DNA of 64,000 nucleotides from Apostichopus japonicus (taxonomy: Eukaryota; Echinodermata; Holothuroidea; Aspidochirotida; Stichopodidae), in contig NC_092568.1 of assembly GCF_037975245.1 (NCBI RefSeq), positions 31,404,501-31,468,500 of the forward strand, in the 5' to 3' direction. This document shows positions 1 to 64,000 of this stretch, in pieces (positions within the stretch are counted from its first letter, which is position 1; the number at the start of each line of letters is the position of its first letter). Both the position numbers and the translations under genes were made by a program. Under the pieces are notes generated by a model. The model searched no databases. It was not told the DNA's origin and saw nothing but the letters and a program-made list of their open reading frames with translations.

Positions 1-171
1 CAGTATTTGAATATTGCTGCATCTGTACAACTGCAGCATCTAATAACGTTTGTATACTTCGTAAACATTCTACTCTGGCCTCCACATTCTGCCTCTCGTG
101 TCCTTCTAACTTTCGCAGCTCTTCGTCCGAAAGACCTGTAAAGTTTACTGGTGGGACAGGGGGAGGAATAC
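1..171 (-). CDS. SYVN1: SYVN1 exon 12 (conserved C-terminal helix; cut by window edge)
   Basis: After a TTTTCCAG acceptor it reads GIPPPVPPVNFTGLSDEELR and continues through LEGHERQNVEARVECLRSIQ to LLDAAVVQMQQY. This strongly matches human SYVN1 LTPEELRALEGHERQHLEAR and the helix after it. The exon reaches base 1, so its true end is unknown. Confidence 0.94.
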
Positions 172-3100
172 CTGGAAAAGAGATTTAAAAAAATTGAAAG
201 GAATGCTTAACATCTTGAGAGGTCATATCTGTTCTGTAATACGCCTAGCCTTATGATATCACTTGCTGATTATTTATCAAAATTTATGAGGTATGGCAAG
301 CAGATTAATACAAGATATATTGAATTATGATATATTACAATCTGAAAATACCTACCTGTTACTAGGTGAAACATGAACGCTGCAATACCTACCCTACCTG
401 TTACTAGGTGAAACATGAACACTGCAATACCTACCCTACCTGTTACTTGGTGTAACATGAAGGCTGCAATACCTACCCTACCTGTTACTAGGTGAAACAT
501 GAAGGCTACAATACCTACCCTACCTGTTACTAGGTGAAACATGAACACTGCAATACCTACCCTACCTGTTACTAGTTGAAACCTAACGTTGCAATACCTA
601 CCCTACCAGTTACTAGGTGAAAAATGAACGCTGCAATACCTACCCTTCCAGTTACTAGGTGAAACATTAACACTGCAATACCTGCCCTACCTGTTACTAG
701 GTGAAACATGAATGCTGCAATACCTACCCTACCAGTTACTAAGTGAAACATGAATGCTGCAATACCTACCCTTCCAGTTACTAGGTGAAACATGAATGCT
801 GCAATACCTACCCTACCTGTTACTAGGTGAAACATGAACGCTGCAATACCTACCCCTACCAGTTACTAGGTAAAACATTAACACTGCAATACCTACCCTA
901 CCTGTTACTAGGTGAAACATGAATGCTGCAATACCTACCCTACCAGTTACTAGGTGAAACATGAATGCTGCAATCCCTACCCTTCCAGTTACTAGGTGAA
1001 ACATTAACACTGCAATACCTACCCTACCTGTTATGATATGATAAACATCATATTCTGGTATTCTAAGGCATTGCAGTCTTTGCACAGAGAGTTTACCCAC
1101 TTCCTCATATATGCATTCTGAAAACTTAGGGTTTCCTAATAGTTAGAACTTACTACTGATACACAATATCTAGGCATAATTCTCTACTTTAGCACAATAC
1201 TTGTGTACAAATACTTGTCTTCACTTCACTCACCGCAATAATCACGACAAAGTCGTAGATGCCCGAGGGACAGAATTAGTACTTTAGACATATGTGGGAG
1301 ACTTTAATGTTCATATACAAATCAGGTACTTTTGTTTGGAACAGAAAACAGCTCCTGCTACACAAATTAACAAATCTATGTTAGTACAGGTCTATAATAC
1401 CACAAAGTCTTCCTTTTCTAAATAAATAACAACATGTAAGAATAGAGGTACCCCCACTGAATATATACAAAGCCTATCATGCATCAGTGCAAACATTGGT
1501 ATAGATATTCACTGGTAAGGATTATAACCAGCAAACATGTATCTTTATGGGTGATCATGGTACCCTCATGCCATTCATGCTTCATGAGTTACTTGGGTGA
1601 ACCTGATGGTAAGTGAAATAATGGCATTGTAATGATATTTGTAACGAAATGCAAAGAGCTGCTTTCACTGTTGTAGAATTGCCAACTCCTAACTGGGTGT
1701 TTACAAAGTGAAGAGAATGACTTACCAAATGGTGGCATCATTGGAAATGGAGGAGGCATCATAAATGGTGGCATGGGAGGCATTCCAGGCATCCCAGGCA
1801 TTGCATTTGGTTGAATACCTGGTGCATGCTGCGGTGCATCTGTCGTAGTTGAAGATGGCTCTGTTGTAGTCCCTGGAGCTGAAATTAAATGATTTGCTGG
1901 TACTGAGCTTTAAAAATTAATATAACGGGGCAGGGTGGACTGATTGATAACTTTGATGGGAAACTGATTTCTTGCAGTACTTGACAGACAAGCTATGAAA
2001 GCTAGATTCAGTGACCTGAGAAGGAAATGGTTAGCTACATGCACTAAATGGACAGAGGGGTACATGTAGCTAGATTTAGTGCCCCGTACAGAAGGCAGGG
2101 AAGCTACATGCACTAAATGGACACAGGGACATAGGTAGCTAGATTTAGTGCCCCATACAGAAGGGCATGGGAAGCTACATGCACTAAATGGAAACATGTA
2201 GCTAGATTTAGTGCCCCATACAAAAGGCAGGGAAGCTACATGCACTAAATGGAAACATGTAGCTAGATTTAGTGCCCCATACAAAAGGCAAGGAAGCTAC
2301 ATGCACTAAATGGATTCAGGGGCATAGGTAGCTAGATTTAGTGCCCTGTACAGAAGGCAGGGAAGCTACATGCACTAAATGGACACAGGGACATAGGTAG
2401 CTAGATTTAGTGCCCCATACAGAAGGGCATGGGAAGCTACATGCACTAAATGGAAACATGTAGCTAGATTTAGTGCCCCATACAAAAGGCATGGAAGCTA
2501 CATGCACTAATAGGAAACATGTAGCTAGATTTAGTGCCCCATACAAAAGGCATGGGTAGCTACATTCATTAAATGGATGCAGGGGCATAGGTAGCTTGAA
2601 TTAGTGCCCCCCATACATAGCTAGATTTGGTGCATCAGACAGAAGAGTATGGGTAGCTTAATGCAGTAACCGGAAATAGGGGCATAGGTAGTTTGATTCA
2701 AGAACCAAACAGGACATGGGTTGCTACATGCAGTAACTATTTAATGGGGCATATGTAGCTAGGTTCAGTGACCACACAGAAGAGCACAGTGGCTAAATTA
2801 ATATCCAGGTAGAAACACAATGGACGGAAAAATGTTTTAACAAGAGGCGGAACATCAATTGGGTTACTATAACCTAATGATTAAAAACATAACTACGGAC
2901 ACAACATTGATGTTCCTCAGTGTACGTAACAAGCCATACAGCTGTAAGTATCTCATACACATTTGACTGCATCTTAAACCAGACAATGAACAATTGCTCA
3001 AGCATCAAACAACATCTCATAGTTCAGTTAGTTAGACTGGTCTTTATCTTTTTGACTTACAAGCAGGTGTCGTTGACGATGGGACTTCAGCAGACGGTGT

Positions 3101-6100
3101 CTGGGACTGTTGCTGGTCACTTCCAGAAGAGGAAGGTTCCTGCTGCCCTGGTGGAGGAGGAGGAGGACCTCCAGGGGGAGCATGGGGGAATCCTGCTCCT
3201 GGCTGAAAGGGTGGTAGCCAAAAAGGGTAACCTGGGAATGGCGGCATAGCTATCGATGAAGTAATTGACAGAAAACGGTGGAAAAGTCATTGAAAGTGCA
3301 GAGGAAGAAAGTCAAGGTAAGGGTGGTATTAAACATTTTGAAGATTCCAAATATCACTTGCAATGTCTCCTCACATGTACAGAAGCATTCAATTGTTTTT
3401 TTTTTATAAATGAGTCACTTTTGTAAGCTTTCTTTTCATTTGCATCTACACGCTTGTTGACCCCTGAAACTAAATCTGATCAAGACACTACCATGTTGTA
3501 ACTAAACTTCACTACCACTGACTACTACCACCCGTAACTACTGTACATGGTTTGATTTGATATCTTCCCAGTGGTCATGTTCATACATGGCAACATCAGA
3601 TCTGTAAAATTCAGTTTTCTGTCCAAGAAGGCACAACTTTAGTCATTAGGTTGCCTCATCAAAGTTATCAAAAACATACTGGCTTCAGTCCCGATTCTTA
3701 TATGCAAAGTAGATTATACAAGGTAACTCTGGTATCAAATTGTGATAGTTCTAGGTAAAAGTGTTTGTTTAGCTTTTCTCAAGATTTTAAATAAGTTTGC
3801 AACATTACAGAAACAAACTAATGGCTTCAATACCTTGTTCTTATTTGCGAAGTAGGATACCAAAGTGAAGTCTGTGGAACAAAAGGTGTGGGCTTAGTGT
3901 CATGTCTGTTTTTACAGGAAAAAGACTCTCCCCAGATTTTAAAGCATCTGTTTACAGCATTTACAAAACTAATTGATAGAAACAGTTTCTGTTCAAGTGC
4001 AATCAGCACTTAATGGTTTTTTTTACCTTTTTTATTTTTTATTTACTGGTTTTTATTTATTGGTTTTTATTTACTGGTTTATTTATTTTTTATTTACTGG
4101 TTTTATTTATTTTTTATTTACTGCTTTTTTTTATTCTATTTTATTTTATTATATTTTATTTTATTTACTGGTTATTTACTGGTTTTATTTACTATAGTGG
4201 TTTTATTTACCTTGCCCAGGCTGTGGCATGTTGTTAGCTTGTGGCTGTTGTGGTTGCTGTGGTTGCTGGGCTGGTGGCTGCTGTATCTGTCTCACAGATG
4301 CTCTCAGCACATCCATTCTGCAAGTCGGGCAAGTCTGTTGTCTCTGAAACCAAGATCTCAAGCAACTAGTATGAAAGATATGATTGCAAGGTAGTTTCTT
4401 GCAAGCTGTGTTCATGTCTTCCCTGCAGATAATGCACACATTGTCCATAGATGCGAGTTCCTCTGGTGTGGCATCTGGATATCTGGAGAGATGGGATATA
4501 AACAGCAGTATGAAACCAAAGGATCATAAAATAAAAACTAGGTTTGTGCTACTTGACCTTATATAGTTTTGCTTTATACAAAGTAGTATATGTATTGAGA
4601 AAGTGTTTGCAACCCTTCCCAACATTTCAATATGTGTTGTTGTATTAGTTGCTCTGTTGAAAGAATGCACAGACAGACATTAAAAAATTAGTGCAATCGT
4701 TCATTAGCTTGCTACAATGTCCAGATCAGAATGTAAGAAGTACTTCTTACGTACTTCATTGAAGTACGTTTAACGTACTTCATTGAAGAATATCAGTATT
4801 CTTTTCTTTAACACTGCGTCAACAAATTGGCTGAACATGTAGATACTTCTCAAATGAGATAAAGCATTGCATTCAACAAATTGGCTGAACATGTAGATAC
4901 TTCTCAAATGAGATAAAGCATTGCATTCAAAATAGCGCAAATTGTGCTGTTGTGGATCTCTTACACAATGCCTACTATAAGTAAATATTACAGGAACAGC
5001 ATTATAAACTTAAGCTCTGGCAAAACTGGTAATGACGTGACAAATTGGGGTAAGAGATACCAGCCAGAAAAGAAGAAAAAACGGGAAAATAAAGAAGCAT
5101 TTTGATGTAGCTCAGTGATTACATATCACCCTGGAATACAAGCAGCCTGAGAAAAAGAAAATCTGACTGTTCATAAAATCAAGCTGCTTCAATCTTCTCT
5201 GATATGCAACGAAAAAATAAGATAAACAGTCCTCAATGTGGAAATAAGACTTAAGTATACGCACAAAAATTATCTAGCTTATCTCAAAATGGAATGAAAA
5301 AATACATAAGGATATAAGTTGATATCAACAACCCATTAATCTTCATGAACTGTTTCACAGTCCTTGTTTACATTTGATATTTTGAAGGATCCGTACATAA
5401 CTAAATCTGAACATGCCGTTAATTTGGAATGTCGTATATGATGTATGAGGGTATGATGCATTACGCTTGTTACTTACAATGTGTTCATGTTTCTGATTGC
5501 TCTTCGAGACATGATGATATCGTTGACGGCCTTCTTAAAGGACCTTGAAGAAAGAGAGGAGGGCAATTCGTTAAGAACCAACTCGGTATAGAAATGAAAG
5601 CTACCACTTATAAATGTTTACGAGAAAACAGTGAGTCTTTCAGAGGTGTAATTGGTCGAAATGTTGTAGATCCCTGTAATGGGATGATAAAACAGTTCTC
5701 TGCTCCTTTTACCAAAATGAAATTTCATGAAGAGTTAAGCAAGAACACACTACAGCCAAGACTGCCTTGCTTGCGTGATTGCAGGTATTATAGAAATACG
5801 TCCTGAAGGTCGCATAAATTATGCATTACATGAAAACACAAACAGAAAACTGGCAAGTTTAGCCTCATTTGCACAGAAAGCACTCAATTATACCGAATTT
5901 GAAAATTATAGGTGTTTTGGCGTTAAAGCAATTTTTGAATGAATTGCTGATTTTTAACATGCCATATACAAATGCAATAACCTCACCTAGTAAAGTTTTC
6001 TTAGTTCAAATAATGCATATATGTTCTAAAATGTTTGGAACTTTGACTTTTGAATGTTGTTTGCTAGTGGTATAGACCATTGTCTATGCATAAGTGAGAA

Positions 6101-9100
6101 TATCAACACTTTTCTTAGCCTGATTTAATACTTGCGATTTTTTTTTCTATGTAGGGTTTGTAAACTTCTGCGAAAGTTTTGACCATGTGCAAAAAGTTTA
6201 CTTTCACCTACAGAATCTCTTTACAATCTTTAGTGATATCGTACTTAGTCAAAGCTTTAAATAACTTTATTCCTCTTCTTCCAACCCACACATTTTTAAC
6301 CTCCACAATTTTTCAAAATTCTCCACACTCTCTGATATTACCCATCGATGCAAAGCAATTCTGAGAAACCACAGAATGTCATATTCCATTTTTCATCTAG
6401 GCATTGCTTTGATTCAAGCAGTATCAAACAGTTGTTGATAATCTAGCTTGGAAAATGTTATCACACATACTTCATATCTGACATTCTCTCGTCAACAATT
6501 TCAGTCAAACGGAATCTAGGATTGGCATCCATCAATCGACCTTCTAATTGCAAAGTTGTTTTTACCAGTTGGTCGTAAACGGAGAATGTGCTGGAAGCAG
6601 ATATCTCAGGCAGACATTTAAACATATCAATCAATATTAGTGAGTGCGAGTCAGACCTTCCCTTCATCGTTGTCATTCTAGAACGGCTTATTTGGGTTGC
6701 CTTACGGCTGGCAGGATGAGTAATTTTATGGAAAAGAAACCACTTAGGTTGTATTAACTGTGGTTACAAGTTCTCATATGTAACTGCCATGATACACTTA
6801 ACCACTGCTAACCAGGAATGATGTATTAGGGTTTTCTTTTTCTTTCTGAAGAAATAGGATGATTGAGCAAGTAGAATGCATTAGCTTTGGGGAATATTAT
6901 CAGCCTGGAAGGTGGTTATTTTATCACGCTAGCGCCCCAGTTGAATGTGGGAGCAGCTGATTGGCTTGTAACTTACACTACCCGTCGGAATGTGATCCAA
7001 TTAACAGTTTTAGCTCATGTTGGATTGTTGACAATTTAGAAGACCAATTCAGATGGGAAACCATGGATTTTTTGGTGGATGTAAAACCCACCTTTCTTTG
7101 GTATAAACATTGAAAGTGTTATAGGGATACAACCTAAACTGATAGAAGTTGCTTTAAATGGTCTAAGACATAACAAAATTAGTTTTGTTGCTTAAGTCAC
7201 CCTTTAAATGGAAAGGCATTATTACTGCCATATCTGAATTGAAAAATTATTCACAGATCCAAGCAAATGTCGGCATTCTTTTTCCGTTGAAAAATCAACC
7301 AGCATTTAGTGTTTTTGTTTTTTTTCGACTGTAACTCAGAACTTAATATTGTTAAAACTTATTCATAGTTAAAGTTGACGAAGAATCCGTTTTAATAAGT
7401 TTTAAACTACATGAACCTTAACAGGATTTAGAATAACACTTTTCTTTGCATTTCAAAAGCCATTTGTAAGCCAATCACATGATAAGGGTAATGAATAAAC
7501 TTTCCAGGAGAATCACTTCATGAATATGGCAAAAGTAACTAATTAAACATCAGCTATGGTGTACCTGTTCTATTATGCATTGTTAATACCGATTGTCAAC
7601 CAATAACCATGACAGCCATGACCGGAGCCATTAAGTGCTCTGTTGGGCCCAGGGGACGATTCTGTCATTGAACACTCTCCTTGAAGTCGTCATTCTTCTT
7701 AGGTACATTTAGATACATAATTCTTTGTCCATATTTCCCCTGTTGTTCCCTGGCCACACTGTTTTAGACCCCTGATCCCTCTCTTGTCAGGCCTGGCCAA
7801 GATATAACATGACTTATATTCAAGAGAGACAAAGACCCATCGGGTCTGTCAAGTTAAGACAGATAATGTCCTGTTATAACACTTACCTCATAGTGAGATA
7901 CATTGGTCTTATCGCAAACAGAGGGAAGGTATGTATCTTGATCATAATGGCAACGAAAGCAGTGTAGAGGAACACTTTGATGAAACCTGTATAGAGTAAA
8001 TACAAAGAACAAAAGCAGTGTACAAATTAATGAACCACATGATTCTGAAGTTTTAGTTTGAATAGAACTGAAAATGTTTACCAGAATGACTTCAAACAGG
8101 CACATTCCTGCATCCATACCTGTACTATTATCAGTCATATACTCTTAGTGATGCTCACCATGAATATATGTGAACTTTAAGCCTTATGAAACTTAATCAG
8201 TAACAAGCCACAAGAATGTAACAAAATGTAGCAAAATGGTTTGCCATTCACTAGATCATTTATGTTTATTCCACTGTACAAATCCATTTAATTCACAGCC
8301 GACAAGAAGTCTGTACACATTCCTGTGAGCATATCAAGGCCAAGCTTAGAGTGAGATCTGATTCAGTCTAACCAATGTGCTGCACTGACATCACATCTCG
8401 ACGTAAGTCAGTTTTAGATTCAAATTTTCTAGCAGGACGGACCAACATTTCAAGCACTCTATCACGGAAACTAAAGTTCATCACACGGCAGGGCTTAGGG
8501 TGATACAAAGACAAAAAATGATATGACCAGAAAGACTAGATCCCATCTTTCACTAAAATATTCCCTTAACTAATGATATGACCTGGCTTCCCATCTGTTC
8601 TCGTTATTATCACCTTACCCATTATGAGGTCAGTATACAACATGTAGACAGCTTTGTTCTCCCAAGGATTCTCACTTTGAAGATCTATAGTGTGAAGAAC
8701 ATACTTCAAGAGGACACTGCAGATGATTGTAAACAGGATAGCATACTGAAAGAGAAGTACATATTCAGATTAATATTTCATACAAACAAACAAATATGTC
8801 AAATAATACAAACAAATAAATATACAAACAAATAAATAAATATACAAACAAATTTGTCAAATAAACAAACAAGCTAATCATTTCCGGCCTGGAAGATTGC
8901 TGTGTTACAGATTCTATATATTTTTTTTATATATTTTGACTTTCCCACCAACATTTCACCATTCTATCTTAGACTTCTTGGCAATCCAATCAAATCCAAA
9001 TGTTCACTTTAGATTCAGTTTGCCAATTTGGAGAAGGGTTCATTCACATATGTACACTTCTGATAGCTTGAGGTGGAATCCCCACAGCTCTTTGGCTGAT

Positions 9101-12100
9101 CTGAATTTGAACTAATGAACCAGGAGACTATTTATTCTTGTTTCATCCCTTACACTGTCACTGCCATTATCCACTTGGCCATAGCACTCCACTTGGCCAT
9201 ATCCACTTGGCCATAGCACTGGTAACTTTGTGTAAACCTTGACAGAAAAAGCCTTGATGCCTTCCGGTGATGACAATCATATAACTTTACTTTTAATATG
9301 TCACTAAATAAACCAAGGCTATAAAAATTATCTATGCACAGTTTTCTTTTTGCTTGAACTTTCAATGATTACCCTTACTCTGGTACTATTTGATTATTAA
9401 TATTAACTGCTGTAGTAATAGCATGCCAATGATGGTCATTAATCAACTAGGCTCTCTTCTGAAGTGCCATATCAGCTGAATTTCCCAGTCCTTCCCAGTA
9501 CTCAAATTTAGATCGTACAATCTTCTGCTTGACTGTAATTGTTATATTAGGCAATTTCTTCTTGCTTGCAATGAGATTATGACATAGTATTACTAATACG
9601 TTGTGGAGTGTAAGCTCAGTGGTTAACACTGGTGCCTTTCAATCATAAGGTCCCCGGTTCGAGTCACTCCCAGATTAATGTATGTCGTCCAGTTACAGAG
9701 TTGTTGACAATTAACAATTCATAATCATGGACGTTAAATATGAATGTGAGAGACTGACTTCGGTCAGCTTGCAGCTTTGATAAGCCAATTAGGCTTCTTC
9801 GCGAGTTCCTGCTTGCAGGAGGATCTAATATACATACATACATACAATACCCAATGGCTAGACCCTGTGCCATAATTTACAGTTTGATCTGCAATAAATG
9901 TATTTTAGGCCTACGGTACCTGTAACATTTGATTGTAAAAGAACAAAGTATCTCAAGGTAAACATAATGAAATTGTGTTTTACTTCAGAATGGTGGCTTC
10001 AAAAAAAAAAGTGGGTGAGTTCCTGGAAGTGGGTCAGGGAGGGCGCAGTGGTCAAAATTTTACCAAGTTTGGCAAGTTCTGTAGATAGGGAAAGTGGACG
10101 ATTTATGAACAATAAGTTAAGAGAGCAGATAAGTAATATCCATGAATCTTACAACAAAAAAATAATTAATTTGTGTGTCCAATTACAGGGAAAAATAAAT
10201 ATCTAATAAAACTTACTGCTGTTTTACTGTACTTGCAGTAGACAGTAAAATACTGCAGTGAAACATTCAAATCAATAAAACACTTGTCAAATTACCTCAA
10301 AGCCAAATACTAGCTGAACTGTTGCTCCTTTGGTGAGGGTACTGTGGTATGCAAAGTTCACCCAAAGGGAATCCAACGTGCCCAAGAATAAGAGTAAAGC
10401 TGTTAAGATTAAAAGATAAATATTATTTTCATTCATTCCATAACAGATGCTAAGGTGATCTGAAGAATGATGCAAACGATTTGACCAAGAGCACCTTGTT
10501 GAATCTGGTGATATAGTGGTAGGGTTCAGGGAGCATGTACACTCTAACACAGCATTTGGAATTTAGCTGGCGATAGAAACCCAAAGTTTTAGAAATTTGA
10601 CATAGAGAATAATTGGTGTGTACTGTGTAAAATTTCTAATTATTCATTAACAAAATGAAAGGATTGCTTGTAAAGAAATACTTTACAAATGTGACTCGAA
10701 TGAAGGGGCTTCTTAATCTACTATTTTACCACCAAATATCCCAGTGTCATACTCTCAGCTTAAATGGACTAACTGAACCTATTAATATACTGGTCTTTGT
10801 TTTCTTCTCTATCTTTAGAGAGAGACGAGAGAGAGGAACAAACAAAAGCACAAAAATTCATGTATGGAATGACAATTATTTTTTCTAAATTATGAGAAAT
10901 TTTATTTGCATACTACATGGTTTGTGGGATGATCCATATATTAATCAGGAATCTGGGCAAGACAAAGAAATTTTCTACTGTAGCTTTGGTTACCTACTAT
11001 ACTGTATAGCTTAAATTTATTAGATAGGACATTATATTTGCAAACGACCAATAAGAGTTTTAATTATAGTAGGAAATTTTCACCCCTGCTTTCCCTTCTC
11101 CAATGAAAACTTGGAAAGAAGCTGAAAGGCAATTTATATAATTCCAACCATTGCAATTTTTAACTGTATAAACTATAAGGAAGTCCTCCCAAGAAATACT
11201 TTTACTATAAATTCACGCAAACACAGTAAAGTCAAGCAATCACATTGATGGTCAGAGTAACTTACTCTGAAAGGACGAAGAAATATATAAGCTACCCTCA
11301 TAAACCTGTCAATTTAACCATTGGGGAGTCATGGCACAGCCTTTACGGTTGTTCCCTGATCAATGTATTCATAGCTCATGACTCTACAGTATGGACCTTT
11401 TGACAAGCTAGCAATCTTAATAGGTTTGAAGGACTTACTGAGAACTCTTAGATGGAAGAGGACACTAATAACAGGACTTCTTTCCATCTGAATGAAAAAG
11501 AAGGAAATGAGATATTTATTCTTAATTTAAGCATTACCAAATCTGTTTCCTGAACAATGTTGTATTTCCTGTATAACAGATCCTAGATAAGGCATTCCAA
11601 TAAAAATAACACTACATCCTGTTTAGAAAGACATGATGTCCGATTTTGACGTGTAAAACATCTTGTAATGTATCTCTGGCTTAGCCTAACAGCAGATGGA
11701 CAGCCCTATCCATACAGTGTAGGTATACTAAGCGGATACAAATTAATTGAATGAAACAGCTACACAGGACCACCAAAAGCATATTAGATTCCACAGATAC
11801 AGAATAGGGTTCCATGTAACAGAAAACAACATACACTTTTGTTTCATTACACTAATTTCTTCTTTTATTTTTTATTTTTATATAAATTTATACCCGTTAA
11901 TTAAAATGCACTTACATAGTCCACTCTATCTTCAGCTAACCAATGGAAACATTTTAGAAAAAGCAAAAGAGTGAACATGGCCACAAATTTGGGGCTGAAG
12001 TCATCTCTGAAGACTGTGAAAGCAAGACAGGTCTCTGTGACGGCATACCATGACCTCTCTATAAGATGCTGGGGGCAACAAAAAAAAAGGGAAAATCTAT

Positions 12101-14562
12101 TGCATTAAATAAATAATTACAATGAGTGTGTAAACAATACTTCTTGTACCCTTTACGGATGTCAATTATAGGGAATAGTTTAGTTTTTTAAACTTTGTGT
12201 AGCATTTTCGAATGCTCTGATATTTTTTCTCTCAATGAATACTATAGTTCCTGTGTAGAAAGCTGCTACACATCTTTACATACATGTAGCAACTTGACCA
12301 TTTTGTATACATTTTGCAATGTGAAACTGTATAAATTATTCCCAGATGTATCCAAACAAAAACTCAGTATTTTTCAGAGATGTTTGTAACCTGTAACAAG
12401 AAACCAAATGCCTGTATGCAAACCAACAAAAGGTTCTCCATATTTCGGACATTTTCTGAAGCCTCTCTCAGACTCTTTTTCCCCCTCTCTTGCTGTTGCT
12501 TGACAGCTAGCCATTTCCATAAAGTGACTCCCTTACCCAATGAGTAGAAATAATTCTCATCATACAAAATGCAGCCCTAGATAGATGTTCCAGAAATGTA
12601 CAGTACAGTTTAGTACAACAACTAAAAAGCCCATTACAATAATAACAAGGGGTGGGCATTGGTCTGAGGGAGGTCCATCCACAGACTATTTGCACACTAA
12701 CATACTGTATTTAATCTAAACCCATATTCAAAACTATTTAAAATCTCCCATCCTTGCCCTCCTCTTCCCTACTATATGAACAGAGTCCTTGAGCAATACA
12801 AAAGCAGTGCAGAATAAATTGACGGCATAAAGTACCTCCATTTCTGATGCCCTCAGCTGTCCAAAGAAGACTTTCTTCACTAATTTACCCATCAGAATTA
12901 CAAACACGAAAGCTTGTATGTAGAGTACCTGGAAAGAAATATCATTTTCATGTAAAGCAAGTTCATTTTTTACTGATCTATTATTACAACAACATATTAC
13001 AGGTTTATACTGTACATTCCATTATATAATAGTATGACTATTTACAAAACTTTACACCTTAGTACAGTACATAATGTAATGCAGGAGGGTGGGTGATATT
13101 TGCTTAATATTGTACAATTACATAATCACCTAACACTGGAATTTCCCCTCCATTTTTAGTATACAACTAGTGCTGTATCTGCATAGTGCATATACTGTAG
13201 TGATATGCAGTAACATATGTGTGGCCTGTGACACTTTTCATGTATAAGATTCTATATCTAAATGCAACAGAGCATATAAACTGAAATTACATTATATTCA
13301 CAACTTTGATTGGTCATGTAGAAATCCCATCATGAGTTATGTACAGTAACTTGTACACACATCTGACAGAAACAATTCCTGAATACAACTGGCACTGTAC
13401 CACTGTATTATTAAACATGTATATATAGCACTGGTGCAGTGTCTAGGTCTATGGTATACAGAATCTTCCAAATTGCAAACATTACAAGAGTATCAATGAG
13501 TGACCTGTGTCCAGAAGGAATCAGTCACCGCAAGACATGTAGGCATATTTCAGGGTACACACTGTGCTAATAAAGGGAGATGATGGCTTTTAACATCTTG
13601 AGAGAATGAACAATCATCAAATTGTAGGTTTCTTGTGTGACAATTAGCAAATTGTAACAGGACGAAGCAATCTGTGAGTTATGGAATCAAAGTGGAAACT
13701 TTCTACATGCCTTCTATGTATAATACACACACACACACACACAAAATGACCACAGTATGTTTTCAATGTATGTACTGGTGCTCAGTTAATTGTCTAGCCA
13801 TATTTTCAATTCCTTTGTAACTATAAATATTGCTTAAATTGCACAATTAAAGTTGAAGTGGTGGTGTAGATGTAACAGTGTCAGCCCAGGTGTCTGGTTT
13901 AAATTCCCATGAAAAGCTAGCTTCTCTTGACTCATTAAAATTGTAGCCTCACACTGGTGTTGAGAGGGATCTTCCACAGATTTACATTTTTCTGATTTGG
14001 GAATTTGAAAGTGTTGTTACTTCCACATGTATTGATCACTGGTTTGAAACAATATATATTGGCCATGGCTCCAGTAGCGTGATGTTGAATGGGTACTTTC
14101 ACCTCCCTCAGTATATGAGGAAGTGGTCAGATGCTGAGATATACTCTAGCAGGTTGAATGGGTTCCTCAGATCAGGAATGGGTACAAAACTCACATGTCT
14201 TCCTCATTTTGCTCTGGTATACTGTAAGCTTATCAGATGCTTACAGCTGATATATTTGGCAGAACCTCATTAAGTTACTGCCATCTGTAGGCCTATTGGA
14301 ACTTCTTCACAACACCGTGCAACAAACTGAACTACACTCAACAGTAATATGCAGGCCTTGGTCTGTCATGAATGTTCTTGACTGGGGCTTATGAAAGGGA
14401 AAGTAGAAAATCTTTCTCACTTACCGCCATGCTGGGATTTGATTTAGTAATGTAGACCACTGACGGATAAAACTGTTTCTTCTGATAGTAGGCATGTCCA
14501 ACAACCGCAGCCGTCAGCACAAAGCTGGCTGTGGTTAATGCTGCGCCTCTCATATTTATCAT
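1..14562 (-). CDS. SYVN1: SYVN1/HRD1 (synoviolin) ER-membrane RING E3 ubiquitin ligase, 12 exons, 3' end beyond window
   Basis: This gene encodes the E3 ligase of ER-associated degradation: the multi-pass N-terminal half forms the retrotranslocation channel with its partners, and the cytosolic RING-H2 ubiquitinates misfolded proteins. Joined exons 14562-14425, 12928-12836, 12068-11916, 11487-11439, 10399-10296, 8745-8619, 7986-7887, 5543-5478, 4482-4211, 3249-3061, 1878-1726 and 171-1 give about 538 codons. All introns are GT-AG, with phases 0,0,0,1,0,1,2,2,1,1,1. Residues 1-250 are hydrophobic membrane segments with family motifs (HAYY, SWYAVTETCLAFTVFRDDF, VQLVFGFEYAIL). The RING-H2 spans about C293-C331 (CIIC, CNHIFH, CPTC) with all eight zinc ligands. 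A proline/glutamine/methionine-rich tail follows, then a conserved C-terminal helix (LSDEELRKLEGHERQ). Up to the RING the alignment with human SYVN1, from memory, is almost gapless. The last part of the tail and the stop codon are not in the window. Confidence 0.97.
346..1032. repeat. 42-bp minisatellite in SYVN1 intron 11
   Basis: About 16 tandem copies of a 42-bp unit (core CCTGTTACTAGGTGAAACAT) fill much of the intron between exons 12 and 11. Subtypes differ at ACCTGTTACT versus ACCAGTTACT and at CCCTACC versus CCCTTCC. Because 42 is a multiple of three, long periodic reading frames run through the array on the minus strand; they are repeat artefacts, not a gene. Confidence 0.95.
1033..1725. 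other. SYVN1 intron 11, unique part
   Basis: Between the 42-bp array and exon 11 there is AT-rich unique intron sequence with no exon, RNA gene or repeat that I recognise. Confidence 0.6.
1726..1878 (-). CDS. SYVN1: SYVN1 exon 11 (Met/Pro-rich tail)
   Basis: Fifty codons plus split ends read PGTTTEPSSTTTDAPQ, then repeated MPGMPGMPPMPPF-type motifs, between a TTTCAG acceptor and a GTAAGT donor, phase 1. The bias to methionine and proline fits the family's tail, and the matching phases join it cleanly to exons 10 and 12. Confidence 0.86.
2033..2625. repeat. 61-71-bp minisatellite with higher-order period in SYVN1 intron 10
   Basis: Units start with AGCTACATGCACTAAATGG at 2033, 2102, 2173, 2234, 2295, 2364, 2435, 2496 and 2558. 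The spacings are 69, 71, 61, 61, 69, 71, 61 and 62, so a four-unit block of about 262 bp is itself duplicated. Each unit carries AGCTACATG and CACTAAAT followed by their reverse complements. Degenerate relatives continue to about 2790. Confidence 0.94.
3061..3249 (-). CDS. SYVN1: SYVN1 exon 10 (proline-rich tail)
   Basis: Sixty-two codons plus split ends read AMPPFPGYPFWLPPF, then a run of six prolines and a serine/threonine-rich stretch ending TTPA, with phase 1 on both sides and a GTAAGT donor. Low-complexity Pro-rich tails of this kind are normal for the disordered cytosolic region of HRD1. Confidence 0.88.
3250..4017. other. SYVN1 intron 9, unique part
   Basis: Intronic sequence between exons 10 and 9 with no recognised feature. 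Confidence 0.6.
4018..4205. repeat. T-rich low-complexity tract (TTTATTTACTGG-like) in SYVN1 intron 9
   Basis: Degenerate copies of TTTTTATTTACTGG make up this stretch directly next to the exon 9 donor. On the transcribed strand it is A-rich. The overlapping Phe/Leu/Tyr-rich open frames on the plus strand are composition artefacts. Confidence 0.85.
4211..4482 (-). CDS. SYVN1: SYVN1 exon 9 (RING-H2 domain)
   Basis: This is the catalytic exon. After LYPDATPEELASMDN comes the full C3H2C3 RING: CIIC, then C, CNHIFH, C, and CPTC about 39 residues after the first cysteine. WFQRQQTCPTCRMDVLRAS is essentially invariant. The end is a PQQPQQPQ-rich linker, leaving phase 1 at a GTAAAT donor. Reading past 4211 gives two spurious residues and a stop inside the intron. 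Confidence 0.97.
4820..4927. repeat. Perfect 54-bp tandem duplication in SYVN1 intron 8
   Basis: Two identical 54-bp copies start CAACAAATTGGCTGAACATG at 4820 and 4874. Identity is complete, so the duplication is recent or is an assembly artefact. Confidence 0.93.
5478..5543 (-). CDS. SYVN1: SYVN1 exon 8
   Basis: A 66-nt exon reads R-SFKKAVNDIIMSRRAIRN-MNT, with split codons on both sides (phase 2 in and out) and a GTAAGT donor. It matches the cytosolic helix before the RING in human SYVN1. Confidence 0.94.
5544..7886. other. SYVN1 intron 7
   Basis: AT-rich intron between exons 8 and 7. A 71-codon open frame on the minus strand (6461-6676) has fairly complex composition, but it does not match any synoviolin segment and is not needed for the reading frame. 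I recognise nothing else. Confidence 0.6.
7887..7986 (-). CDS. SYVN1: SYVN1 exon 7
   Basis: The exon completes a glycine codon and reads GFIKVFLYTAFVAIMIK, then HTFPLFAIRPMYLTM, and stops with AG in phase 2 at a GTAAGT donor. The last membrane helix and the conserved PLFAIRPMYL motif are present. Confidence 0.95.
8619..8745 (-). CDS. SYVN1: SYVN1 exon 6
   Basis: Forty-two codons plus one base start YAILFTI and end YTDLIM at a GTAAGG donor (phase 1). The block LKYVLHTIDLQSENPW is the conserved cytosolic loop of synoviolin. An acceptor with a CTCTTTCAG tract precedes it on the minus strand. Confidence 0.95.
9604..9846 (+). mobile_element. tRNA-derived SINE, family A, nearly full length (SYVN1 intron 5)
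   Basis: The head TGGAGTGTAAGCTCAGTGG resembles a pol III A box and GGTTCGAGTCACTCC a B box, at tRNA-like spacing. A body of about 170 bp follows and ends in a (CATA)n tail. The same body occurs at 43380, 43733 and 49291, confirming a dispersed family. It lies antisense to SYVN1. Confidence 0.88.
10296..10399 (-). CDS. SYVN1: SYVN1 exon 5
   Basis: It completes the split threonine codon, then reads LLLFLGTLDSLWVNFAYHS and ends VQLVFGFE at a GTAATT donor (phase 0). This matches the human block FLLGILDFLFVSHAYHS to VQLVFGFE, a membrane helix plus luminal loop. Confidence 0.95.
11439..11487 (-). CDS. SYVN1: SYVN1 exon 4 (49-nt micro-exon)
   Basis: A short exon of 16 codons plus one base, MERSPVISVLFHLRVL, sits between a CAG acceptor and a GTAAGT donor, leaving phase 1. 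It matches the human MERSPNISWLFHCRIV segment. Confidence 0.92.
11916..12068 (-). CDS. SYVN1: SYVN1 exon 3
   Basis: Fifty-one codons begin HLIERSWYAV and end AEDRVDY at a GTAAGT donor (phase 0). The segment ETCLAFTVFRDDFSPKFVA is nearly identical to vertebrate synoviolin and forms membrane helices 3 and 4 with the short loop between them. Confidence 0.95.
12069..12835. other. SYVN1 intron 2
   Basis: Intronic DNA without recognised features, with some pyrimidine-rich stretches. Confidence 0.55.
12836..12928 (-). CDS. SYVN1: SYVN1 exon 2
   Basis: Thirty-one codons from VLYIQAF to RASEME lie between an AG acceptor after a pyrimidine stretch and a GTACTT donor; both borders are phase 0. It encodes the second membrane helix and the conserved loop KKVFFGQLRASEME of HRD1. 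Confidence 0.94.
12929..14424. other. SYVN1 intron 1
   Basis: The largest 5' intron holds a short (CA)n run near 13727-13743 and a possible degenerate tRNA-like SINE head at about 13858-13920 (GGTTTAAATTCCC as B-box-like). I see no exon. Confidence 0.55.
14425..14562 (-). CDS. SYVN1: SYVN1 exon 1 (initiator, first membrane segment)
   Basis: Forty-six codons end in SNPSMA just before a GTAAG donor (phase 0). Two in-frame ATGs exist, at 14562 (MINMRG) and 14553 (MRGAAL). The second has A at -3 and gives a protein start within one residue of human synoviolin, so it may be the real initiator; the first would be met first by scanning. The hydrophobic stretch through TAAVVGHAYY is the signal-anchor membrane helix of the family, followed by the conserved QFYPSVVYITKS segment. 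Confidence 0.93.
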
Positions 14563-15300
14563 TCGGAATTTAAAGCCAGCCTAAGGCTCAAATACTGACT
14601 GACTCCCTGTACTCGTCTGGCAAAAAAGGCTGGTATACACTCAGTCTAAAGTCAGCGATCGATGCAACTAGTCTAAGTCTAAAGTAACAAGAGTACGACT
14701 GACATCTGTCTAGCCTAACTTAGGGCAGTTCCATATCTTCTTGCAACAAGGTTAATTTCAATAAAAAATAGTTGAACAAGGACGATATTCGATCGTAGGT
14801 TAGGTTACGTATCTCCACGATCTCACATTAATAGTAGTTTCTAAGTCACATTCACTAGGCCGCTGTATTGTAAGTCAGTGTTGGGCCTACGTTAGCCTAC
14901 GGCTAGGTATGACTGGAGGTCATACAGCAACAACTCGACAATATAGAAATTCGTCTACAATCAAAGATCCTATGCACCACTATCCTGAGGTGTCTTCCTT
15001 CTAACTGAACCCTCAGCTCGTCATATAGGAACTTAGACTAGCACCTGAATAGCTGCAGTTCCCTATGTCAAAGCGATGGCCTGCAGTTCGCTGGTGTAGT
15101 ACTAAGCAGGAGTGGGCCCTACTAAGTTACAAGCTTATGTGTCGTATAAGTGCTATGAAAGAAATACGTGTGTATAACATGCAGATACAAACGGATCTTT
15201 ACTTTCTGTGGAGCAGATACAGTAATAACAGTACGATTACATCAAATTCGATCCAAAATAGTTGATCAGATTTGAGAATATATTATTCTGCCATTTTACG
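14563..15300 (-). promoter_or_regulatory. Probable SYVN1 5' flank / promoter
   Basis: The stretch upstream of the initiator is richer in CpG than the surroundings, with mixed-composition unique sequence. I did not find a TATA box at a clear distance or an ER stress element (CCAAT-N9-CCACG), although animal SYVN1 genes are usually induced by the unfolded protein response. Assignment rests only on position. Confidence 0.45.
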
Positions 15301-15485
15301 CTACGATTGTCCATTAAATGAACATTTTAATTTAAGAATTATAAAATAGTTGAAACATTCTGCGTTATTTCTAGCATTTAAAAAATGTTTGGTATAACAT
15401 TGTACGTGATCTTATATAACTTCCCAACTGATTCGTATGTGTGTGTAGCGTGTGTAGTTATAACAGAGACACGTCGCTCAATGCA

Positions 15486-15493
15486 TGACGTCA
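15486..15493. promoter_or_regulatory. CRE/ATF palindrome TGACGTCA upstream of SYVN1
   Basis: A perfect TGACGTCA lies about 0.9 kb upstream of the SYVN1 start, within ATGCATGACGTCACTATG. It is the consensus site of CREB/ATF bZIP factors and is related to the ATF6/XBP1 core. Function is inferred from the motif only. Confidence 0.35.
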
Positions 15494-16324
15494 CTATGTA
15501 CAGCAACTTTCCTTCTGATCAGCTGTGTTCAATGGATCGATACGATTTGGTTCCCATTCCTGATAATTCTTGACATAATGAATTGTTCAAAAGGCTTATT
15601 TTCCTGCATACGAGTAACTTTCGACGAAACAAGATTTTTAAAAAAAAAAGCAACCATTGGAAATTTCGACATATTGTAACGAACATCTGAAAATTTGGAC
15701 TGTATTACCTCCAAATTTTACACTGCATTTTCGAAATTAAGATTATGTTATTGCAGAATTACACATTTCTAGTAATTGCAACTTCTTGCATCGAAATTCC
15801 TGTCTGTCGATATTTGGTGATTGTTGATCTCAAGTTTTTGCTTGTTTATTTTGAAATATTTATGTTTTACAGCTTATTCGTTGAAATTACGGGTTTTTTG
15901 GGGGGACGAAACTTCCACATAAAGTGTAGAAAGTTTGATGCTTCATCGAAATCTAAACATTTAATGGCAAATTTTCGAGCACAATATGCAGCTCGTGAAC
16001 CGAACCTTTTTATCATTTGAGGCATTGTATTGGCTAATCAGGAATCAGCTGAATGGTCATATATCATTCAGGTCGTGGAATGCATCCCTTTGTTGTAAAA
16101 GTACTGACACCATGCTATAAGGGTCATCGTGGTGCGATCTCTTAAAAGAATCATTGTAAGCAAGTTGATATCGTACTAAACAGAAAACTTCTGCTGCCTA
16201 AAAGCTAGGCTGAAATACTGGAAGTAATTCCAGTTTAGGTTGTAATACAATTATTTGCAAGTTCATTTTAAACTTTGTTTATCGATTTGGTGTTGGGCGA
16301 CATGCCGTGCGCAAGTGTGACGGT

Positions 16325-17195
16325 CAGGGACGTCGCTAAAGGGGGTGTGGGGTGTCTCACCCCCACCCCCAACTTGGTAAAACTGACAATAGTTGGAAAA
16401 TTGGAGTGCGACAGTCGCACTCTAGTTCATCCAGGCCAATTCATATATTCATGTGATTGTGAATGACCTAAAACTTTAGGTCAAAATTGACCTTTAATCA
16501 GTCATATTTACCACGTTTTCCTTGCCACTTTGAGAAATTGTATCTCGCGATTCTTATACTCCACCATACAAAACTTCGTATGATTTTGAATACTCAAAAA
16601 AAATATGCCTAATAGAACTACCGTCATAGGCGTAGGCGCCTAATTTGATTTGGGGGATGCAACGACTTGCCTGAAAAATATAACCAAACTTTTTTCCACA
16701 TGTTAATGTGCATATCATATAGGCATGCATCGGTTTTTACATCACATGCCAATAATATAAAACCATTTTTTCGTGTTATTACCATTCCTATTGGTTATAA
16801 TTATTGGGGAAGTTGTTACAATATTAATGGTAATAATAATATAAAGTTTAACCATTGAAAAACACATTGCAAATTATTTTTCAGTAGGTGCCCGAAAAGT
16901 TATCAACATATTGCCCGAATTTTCACAAAATATTTGGTTGGGGGTGCGGGGCTAATAAGTTTGTGAAATGATTGCCGGTGGGTACAAATGTATCGAAAAA
17001 AAGTTCGGAACAAAAGTGCAGTCGCGAAAGATGGGGTGTGTGACTGACACTGACCGTATCGTTGACGAGTAGCGCGGGGGTGGGGGTACAAGGCAGCAGT
17101 CGGAATTTTCTGGCTTCAAAACCCATCCAGTTGGATTTTCAGCCACTACACCACCCCCCCCCCCCCCCAATCATCAGGCCTTAGCTACGTCTCTG
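16325..17195. mobile_element. hAT-like non-autonomous DNA transposon (about 871 bp)
   Basis: The left end CAGGGACGTCGCTAAAGG is inverted at the right end as CCTTAGCTACGTCTCTG. The flanks GTGACGGT and GAGACGTT agree at 6 of 8 bases, an eroded 8-bp target duplication. CAGGG-type ends with 8-bp duplications are typical of hAT. No transposase frame is present. A second element lies inside it, so it is probably a composite. Confidence 0.72.
16625..16957. mobile_element. Truncated copy of the 30.5-kb MITE family, nested in the hAT-like element
   Basis: From CATAGGCGTAGGCGCCTAAT to the G-rich end this segment is homologous along its length to the element at 30517-30906 (shared TTAATGTGCATATCATATAG, AACCATTGAAAAACACATTG, AGTAGGTGCCCGAAAA). 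The right terminal repeat seen at 30.9 kb is absent here. Confidence 0.82.
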
Positions 17196-17465
17196 GAGAC
17201 GTTATGTGTGTGTGCCTGTATAATCAGTAATGTAATGATATGTTAGAACGACTTCGGCATTATAAAAGTCGTTGGCTGTAAATTAGGCCTATGTATTTCC
17301 ATATCTCTCTATATCATGTATTCTCACGTTTCTGTATTCTTCATTGATATCTTCTCTCTTTGTTTTACTCGTACCGCAGTTTATTTATTTTTGTAATTTG
17401 GTCACTATACAGTTTGATAACACCGCGGCCTTATGGCAAGCCGTTTTACTTTTTATTCAATATTT

Positions 17466-17875
17466 AATGATATCTTCAATTATTTGATGATATCATTAAA
17501 TCAATTGTTGATATCATTAAATCAATTGTTGATATCATTAAATCAATTGTTGATATCAAGAATTCGAATTGATGATATCAATAATCAATTAATGATATCA
17601 TTAATTCAATTCATTTCTTGATATCAATAATTCATTTAATGATATCATTATAAATGAATTAGTGATATCAAGAAATGATTTAAAGATATATTTAAATGTA
17701 TTTGTGATATGTACATATCACTAATTCGAATTAGTGATATGTACATATCAATAATTCGAATTAGTGATATCATCAAATATGACGTCATATTTACTGATGT
17801 CATTAATTCGCTTTAATGATATGTACATATCACTAATTCGAATTAGTGATATCATCAAATATGACGTCATATTCA
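17466..17875. repeat. Palindrome-dense AT-rich array (GATATC, GATATGTACATATC, TTCGAA, GACGTC)
   Basis: About twelve GATATC sites occur in roughly 400 bp, mostly 20-25 bp apart and linked by ATTAAATCAATTG or AATTCGAATT spacers. In the distal half, the 18-mer GTGATATGTACATATCAC and close variants occur three times, alternating with CTAATTCGAATTAG, and ATGACGTCAT occurs twice. Nearly every segment is its own reverse complement. Confidence 0.9.
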
Positions 17876-18304
17876 TTGCTGTGTGAATAAAGGGCAATGA
17901 CATTAGAAGCAATAAAACCTAGCAACTGGCTGGTCGTTTAGGTTTGGCAACTGGCTGGTCAAAGAAAGGTGGATTTTTCATCCAAGGAACTTCCAAGGGG
18001 TTTGAATATGAAAAAGTCTTTCAAATTATGAACAACTTATAATGAGCCAATATAGGATCACGATGAAAGGTAACCTATATATCGCTGTACTCGTGAAGTC
18101 GATTAGCGGTTAGTAGAAATATCACGAAACATTGCATTTGTTTACATGAAGTATAGGCTTTATCTATATTTTGCAGAGCCTGTACACGCACTGATCATGG
18201 TTAAGTTTGAAATCATCCTTTGATTAATAGTAATCTGTACGAAATAGTTTTCCTTAAATTATTGTGCAGACCAAGCTTCTTGAAGTGTATATATTCTGAT
18301 ATAT
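17876..18304. other. Unassigned sequence with a short direct repeat
   Basis: GCAACTGGCTGGTC occurs twice near 17922-17960. The rest is unremarkable. Confidence 0.5.
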
Positions 18305-18316
18305 AACTTCTCAAAG

Positions 18317-19240
18317 TATCTTATTATTATTATTATTATAATAATCATAATAACAATAATAATAATAATAATAATAATAAAAAGTAATAATAATAATAAT
18401 AATTTACATAGCGCATTATACCGACGGTCCCAATGCGCTTTACAAAAAACAGAAGTACAAAAACACAGTATAGTAGAAAAAAATTAAAGATACACGAAAG
18501 GATCGCAAAATTACATGGTCCAATGAGGGTAGCACATAAATAAGTGAGTTTTTAAATTAAGACACTTTTAAAAATTGTCTATGCAAGGGACATTCGTAAT
18601 GTGGATGGGAAAAATGTTCCAGAGTTTGGGGGCCGCATATTGAAAAGAACGCTCACAGTACATGGATAGCTTTGTAAGTGAGGGTTTGTACTTTATTCTT
18701 TCAGAAACAGGAGGCAAGTGAAGTTGATGGAGAATATTTTTAATTTAATGTGGGATCTGTCATTTGTTATAGGGTAACCTTTCTGGCGGTGATGTTTTGC
18801 ATGATGCGTTGAAGCTAAGAGATTTGATAAGCATGGGAAGTCCAAATAAAAGGCTGTTACAACAATCAAGTCTGGATGATACAAAAGCATGGTTAAGTGT
18901 CTCAATCAACTTTCGATCAAGATATTTGTGAATTTTGGCCGACTTCTCTGATCGCGTGTGCAGTAGAGCGGCAGATATTATTTACATGAGGCACCAATGT
19001 GACCCTTATCATAAAAATTAACACCTAGATCTTTAACAGAAGGAACGGGAGATATACAAGAATCACTCATCTTCACGAGAGTTACAGCGGTGACATTACA
19101 GAACCGTGGCGAAACATGAATCAATTCGGTTTTGTTGTCGTTGAGAATTAGTTTGTTGTTTACACACAAAGTTTTTAGTCTGTTAAATTTCATGTTATAT
19201 AACTGATGATGTACCGTGCAATCATCATCTCTCCATACCG
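18317..19240 (-). pseudogene. CR1/L2-like non-LTR retrotransposon relic, 3' part of reverse transcriptase to tail
   Basis: Read on the minus strand, the sequence gives LCVNNKLILNDNKTELI, then SDSCISPVPSVKDLGVNF, the usual post-YADD region of CR1/L2-type reverse transcriptases. After a frameshift follow HVNNICRSTAHAIREVG, then, in another frame, LNHAFVSSRLDCCNSLLFGL, matching the HAFVSSRLDYCNSLLYGLP hallmark of that clade. It ends with GTAAAGCGCATTGGGACC, GCGCTATGTAAA and an (ATT)n tail at 18317-18410. Frameshifts and 5' truncation show it is dead. Confidence 0.87.
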
Positions 19241-19313
19241 CCGATGAATTCCACCTTGCTAATACGTCAAAATTTGTGCCATCTGTAGAGTTACATATGC
19301 AAGTTTGCCACAT

Positions 19314-21609
19314 AAAAAAACGATGTTGATGTACGCAAACACATTTCCTGTTCTTGCGAAACAGAGCTTGTAATCACCACTTGTCCTCAGACTGCAGCAA
19401 TATAGTAGTACACGCCAACGCTATATGAAGCTATACACATATCTCCATTACTTGATATTTAACAGCGCCATCGTTTTTAAACTTCCTATTTCTCTTGCAA
19501 CGCAAAAAGTGCGGAACAACACTATATAGAAAATCATATTTTTCTTTTTTATAAGAGAAAAACAAACAAATTTTCGGGTTTTGAGGCTTGGATTTCAGAG
19601 TACACAAGTACATGTTTTGGGTACATGTTTGAGTTTGGGATGAAGAGGCTTGTTATTGTAGTACGCATGCGCGCTACATTATTGGCATTACTGGCAAAGT
19701 GAACGATACCTACATGACTGGACGTTGAAACTTCAAGTTTAATATAGTCTCTGTACATTTGTAGCTTCAGAGGCTAGCTACGTAGCCAACTTATTCTGAG
19801 CCTGCCATGGCGCTCACAAGCGCCCTCACCATGTATAAGTATACATGACTATACTCCCTGGTATATGTTGTCCGTCCAAAAAAAATAACACAATGAACAA
19901 CAGAAATTAGTTAAGTTCTTCCTACAACTGCAAGCACTCCACTTGCACTAAAATACTGCGTATTTGCAGGCAAATGCTGTTCTAGCTTACTTTGGGCTCT
20001 CACAGCTTAACTTTAACATGGTCATGATACGGAAAGTTCAAGGTGTCATGAATGGACCAACGTGTCGGCTATCTAGTGAGTGGTAGAGCTTAGCAACTTC
20101 TATGATGACTTAGCGAATTCTGCATACACATGTACATAAAAATTCTGCATAATTTGTATTTGATCCTTCCATGTGACATGATTAATTTGTCGCCTGCATC
20201 ACAACACCTTGTGACATTTGGCAGACTATTTATGGGATATCGTTATGATGCTTCCTGCTATAGTAGTAATTCAACATGTACGATATTAATAGCATACGGT
20301 ACCGTACTGATTTATCTATTAACAAGAATGAGATGTACACCATTATCAAGAAAGTCGTTTTTACTCGTGTCCAAGTCACGAGTATCTTTATAAAAAAAAT
20401 GTAACTGTAATTTACAGTAGTTCCAGTTCTTGAACATTTTAATAAATTATAGATTATTAATTTTTGATTATTAATAACTTTTGATGGCCCTTACAAATAT
20501 GTCTTATGTAATTTCATTTGCTGACTTAAAAACGGTTACAAGTAGTAGGGCTATTATTATCAGTGTTAGTATACACAACTTGCCTGGTTCAAATTCGCCG
20601 ACGGGTCCGACTTGAATCATGAATGGATTTGACCCAGTCGACAAGTACATGATTATCCAATAGGTATAGCTGAAGCCAATGTTGCAGCAGTCCCCATTGT
20701 CAAGGGTCCTCCGAGAAAACTCAAACTCAAATAATTCAAATCGTAAAACACCAACACTCTATTGTGCGGTTGAGCCTGTAAGTCTTAATTTGGAATATGC
20801 ACCTTATGATACCATGTATCTTTCCGGTGGTTGTTAACCAGACACTGTATAAGTTCATTAGTTGTTTGCAGTTACAAGGGCTATTTTTTCAATTATCGCC
20901 ATAGTTAAGTCCCATCAGGTGCCAAGTTCAACTCAACGTTTTCTTTTAATACTCAGTGGTTTTTGGTTATTTCATTACTTATAACCAACTTTATACAGGT
21001 ATTTCATCTTGTACGATCATGGGTCAGGGTCTCAGGGGAAGTTGTCATTAAGGTCAGCTCTCATGGTTTGATACAAGGTGGAGGAAGGGCGGCTAGAAGT
21101 AAAAATAAATGGTGTAATCACATTTACGATACGGTACCAAACTTATGCTCATTGGGACCATTTGTGAACGGCCATGCCAGTACAGTGATACCGAAATTTC
21201 ACCCAAACCAGCGGCTTCTCTACCAATATCGTCATTTAAATGTTTGCTTGGTGAACTTATGAAATCAGTTTGACCATTCTTAGACTTTGACTATCTATAT
21301 GTCATTTTGTATTGGCCGTTTGAGAAGGTTTCAATCTTTGTCGCCTTCCATGACGTTTCACTGGAACGAATATCCTGTAGAAAATGCTTATATGTAAGCT
21401 TCTGAAATGACTAAATGTGTTTTCAACGTGACTAACAGTGAGGTATCTTCACGATGAAACGTAAACAATAACACTACTTGTGTAACCGGATACTTTTATT
21501 TTTCCGAAGTTCACCACGATTGCTTGATCCCTTTGTAGCTACATTATACTCTCTAGTACTGATATCAACTTCTGACAAGTGAATGATAAAAAAAAGTGAG
21601 AAGAACGCA
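19314..21609. other. Intergenic, no recognised gene
   Basis: Unique AT-rich DNA. A 99-codon plus-strand frame at 20963-21262 has no motif I recognise and no splice context. Confidence 0.55.
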
Positions 21610-21787
21610 ATCGCTTCTCGGCCTTTTGGCTAAGATCATGTGTAGTATCTGTTCTCTTCGGGAATGGTGATGCACACCTGACGACTCACACAGTCACAGT
21701 CCCGATGCAAGGGGACTGGGGCTGAGAGCGGATCAGTCGTTTGGTAGTTTGGTTTTCGTGCCCAGGTTCTTTCCTGGGTGACTTTTT
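21610..21787 (+). ncRNA. U2-snRNA-headed RNA unit, copy 1
   Basis: The first 45 nt (ATCGCTTCTCGGCCTTTTGG, then CTAAGATCATGTGTAGTATC and TGTTC) equal the 5' end of metazoan U2 snRNA except for one A-to-T change. Stem-loop I and the branch-point recognition GTAGTA are intact. From about 21655 the sequence is no longer U2: the Sm site and stem-loops III/IV are missing. Instead there is TTCTC-TTC-GGGAA, a stem CAGTCCC/GGGACTG, a long-range ACGACT/AGTCGT pairing, and a terminal hairpin CCCAGG-TTCTTT-CCTGGG followed by a T run. It is either an snRNA-headed SINE or a U2-derived ncRNA. Confidence 0.75.
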
Positions 21788-21797
21788 CTTAAAAAGT

Positions 21798-21975
21798 ATC
21801 GCTTCTCGGCCTTTTGGCTAAGATCATGTGTAGTATCTGTTCCCTTTCGAGGGGAATGGTGATGCACACCTGACGATGATCACACAGTCACTGTCCCGAT
21901 GCAAGGGGACTGGGGTTGAGAGCGGAGCAGTCGTTTGGTATTTCGGTTGTCGTGCCCAGGTTCTTTCCTGGGCCA
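21798..21975 (+). ncRNA. U2-snRNA-headed RNA unit, copy 2
   Basis: A tandem copy starts 188 bp after copy 1. The first 45 nt are identical to copy 1, including the shared U2 mismatch. The 3' domain differs at scattered positions, but hairpins persist: TTCCC pairs with GGGAA where copy 1 has a TTCTC/GGGAA pairing with a G-U, and CCCAGG-TTCTTT-CCTGGG is unchanged. It ends in ACTTTTCTTAAAAA like copy 1. Confidence 0.75.
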
Positions 21976-21984
21976 CTTTTCTTA

Positions 21985-23725
21985 AAAATAAAAAACTATT
22001 TCAAATATGGTAGGATACAAAGTCAACACAAGTTAACCAACAATTAATTGACTGTGATCGGAGAAAACTATGTTACGAACATGTGAAAGCAGTTTCAATG
22101 CTCCATTGTGAATATTGTCTCGAAAAACTTTACAAATAATGCATTTTATTTGTAACAAAACGTCTAAAAAATCCAACTGTTTGTTGTCTACCATACTGCC
22201 CGGATGTGTTTCCCACGCCCCCTTTCGGTGAAGTCCCTTCGAATTATTTGATTGGCAGCTTTGAGGCACCGCCACTTCCGAACTGAGTACAGCGCGCGAA
22301 CGGTCAAACCACGAGTACATAAACACGCCTTGATAATGAGCAAGTCTGCTGTTCTACGTACGTACGTACACACGGCATCATCATCAGTTCATCACCATTT
22401 TGAAGCGAGAGCAGTTCTGTCGTGTTACAACATATTTCAAAATCTATTCATCTAAGTTTTGGATTCGTGGGATGAGAACCCGTACCAAGGATTTGGTTAC
22501 CTAGCACTTTATCAAGAACAGTTATTGGCTTCATATCTCATATCCGTCGTTTTTGTTCACGTTTGGAAACACATGGATAGCTTATGAACGTTGGGAACTT
22601 ATTTTGAAGAAGAGAGAAACCATCAGACAGGGATTTATGAACTAGCCTACACCAGAATATATTTACCAACGGATTATCATCAGTAGGTAAGTTACCCCAG
22701 ACTATATCTCTTTCTCTCTCCGTGTGTAGGGTTGAACTAGTCAACTTCTGTAGGCTAGTTATTAAAACTTACAATTTAAAAAAAAAATCGTATTACGCTC
22801 AGGGTATAACACTAACAGTAAAAGCTCCTGCAGATGTACTTGTATTAGGAATTCGTACCACGTCAGGTTTAGGGCCTAGGTCCATACGTTAGGCATACAC
22901 ATTAACAGTTCGCAAAAAGGCCCAGTCTTAATTCTACGCAGGTATCCATACATTGGTGCCAAGACAATTTTGTATTGAACCTTGAGTATTTACTTAGAGC
23001 GAATAACTAGTAGCCTATATAGGCCTAGTGTCATTATTTTCAATTGGCCTATTATTATTATTTTCAATTGCAAGCAATACAATATATGCATTATATTGCT
23101 TGCAATGTACAGGTATTCTGTATATGTTGTAAAGGCCCATGGGCCTAGTAATAGATTTAAAAGCTTATATTAACAACTATAAAATGTGGTATAAGTTTAG
23201 AAGCATAGGTAGAAAAATACATTTAGTGAAGAGGTAGACCTAGTAATGGAGTTGAATCTAGCCATTTTCGACAGTTGTCCCAGTTGTTTTGTTAAATCCA
23301 TCACTGTATATGCGCAATGCCATTTGGTAATAATGAAATAATAACATATTCTGAGACCTAGCTCATTCATAACTGTATGGTATGCTTTTTTCATTTTGCA
23401 TGAAGGATGACTGGGCCATACATTGTATGGAGCAGATATATCATTACCTAGAATGGAATTAATTATTATCTGGTGTAAATAGATTAACTTATCAAATTTG
23501 GATGATGATGATGTACCAGTAACTTGCATTAACATCTCAAAGAAGATTAGTTAAAATAAAAGAAGAGTTAATACATATGAGGTTCAACTGGCATTCATAA
23601 GAGAGGTGATGCATATTGCGGTTGTTTTCTTTATAATCGCCTGAGGCAACTCCTCCATAGAAAAAGCAATTGATTGGGATTGTTAAAGGATTCCATTATT
23701 AAAGAAAATGATATCTGATCATTAT
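21985..23725. other. Intergenic, no recognised gene
   Basis: Mixed-composition unique DNA; the 22190-22340 stretch has more CpG than its surroundings. No coding exon recognised. Confidence 0.5.
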
Positions 23726-23730
23726 TCTTG

Positions 23731-23990
23731 TATTTATTTAAACCCTCTTCATAGAGGACCTTTTATTCTTTTTCATTTACAGTTTCTTAATTTCTGTTAG
23801 TTTTAGCAGTGCATACTGCAGTATGATCTATGGTGAAGTGCTCATCATTTTTCTTGCTCATCACTCTTCTTGTTTTTATTTAAACCCTCTTCATAGAGAT
23901 CTTTTTAATCTTGTTCATTTACAGTTTCTTAATTTCTGTTAGTTTAGCAGTGCATACTACAGTGTGGTATAGATGGTAAAATGCTCATTT
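23731..23990. repeat. Imperfect tandem duplication, period about 142 bp
   Basis: TTTAAACCCTCTTCATAGAG recurs about 142 bp apart, followed in both copies by CATTTACAGTTTCTTAATTT and AGCAGTGCATACT. Divergence of several percent indicates an older duplication. Confidence 0.85.
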
Positions 23991-26900
23991 TGCCAATAAT
24001 AGTCTATTGTTTAGAACAAACTTAATCAGGTTATTTCCACATCGCACACAACCCCAAATCTCCAAACTATTCTAGGGTCACAAAAATTTGACTACCCACT
24101 ATATACAAGAATTATCTTCTGTTGCGTCTTTTTAAGCCATGGAAGTATGTCCCTATGCCTCCATAGGTAAATGGTAGTAGGAAAGAATTGTCTTTCAAAA
24201 ATGAAAGCACAGACTAATAGATGTGTACATATGTGTGTGCAATGACCATTTGTGTGCTTGTAAAAGTTTGAGTCCAATACTGATAACTTTTGTGGTGTAC
24301 TGAGTGTACAGTATATATATGCAGGGTCTTTTGAAAATATCAGTGTACAATAGCACTAGTAAGGTTAATTGTTTGTATTGAACTAAACCTGAAAATAAAC
24401 CTGTTTCTGAACAAAAACAAAACAGAAAAACAAAATGAAGAAGAAACAAAGAAAAGACTATATGAAACCTGGGGTTCCATTTTGTGCTTTGAGAAATTTT
24501 ATATATATTCTTGCCATCTTTGAACTGTTACTATATCATTCCTTGTTAATTGTTTATGAAATATCTTCCTTTTGGTCATCATCTGTTAACATGTTAATTG
24601 TTGTGGGGGGAGAGTTTTCCAGTTAGGAATCGATTCCCCTTTAAAATGTACGGTACCTTCTCTAGCACGGAGGACGTGAACACTCGTCCAACAGAAATAT
24701 CGACAGTTGTGTTTACTAATTCATTTTATAGCCCTGATGAATATGAGTGAAAGAACCTTCCATCCTTTTGTTGTTAAGCCGGCGAATGACATGATATGTG
24801 TGATATGAAATTGAATACAGAGATGTGAGGCTATCCATTCACAGGTTACATCTACTCAAGCATGAAAATTTGTGTGATTTTACTCCCTGTAGTAAACATC
24901 CTTGACACAAGGCTGTGTTATCCTTGTGGAAACCCTCGAAAATTGCGCAGTGCCCTGGATGATAGTATGTGTTGGTGATTTTATGTGGAAGATTGGAAGA
25001 TGGCTGCTTGTTAACAGTAATGTTACAGTTCATCAATTCTGGAGAGAAAGAGTGGGTGGGGGCGGGGGGACTTAGGAGACACATGAGTGTGGACTGAGTT
25101 AAATATTATACTACTGTACTATCAAGTAAAATGTGGAACAACAAATTAAAAGTTTACAAAAAAATTATAAAAACTTCATTGTATTATAACATTCTTTTTT
25201 CGGCATTAAGTTTAAGAATATTTTTTATAACATTTAGAAGTAAAACTCTGCTAACAACTTACTACTTTGCAAGGTTTTTTTTCCATTTATGAAATGTAAA
25301 ATATTGTTCATATTTTAAATTTAAAATATGACATATGTTTGAAAATTCTCAACTTTGATTTTTACATGTGTATATGGTGATAAAAAAATAGCATTATGTA
25401 GAATCACTAATTGCTCAATATTATTTGATACTTCATCAAGATCAGATGGTCTAGAAGGATGGTCTAATGCGATCAATGGCACTGACTCATCTTTTTAGTA
25501 ATATTTATAAGGTCAATTTGATAAGATTACAAACCAAGCTCACAGATATGTTTTAAGAGTAACATATAGCTGGAACTTTTAAAGTCATAAGTACATATTA
25601 CTTGTAAAAAAAGAAGGGCTCCTTTTCTGCTGGATTTTTACAAGCTTTTGATGCAGGCCTACTAGATTTGCAATCTTAGCCACTAGCAATAAATGGAAGT
25701 ACTTTAAATTGTACTGGCTAAAATAAATTTCCCCACTGGCATTTTCCTGAAATACAGCAAACATCAGTTACAGTATAGACTAATATATCCTACTATTTTG
25801 TTGATACTCTATGCATTACTTAGTATGCGGGGTTTATTTAAGGTTTGGAAATCATGATGATTTTGACTGACAGTTGAACAGATCTGGAAGTTTTAATGTT
25901 ACATAAGATGTATGTGTGAACTTATCAAAAGTAGTTTTTCATGTTGGAACTAATTGGGTCTGTGTCAAAAGTTTTAATTCAACAAATCCATCAATGAACT
26001 TGATGAGTCACTAAAATGTCTCTTAAAGTTAATTAATAGAAATCAAATTATTTTAAAAATAATTCAGATTTGTTTTATTTCTGAATGGTGGCTGCATGAT
26101 AGAATCAGATGTAAATTGAAGACAATATTAAAAATTGCAAATATTGATATTGACCTTTCATGGTCATGACACTGTAAAAATTTTGTGTCAAGCCTTTGCA
26201 TGGCAACACAGAGACGACAACCACAGTCATCGACAGGTTATTAAATGTGCACATGGGGCGAAATTTGTTTAATTCACCATCAAATTTTGATCCTGTATTA
26301 ACATTTTAACTAGCAGCATTTTGGTTTTCCTCTTTAATGCACCGATAAATTCAGATTACTTGCAAACAAGGAATCTGGTACTGATCTTGAACTGGAGGGT
26401 CTTTCCATATCTGCCATTCCTTTCAGATCATTTTCCAGCATAACTTGCAAGATGCAATCCAAATTTGAACATGCTATGTTCAGAGCAACATCTTTCTAGC
26501 TTAAGATATTTTTCCAGCTCTCAGAGCAAAACATTGCTAAGGTGTGAATTAAATTGATATCATGAAATCCATAAAAATCATTTGTAAAGCACAGACTAAG
26601 TGAAGGGTTTGTCAACTTTTAGCATTTATTCTGTAACAAATAGTCGTAGGAAATCTACTTTGTGTCAGTTTACAGAATAATTTAAAGGAAACTGCATGAA
26701 CTTTAAAATCTGTATTTGGTTCCAAAATGGAACCCCTAAGGAAGATGATACAGACCAACTGAAAACTTTATCTACAATAGTTAAAGCTTTAGGGGGATGA
26801 AACCAAAATTGTTCGGATGTGATTAACGAACCACATGCTAGAGGTATTGATTGCCGGGAATGGAATGTTCCAATTTATCGCCCTTATAGCTACTGTGTTA

Positions 26901-29900
26901 GGATATGACCATGTTTACTCACCTGTAGCCTCATGGCACATTTTCCATTCTCTTGTAGAGCAAGGTCCTCTATAGCTGTACAAAGATCTACAGAGAATTC
27001 ATCATGTTTTCATAATTATCAACTCAAATTGTACTGTACAGTATCTAGGCACGGCACCACCTCACCATTAATGTAGAACCATTCAAAACATTAGATCTAT
27101 GTAAACAGGGAATAATTTATCCAGCATCGCATCACAAAATGGTTTGGAAAACGGTCAAATTGCTGCACAAGTCTGTCTAAGGATGTGTACATCTAGATAG
27201 CTGTTTGTAGTTACTCAGGAACCATAGTATTTTATACTGTAGGAGCCAAAATTAGGAGCCTTTAAAACAGCACTGCACAATATTTGAATGTACATAAAAT
27301 TATTCCGTGTTTTCCTGGGCTGTTCTTATTTGAAACAGAGTGTAAGAGATGATACACTGTGTGGTCACACAGGTTTACACTGTAGACCTGTCATTGAGAA
27401 TTGTCACTCACAGAACATTTTTGGTTTATAAATGTATAAGATTGTTACTTTCCTTGAATTTTTGAAGCCATTATAGTTGCATCTGATTTGCCCCTGTCAA
27501 GCACAGATCCAGGCGGTTGGGGGTTGGGGGAAGTTTATCCCCCTTTTCATGTTGGCCTAATGATTTTCACCCTAAATATGCTTCAGAATGCACCTTTTCT
27601 GGGAACAGAGACATGCGAGTTGGCTCCACTGAACTCAGGGCTGTACCCTCTCCTCTTGACTATCCTGGGTCTGCATTCTTTTTCCTGTCTTTTGTGCGAG
27701 TAAGTGTTCCTTTGATGCAAATTTGAAGATGATATTAAAACTGCTATTTAAATGAAGAAAAGTAATAAAAGTAAAAGTTCCTCCCCTACAAATGTTAAAT
27801 TCATAAAGTTTCTATCATCGCTGTCTAATATTTTGGCAGGATGAAAAAAAAATTGTCACTCAGGGTTTTGCCTACATTCTACAGAATCTTGGGGAACAAA
27901 AAAGAACTGGGTGTGTCTTAGCTGACTGTGTGTGTTAAATTGTACAGCTAGTATAAAGCATACTGGACATTAATACAAACTTATGAAACCCTAAGAATGA
28001 CATAACAAGAAGCATCCACTTTGTATCTTCCATTTGGTGTTTTATAGTATATACTTAAACAAAATATGTAAGGATTATATTAAAAGGTTTCTGAAGAAGT
28101 AACATGTTGTTTGCATAAGTTCGTAACCTGAAGCAATTATCATAGACTGCAATTTGTAATGTAAAGCATGTGAGTGTACACTACTGTAAGCATTAATATT
28201 GTGTTTTACTACTGGGGAGGGGGGAGGGGGAGGGGGAAGGGAAAGAGAGAGTAAAACCAAATACCTACCCTATGTATTATTCTTTTGAGTGCCCATACAA
28301 TAAATTTGCAGTGTTATAAAAACTGGCTGAGTGGCTATAAAGTCCTTGAAATTATTTTGTTGGTTTTGTGCTTAAATACGTCGTCTGACCTATTAAACTG
28401 ACACACGGAGATGAAGGTATTACCGTATGTGCCAATGCTATCAATGGATCTATCTGCCGTCCACATCTGTGATTCATACTTTACTCCGTCATAATGAAAT
28501 AAAACGATCTTTGCAAACAGAATTCATGCTATATAAACTTAATGAATTCGTTTCATTTGGAGACTGCTGTATATTGCTCCCCATAGGATATTATTGTAAT
28601 AGCTATGCTGTATTCATGCATTCCTTCATAGTACCATATTGCATGGGCTTAGTTCGACTGTCTGCAGTCAGTTGTCTTTACTTCAATTAAAGCAGTGTAT
28701 GCTGCTTATAGAGTGTCTAGAAACTTACGAGAAGGCTAGGTCATCGTTCTGTATTGTTTATCATACCCTTAGATAGATCTATTAATAGCTATAGGCTGTC
28801 AGTATTTACCGTATTACTGGCATGTCGGCATCTAGAAAATCATTAATTTGCAAATGTCTGTTTTGATAACCTACGCAATTGAATTAAATACTGTACAGTA
28901 TGTATGTTTTAAGCAGAAGAATAAAAGAAGAAGAATATGAAATGGTAATCTGGAATCTACTTTATATGTATACTGGGTGTACACTTAAATTGTATTTATA
29001 CATTTTGGTGTTTTTGTCAGGATAATACAAACAAGTAATACATGTATACATTTTCAAGGGGAATAATTTATCTTGTATGGCATAGCAAAGTGCACTGCAA
29101 ATGGTGCAAATAGCTACAGAGTAACTGTACTATATACAGTAACTAGGACTAAATGCATAGTATTCTTACAACACAGAACAGTTGGCTGGCCCCTATTCTA
29201 TAAATATTTTATGACTGAACCCAAAATTCATGACCTTCAATAGTGTATTTATATATCTCCCATGGAATATTAATTTAGCCCTTGAATTTTGTTTAGTGCA
29301 GTAAAGTTCCTTTAGAAAAATAGACAGTTGTTGTGTACAGAAATTGGTACTTGTGTTTATACATATATATATGCAGTTAATGGTCCAGTCAAAAGTGTTA
29401 AACTTGAATATAGCTGGTGCTCAGGAGAACTTGTGAACAATTTTATCTGGTATAGCGAATGCTTAAACCATTATTAAAGTGTAAACTGTATAAACATAGC
29501 ATACAACTTACTCCACTAGTTTATAGGACTCTGATATTGATCATGTCACTAAGTATGATAATTTATTACATTTTAAATTAGCATAATTTTAATCAGGATC
29601 AATTCTAAAGGAAATCCTGGAAAAACTCTGTCGTCATCTGGTCATCATTGTAAAACATGAATTATGTATGGCGGAAGATAATTCATTAAAGTGTAACTGT
29701 TCAAGGTTTAAGTTTTTTGGTTTGTCATTAAATATTTTAGAGAATAGGGCCTACTGTAAAATGTTTTATAAGTAATTGCTAGTGATAGGTCATTGTACAA
29801 TTTAACACTTTATAGCTATTTGATAAAAATTTACATTATAATATTTTCCTATGCCACATGCAATAAATGATTCCCTTTGGAAAAATGAATATGTCATATA

Positions 29901-30508
29901 TGTTAGTCTTACTGACACATCAGATATTAATTTGTCATCAATTTGGCAGTCAGTTGCACAAATCTACTAAGCTTGAGATTATTCTTAGCACAGACAGGTT
30001 TATAGAGGCAAATATCCAAAGTTTCCTGAAATTTATACATTATTTATGGCTTTAATAAACCATATTATCACTGTTTGTTATAAAGGCAATCAGTTTTGCC
30101 TCCAAGTATACCAGAAAGCACCCGAAAAGGTCTTCGATCTATATCTAGGTACGTATCGTCAAATTTGTACATTTTTTAAAACTGCCATTTTCAGAGCATT
30201 ATTCTGCATCTGAGTATTCATGGCTCTGAGCTAAGACTACAGGTATATACTTTTGAATAAGAGGTTTGAAGGATTTGCAACTGGAAATATTTTTGGAGAC
30301 CAACTATGTACCGCACAATCTTTCTTTTTACAGTCATAGCAATTGTGGATAATTATGTAGGTGACCTTTTGAAAAGGTCCTTTTTTATCAGATCTCATGT
30401 CGGTTGAATGTCTGTAGCACAAGGTTATCATCTAGCAGGAAGAACGGAATAAAAACATGATCAAAGACACCTATGTTTGCCTGCCCCTGCAGAGATTGGT
30501 CTGTATGT
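23991..30508. other. Long AT-rich intergenic (or intronic) stretch
   Basis: No coding exon, tRNA or rRNA recognised. The G-rich segment at 27505-27670 looks like a degraded MITE (CAGATCCAGG facing CCTGGGTCTG), but without a clear target duplication. Confidence 0.5.
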
Positions 30509-30516
30509 TAGATCTG

Positions 30517-30906
30517 CATAGGCATAGGAGCCTAATTTGATTTGGGGGGGGGGGGCTGTAACGACTTGCCCTAAGAATATAAATAACCAAAATTGTTCGC
30601 GCGCTCCGTGCGCTTTCAACATCTTAATGTGCATATCATATAGGCATTCATTGGTCATTACATCACATGCCAATAACATACAATCATTTTCCGTGTTATT
30701 ACCCTTCCATATTGGTCAATTATTGGGGAAGTCGTTACAATAATAATGATAATAATAATATCAGTTTAACCATTGAAAAACACATTGCAAATTATTCTTC
30801 TTTCAGTAGGTGCCCGAAAAATAATCAGCATATTGCCTGAATTTTCACAAACAAATTTGGTTGGGAGAGTTACAGCCCCCCCGCCCTCCCGCCTCCTACG
30901 CCTGTG
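30517..30906. mobile_element. 390-bp MITE with perfect 8-bp target duplication (hAT-type)
   Basis: The left end CATAGGCATAGGAGCC and the right end GCCTCCTACGCCTGTG form imperfect inverted repeats. They are flanked by identical TAGATCTG at 30509-30516 and 30907-30914. The 8-bp duplication suggests hAT mobilisation. The interior has no transposase. A truncated relative lies at 16625. Confidence 0.9.
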
Positions 30907-30914
30907 TAGATCTG

Positions 30915-32769
30915 TGATATTTAGTTACTGTACATACAACTCTGTCTCCACGGCTTATAGGAGAGATGTGTGTATATATTGATCTCCGCAAATTACTGAA
31001 TTCATCACTGAAGTGATTCCCACCAGGAATGTCTCTATTTTAGGTGGTTCGTAATCTGAAAACAGAAACTTTTAACATACGCTGTTCTTATGTTAGCTAT
31101 CACTGCACATGGTCAAGCTGTGTTACTCAGTGAATTTTTGTTCTTGGAGACACAGGTTAATAGCTTATAGTGTTGTTTAAATATAAGCCCCACTGAAGGA
31201 AGAGGCCCTGTTTAAGTACCAAGTGTTGGGTTACCAACAGCTGTGAGCAATTAATCACAGTTTCACAGAGTTGTCTACAGTTTGTATAACATGAATTGAA
31301 GTGAATGAGAGGAAATATGTGACCTTGTTAACTTGTAGAATTCATGAATATATACACTGTCAGCTTAACAGAACTGCAAGATGACTTTATGTCGATCGTT
31401 CAAGATAGTAGTGAGTACTCTGATAATAATTATAGTTAAAAATGTGGTTCATGCTCCCAGGTGGGTGTCCTGTCCTGTATACATGCTGGGAGTTGTAACA
31501 CAGCCAAAATAAACAGCTTGCTGCTTTAAGCCATAAGCTGTACATATTTTTCAAAATCTGTCAGAATTGTCAATATTTGCATTAACTTTTTGACATTTGA
31601 AATTAGGACAAATATGATGACGTAATTACTACATTTTTTTTACTTGATAGTGCTCACGAATGTTTAGATCGCTCATTTTACCTATCATGTTAAAAAGCTC
31701 ATATCTTGATCTGGTTCTGTCTGTGATGTCCTTCTTTAAATGATGTATCTTTCTTCGACAACAGTTGTGCTCGTTGTGCAACGTAGAGGCCTAGCCGTGA
31801 AATCTGTAATGAAGAAACTAAGAAGCCCCAGCGCCGACTCACATATGTACCGTACTTACGCTTCCAGAAACTAATGTATCATGCATGATTTGTGCTATAA
31901 TGTTGCCAACAGATATACCAAGGCCTGACAATTCGGTCATGAGGCCTATTTTGGATCTTTAACAATCTACTTAATACTCATTTAGGCTTTAAAATAGCTT
32001 AAGGGTAGCTTGACAGAAATTAACTCAAGGTTGAGTTGCCAGGAATATATGCAATCTGTATGTACAGTGAATATAGCGTTGGACTAGATTTGCCTCGCTT
32101 CAAAAGAAATATGTATGAAAATGGACACCATAATTGTCTTTCAGTATTGTGCAAGAAGTGACATTTACATCGAAATGTTATCAGAATGTTTTAAGAATTC
32201 TTGATAAATATCATGACAGAGAATCTTGCAATGAAAGATGTGAAATATCAGACTGTTGGAAATGTCAGACCATGCAGGCAACAACTTGATTACCATAGTA
32301 ACTAGAGATGTTTAAAAAACATTTGGTCTTTATCTAAGATGGCTCTCAGCACATTTTATTAATATTCAAAAACAAAAATTTGTTTCAATTATCACAGAGC
32401 TGTCATGATTCATGAGAACATGTCGGTATTCATTGTTCTGATAAGAGCTTTTCTGAATATCCCAGAGACACCAAGATTCAATGTGTCTCTGTAGTGTCGA
32501 TGTACATAGACCATACTGTACTCTGCAAACTTGTATTCATAAATTATACACACACTGCAATACATGTATGTCCACTTTTTGTGATGGGGGGGGGGGGGTT
32601 GAAGGAAATGAATTTTAATAATGATGTTTTGTTTGAACTTCATTTTCAGAATTTGTTTAGATATTTGCAAAAGGTAGGGTGGCAGGGGATTCCAGGGGAA
32701 GGGGGTCAGCAAATTTTCATAACTTCCCTCGACTGATTAAGATAGGGGCCTGATCTTAATTGGAAGGAC
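30915..32769. other. Intergenic, no recognised gene
   Basis: AT-rich unique DNA. A run of 13 G occurs at 32586-32598. Confidence 0.5.
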
Positions 32770-32894
32770 CAGTGGCAAATCAATGATTTTATAAAGGAGG
32801 GGATACTGCCCTAAGGTCTTGAAGCCAACTACCATGATGGGAGGTGTTACGTCATGTCCCCACACCCCACCCTCCCTCTTGGGTCATGCCACTG
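32770..32894. mobile_element. Short element with CAGTGGC terminal inverted repeats
   Basis: CAGTGGCAAATCAATGATTT at the left faces GGTCATGCCACTG at the right. CAGTGGC-type ends are common in hAT MITEs, but no target duplication is visible. The interior resembles the repeats at 60216 and 60451. Confidence 0.45.
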
Positions 32895-34497
32895 AGTTTT
32901 GATTATCTGATGTACAGGTGCATGATGATGTTTTGCTATATATATTTAAAATGAAGACTGTTAATGGAACCTAACCTTTGTAGGATACTAATAAGCTTCT
33001 CAGGAGGAGTAGAGGGAGAAACGGAAAGAGTAGAGTAGAGGAGTGAAGGGGACAGGAGAGGAGAAGAGAGAGAGAGTATATGGCAAACGTGGGAAGGAAG
33101 AAATATGGCCGCGGGATCTAAAAAGAAAAAAAAAAAATGGAAGTGAAACAGAGGGAGAAGGAGAAGGAGAAGTATAATAATCAGGCCTCAGAATTCAGGC
33201 TCTTTACTGGCTAAATGAGAACTTGATTTGACTTAAGTCAGTACTTAGATGTTTAAGCAGTACAGTACTGGTTTCCACTAACTGATTCATCAAATTTTGA
33301 TGGTCATATGAAATGAAATGAAGTAAATGGTTGCATTATCTAGGTTAACTTAGAATTCATGAAAGAAAATGACATGTGCTACACAAAGTTCAACTTAAAG
33401 ATTATTACATGCAGTAATGGCATAGTGCAGGAATCATATGGCAGGCCAAATGTACAAGTCTTATTCATGGCCTTAAATATTTTTTTAATTTTCAAAATGC
33501 TATGCTAAATGGTAAGTTAGTTATGATATATCTAACACAAATGCAAAAGCACATAATTATGAGTGAAAATTTTCAATATTTTACATTTCTAATTTGAAAC
33601 TAACATCAACAATCGAAGCAGCTATGAGATAAAAAAAGCATTAAATTATAAAAAATTTCCTTGATTTATTATGTTATGAAGCAAAAAATTGCTTGTCCAT
33701 GGTGTGTAAACAGTATTTAATATATCATATTATACATAATACAGGTATCTTAACCTTGCTATTGACATGCTTCTATTAATTGTGTTCCCAATTTCATTAA
33801 TAAAATAGCAGTGAGATGTAATTGTTCATTGCAACCATTGTCACATTCCAAGCCCTTTGGTTGACTACGTAAATATAGATCTTTTACGTACCTTGATTCA
33901 AAATTGCAAATTTGATTTAGTTTTATTAAGAGACACCAATTCAAAGGTAAATATGAGCATTGATTGTCTGCTGGTTTCAAGTCATCCATATATACAAACA
34001 GCAGTATACCAGGCAGATTATTTTTATGCAAAACATTTAAATAACTCTTGAAAATTACTCTTTGGTCTGTGAAGATCCATTGTTCCACATTATTGATCTT
34101 CTGAAGGTTGCCATAACAACTAACTGCATACCAGCCTTCCATCAGGAAACGTTTTTTCCTGTTCTCAAAGAGCAGGAAATGTTACAATGTGATTTCTATG
34201 TAAGCAAATATGAAACCATTTTTTAGGTCAGCGGTCGCTCTTACCAATCTCAGATTCAGAGCAGTATGACAGAGGCGGTGCAGCTCACATCAATGTGAAT
34301 TTGTTGAATCGATAAACTCAGCATACACTTACATGAAAGACTTTTCATTCACATATTCTAGTTTCAGTTTTAATGATTTTTTTTTTGCAACCAAAATTAA
34401 ATGGACAAGATTCCTTTGATGATTACAACTTTGAATACTGACAGTTCAGGAATGTTGTTGACTAAATCCAGCAAGGTGATGAGATACAGTTCAGCAT

Positions 34498-34583
34498 CAA
34501 ATAATACTAATAATAATAATAGTAATAATAATATGTGCTATTTATAAAGCGCTTTCCAATAAAATCTCAAAGCGCTGTACAGA
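34498..34583 (-). mobile_element. CR1/L2-type LINE 3' end (hairpin plus (ATT)n tail)
   Basis: On the minus strand the sequence reads CAGCGCTTTGAGATTTTATT, then GGAAAGCGCTTTATAAATAG and an (ATT)n-like tail. This is the terminal hairpin and microsatellite layout seen at the end of the 18.4-kb LINE relic. No reverse transcriptase remains next to it, so this is a very short 5'-truncated insertion. Confidence 0.7.
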
Positions 34584-35639
34584 AATAAATACCTAAAAGA
34601 TATCAAACAATACAAAAAAAAAATTGCACCAGGTAACTAAAAAAAAACAATACAAAGAATAAAAAGGAATAATTAAAACATAAGAGCAAAATATCAGTTT
34701 ATAGTGTGTCTTGTATCTTCATAGATTTAAAAGAGATCGGTACATGTCCTATTTTATATGCTATTGACACTTAGGGAGGAGATGGAAAGTTTGGCTTCAT
34801 GTTATCATGATTTGAACCCCTTTATATACTCTTCAAAATGACCAGATGGCAGATTGTACAGGATATCATATCTTTAACGTCAAACTTGAAAATCACCAGC
34901 TTACATATATATATATGATCTCTTAACTTCTGCCATGTGTATTGTCATAAAACCCCCTTCATCTACCTGCACTCCTTTCTTGGGATGTGGATACGATGGG
35001 ATGGGCTCTGCATGCAGTTGGGGGGGGGGGGGGATACAGGGGAGAAACAGTATATATGCGAGAGCAGAAAACAGCATAGGACGGACAGGATGGCTGCAGC
35101 GAATATAATTAAAATTAACCTTGTAAGTAAGGGGAAGAGGCATGGGTGGAGGAGGGGGGTTTGAAGTTGACTCAGAAAAATATTAGAGTACTAGAACTAA
35201 TCCCATCTATCTGGTCATCTCTGCATGTACTGTATCGTAAAGTTATCCATTGTACTTTTAATGCTTCATTTGCTTTATGTTGTAAGTTTGTGTCACCCTG
35301 ACCAAGTCCACGTGTTAACTCCTTATCTGGATTTAAAAGCTCTCAGTCTAACCAAATAATTCTATGGTTACAGCTATTCGACAGCTCCAAATCACCACAG
35401 TATTTACAACACTTTTCCTCCTGTACAGAACATACATAACAATTCCCACAAACTGAATGTACTAATATTTCATATAAATTTTCATGTGCAAGAGATTTTA
35501 ATGCCCATTTGGCATTCTTCATGGACAATTTCAGTGAAACAAAACAAGGTGTCATATTCTCAGATGATACCATATATATTTCCTTTAATGGCCGAGTATG
35601 GTAATGATAGATTCATAACAAAAATGTAGTAGCTCAAAG

Positions 35640-36080
35640 AGAAGCTCTACAGAGAGAAAGAGAGCGTCGGTCCTCTCATCGGCCGACTCGTAGTTTCAAA
35701 GCTTGAGCTTGCCGACTTACGAATCTGTGAGATATTCCGCTCTCCTAAGAGATGGCAAACCAGCTGCCTGGGCAAACAGACCAGCTTCATCTAAAATGAT
35801 CCATGTGGCAAGAGGCCGGCCTACAGTATCGTTTTGACCTTCAGAGGCAGACATATTGCAGTATTGGAGTGTTCTCTACGGTACAACGCTGTAAAGAAAG
35901 AACGGAGTAAGTTGAGACTGTTTAACAGAAGCGGCTGTGAAACCTTCTTGTGTGGAGACTGGTGCTGGTTTCAAATATAGGGATGCAGTGTTTCACGACG
36001 GCCATGAGTTACGGAGGTCTAAACAAAATCAGCATATCTAGGCGATAGCTGAGAAGGTGTCCTTGTGGGAGAGTTCTTCA
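35640..36080. other. CpG-containing higher-complexity stretch, possible promoter or untranslated exon
   Basis: This segment is less AT-rich than its surroundings and holds several CG dinucleotides plus a donor-like GGAGTAAGTTGAG near 35905. No open frame of note crosses it. It may be an untranslated first exon or an enhancer; evidence is compositional only. Confidence 0.25.
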
Positions 36081-37119
36081 CAGAAATTTATTTATGTTAT
36101 TTGATCAAAATAGCATAATCACACCTATACTGAAAATTTTAGCCAGGTGAAGAGAGAAGAATGATGTCGATTATTAATGAAGGAATGTTTTGTTAGCCTT
36201 CTGTAGTCTTCCTCAATTATCATCTACAAAAATTGATGTAAAAAATATGGTTTATTAGAAATCATTGATTGACGTACAGTACGTGACACAAGAGAAAAGG
36301 AAAAACCTGATAATTTTTGGCAATTTTTTACGATACGGTGAGTTCTTTAATGAGTTTTTGTATTGACTGTGCTTACCTGTACAACCTTGTCAGTGAGGAC
36401 TCAGTTGATGTGAGAATCTAACATTGAACTCTTCCAGAACCTTGAATTAATTGAAAGTACAGTGCTGCTCATAACCATGTACAACCTTGAAATTTTTTTT
36501 TTTTTTTTTTTTTCTGAGAACAGCAATTTTCTTCACTGACAGTATTTGTAGTTATCTCTTATCTTATGCCTTAAATGCAGTGCAGTGAACATTGGAGGGA
36601 TATCTCGAGCGTCTCATAACCCTCAAGGCCTGAAGGTATATATACGCTGGACTCAATTTAATCGCAGAGCCTTTCTGAAGACAAAAACGTGTAATTGCCG
36701 CTCTCTCTCTCTCCCGTTTCCTCATCGGCAGGAGAGTTGGCTGTTTTTGACCTTAAAACAAAAGGTGTGTACATTTTGATATTGATTACAGAGTGGCTGA
36801 GCCAGAGAAATGTTTTCAGCTAATGAGATTAAAATCCTTAAAAGCAACTTTAAAAGGCAGTGTGAGATTTACTGCGATAATTTATAGAGGTATCCTGTAT
36901 GCGTACACATGTACGTGGGCAGACGGGTGCGGGAATGTGCTAATAATTTAGGCACTAATCTGCATTGCATTTCGGGAGCTTTTGAGCCTTGCTGTAGTAC
37001 TAAGTTTAATAATACTGATTGTTGGCTGTGTGAAATATACTCTATAAAGTTAAGAATTACTTGGTTTTAGAATTAAAAATAACAAGGCAAACTTGAACTA
37101 AGCGTGCAACATGATGAGT

Positions 37120-37890
37120 ATGGGTACAAGTAGAATTACCCTTGAGTACAAGTAGACTTCTACTTGAGTACAGGTAGACTTGTACTTGAGTGCAAGTAGA
37201 CTTCTACTTGAGTACAAGTAGACTTCTACTTGAGTGCAAGTAGACTTCTACTTGAGTACAAGTAGACTTCTACTTGAGTTCAAGTAGAATTACCCTTGAG
37301 TTCAAGAAGACTTCTACTTGAGTACAAGTAGACTTCTACTTGAGTACAAGTAGACTTCTACTTGAGTGCAAGTAGACTTTTACTTGAGTACAAGTAGACT
37401 TCTACTTGAGTACAAGTAGAATTACCCTTGAGTACAAGAAGACTTCTACTTGAGTACAAGTAGACTTCTACTTGAGTACAAGTAGAATTACCCTTGAGTA
37501 CAAGAAGACTTCTACTTGAGTGCAAGTAGACTTCTACTTGAGTGCAAGTAGACTTCTACTTGAGTGCAAGTAGACTTCTACTTGAGTACAAGTAGACTTC
37601 TACTTGAGTACATGTAGAATTACCCTTGAGTACAAGAAGACTTCTACTTGAGTACAAGTAGACTCCTACTTGAGTACAAGTAGACTTCTACTTGAGTACA
37701 AGTAGAATTACCCTTGAGTACAAGAAGACTTCTACTTGAGTACAAGTAGACTTCTACTTGAGTGCAAGTAGACTTCTATTTGAGTAAAAGTAGACTTCCG
37801 CTTGCATGAGTACAAGTAGACTCCCCTTGAGTACAATAAGACTTCCCTTAGTGTACAAGTAGAATTCACCTTGAGTGCAGGTAGACTTAA
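37120..37890. repeat. 22-bp hairpin minisatellite
   Basis: About 34 copies of a 22-bp unit with core CTACTTGAGTACAAGTAG, in which CTACTTG and CAAGTAG are inverted around AGTA. A variant unit (AATTACCCTTGAGTACAAGA) recurs at irregular multiples, at about 37131, 37290, 37420, 37485, 37617 and 37705. The array decays after about 37795. Confidence 0.95.
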
Positions 37891-38850
37891 AAAAGGCCTA
37901 GAGACTAGAAGGAAAAGTTCTACAAATTCTGGGGGCGGGTATGAATACTGGCAAGTGAAATGTTAGAATACATTAGAAAGAGTAGGGACTCGCTACAAGT
38001 ATGTGAGGAGGTAATTTATTGCCCTCCTATGTTACCAATCTCTACTCTTCTGTTGCAACTTTGTAATGTTTGAATATCTATGTACATACCAAGCCCAGAC
38101 TGACCTATTTCCTTGAACCTCTTGGGAAGAATTACCACCAAATACAGGTGTGTACAAATTAGAATGAAACGATTATTCAGATTGTAAGTATATTTTAATT
38201 AGCATAATATTCTTCAGGCTACAGTCATCCTTCTTTTACAACTTTTTTCTTCTTCTTAATACTACCAAAAATTTGGTCTGCCCAATTACAAAAATTTCAA
38301 AATGTATCTAGCAGACTATAGATTCATCTTGTGAAGATGAACTTCATTTTGGTATAAATTGCCATTTAAAGTCATAAGTTACTTGAAGTTGAATATTTTC
38401 AGCACTTTTAATCCATTCCATCTTGTTTCTAAGACACCATTTTATAAATTTATATCACTATATAAATTTGGTAAATAATAATAATTTTATATTATTCATT
38501 AATTTGCCAGATTTTCAATTCATCAAGGTTATCAGTATATAGCCATGTACTTCAGCCCATACAGTATTAATACATACAGTACTGTCTAAGAAACATTTAG
38601 TATTCAAGTTATCATAATGTTGAGTAGTGTGAAAGGCTCTCTCTTATTGAACACACCATTAGTTACTGTGTTAAAACCTACTCTACATTTTTGTAGAGCA
38701 ATAAGAACATTTCAATTTGTATGTCATTTTGCACAGCATTTTCCCATGCAAATACCTGAGAAATTATTCCCTGACTGTACTATAAATTGTCTTTGCCTGT
38801 TAACAGTAAACGTGGACCATGTAATATATACATAGAGACATATATATCTA

Positions 38851-38887
38851 TATCTATATATATATGTGTATATATATATATATATAT
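38851..38887. repeat. (TA)n microsatellite
   Basis: Interrupted TA repeat (ATATCTATATATATATGTGT then a TA run). Confidence 0.9.
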
Positions 38888-41800
38888 ACTGTACAGTTTA
38901 TATGTTGCACAGTCGATTACCTTCTTCTTGTTGCTACACTATACTCATTGACACACATATTAACCTACAGGATACTGTCTGTACAGTGAGTCATCATAGC
39001 CTATGGTTCAATTCATCCGATCCTCTGGGATTAAACCCAGTTTTATTTTAAACATTAACCTCAGAGCAGTCTTTCCCTTTGCGTATACTATTGAGCTACG
39101 AGGACAGAACGATTTGTAGATCAACGTATCTCCGACCATTTGTTTGGCTCAACGGTGCCTAAGCAAACTAACGGATGGAACTGTACATGAGTGTATATAT
39201 AGACGCTTAATTACGAGTGTGATGATTGGCGACAGTTAAATGGCCTCCGATGTATTTTATGTAAACAGTTACAAGTATTTTACCAGTTTATGCTAGATTT
39301 GTGTCTCACTTTAAAACAATCTTGACATTGATTTTGTGAAATATTCGATGCAACGAGACAGGGAATAAAATTATGCGGTTTAATATTATGGTTTGTCAAG
39401 ACGATTGTTATTTCAAATATTGACAAACATATGTAAAAACAAATAGCAATGATATGTGATTTGCTTTTAAAAGTTATTAATACAAATAATGATTTTAAAA
39501 TTGTTTTGAATAATAAAATGAAATCTTAAATTACTTTAATGGCTAAGTTAATTGTAACTTAAATTTGATAAATAATGTGTGTACATTGCTTTAAGGGGAG
39601 AAGAAGGAGGAGGAGGCTGTAATCTCATGTTAATTATTTAGTTGGTTTGTAAAAAGCGAATGGAACAATTGACAAATCAAGTGCTACCTAACAAGCTACT
39701 TTAAAGTTGTTGTTAGTGACTTTTTGAAGAATGTGCAGTCTTAGGACGATTCCTAAAGTGAGCAATTAGTAGGCATATCTACTCAAATCTTCTCAATGCT
39801 TTCCAACTTTTTTTGAAAAATTTCCTCCATATTTTTTATTTGTAAAGGCATATCTCCTCTTGTATTAACTGTTTTTCACCACATATGGGACTAATTTGCA
39901 TTGCTAAGTGCCTACTGTATATATGTATACAAGTATGTTATGTACTCCATTGTTTCTTTCAATCAAAAGTACACAATTTGCCAATTAATTTTAAAAGCTT
40001 CATTTCCCATTTTAGGCCTTTTGTTTGTCTCATATTCTTTGCAAGTCTACAGGTCCAAACATTTCAAACTTCTCCCTTGAAACCTAAATTCTGTAAATCG
40101 CAATTACTTGAAAGTGCAAACACAGACAAAAAGGATAGAAAAATGTCAATAGGTACCCCATAGGGGTGAATTGTATGAATATTTCTCTACAGTTGGCTGC
40201 ATTCTAAATGAGTTGTGCACTTTTCATTTATAAAAAAAAAGGATGGTTATTGTGGGTGGATTTTAAGTAAAATGAAATTCAGAACTCAAAGTACATGTAT
40301 ACAAACATGCAAACAATAAATTATTTGCTACAATGTATTTGCAAACCAGAATCACTCGTTAGTTGCTTGAACATGGTTCTTTAAGAGGCGGTGGTGTGCT
40401 AAATTCGGGAAGGGTGGGGGGGGAGGGGTGCATAGCCACTATGTTTAGCATTAGTTGGAGGTAGGATTTTCAGTCAGGGAAGTTATTACATTAAATCTGT
40501 CAGGAAGATGTAGATCGCTCCTTGGGTCACAGGAGAGCCTACCATAAAGACCTCATTCCCCTACCAAACTCAGTTGGGAGAATTTTCAATTGTCCATCCC
40601 TCTCGCCCCCCCCCCCCCACCCAAACACACACAGTTTGAAAGCCTTTTCATGTCATTGCTAAGAGGTTTGCTTTCTTCCCAGAGTCATCTTTGCCTCAAT
40701 AACAAATAAAAGTAATGCCTAGATCAGTGCACCATTAAACAATGACAAGTATACTAAGGTTTTAAAGCTTAGCCGCTAGGAAAGTATGGTAGGCTACAGA
40801 ACTAAGGTTAAGTCTGGGTTACGACTGTTAATGAAGTATGTTTGGAGATCTGAACAACAGACATTCTTGATTTATAAAGCATATTTCTGTGGTGACACAA
40901 ATGAACAAAGTATGTTTGGTCAAGTTTATCAGAACCAATATTAGTGCCTCACAACCAATAGTTCTCCAAGAGTGAACAGGTAGCGGTTTTAGCACTCTAC
41001 ACCCATGGCAACCGTGGTCACTTCTATCTTGTAGGCTTGACTTGTTGTCATGCAAGTCTGTAAATAGTCATGTCATGTACTCATGTGACTAGATACATTG
41101 TGAAGAGATACTCAGTACTCTTCCTATGCAACCAGGTGCATGTAATTGATTGTTCTTTCTTAGTAAGAATTTGAAATATAACAAAGGTTCTCATTTCCTG
41201 GGTTAAACTTGAAATAGTTTTATGGATATAAGATGATGGTCATGCAGAGAGAGCAATATATAACAAGGATTGGTTTCGTCCAAGGTATGCCCTGAATGTT
41301 TGCATCACCAGAGGAAATCACATACACCACTGAATACTATTGTTAATATTAAAATCATTTTAAGTTTTATAGATTGATGAAAGTCACCCTTTCCCCTCCC
41401 TCTAAAATCATGGATAACATTGACATCTAACAGTCTTATTATAAAGGATCATCAGTAATTAATATCACTATTGAAAAATTAAAGCTCTGTGGGCAGCATT
41501 TGCCATGGTGACATTACTGACATTTCCAAACTTGTGTTGTGTCAAGTAAGAAATGACATTTATTAGGCTATCTTTCCAAGCTTATAAGTTACTGACAGAT
41601 TAATCTCCATCTCCCCTTCTTAAGTACTCTCTCATTGCGACTTCAAAAACCAAAGTTGCAGGGTCAGTGATAACTTGCAGCTGGGGGAGGGGATGAGTGG
41701 AGGGCAGGATGCTGATAAGTTTCAAAGGCAGTTTCAACACCACTGAGGATTTGTTTGACACCTTGTCCCCAAACCTCAAAACCGTTTGATGCGATCCATG

Positions 41801-43379
41801 AGTTCACTCTGGCTTGACAACTGATCTATACAGCCGCCCACTATTATATTTTACATGATATTTCAATAGCTGCTCAAGATTATGCATTTGCAAATTGGAA
41901 AATGTCAATTTTTTGTCTTGAAAATTATTAAAACTATTGAAATTTGCCTAGATGTCCTCTTTAGATTTCAATTTTTATTATTGTTATTATTACTACTACA
42001 GTATTATTATAAAGAATGTTTCTGAAATATTGAATATATGACTAGATAACTGGTGCCACAAAGTGGTTTTTATAAAGGAGCCATCTCAACCAGCACTTAT
42101 ATATATTTTTATGTATATTTTGTTAACAAGAAACTCCCATCAATCTCTCCATAAAAAATTAATTTTGTATTTATTAAATCCTGTTTATCATGTCGATGTC
42201 ATTCGACACGTACGATTATGTTTCCTCAGTCACTCAGATTCAGTCCATTCCAAAGAAGAGAAGAAGAATAAATAAACAGCCCTAATGAACTGTTAAATGA
42301 ACGTCAATGGCTGCGGGGATAATTAAAAGCTTGTTTGGAAGGAATCTATTAAGTACGCTACTTTCTATAGAAATCCTCTGATTGATGGTACAGTAAGATC
42401 GATTGTTGCTAAAACTCATGATTCATTCATTTGCTCTAATTATTGTCAATGTGCATGTTATTAGCGGGAAGGATAACTTTTGTTCCACAAAGTGATGAGG
42501 TTGGTCAAAAAATTACCAAGCCTTCTAAATGGAAAAAAAAATTAGAAAAAAAAAAAATTAGAGAAACATCAACAAATTTCTATCACTGATTCACTATATT
42601 CTTGTTATTAGTTTTTGCTTTGATGGATCTGTAGGTGTATTGTTAACTTGTTGCCGTAGTTGTGCATTAACGCAACGGGTTATAAATAGAAGGCGAGTGT
42701 ATGAATGAATAAGGTGGAATCGCTATAATCATAATGGACTATTAGAGGTGATTGATTAGACAGTTTATACGATATTGGTATGATTAATGTTGACATGATG
42801 GTAAGCATGCCTTCAGAGTCAAAAGCATGATGGTTGTTGTACATGTCGTTATTTGCTTTTCCTGAATTTATTTGTTCCTTGAAGCATTGCAGGTTCAGTT
42901 TATTAATATGTGATCTTTGCAGTGGACAAATAGCAATTTTGCAGGTACAGGACATCTGCCTTGAGTTTATGTTGCTAAGGGACAACAAGTCACTATAGTT
43001 ACCCAAAGATGCTAGATATGCTAAAGTGGTCATAGTTCTTTGAAACATAATATTTGAGAATCCCTTTGGGCTGTTTTTAGAATGTTTTCTCCATGATGTT
43101 CATAATGCTTGGAGTTTATTGTAGCATTCCAATTTTGGTAATATTTGAACAAACGGTCGTTCTATAAATTTGCAAGGGAACCTTTGTATATTTGGCAGTG
43201 TAAATTACATTAAAAAACAAGTAATTTAGGCAGATCCAAATATTTTTTATAAGCAAATTGTTATTATGAGTAGCTATCCCATGGATACTTTTCTAAAATA
43301 GTATTTGTGCCCAGGATTTGGAATTTCAAGTTCGGTTGGATATTTGCTGGATTCATCCAAAAATTCAAAAATCCAAAAA
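38888..43379. other. AT-rich stretch with candidate conserved-element-like segments
   Basis: No coding exon recognised. Segments 39060-39430 and 42100-42480 are of higher complexity and hold homeodomain-type TTAATTAC and PBX/HOX-like TGATTGATGG motifs. C-rich homopolymer at 40606-40618. Confidence 0.4.
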
Positions 43380-43553
43380 TAAGGTCCCCGGTTCGAGTCA
43401 CTCCCAGATTAATGTATGTCTTCCAGTTACAGAGTTGTTGACAATTAACAATTCATAATCATGGACGTTAAATATGAATGTAAGAGACTGACTTCGGTCA
43501 GCTTGCGGCTTTGATAAGCCAATGATGAGGATCTAATATACATACATACATAC
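43380..43553 (+). mobile_element. SINE family A, head-truncated copy with internal deletion
   Basis: It begins within the tRNA-like region (AAGGTCCCCGGTTCGAGTCA) and follows the copy at 9604 closely, but lacks the segment with GCTTCTTCGCGAGTTCC before the (CATA)n tail. The A box is missing, so it could not be transcribed on its own. Confidence 0.87.
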
Positions 43554-43732
43554 ATTCTGGCAGTCATTCCTGCCAGATTTACTGTTGGAGTTTGGAAATT
43601 AACTAATCCAACAATTTCTTTAGGGTAGAGAGTGGTAGGTGATGGGAGAAGGGTGGGGGGGGGGGTGGTTGTTCTTGGTGGTTGTGTGAATGAAAAAGTC
43701 CATATATGTAATTATGTATGTGCATGTATGAA

Positions 43733-43945
43733 TTTAGATCCTGGATCCAGGAACTTGCGAAGAAGCCTCTTTGGCTTAGCCACAAGCCAACCGAAGTCAG
43801 TCTCTTAGATTCATATTTAACGTCCATGATTATGATTTGTCAACAACTCTGTAACTGGATGACATACATTAATCTTGGAGTGACTCGAACCGGGGACATT
43901 ACGATTGGAAGGCAGCGGCATTATACCACTGAGCTAACACTCCAA
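43733..43945 (-). mobile_element. SINE family A copy, reverse orientation
   Basis: On the minus strand the head GGAGTGTTAGCTCAGTGG and B box GGTTCGAGTCACTCC are followed by the family body up to CTGGATCCAGGATCTA. With the copy at 43380 it forms two oppositely oriented copies about 180 bp apart, so an RNA through the region could fold into a long hairpin. Confidence 0.87.
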
Positions 43946-44227
43946 CACTAAAACGCATATATGCTTGCCTTTCTACTCATGAATGATATTCAGTGGGTGA
44001 AGTTTAACAAAAAGATCTTCTTTTGTATGACTTTGCAGAAGGAATTTAACTATATTATTACAACCTACTGCTTACAAGGCTACAGTGTAGAACACACAAA
44101 TATAGTCTGACATTCCTTACCTACGGCATATCAACCAACAAGTCATTTCATGACTCCTTCCAAGTTACATATATGGCATCATCAGAAACAGAGACCTGAC
44201 TGGGAAATTATAAAAACAATTTTAAAA

Positions 44228-44310
44228 GAAGGAAAGAAATTATTGGTGAGAGCAGGATTCGAATCAGTGACATTATATGAATGCATATATGTCCTGGCTC
44301 TAAATTAGGC
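44228..44310 (-). mobile_element. tRNA-derived SINE fragment, family B
   Basis: On the minus strand GATTCGAATCCTGCTCTCAC is a good B box, followed by CAATAATTTCTTTCC. A relative in the other orientation is at 54705 (GAGTTTGAATCCCATTCTAA followed by an AAATTCTTTGCTC tract). The A box is not clear here. Confidence 0.5.
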
Positions 44311-44480
44311 AGACCTTTAAAGACCAGACCAGACTTTAAAGAACTTATCGTTGCTGCCATGCGATACAGGTAGTTTCAACCAGAAACAGTAACCATGGAA
44401 ATGAAAGTTTCATTCAGCATGTGTGCGCTCATTATACACGTACACTAAAGCTTGCTCCTTCTGGTATCTCATCTTTAGTT

Positions 44481-44482
<2 letters not shown>

Positions 44483-44513
<31 letters not shown>
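44483..44513. repeat. (TA)n microsatellite
   Basis: About 15 uninterrupted TA units. Confidence 0.95.
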
Positions 44514-44516
<3 letters not shown>

Positions 44517-44838
44517 ACCTTGCAGATATCAGATTTTTCCAGTTGAGTCTCGTAACACATGAATGAGTGATTTTTAACACCCGGTGTTTATCTACTACTG
44601 CGTGATGAAATGTTCATTGACAGCAGAGAGATGTAATGTTTGGTGTTCAGCTCTTTGTGTTTGACTTTGTCATGAGAAAAACTCATTGATTAGGATTGTT
44701 AAACGAGATATGAAAGTTTCCTTTTTTTCGTAATTTTCTCGTCTCTCAAAAAGCACCTGTTCATTATAAAAGAGGAAATACAAAGACACAGCTGAGCAAA
44801 CCTAATAAATGTTATAGATTTTCTGACTGAGGCCTGTT

Positions 44839-45060
44839 TTGTCACTTCTGGCTGCTTTGCCAATGTTATCTTCCTGCCTCGCAGGGGTTGTCAGAAATTC
44901 TTTCGATCTGGATCTTAAATTGACCGAAGGAAAAGCAGAAAAGAACATCAAGATTCATCGTCAAGAAGGAGAGGAGTCATCTCTGCGTTTCATCCCCGAT
45001 GTAAGAAATGTCAAGGGTATTGACAGCAGTGTTCAAAACCAAAAAATCTTTACAATTTGA
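44839..45060 (+). other. Open frame of 73 codons, possible exon, not recognised
   Basis: The frame contains a moderately charged, non-repetitive stretch (FDLDLKLTEGKAEKNI, then HRQEGEESSLRFIPDV) with a GATGTAAGAAAT donor-like site at about 45000. I recognise no family. It might be a real exon or chance. Confidence 0.2.
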
Positions 45061-45365
45061 TGAGATACCAGGGGAGATGGAGTCTCAAAGACGGTGTTGA
45101 TTTTGGCCTCATGTCGATGGGAGAAGTAAAACCCGAAAGGTCAATGAGCAGCACTGGCAGTATATATGAAAATCATTTCCACCGCTTGTTACGATACGAG
45201 AAGTGACAAACATGCACAGATTTTACCGCAATTTTTATCCAGAAGTAATTGTGTAATCTAGCAAAAATTCAACTTACCAATATTTCGGTAGACTTTCAGC
45301 TGTTCTGGTAAGAGCTATGACGAATTAGCGCAATTTTTTATTTTGGTGCTCTTAGTATGTACTGT

Positions 45366-45440
45366 AATAATAATAATAATAATAATAATAATTAATGCAA
45401 ATTTATATAGCGCCAATATCCAGAGGAAAACCAATGCTCA
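45366..45440 (-). mobile_element. CR1/L2-type LINE 3' end (hairpin plus (ATT)n tail)
   Basis: On the minus strand CTAGCGCCACTGAGCATTGG and GGCGCTATATAAATTTGC precede an (ATT)n run. The layout is the same as at 18.4 and 34.5 kb, but with a different loop sequence, so it is a different subfamily. Confidence 0.65.
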
Positions 45441-48400
45441 GTGGCGCTAGTGCTTAGGGAGGGCAGTCAAAAATAGATAAGTTTTGAGTCTGTTTTGACT
45501 TGGTACATCGTTATAGCATTTCCCACACTGTCATCCTCAAATACATGTAAAGAATTACAGGTGTGCGAAACTCTGAAAAGAAATTTGTAAACTTAAAGTT
45601 TAAGAAATGAGATTTATGTAATTAATGCAATATTTGGTGACTTTGACCAGATGTGAAATGGATTAATGAATTTAACAACCTGGGCAACTACTGTATTCTG
45701 ATTATTTGACTTTTGAAGCTTTCTATTTGTATTCATAACTGTATTTAACCTAATTAATGAATCTAGTGTATAAATTGTACCATATGAATTAATGTTTGAA
45801 TGCATTTTGATGCTGCAGTGATGCTTGGTGGTCGGTGAGTACTGTACTCACTGTACTGTACTGTTGTCAATGTCGGCTTCCCTCTTATCTTTTAAGTTAT
45901 TTCCACCTTTCTGCTGTCAGTGAGAAGTAAAGCTTCGAGGAACATGCTTCAACTTTTAATTGTTTAATCTAGCAGGACAGGTCTGTGAGCGTGGCACCTT
46001 CCTTAATTGCCATTCACTAAATCTTACATACCTAGCTCTTTGAGCCTACTATACAGTAAACAACAGAATCAATCACACACCGCATATATCACTCTTTTTG
46101 TTTTCCTAGTACTAGCTAATTTATACTTTCAGTTGTTTGTGACCAAAACTGTCAGTTTCATATCCTCACCCGAGTACAAGGAATAAACGTCAGCTTCAGG
46201 AATTGTCTCAGTCCTGGGTTATGTAGTACTTTAATATATCACTGAGCTCAAATTCAGTCACTTTTTAGTTTACATTGTTTTCACTTGAAAAGGTCTTGTC
46301 ACTCCTAACGACCACTCCAAACCAATACTAACAAACAAAAACCAATGCAGCAAATACTACAGTACACTATACACATCTCATTATCAATATATATAAATCT
46401 CTCTGAGCAGGTTTCTACAAACCCTGCTATTTCCACTCTCCATCTGTGCTATTTACCCTAGGCCTCCACACTGCACCAGCAGACGGTATTAAAGTTACTC
46501 CATCTAGAACTATAAAATTACGCTCCAACACTAGCGTCACATTTCCTCCAGCTTCCTTCCTAATCCCAGAGATATTGTTAAACAGATTCTCTGCTTTCAT
46601 ATTTTTGCCTGAATTCTTCTGTAACAAGATATTTAGCTGCCAGGATTACAGCATATGCACCATTAAAGTTGATTTAGTGTGTATACAGAGCAGCAGTGGT
46701 AACAGCAATCTTGTCATCTTCCTACTGTACCGCAGAAAAAAAATAAATCCATTTGTCATTTCCCAAAATACTCTTCTGGCTTGCTGTAATTTTCCTTGAT
46801 TGGAGTCCCATCCTGATTCAAGGTCGGAGGATTTTTTTGTTTTTTTGTTTAGGGTTGTATAAATAAATATGTATGTATTGTATACACATGAATCCGTTTT
46901 GATTAATGCGTAGTGGTTGTTATAATACTGCCTCTTTTTAGTTTGTTCTTTTGTTTATACTGTAGATTTCTCTTCTGCTCCTTGTCTTGCTTTCATTTTA
47001 TTTACAAATTAAATCCCTAAAAATACAAATAAATAAATAAATAATGGATAAATGTTTTAAATGTGTCCTTAGAATTAAGTCTTTGATCAAATAATGAAAC
47101 CAATGCAATGTATGGACTTAATGTATTCCAAAATGCTTTTAGAAGGGATCCCTTTCCAATATTGTAAAATGGTTGTTTGTCATAAATTAAATTCTCTGTA
47201 CTTTACTGATACTGCCATATATTGCATGTCATAGTCGTTCAGGGAATTCTTCCAAAGAAAAGAATTTGGCAGTGAAGAATTTAAACTTTTTCCTTGCCTG
47301 AATTAGTGGTTGCATAAATTGCAACGTATGTACTACCAATTCAATTATAATGCACGTACGCGAACAATTATAATTTTGTGCATTGTTCTATTTGGATGTT
47401 CACATCTTTGTGTACTGAAGAATTTGTACCTTCACAATTTGCTACAACTACAGCTGCAACTTGATACATATTAAACAACAAATTCTTAATAATAGTCCCA
47501 ATGGCATATTAATGTCTACATGAGCAGCTAGGATTGTGCAATGTTCAATTGCTCCCTATATCCAATGATCGAAACATTGAGATTGGCAGATTTTTGGTAA
47601 GGTCAGTTCTTTATCTATCCCATAACTAACCTGGGATTAGCCTCAAAGGAATTACTGTAGTTAACATGTTTTCGACTATAGATCTTTTCTTCTCACACTT
47701 CCAGACAACCAATTCTAAATACATGGAATCTTGCCAAGCAGGTCATCCAAGGTGTGCCACCAAAAATAACACACTCTTTTGAAATATACGCTTCCTCCCA
47801 AATGCAATTTTCTTTTTGTCTAATTTGGCCTTTCCAAAAGTTTCTGGCAATAAATTCTTAGAGATGAAAAAAACCAGTCGATTTTTTTCTTTTGAGACAA
47901 TTAGAAAAGGAACAAAGTAAACTGAAGATCGTTAAGTAGTCCAAACGTTAGAACTATTCAAAGCTCTTCATACTTATTTAGGCATACATTGCATTCAAAG
48001 ATTTGACTGAGTAATACACAAATTTATTTCAAAACATTTGTGTCCAAACATGGCCAGCTTCTAGACCTTAGTCTGTTTGGCACAGTACCAGTAATGGTAT
48101 AAACATACTTGTCTACAGCTTTAATTGACTTTTCCCTCAGCAAGAACTATCACTATTCAGCGGATAGTTTCAGTGTTGCCTCTATCTGTCCTGGGCCTGA
48201 AATCGCAGTCTGTTGACAAGCTGTTAGCAATTTTGAATTGAGCTCACATCAAGATATATCTCCCCAGTTTATTACCCCCTTGCACTGAGTCAGAGGATCT
48301 AATTCACACTTTCATTTCTTAGTGACAGAAGAGAAAACTGCTGAAGATCAAGGAAATGGGGAGAAAAATGGAAAAAAAATAAAAGTCTGTGCCTTGTAAA

Positions 48401-49103
48401 TGTGTGAATGTTGCCTCTGATTCCTTCTCCTTACTGTACATTTTACAGAAAATGTTTAGAATTTACTGCCCTGTCTTGGCATATGAACCGAATGCCCTAC
48501 TGAAAAAACACAGTGCATTTAGAAGGTAGAATTTATGCAGGAAGACTGGAATATGGGGGCTTGTGAAGGGAATACCTGTACCTCAAGCATTTATGTGAAA
48601 TGTACCGTTAATTGTTGAAACTTTTCAATCTGAAATATTGCTATTCATGTTAGGAAACGTTACCATAATTATAGTTATATATGTTGGAAATAAGAATGAT
48701 GGGTATATGGAAAGCTTAATTATAGTACTCCAAAGTCTGAGGTCTTAAGACTATAGGGGTTAAAGTCTGTCGAAATAAGGGATTACAAGAAGTGTGCAGT
48801 ATATGAAATCACACGGATGGTGAAAACTATCAATCTATTAAAATTCTGAGTCTTCAAATCAGTCTTTGTGATCAACTAATTTTACCATAACAATGTGATT
48901 CATTTTTGGTTCCCTCGGAAACCATATAATGCTCTTCCAAAGGTGTTGAAGGTTTATCAGAATGCAATGCATGTCTAGGTAACTTTCTCATTCTTGATAT
49001 GGGGATAACCTTATCACAAATTCTCAGGCAGAAGATGAGGTAGCAAAGCATGTTCAAATGAAATGTACTGGAAATTTACTTCAGTACATTTTGAACGTGA
49101 CAC

Positions 49104-49285
49104 AATGAATGAATGAGTGAATGAATGAGTGAATGAATGAATTAATAAACGAACGAACGAACGAACTAATGAGTGAGTGAAATGATTGAATGAATGAATG
49201 AATGAGTTTATGGGTGAATTAATATATGAGTGAATGAATGAATAAGTAAATGCGTTGAGTGAATGAATGAATGAATGAATGAATT
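49104..49285. repeat. (GAAT)n / (GAAC)n microsatellite
   Basis: Degenerate GAAT repeat, with a CGAA block near 49150-49165. It flanks the SINE at 49291, and GAATGAATGAATGAA resumes at about 49564. Confidence 0.92.
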
Positions 49286-49290
49286 AAATG

Positions 49291-49543
49291 TATGTATGTA
49301 TTGTTTGTATTTTAGATCCTCCTGCAAGCAGGAACTCGCGAAGATGCCTCATTGGATTATCTAAGCTGCAAGCTGACCAAAGTCAGTCTCTTAGATTCAT
49401 ATTTAATGTCCATGATGATGAATTGTCAATTGTCAACAACTCTGTAACTGCATGGACGACATACATTAATCTTGGAGTGACTCGAACTGGGGACCTTGTA
49501 ATGATTGGAAGGCACCGGCGTTAACAACTGAGCTAACACTCCT
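49291..49543 (-). mobile_element. SINE family A copy, reverse orientation, inside a GAAT microsatellite
   Basis: Minus-strand head GGAGTGTTAGCTCAGTTG, B box AGTTCGAGTCACTCC, then the family body to the lower edge CTGCTTGCAGGAGGATCTAA with a CATA-type tail. It interrupts a GAAT array present on both sides. Confidence 0.87.
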
Positions 49544-49599
49544 TGATGGAATAACGGAATGATTGAATGAATGAATGAAATGATTTGGAATAATTTCTA

Positions 49600-52500
49600 A
49601 TGTTTCCTAAATTATATATCAACAGCAATGTTGCACTGAAAGTGTTTTATGGCTAGCTGAAATGGCGGTAAAATGTTCCAAATTTTCAATTTAAAACGTG
49701 AACTGTATCACACTTTTTCTCTGCTGATTTCCGGTTGTATGTGTCAGTTGAATGCTCTAGATTGTAGGTATATCACTACATAACTCTGTTGTTAACTTTG
49801 CACATACATGTAGCAGGCATGAGTTTTTCCGCGAATTCGCGGAATATCCATGATTTCCTTTCTACCTCCAAGATTTAAACCTCTCAGTTTCTGTGCATTC
49901 TAACAACAGCATTGTATCATTTGATCCATCGTGCGCATGTTTTTCATTACCAATGGATGTCCAACCTGCAGGGGGACAAAAACTATATTATTACACACTG
50001 TAGGCATTTGCAAACTGGAGCCTATACCGCAATTTTTGCAAAGTTCCGTGATTTTTTTTACCCCAGGCTCATCCCTGATGTAGCTAAATGAAGAGACCAC
50101 TTTATCAGAGTATGAATGGCGATTTATCTTCCAATTAAAACAATAAGATGAAGGAAATAATAGAACAGATGGTCGTTTCATAGCTTTGAAGGAGACCTTC
50201 GACATAAGTTTTCAATTTTTCATTGCATGAAATTCCCTGCAACACATGCTTCATATTATATTTGCATCATAGCATCGTATACCATTTTACAATGTGGAAT
50301 CTGAAAAGAATCTCCTTTCCTCTCTGGGTTGTTGCTTTCAGAGGTCAGTACCCTTAATTTATATCCTGAATCCTAGCTCATTCAGGAGAAGCTCAAACAT
50401 TAGAACGTGATCAAGTTGGAAGCACCATTTATTAAAGGTGATTTTTCTCACACTTTTCTTATTAAGTCTCTCGCTATTTCCAGAAAACCGATTTCATTGG
50501 ATTCCACGAGGCTCAATTATATATCCTTTTGTTATTAAGATTAGACATTGTTAGGCTCTTCCTCTCATTCCTTCAAGAAATAAAGCTGGATTTGCTCTCA
50601 CGAAATATCTGGAACCTTTTGCGTATTCGGACAAATAATGAAAAGAATCGACAAAAAGCAGAAAGCGTCTTAAGAACGCTACAATTTATTATTTCGAGAG
50701 GGAGGGCAGTTTTTAAAATTTTAACGGTCGTGGATCTTATTATCTGGAGTGCTTTTACAATTGAGGTACAGTAAATTCTCTTTGCTACATCTGACAGGGG
50801 ATATTTGGAAACTAAGTGCATCTTATGAGGTCAGTGAAGTTTAATTGATAAGTCAAGAGGTAACAGGATTAGTGCATGGTCGCTCTTCTGCAGAGGTGAA
50901 ATATACCCAGCATTAGAATAAGTTTATAACAAATTTGAAAAGAGAAGAAAACACAATTTTCTCAGTCAGGTTTTCCTTGGTGATGTTCTCATTGTTTAGC
51001 CTAATGATATACATGCAAAGCATGATAGTTCTGCTGTAATGTGGAAGACTGGAAAAACTTGAATTATTATTTTATTGATATTGAGAAAATGACATGCATG
51101 CATGCAAAACAGAATAGTTGAATGTAAAAAATAAACAATCAAAAAAAGGAAGAAAAAACCGGAAAGATAGAGAGCGATAGAGAGAGGGAGAGAAACCAGA
51201 GTGAAGAAAAACAACAAAATAATGGCAGCAATTGGAATGATTAGTGATTAATAAAAAACAGATTATTTCTATAATTGATATTAGTACTCAATTGGAGTTG
51301 AGACGTAGATTCTTTAATGACATTAATACTGTAATTATCTGATGAAATTGACAAACATGTGATGCAAATTATATTTTAACTGGTTTAATTGAACTAACTC
51401 ACCAACAATTGTTAACTACAGTAATTAATGTCATGGAGCTGGTAATATCCACCATATTGTTTAACAGTATATAAAGGATACAAAGCTAGCTGACAGGTTG
51501 AATGTGAAAATGCTACAACATTGAATGTTAATAATATATATACTGTATAATCTTCCATTAGTTCTGTTTTGGGTTTTAATACTCCTAGTATGCAGTGAGT
51601 GTGTGTATGATGTTCCAAATCGAAGATTCGCCAGACTGCTTTGTCATTATAATTGCAGCAAGTAAATAGGTAGATGTTTATTGCAGATGCATGTAACCAG
51701 CGGGAAATAATTTAGTGTTATGCATGCTTCCTGTTGATAGCAAGAAGGGCAGGGAGAGGGGTGGGGGGGGGGAGGTTCGCGGTGAGGAATATAAGGAGAA
51801 GGGGAGAGACAGGAAAGGATTTTCCTCACAGATGGTTAATTGTAAGTAGTATGGAAGATAGTCAGCATGTATTCGCCACCTGCATTTTCCACCAGTATTT
51901 TCCACCTACATTATTATTAAATTAATTACTCTGATTGACAGGTAGTTGTTTCACACTTAATATAGAAAAAGGAAATGTAACAGTACTCAGGTTATAAAGA
52001 TTTCCAAATTCTGTTGAGTTGTGCACAAGGGAAAGCTGCATGATAAGAGACATTTCACTATATAAATAGAAAGTAGCTTCTGTATCTTTTGTGGTTATAC
52101 TTTAGGGAGACAAAATGGTGGTGGCTTCTCTCTGTTATCCTGCATTTCAATTAACCAATTATATTGATCATTACGACTGGTGTATAATGAGCTATCAGAA
52201 TGAACTTTGAATCTGTCTCCCTCCCCCCCCCCCAAAAAAAAAAGAAGTAGAAAGAAGCAAAAGAATAAAGATCAGGGAAAATTCCCCTTTCATTCCCTCC
52301 AATTCCCAATTCAGTTTTATTTTGGAGGAGGGGGGGAGGGAGAGGTATGGAGGGTGGGGGGCTGACATGTCTTCATGACTGTGCAAACTGAGGTTGGACT
52401 TTTATTTTTATTCTTTTATTCTTATTGAACCCAAATATGCTAGTCTGTATAATTATGTAAAACAATGGTCACTTATGATGTAACTTCGCCAAGCATTTTA

Positions 52501-53630
52501 CTGACTATCTTCTTAGAATTTTTTTTTCCACCGAGAACTTTAATTTTATAATTTTTAATTTAGCACACTGTTATTTCTGGAAATAATTTTGGACGGCCCA
52601 AAATTACCAGAAAGTTAATTTTCAAAACTATTATAATTTTTTAACATATGTACTAAAAGTTCCGGCAAAATACTGATGACCTTTATGCAGATATTATTTC
52701 TCCTTAAAAGAAGAAAATGAAGAATATATGGATAAGGTATATCCTTTCAGAAAAAAAAGGAAAGAAGAATGATACAATGTTATCACATTCGAATTTTTTT
52801 TATTAGTCTGACACCCTTAGCAATACTGTATTTTATACTCCACCCCCCCCCCTCCTCTAACCTAAAAGGTAAGAAAAATGAAATCTGATATGGAATCTCA
52901 ATTTAAGGCAATAATTGGTAACATTCATCAATTGATATATGGAAATATATATCACAGCACTGAGCCATATCTTTGTATACATTGCCTGTAATTGAATCAA
53001 ACACACAAATTTACACAAGACAGGTTTCTGATGTGAAGTACATATATGTCTTGTTGTCACTAGAAGTAGTTTCTTGGACAGCCAACAGAGTGATGTCAAA
53101 ATTTTTATTCTGCATATCCTAATGTTTATAGGTAGAGGGTATCCTATGAGATTTTTGAAAGAGATAAAACCAAAAGTAACTACCTGAGGGAATTTATGAA
53201 ATTTATATACAAAGTATTTTACATTGGTGAATATTCTTTCAATTTGCTAGGAGTCGATCTATGAGGTGATTGAAGGATGGAGGGAGATGAAATGAGATAA
53301 GACGGATATAAACAAACTGTTTCTCTTCTTCTTTATTCATATATTGATCAAAGCTATTTCCCTCATATTTTAGTAGCAATGCAGTATTTCCACCTCCCCC
53401 TGCTCCCTACTTCACAGCCTAATACCCCAAAAATGATATTTTGTTTTGCATAATTTGCATTATTTACTATTTTCTCTGGTATACACTGTTTATCAAGAGC
53501 TATACTTAAATGTGGGAACTTTAGAAGGAAAGTTGGATTCTGCTCTAAAAAAGACTAAATATTTTTAATTATTTTTTTTGTTATCTTATCTTTTGTCTTT
53601 TACTTACTTTGCACTTTTCACTGTGCCACA
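49600..53630. other. AT-rich stretch, no recognised gene
   Basis: Overlapping frames on both strands at 50529-50821 show no family signature. Poly-purine and poly-pyrimidine stretches occur at 51150-51200, 51740-51810 and 52200-52360. The 50280-50800 segment has higher complexity and could be regulatory. Confidence 0.45.
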
Positions 53631-53635
53631 AGCGT

Positions 53636-53690
53636 CTTTTTGATGGAAACTGGTGCATTACAGATATTCATTATTATTATTACTACTTTA
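53636..53690 (+). mobile_element. Degenerate LINE 3' tail, plus orientation
   Basis: AAACTGGTGCATTACAGATA followed by TTCATTATTATTATTACTAC resembles the GC-hairpin plus (ATT)n ends seen elsewhere in the window, but on the plus strand. The hairpin is poor. Confidence 0.35.
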
Positions 53691-54477
53691 ATGTTACTTA
53701 ACTTCATCTCACTTGGTCCTAATTGAATACCTAGAAAAGCCAAATATTTTATACTTGTCTAGTTGCTGATTAGAAATGAACCGAAGTAGTAGCACTACAG
53801 AGTACAAAACATGCTTAAAGAAAGAAAGAATTCAAAATCAATCTTTTAGATCCTTTAACAAATTTACAAGGTTTCAACAACAAACATAAACTTTTCATAT
53901 CAACCATGATTAATCTACTTGGAGAGAAATAAACATGACTTAAATACATGATATTTATACACTGTTTTAACTGTGCTGTAAGATGATGAATGGGAACAGA
54001 GTCATGCAAATCTGTTGCCACCAAGGTAGAACATGCATAAAACAGAAACTATGGATTCCATTCCTCTCTCCTTCCCCGTGCTATGCTCTTATGATTCTAT
54101 CTATCCTATATCTTTAAATATCACATTTGAAGAGATGTATGTCTCATCTTTCAGAGGAGGGATTAATTTAACACATTTTATTATCAACAATCATAAATAT
54201 CAAACAGGCCTTATAAACAAAATGTCTGGGAAGTCCTTTATCAGTAGATAAGTATAGATGACCCTAGCTCTCTTTAAAGATAACTGCATGACATAGATCA
54301 GAACTATAATAGATCAAGTTTGACTTACTCAGATTATTATTTTTTTTGTCTCTAAAAAGAACTTGAGAAAGACAGATCCGTTTGATTAGATTTGTTCAGC
54401 TGTTTGTTTCCACAAGCATTGCTTGCATGCTTCCTTCTTGTAACTCCTTGAAAGACTGGGTGACATTGCATGAACTT

Positions 54478-54504
54478 CACATTCATCTTAACAAGATGAA
54501 TGTG
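54478..54504. repeat. Perfect 12-bp inverted repeat with 3-nt loop
   Basis: CACATTCATCTT, AAC, then AAGATGAATGTG. The hairpin is perfect but too short for a microRNA precursor. Confidence 0.8.
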
Positions 54505-54704
54505 TAATCTGGCATAAATCTGTTAGTGGATTAGAATTTCTAGACTTTACATTGGACTGTCTATTGTAAATATATATGTACTACACTGACAATTTGTAAC
54601 AACTGGCTGATGCAGCGGTATTTATGATGTGAGCTTTCAGCTGTTTAATCATATCAAGATGATTATTGTTCAATGTCTGTGGGATATTCCATCCCTAATA
54701 AAGA

Positions 54705-54800
54705 CTGGACAGCTCTGTTGGCAGAGCACTGGACTTTGTAATCCTGAGGTCACTGAGTTTGAATCCCATTCTAACTAAATAAATTCTTTGCTCTGTTCCC
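54705..54800 (+). mobile_element. tRNA-like SINE head, family B
   Basis: GGACAGCTCTGTTGGCAGAG resembles an A box and D arm, CTGGACTTTGTAATCCTGAG an anticodon arm, and GAGTTTGAATCCCATTC a B box. The acceptor ends do not pair, so it is not a working tRNA gene. A short body follows. Confidence 0.65.
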
Positions 54801-54839
54801 AGTTAATATTCCATTGTGCAGTGCTTGTTTGAATTAAAA

Positions 54840-56330
54840 TGTGTTAGTATGTGGTACTGTATTAGTGTATGTGATACTGTGTACTGTATTTGATACTGTA
54901 GTATGCTGTATACTGTAGTATGTGACACGGTATACTGTATGTGATACTGTGTACTATATACTGTATGTGATACTGTATTACTGTATGTGATACTGTATTA
55001 CTGTATGTGATACTGTATTACTGTATGTGATACTGTGTACTGTATTGATACTGTAGTATGCTGTATACTGTAGTATGTGACACGGTATACTGTATGTGAT
55101 ACTGTGTACTATATACTGTATGTGATACTGTATTACTGTATGTGATACTGTATTACTGTATGTGATACTGTACTACTGTATGTGATACTGTATTACTGTA
55201 TGTGATACTGTGTACTGTATTGATACTGTAGTATGCTTTATACTGTAGTATGTGACACGGTATACTGTATGTGATACTGTGTACTACTATACTGTATGAG
55301 ATACTGTAAATTACTGTATGTGATACTGTATTACTGTATGTGATACTGTATTACTGTATGTGATACTGTATTACTGTATGTGATACTGTATTACTGTATG
55401 TGATACTGTATTACTGTATGTGATACTGTATTACTGTATGTGATACTGTATTACTGTATGTGATACTGTATTACTGTATGTGATACTGTATTACTGTATG
55501 CGATACTGTACTTACTGTATGTGATACTGTATTACTGTATGAGATACTGTAAATTACTGTATGTGATACTGTATTACTGTATGTGATACTGTATTACTGT
55601 ATGTGATACTGTATTACTGTATGTGATACTGTATTACTGTATGTGATACTTGTATTACTGTATGTGATACTGTATTACTGTATGTGATAATGTATTACTG
55701 TATGTGATACTGTATTACTGTATGTGATACTGTATTACTGTATGTGATACTGTATTACTGTATGTGATACTGTGTACTGTATTGATACTGTATTACTGTA
55801 TGTGATACTGTATTACTGTATGTGATACTGCATTACTGTATGTGATACTGTATTACTGTATGTGATACTGTATTACTGTATGTGATACTGTATTACTGTA
55901 TGTGATACTGTATTACTGTATGTGATACTGTATTACTGTATGTGATACTGTATTACTGTATGTGATACTGTATTACTGTATGTGATACTGTATTACTGTA
56001 TGTGATACTGTATTACTGTATGTGATACTGTATTACTGTATGTGATGCTGTATTACTGTATGTGATGCTGTATTACTGTATGTGATACTGTATTACTGTA
56101 TGTGATACTGTATTACTGTATGTGATACTGTATTACTGTATGTGATACTGTATTACTGTATGTGATACTGTATTACTGTATGTGATATTGTGTACCGTAT
56201 ACTGTATGCGAAACTACTATATATACTGTAATATTCTGTATACTGTAGTATGCTGTGTACTGTACAGTAGGTATGTGATATGTAATACTGTACAGTAAGT
56301 ATACTATATAGGATGAGATACTGTAAAATG
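54840..56330. repeat. 20-bp minisatellite (TACTGTATGTGATACTGTAT) with higher-order structure
   Basis: About 65-70 copies of a 20-bp unit occupy about 1.4 kb. In the left third a longer block containing TGTGACACGGTATACTGTAT recurs at about 54921, 55076 and 55251, spacings 155 and 175 bp, differing by one unit. The central 55310-56190 part is nearly homogeneous, and the right edge decays into TACTGTA-rich sequence. Confidence 0.96.
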
Positions 56331-57462
56331 TGATATGATGTTAGCATTCTAGTTACTTGAAGCTTTATTTTGTACAATAATATGATCAGTGATAATGTTC
56401 ATTTGGTCTCTCAATTGCGAACTTATGGTAGGACAGATGAATATTCGAATCTAAGTTTTAGCTTTTACCTTGATAACATTAACTGTGCTAGTGAAATAAG
56501 AGAAACAAACTTAAGGAATAAGTTGTGTAAGATTGATGTGAATTGCTTTACAAACTGACTAAACTGCACTTCAGAAAAAGTAAAGATGATACATTGCAGC
56601 TTTTGTATACACTAAAAGCCCTATGTTAAGGAAATATTACCATGGAAACCAAGATATATACTCAGTCATTTCCTCAAAGATATCCACAAGGAAAGGTACT
56701 AAAAAGGTAACATTGTCTCAAAATACTTAATTTACTGTAAGTGCACAGTATTGTAAAAAGACACATAAATGGTTAAAAAAAAATGGCAAGGAAGTTTTGT
56801 CTTTTCATAACTTTAAGAGAATTATTTCCTTTTAACCCATTATCACCAGCAGAATGGTAATTCATAATTGTATAGATCCGAGGTCACTATAGCTGCTGTC
56901 TCTCTCTCATGCTCATGAGAGTTTGATTTACTAGCAATGGATTGCGTGCAGGATTAGCCTGGATGTGTAATATTTTTATGGTGTGTATAGCTTAATGGTT
57001 TAGGAGTCTTACTGCACAGTAAATCATTCTGAGCCTTGGAAATGCCTTTGGCATTGTTCCAGTAGAAAGATGGAAAAATTTGTGATTTGTGACTGATCTT
57101 AAAATTACAAAATGTGACAGTAGTGAAAGTAGTAACATATGTTGGTTTGCTTAAAATATGTACCAGGAGAGCAGGAAATGGGTAGAAAATAAACAGTGGT
57201 GTAATTTAAAGGAAATATTGATAGAAATGAGATGGAGGATGGGAAAGAGTAGGGTATGAGGGGAGGAGGGAATGATGAGCCTCAAGCTGTGCAGGCTCAT
57301 ATCTGACGTTATTCCTACATATAATGATAACAGATCAAAGATTTTTGTGAAATCACTGGAAACTGCATCTATCAACACAAAATCAAAACCCTTGCTTACA
57401 AATGTAATGTGTGCAATTCTTACCAATACTTGGTTGCTCTGCGTTCGTGTAGTACACTGTTG
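56331..57462. other. Unassigned DNA
   Basis: No recognised gene, repeat or RNA. Confidence 0.5.
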
Positions 57463-57466
57463 TTAA

Positions 57467-58060
57467 AGCAGCATTTTGCGTTTGGTCGCCTTTTTCTACT
57501 TTTTTGACATGTCCATCAAGTTTTTTACATATATCAATCACAAAACAGCAAACTAAGATATAATCCAAGTTTTTCCCTGCCAACAACGTTTATTGGCGAG
57601 TAATTAAGGATATTTGCAGATAACGAGAAGAGTTTCCACGATAAATTCCACATTTAAAACTAAACGCATACAGTTCCCCCCAAACCCACTAGTTTGAATT
57701 CAACCAATCAGAGATGCAGGTTTAGTATGAGTTTGCGTTGGTACAACCAGGGAGTTGTTATGGAACTCCCTTGTACAACTGCCATATAGACTGTACACAC
57801 ATAAGGCATGGTGTTGTATTACGTATTGGTCAAGGACATGAGTAGTGTTTAAATATTCATATTATGGGCGAGGTTTATTGGGATCCCAACGGAAAATATC
57901 TTGGAGAAAACAAAATTGAAAGTTGCAAATTTTTCGACTTTTATGCCACCATTTGAAGTAAGATTTAAATAGATAAGCTAGTTACAGTATGTATGTCTTT
58001 ATGGCATAGTGGAGTCAATGAGGTTGAGAAAAATCATAGAAAAGGACGCAAAATGCTGCT
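57467..58060. mobile_element. 594-bp MITE with TTAA target duplication
   Basis: Left end AGCAGCATTTTGCG (after TTAA at 57463) is exactly inverted at the right end as CGCAAAATGCTGCT (before TTAA at 58061). Similarity continues imperfectly with CCTTTTTCTA facing TAGAAAAGG. TTAA duplications point to the piggyBac or Kolobok superfamilies. No transposase frame. Confidence 0.88.
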
Positions 58061-58171
58061 TTAAGATATTGCTTCGGTACGTTGTTATTAATTTTGGAAA
58101 TATGAAAAGCTCAGTATTCACAGTGATCTTGTTCTAAATGGAGGCAATTGTACACATATATACAACCTTAT

Positions 58172-58192
58172 CCCCCCCCCCCCCCCCCCCCC
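58172..58192. repeat. Poly-C tract of 21
   Basis: Twenty-one consecutive C on the plus strand, the longest homopolymer of this type in the window. Confidence 0.95.
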
Positions 58193-60215
58193 TCCTTCAT
58201 CCTGTTTAAAACTACAAGTAGTCAGACTGGCATTTTACTTAAGCAGACATCCTAAAATGTTATTACACTTTTGCTGGATTCTTCTGTGGTATTCAAAGAG
58301 TTCATGGCACTTTCATTTCAAAGGATACCGTCACTTCTATGAGCAATTGTATTATTGCCACATTCTGCCTGTAGCCTAGTGTTTGTAAAATGAGGGAGAT
58401 CTAAATAACATGGGAACTCTGTGGCATTTCCCGAACAGCTACAGTACATATGCATGTGGAATGCTAGCAGCGAGTTTGACTGTGGAGAGATATATTTAAC
58501 AAGATTGAATTTATGATTAGTCTTTTCAAATGCTCCAGTTTACTGGCCATTCTGCCGTGGTATAACTAGAAATATGGGTGAGGAAAGTAGTGAAGTTTGG
58601 GTGGGAGACAGAAAATGAGGAAGGGGCTTGATCAGGGATGGGTGTAATAGGATGAGAAAGCAAAAACACTCTATGTATTTTATTGTTAGTGTTAAAGAAA
58701 GTTTATACAATAAAAAAATTAAAGCATTTTTGAAAGACAAGGGAGAGAGGGAAGGGTGGGGAAGGGGTGAATGGCAAGGGGAAAGTTTTCAATGATATTC
58801 TGGTTCTGTTGAGTATGTTTTGATAATACACCATTTGTTTCCCTATAAATTCTTTAATTTACCTTTTTGGTTATTTAATTGATGACATTAGGCATGCCTC
58901 ATGTACAGTCTATTCACATATTTCTGTAACTAAACAGTTACTTGCTGGATACAAATACTTGAATAAATAAAGGAAAAATAAATAAGAAATAAAAGGTTGG
59001 AATGTTGTAAACCTTGGAAGTGCACCACAATCAGTCCAAGTTGTTTTCCTATACCACTTTTAATTTTTGAATTGAGGTTCATCACTTAAAATGACTGTAC
59101 TACATAGTCTAAGAAACACACCATTTAATATAAAGTTGGTCAGTTCTTCAGATTGCAACACAAAACTCAATGGGAAAACATAAGTCTTAAAGATGGCCTC
59201 AAGTTATTTCCTTACGATGCAATTGCAAATTTGGAGAATTCCAGAGATTTAGCATGCTTCAAAGGTAAATATCTTGAAAATAATAATTTTAGCCACATTA
59301 AAAGGACCTCAACTTGTTCTTTTAATTCTCTGGGAATATAACCCATCAAGTCTTAAATTCTGCCTAAAGTCATCCTTTAATGTTGAAGTGGAGGGGAATA
59401 TTTTTTTTGGTCAATTTTGTTGTCAGTGCACTCTTATCTGAGAACATGTAACATATACTTAGCAAGTAATGCATATTCATTAATAAGATTTATGAATATT
59501 TAACATTAAATGATTTCTGATAGATATACTTCATAGAAAGGTTTTGAGTAAATGTTGCTTTAAAAGACTTGTTTACATCATTCAAAATAACACCAGGTTC
59601 TATTTTATTATTTCTGGCTGTTAGCTGCTCCTTAGCCAACCAGTACTCGGTGTCCCGACATAATTTGCACAAGAAAATGTAACCGAGAAAAGGGATATTG
59701 ACACAACTTGAAGCTTTTAGCCTAGTTGTGTGTTATAAAAGGTGTTTCCTAGGTAAGTGACAATAGTGAAACTTGAGAAATGGCAAGTGTTTCGCTCGAC
59801 ACAGGAAGTAGGTGGCATTTAGAGTTAATTCGTTTACTCTTACAAAATTGATCACAGTAGGTGCTTTACAGCCCAATTCAAGAGCGGTAAGTGGACTTGC
59901 TGACCGACTGATGGGGGGTTTTATGTTATTGACAAGGAATAAAAGATAAGGGAGCCCAGCATCTTGATTTAGCGGTATTCTTTGCACTGTTAAAGAGCGG
60001 TTGCTAAAGTAGAAACGCTTTCAAGTTGCTTGGTGGAATATAATTGTATGATTTTTATACCAGTGTAAATGCTTTGATGGAAGTGTTGGTACACTTTATT
60101 AAATTTTTGTTAATGTTGTGTATATTTATGTTGTGGTTGAAATTTGGCTGTAGTTCTTCATTATAACCTAACATTAGTTTATTTCAAATGATTTTTAAAG
60201 AGGGGGAAGGGTGAA

Positions 60216-60412
60216 AGGGCCAGAGGCAAATGAAGGATTTAATAAAAGGGGAGGAGGAGGTGAGGCTACAATGGGGTCATTGAACCGTCTCCTATTTAAG
60301 GGGGTCTAGGAATTCTTCCCCAGAAAGAAATAAAATGTCAAATGTTAATATATTCTGAGGTTTATGTAGATTACGATATAGGTTTACACAAGTAAATAAT
60401 GTAAATAAGTAA
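60216..60412 (+). repeat. Diverged interspersed repeat, copy 1 of a nearby pair
   Basis: GGGCCAGAGGCAAATGAAGG and GGGGTCATTGAACCGTCTCC correspond to GGGCCATAGTCAAATGAGGG and TGGTCACTGAAGCCATCTCC in copy 2. The pair is about 235 bp apart in direct orientation, and a further relative is at 32770. Confidence 0.6.
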
Positions 60413-60450
60413 ATAAATAATGATAAACTTCAAAATTCTTTCTGGGAGGG

Positions 60451-60640
60451 CCATAGTCAAATGAGGGATTTTATAATGAATGGAATGCTGCCATCTGGTC
60501 ACTGAAGCCATCTCCTATGTAATGGTAGGGTTGTCGCGGATGACCTCCCAGATAAACAAATCTAAAACTTAGATTTTAAATGGTGCATTCTAAGAATTAT
60601 TTAGAGTATAAATTAGATCTACATAAGTAACAATAACCAC
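60451..60640 (+). repeat. Diverged interspersed repeat, copy 2 of a nearby pair
   Basis: Homologous to 60216-60412 along most of its length, including the shared ACATAAGTAA / ACACAAGTAA end. Probably a degraded MITE family. Confidence 0.6.
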
Positions 60641-63600
60641 AAGGATTTGCTAATAAATACATTGTGTGAGATTGAAAAAAAGGGTACACCTGTAGCAGTG
60701 GGCTATTCCTTTGAAGGCAAAAAATCACTCAACCATGTATTGGAGGGAGTATACCCCCTAGCTGGCCCCCTCGCCTGTTGCACACATCGGTGACTAGATG
60801 TATACACATAGTACATGCAACCACTCTCACTTAACAAGTTTTCACTCTCACATGTAACATTTAATGTTATTTAATGTTTGTTTTATAAAACAAAGCTCAT
60901 TTTACGCAAGACCTTTCAGAGTGCAGCAAGGGTTATTTCACCTCAGCTCTTGGCTATTTCAAGCCATTCCCCAGACTAGGCATGAATATAAACCATGATC
61001 AATTTTACATTCTGGCTGCAACTTAGCTAATTAATCAGAAGGAAGTACATGAACTTTTCAATCTCAATCAGTTACTTTCATTGTGAGCTGTCACAAGCCA
61101 TTCATTGGCTTGTATTGTAAAGGAAGAAAGTAAATGTATACCACCTTGGAAAAGCTACTGAACCCAATGTAACTATAAAAGTAACCAACACTGTTTTACG
61201 CTGTGATTTATGGTTAAGTACAGTCTTTCCGTACTGTAGGTAGTTCTTGAATGTGTGAAAATATATTTTAATTAAAATTATATACCTCTAGGGGTGATCT
61301 GCATTGGAATAGAATGCTAACTTCTTTTAATACATGGTCATTTGCATACATTTGCATACATGTTAAAAGCTGGCTACATGTGTATGTGCAATATACCACA
61401 ACTTACCATTACTTAAATACAACTTACCATTACTTAAATACCACTAACCGTAATTAGATTAATAGAAACATATTTATCGAGAAATGCCTTTCCTCAGTCA
61501 TGAAGAATTTTACTTGTCTTACTCACAACAAAATTTCAAAAAGATGAAATACTTTCAGGGCTATGTAAGATCAATAAGCTAGAATGCAAAGAAATTATTG
61601 TTGACATTTAATCAAATGTGCCAAAGGTTTCAATGTGAAACTTGCCACCACTGTTCCAATGCAAACTATCTGTGTGAATAATATATGTGGTAACATTGAT
61701 CGGTATTATGATGATAATACATGTACTGTACTGCTCTTTACACGGTAATTAACCTGAGAATATAAACTGAGCAGATCCAGCTCTCCAGCTCTCCTCCTTT
61801 CTCCCTCGCAGCTCAAATTTGTGGAGTGCTCAAACTATTTAGATATTTAACCTCTTGCCTTGTAATTAATTTTTAGCTCTGAAAGTTTCCCTTTGCATAC
61901 TTCAATCGTGGCAGAGTAAATGTTGCTGCACGGCCTTCCAAAGGATGTATACTCAGCCATCGCAGATCCGAGCGCCTTCCCCTCGGAGTGAATCGTAGAC
62001 ATTACCAATGCAAACATGTCTACCCATACAGAGTAACCACATCGCCGCAGGGAACATTTAATCACCTCACGCTAAAATTTGATCTATTTAATATTCCTCT
62101 CCTGCAGTTATTTTCTGGCACATTGCTTTTTCAAGAGTACTAAAATGCAAACTGAAAAGATAGCAAAACATGCCTATGAGACAATCAAGCATCTTTGTTG
62201 GCAATCCCGGCAGTATCGTATCGTATGTCCGCTTGGAATTCCTCTTTATTGCCTATGGTGCTGCATTCACTCATATCTTAATTCTGTAGCGTTGAAAGAC
62301 GAGAGAAACAACATGAAGGCTACATAGTTGACATTGTGTTCACGGTTTGTATGTTATTGTTCATGAACTGTTAACATTCATCATGATGTGGATGTGTATA
62401 AATAACTTAAACAGCTACTGTGGTTGAATGTATTACTTGTAATGAACATTTTACATAATTTGATTACATCATTTATTAATATACTGTGCTTCTAGCTGAG
62501 ATAGCAGTATTTAGGGTTTTAACGCTGCGCATGCATAACAAAATTCTAGCACCTGCTTGTTTGTAATATTATTATGTATTAATGGAAACTTCTGCTTCAG
62601 TTTAATAGATGTATAGGCTATTGCAGGAATAATGCCACAGCATTCTTGTGTCAGTATCAACATAGCATAACACCTTCTAACTGTGGTAATGAACAGTAAA
62701 TGACACAGCATGCCAGTAACATTGTAGGTGCTATCAATAGAAGACATGGTTGAGAAGTAAGTGGTCTTGAACAAAAATAGCATAACACCTAGGACTAGTG
62801 GTAATTAGGATTGTAACTTCACAATACTATGTTATTTAAAAGTCAAAGGTTATGATGAAGATGTACATTTGAGTTTGCTCTGAGGTGAAAATGTCGGGAA
62901 CCGTTACTGTAGGTTTATACATATATTCTTCAATTAGGCTACATTATTGATGCTTTGATCAGATTATCTTTCAAAAATGAGAACAGTGGAAGCCAAGAAA
63001 ATCTTCCAGTAATGCAAATGCATTATTACTTTTACTGTAAAGTTTGGTCTATGGCCTTGAAAATATTTGTGTGAAAATATCTATAAAATACAAAACTGAT
63101 GTTTTCTACTTTCACTGTATAAATTTTAGGTATTTTCATTGAGGTAGTATAGATTAAAAGTGGTTTACAATATGACTTTCAACCCACACGACAACTACAG
63201 TTACTTTATAAGTGTGGAGCACCGCAATGAATATGTTAAGGGACACATGAAGTTACCGTACACCATTATAATGTACTTGTATGGACGAAAATGTACAATA
63301 TACCCTCACATGAATTAACATACTACACCTTCCACTGCAACATTCTTGTTTAATGTTTTCATTTTTGATATCAAGGTTTAGTAAGTTTAAGAGCAGAAAT
63401 ATCTATAAGCAACAATATGTGAAATATTTTGTTGCAAAATCGAAAGCAATATAATTATTACTCAAGTTTCATGCAAATTTTATATACATCACCCCTATTA
63501 GTGGAAAATGGAACTGTCCTTTATTGGCCTGGATGGACTCGTACACTAAACCAGCAACATATGGTCCCATGAAAACTATTCTTTCACTTTTCATAAAATT

Positions 63601-64000
63601 ATGCATTTATAGGAGTCACATTACAAGATAATTCACACTTGATTCAATCTACCTAATGAAGCCCTGGCTGGCAAAGTAATTTTAGGTAAAATGCAAAGAA
63701 AAAATCCCCTGAGTGGACCTCATTTCAGGTCATTTATGGTGTACTGTATAAAGTCAAGTGTAATACAGCATTGTGTGCAGCCTGTATGGAGCTTTAACAC
63801 ACAACAGCGTCAATCTGGATCATAAAAAATCCAAAGTTTTTCTTAAAAGTCTCTCGGTTGGTTGGTACCCGGTCCGAGTGAAGGAACTGGTGTACGAACA
63901 TTGATAACCACACTTTCCATGTTAGCACATAAAGAAAAAAAGCAACAGCTAAAGCTGCTGACTTTCAAATTTGGAAGAGATATTTTTGACGAGCAATAGA
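60641..64000. other. AT-rich stretch with a higher-complexity segment at 61780-62330
   Basis: No exon recognised with confidence. The 61847-62065 minus-strand frame is non-repetitive but has no family signature and no clear splice sites. A short 18-bp direct repeat (CAACTTACCATTACTTAAAT) lies at 61400-61440. Confidence 0.4.

Follow-up and report, generated by a model that had tools for sequence, protein, structure and literature searches.

A SINE with a U2 snRNA head in Apostichopus japonicus and its insertion in the U2 genes of its host

The two units of the window and their U2 head

In the 64,000-nucleotide stretch of DNA analysed here (the window), two neighboring units start like U2 snRNA and then continue into sequence of another kind, which raises the question of what these units are and how they came by the head of an snRNA. 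A search of the window with the Rfam U2 model (RF00004, gathering score 46), which had been suggested in the first-pass annotation, placed both units above the gathering score in the head region only, namely 21610-21690 with 55.7 bits and 21798-21874 with 52.6 bits. The alignment covered model positions 1 to about 46 plus a few far-end bases, while the remainder of the model was skipped. The view of both units as a U2 head joined to a non-U2 3' domain was borne out, as were the intact branch-point recognition GTAGTA and the missing stem III/IV and Sm site. Judged by this alignment, the Sm site and 3' stem-loops of a U2 snRNA gene are lacking in the units.

One detail of the head depends on the reference chosen. 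The 44 of 45 matching positions with a single A-to-T change, as first annotated, stand against U2 in general but not against the U2 of the host itself. T30 was present in 80 of 80 U2 heads from 20 overlapping loci of the host U2 array (L049-L068, with genes counted more than once), and since the host U2 genes carry T30, the head of the element agrees with host U2 at all 45 positions. Nucleotides 1-45 of the reference copy were 100% identical to the U2 heads of the array.

For the non-U2 body and tail of unit 1, no further Rfam match was obtained up to E = 1, and a Pfam search with four ORFs of the window revealed no match. The hairpin with the CCCAGG and CCTGGG arms was recovered in both units, and the T's annotated as a run at the end are present as well, though as one arm of a possible terminal hairpin (Table 1). 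Both units were predicted to fold more stably than shuffled sequences (z of -2.99 for unit 1 and -2.56 for unit 2), which is suggestive only. The units abut, forming a tandem repeat (21610-21988) whose copies are about 91% alike according to TRF and 90.6% according to blastn. Within the window, the non-U2 domain was found by blastn at these two places only; in the genome it is widespread.

Other repeats were also observed in the window. These comprise satellite-like tandem repeats at 351-1033 (42 bp), 2033-2610 (61/262), 37124-37888 (22), and 54847-56191 (20), tandem repeats of 21, 30, and 82 bp at 17456-17873 that match themselves in inverted orientation too, and a repeat at 9604-9846, 43372-43944, and 49285-49542 with several copies of about 130-260 bp, which are 79-98% alike and occur in both orientations.

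Table 1. Positions of the window units and their parts, of SINE copies resident in U2 genes, and of related loci
Feature	Location	Strand	Remarks
SINE unit 1	21610..21797	+	full length, 188 bp; 97% to young reference copy L007
SINE unit 2	21798..21988	+	head full-length, 3' end worn; 92% to young reference
Unit 1 head	21610..21654	+	host U2 nt 1-45, 45/45 including T30
Unit 2 head	21798..21842	+	host U2 nt 1-45, 45/45
Unit 1 non-U2 body and tail	21655..21797	+	
Hairpin CCCAGG-TTCTTT-CCTGGG, unit 1	21761..21778	+	
Hairpin CCCAGG-TTCTTT-CCTGGG, unit 2	21955-21972	+	
Possible 3'-terminal hairpin ACTTTTT-CTT-AAAAAGT, unit 1	21781..21797	+	weak, -1.9 kcal/mol
U2-resident SINE	C16:31132294		U2 1-45 + body + U2 38 on
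U2-resident SINE	C16:31133737		U2 1-45 + body + U2 38 on
U2-resident SINE	C16:31059277		U2 1-45 + body + U2 38 on, with a changed head
U2-resident SINE	C16:31134535		U2 1-53 + SINE 67-190
U2-resident SINE	C16:31006752		SINE 120-190 after 15-bp duplicate of U2 38-52, behind C-like tail
U2-resident SINE	C16:31021614		U2 1-40 + SINE 90-190 + second SINE from nt 38
Units identical to C16:31132294	L028_1, L030_1, L031_1, L032_1, L033_1, L034_1, L036_1, L038_1		
Inverted pairs of the TTTTCGGG..GCAC variant	C2:13099709/13102872, C3:5845500/5847481, C3:25407318/25410317, C7:5899545/5902098, C16:10514686/10517719		

A dispersed SINE family and its target sites

The genome of the window itself (671.6 Mb, 35 contigs) was searched with unit 1, resulting in at least 61 matches (40 scored of 2506 candidates), of which most full-length ones showed 97-98% identity. 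A pattern for the head-body junction with four free places matched 185 times (99 on the plus and 86 on the minus strand; reversed control 0), unit 1 of the window being among these matches and the U2-resident copy C16:31132294 expected to be. A second pattern, directed at the tail and omitting the common young form, matched 362 times (control 0), including some young copies that share the tail base, e.g., L039. Fourteen of these 362 matches were fetched and all turned out to be SINE, 13 of them over 103-196 nt at 87-94% and the fourteenth over 48 nt only, in a fetched stretch of just 61 nt. The 3' end of the element reads ACTTTTTCTTAAAAAGT. Among 46 units chosen for a start within nt 1-5 and a 3' end that is reached, 38 begin exactly at U2 +1; ten are mutually identical, and eight more belong to a second identical form. 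Copies truncated at the 5' side with intact 3' ends exist as well (L009, L012, and L013, and also in the U2 array).

Many dispersed short copies, target-site duplications (TSDs), and 5'-truncated copies are general hallmarks of a SINE, and it is close to certain that the units belong to a dispersed SINE family of 190-194 bp with TSDs. This family comprises one very young form and another that is more diverged and presumably older. The snRNA-headed, SINEU-like SINE, one of the two candidates of the first-pass annotation, received strong support from the dispersed copies, their TSDs, the 5' truncations, and the young identical copies. An internal promoter, another general feature of SINEs, was not recognized: in a simple pattern test of the 46 units, strict A-box and B-box patterns gave no match, and a loose A-box-like stretch was seen in the U2 head. 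In addition, nt 191-645 of the U2 repeat, including the region in front of the gene, were found at none of 54 dispersed loci. Viral and prokaryote contigs did not contain the SINE domain, as expected. Among roughly 100 listed junction-pattern matches, on contigs C1 to C16, a variant with TTTTCGGG..GCAC was observed five times as a pair in inverted orientation with a spacing of about 2-3 kb (Table 1); a larger element that has inverted repeats may carry these pairs.

With regard to the target sites, the 40 loci fetched from the best unit 1 matches over-represent young copies. An exact TSD of at least 5 bp was detected in 23 of 30 solo near-full-length copies when small offsets were allowed, the longest measuring 24 bp (L007). 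The base directly 3' of the element was A in all 30, and the first four 3' bases (A30; T19 C8; C15 T10; T22) displayed the majority A-T-C-T, which equals U2 nt 38-41. The eight bases preceding the site revealed no strong preference at 24 exact-TSD loci, whose common A is partly a matter of construction, an exact match to the right flank having been required. In L034 and L036, the duplication begins one base later. In 14 diverged copies, the next base was A in 13 and the second place T or C in 8, with A[T/C] in 7 of the 14, so that the rule A[T/C][C/T]T is followed less well than in the young copies.

At some loci, head-to-tail units are parted by copies of one TSD, e.g., ACCTTTCCT, which occurs four times around the three units of L010. 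The 5' unit was closer to the young reference in L010, L014, L015, L028, and the window pair, and partly so in L011; this was not the case in L009, L012, L013, and L021. In the arrays of L010, L014, L015, and L028, the least diverged unit lies 5', a pattern that would arise if later copies were inserted at the old 5' target border again. Insertion of one SINE into the head of another was also found outside the U2 array. In L011, the head of a SINE is split between nt 37 and 38 by another copy, and L095 holds a SINE that lacks its first 37 nt and whose nt 38 directly follows a truncated copy.

For the window pair, no TSD was detected between the units and no clear one around them, the best string common to the flanks being 8 bases (ATAAAAAA) and lying 16 bases from the head. 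Unit 2 harbors the CCCTTTCGAGGGG junction, a mark of the more diverged form; the longer TTTCGAGGGG junction of this form was present in unit 2 and in 10 of the 14 diverged copies fetched. As the junction features of units 1 and 2 differ and are each found in different copy sets, the units look like separate insertions. The dimer is best explained as two off-target copies of the SINE, older than the youngest copies, with one of the two abutting the other at its 5' side.

Insertions in the host U2 gene array

The U2 genes of the host form a tandem array with a 645-bp repeat. Of the 40 matches scored out of 1053 candidates for a U2 query, 36 were on C16, many of them 645 bp apart, and four on C15, where the distance between a young SINE copy (L020, C15:6480064) and a separate U2 match (C15:6478809) was about 1.2 kb. 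Analysis of 20 C16 loci that had not been selected for a break site revealed seven distinct interrupted repeats, all of which resume at nt 38, or, with an insert ending in AGT, at an apparent nt 35. A pattern consisting of U2 from nt 38 with a non-U2 base four places before, which fixes the site by construction, detected 27 places, all of them at C16 30.999-31.163 Mb (control 0). Since breaks elsewhere in U2 would be missed by this pattern, at least 27 repeats are broken. Sorted by the 3' end of the insert, the 27 junctions belong to the SINE (6), tail A (7, three of them read and four assigned from four bases only), tail B (7), tail C (4), and tail D (3). In this region (L049-L089), a single nucleotide of a low-copy gene serves several element families as insertion site.

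The SINE is inserted in host U2 genes before nt 38 (Table 1). These copies are full length or start at nt 67, 90, or 120, and their apparent TSDs measure 8, about 15, 3, and 15 bp, respectively; as both starts and duplications differ, at least four SINE insertions took place at one U2 nucleotide. The full-length copies have U2 nt 1-45 in front of them, together with the upstream U2 repeat. That the element has also been inserted in the host's U2 array, at the very nucleotide used by LINEs, offers an explanation of where its head comes from.

Two of the neighboring families are LINEs with both reading frames open, namely LINE A (L069; ORF1 of 410 aa, ORF2 of 1157 aa) and LINE B (L070; ORF1 of 510 aa, ORF2 of 1162 aa). 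Each ORF1 revealed a zinc-knuckle match and each ORF2 matches to Exo_endo_phos, RVT_1, and zf-RVT, the zf-RVT match of LINE A lying just below the curated cut-off; the two ORF2 products are 36% identical. Based on these domains and the insertion site, both appear to be Tx1/Keno-like. For tails C and D, of which about 350 nt each are known, we infer that they are LINEs too from spacings of about 5.6 kb and the likeness of their ends to that of B.

Comparison of the SINE tail with LINEs A and B gave no long common stretch and alignment scores no better than those of shuffles, and no long common stretch was found with tails C and D. A barely stable terminal ACTT...AAGT stem is present in the SINE and in tails B, C, and D, and missing from tail A. 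All seven genome matches of the LINE B tail were within the U2 array. As LINE B was found in U2 only, in contrast to the mostly dispersed SINE, the latter could be moved by another LINE with a less strict choice of target. The tail pattern also served to seek a partner LINE with the SINE tail, and the 14 of 362 matches that were fetched were, as stated, SINE. A Tx1-like LINE was observed beside or around three young SINE copies on C17 (L005, L006, L007, L041-L046), one of which, in L006, breaks its RT frame. This LINE was rejected as a partner, for its 3' ends are unlike the SINE tail and a SINE query found nothing in it. Another LINE-like repeat on C17 shares a 14-base match with the SINE end, which was attributed to chance, the stretch being apparently RT-coding and different in a relative.

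Possible sources of the copies and comparison with known systems

The promoter that drives U2 genes lies upstream of them, so that neither the transcription nor the head of an snRNA-headed SINE is self-explanatory. Over 190 nt, no difference was found between the U2-resident copy C16:31132294 and eight of the 46 units (Table 1), or between C16:31133737 and one unit (L009_1); the two resident copies differ from each other at nt 46-50. Though identity alone gives no direction of copying, we infer that U2-resident copies were the sources of dispersed ones. Judging from these sequence comparisons, it is likely that the SINE uses a U2 site of the Keno/Utopia type, gains the U2 promoter there, and scatters copies from its U2-resident sources. 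The promoter would give rise to an RNA with its 5' end at U2 +1 and the order U2(1-45)-body-tail, and the enzyme of a LINE, most likely one of the Tx1-like LINEs that share these U2 genes, would copy this RNA by target-primed reverse transcription. Some new copies would be inserted in further U2 genes, where they could act as sources in turn; most would go off target to A[T/C][C/T]T-like sites and decay there, with a U2 head but no U2 promoter. For the truncated U2-resident form (U2 1-53 + SINE 67-190), no exact daughter was found elsewhere.

A more general reading of the same data can be put forward tentatively, namely that a promoterless SINE might acquire its promoter by precise insertion in an snRNA gene, its dispersed copies being off-target dead ends. 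Each U2 insertion, even a 5'-truncated one, could then rebuild a transcribed U2-headed source, and the U2 array would serve as a nursery of the SINE, shared with several U2-inserted LINEs. If true, this would explain both the origin of the snRNA heads of SINEs and their transcription. As one assembled genome holds U2-resident and dispersed copies with matching private variants together with U2-inserted LINEs, the idea is directly testable.

The alternative that fares best, though we regard it as unlikely, is an ordinary SINEU-like SINE, which captured its head once, long ago, by template switching and is moved by some other LINE, so that the copies in U2 genes would be a side effect of target preference and not the source. 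This would agree with the dispersal of most copies, with the tail of LINE B, which differs from that of the SINE and is found in U2 only, and with the truncated U2-resident copy that lacks an exact daughter. It is opposed by the private variants common to U2-resident and dispersed copies at 190 of 190 positions and by the end of the head at nt 45, which is consistent with 8 bp having been duplicated at the U2 site. Moreover, with neither the upstream U2 repeat (0 of 54 loci) nor a strict A-box or B-box match, the dispersed copies need some source that bears a promoter. Far less probable is a functional U2-derived RNA, e.g., the branch-point decoy or U2 competitor considered in the first-pass annotation, which found no support here: the intact GTAGTA and the fold more stable than shuffles would suit such a role, but the copies number in the hundreds and show TSDs, truncations, and decay, the Rfam alignment lacks an Sm site, and the window copies are diverged ones, all of which argues against it. 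U2 pseudogenes in decay, or a tandem duplication of local origin, to which the U2 head with its canonical start might point, are highly improbable, and the U2 pseudogene, already doubted in its ordinary form by the annotation, was rejected, since no U2 sequence, decayed or not, follows the head in the Rfam alignment, copies of this 3' domain with TSDs are found throughout the genome, and the junction features differ between the units and are seen in different copy sets.

The favored reading, in which a SINE is scattered from copies residing in U2 genes, can be set beside three known systems. SINEU elements, reportedly described by Kojima in 2015, are said to be crocodilian SINEs with U1 or U2 snRNA heads. 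They are moved by a LINE of the Tx1 group, and crocodilian genomes are far larger than that of the present host. Like them, the host SINE is short and non-autonomous, and its 5' head is derived from U2, starting from +1; unlike them, it has source-like copies at one fixed nucleotide within genuine U2 genes. As for a Tx1-group mover, Tx1-like LINEs share the U2 site of the SINE, with no long common tail. The host SINE would be a further version of SINEU, or would at least work in the manner of one. SINEU is listed as a class of SINEs in Repbase (PMC5753468), and Kojima's SINEU is treated as well in PMC7245038. Among the titles and abstracts shown in a literature search, no SINE inside U2 genes was described, which is no proof of absence.

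The second system is Keno, whose 3' flank, according to PMC4640811, is that of Utopia and starts from U2 nt 39. LINEs A and B resemble it as APE- and RT-encoding LINEs with zinc domains at a conserved site in U2 genes. Their flank starts from nt 38 instead of nt 39, a one-base ambiguity that can be due to a shared A38. For Utopia, the same paper describes interrupted U2 genes, several families side by side, and occasional tandem insertion (PMC4640811). The insertions in the present host agree with this in their U2 target, which is the same within one base, in the broken U2 genes, in the co-resident families, and in occasional tandem insertion. They differ in that Utopia encodes an RLE, whereas LINEs A and B match the APE-type endonuclease, and in that Utopia is itself a LINE, while the host SINE is a non-autonomous element.
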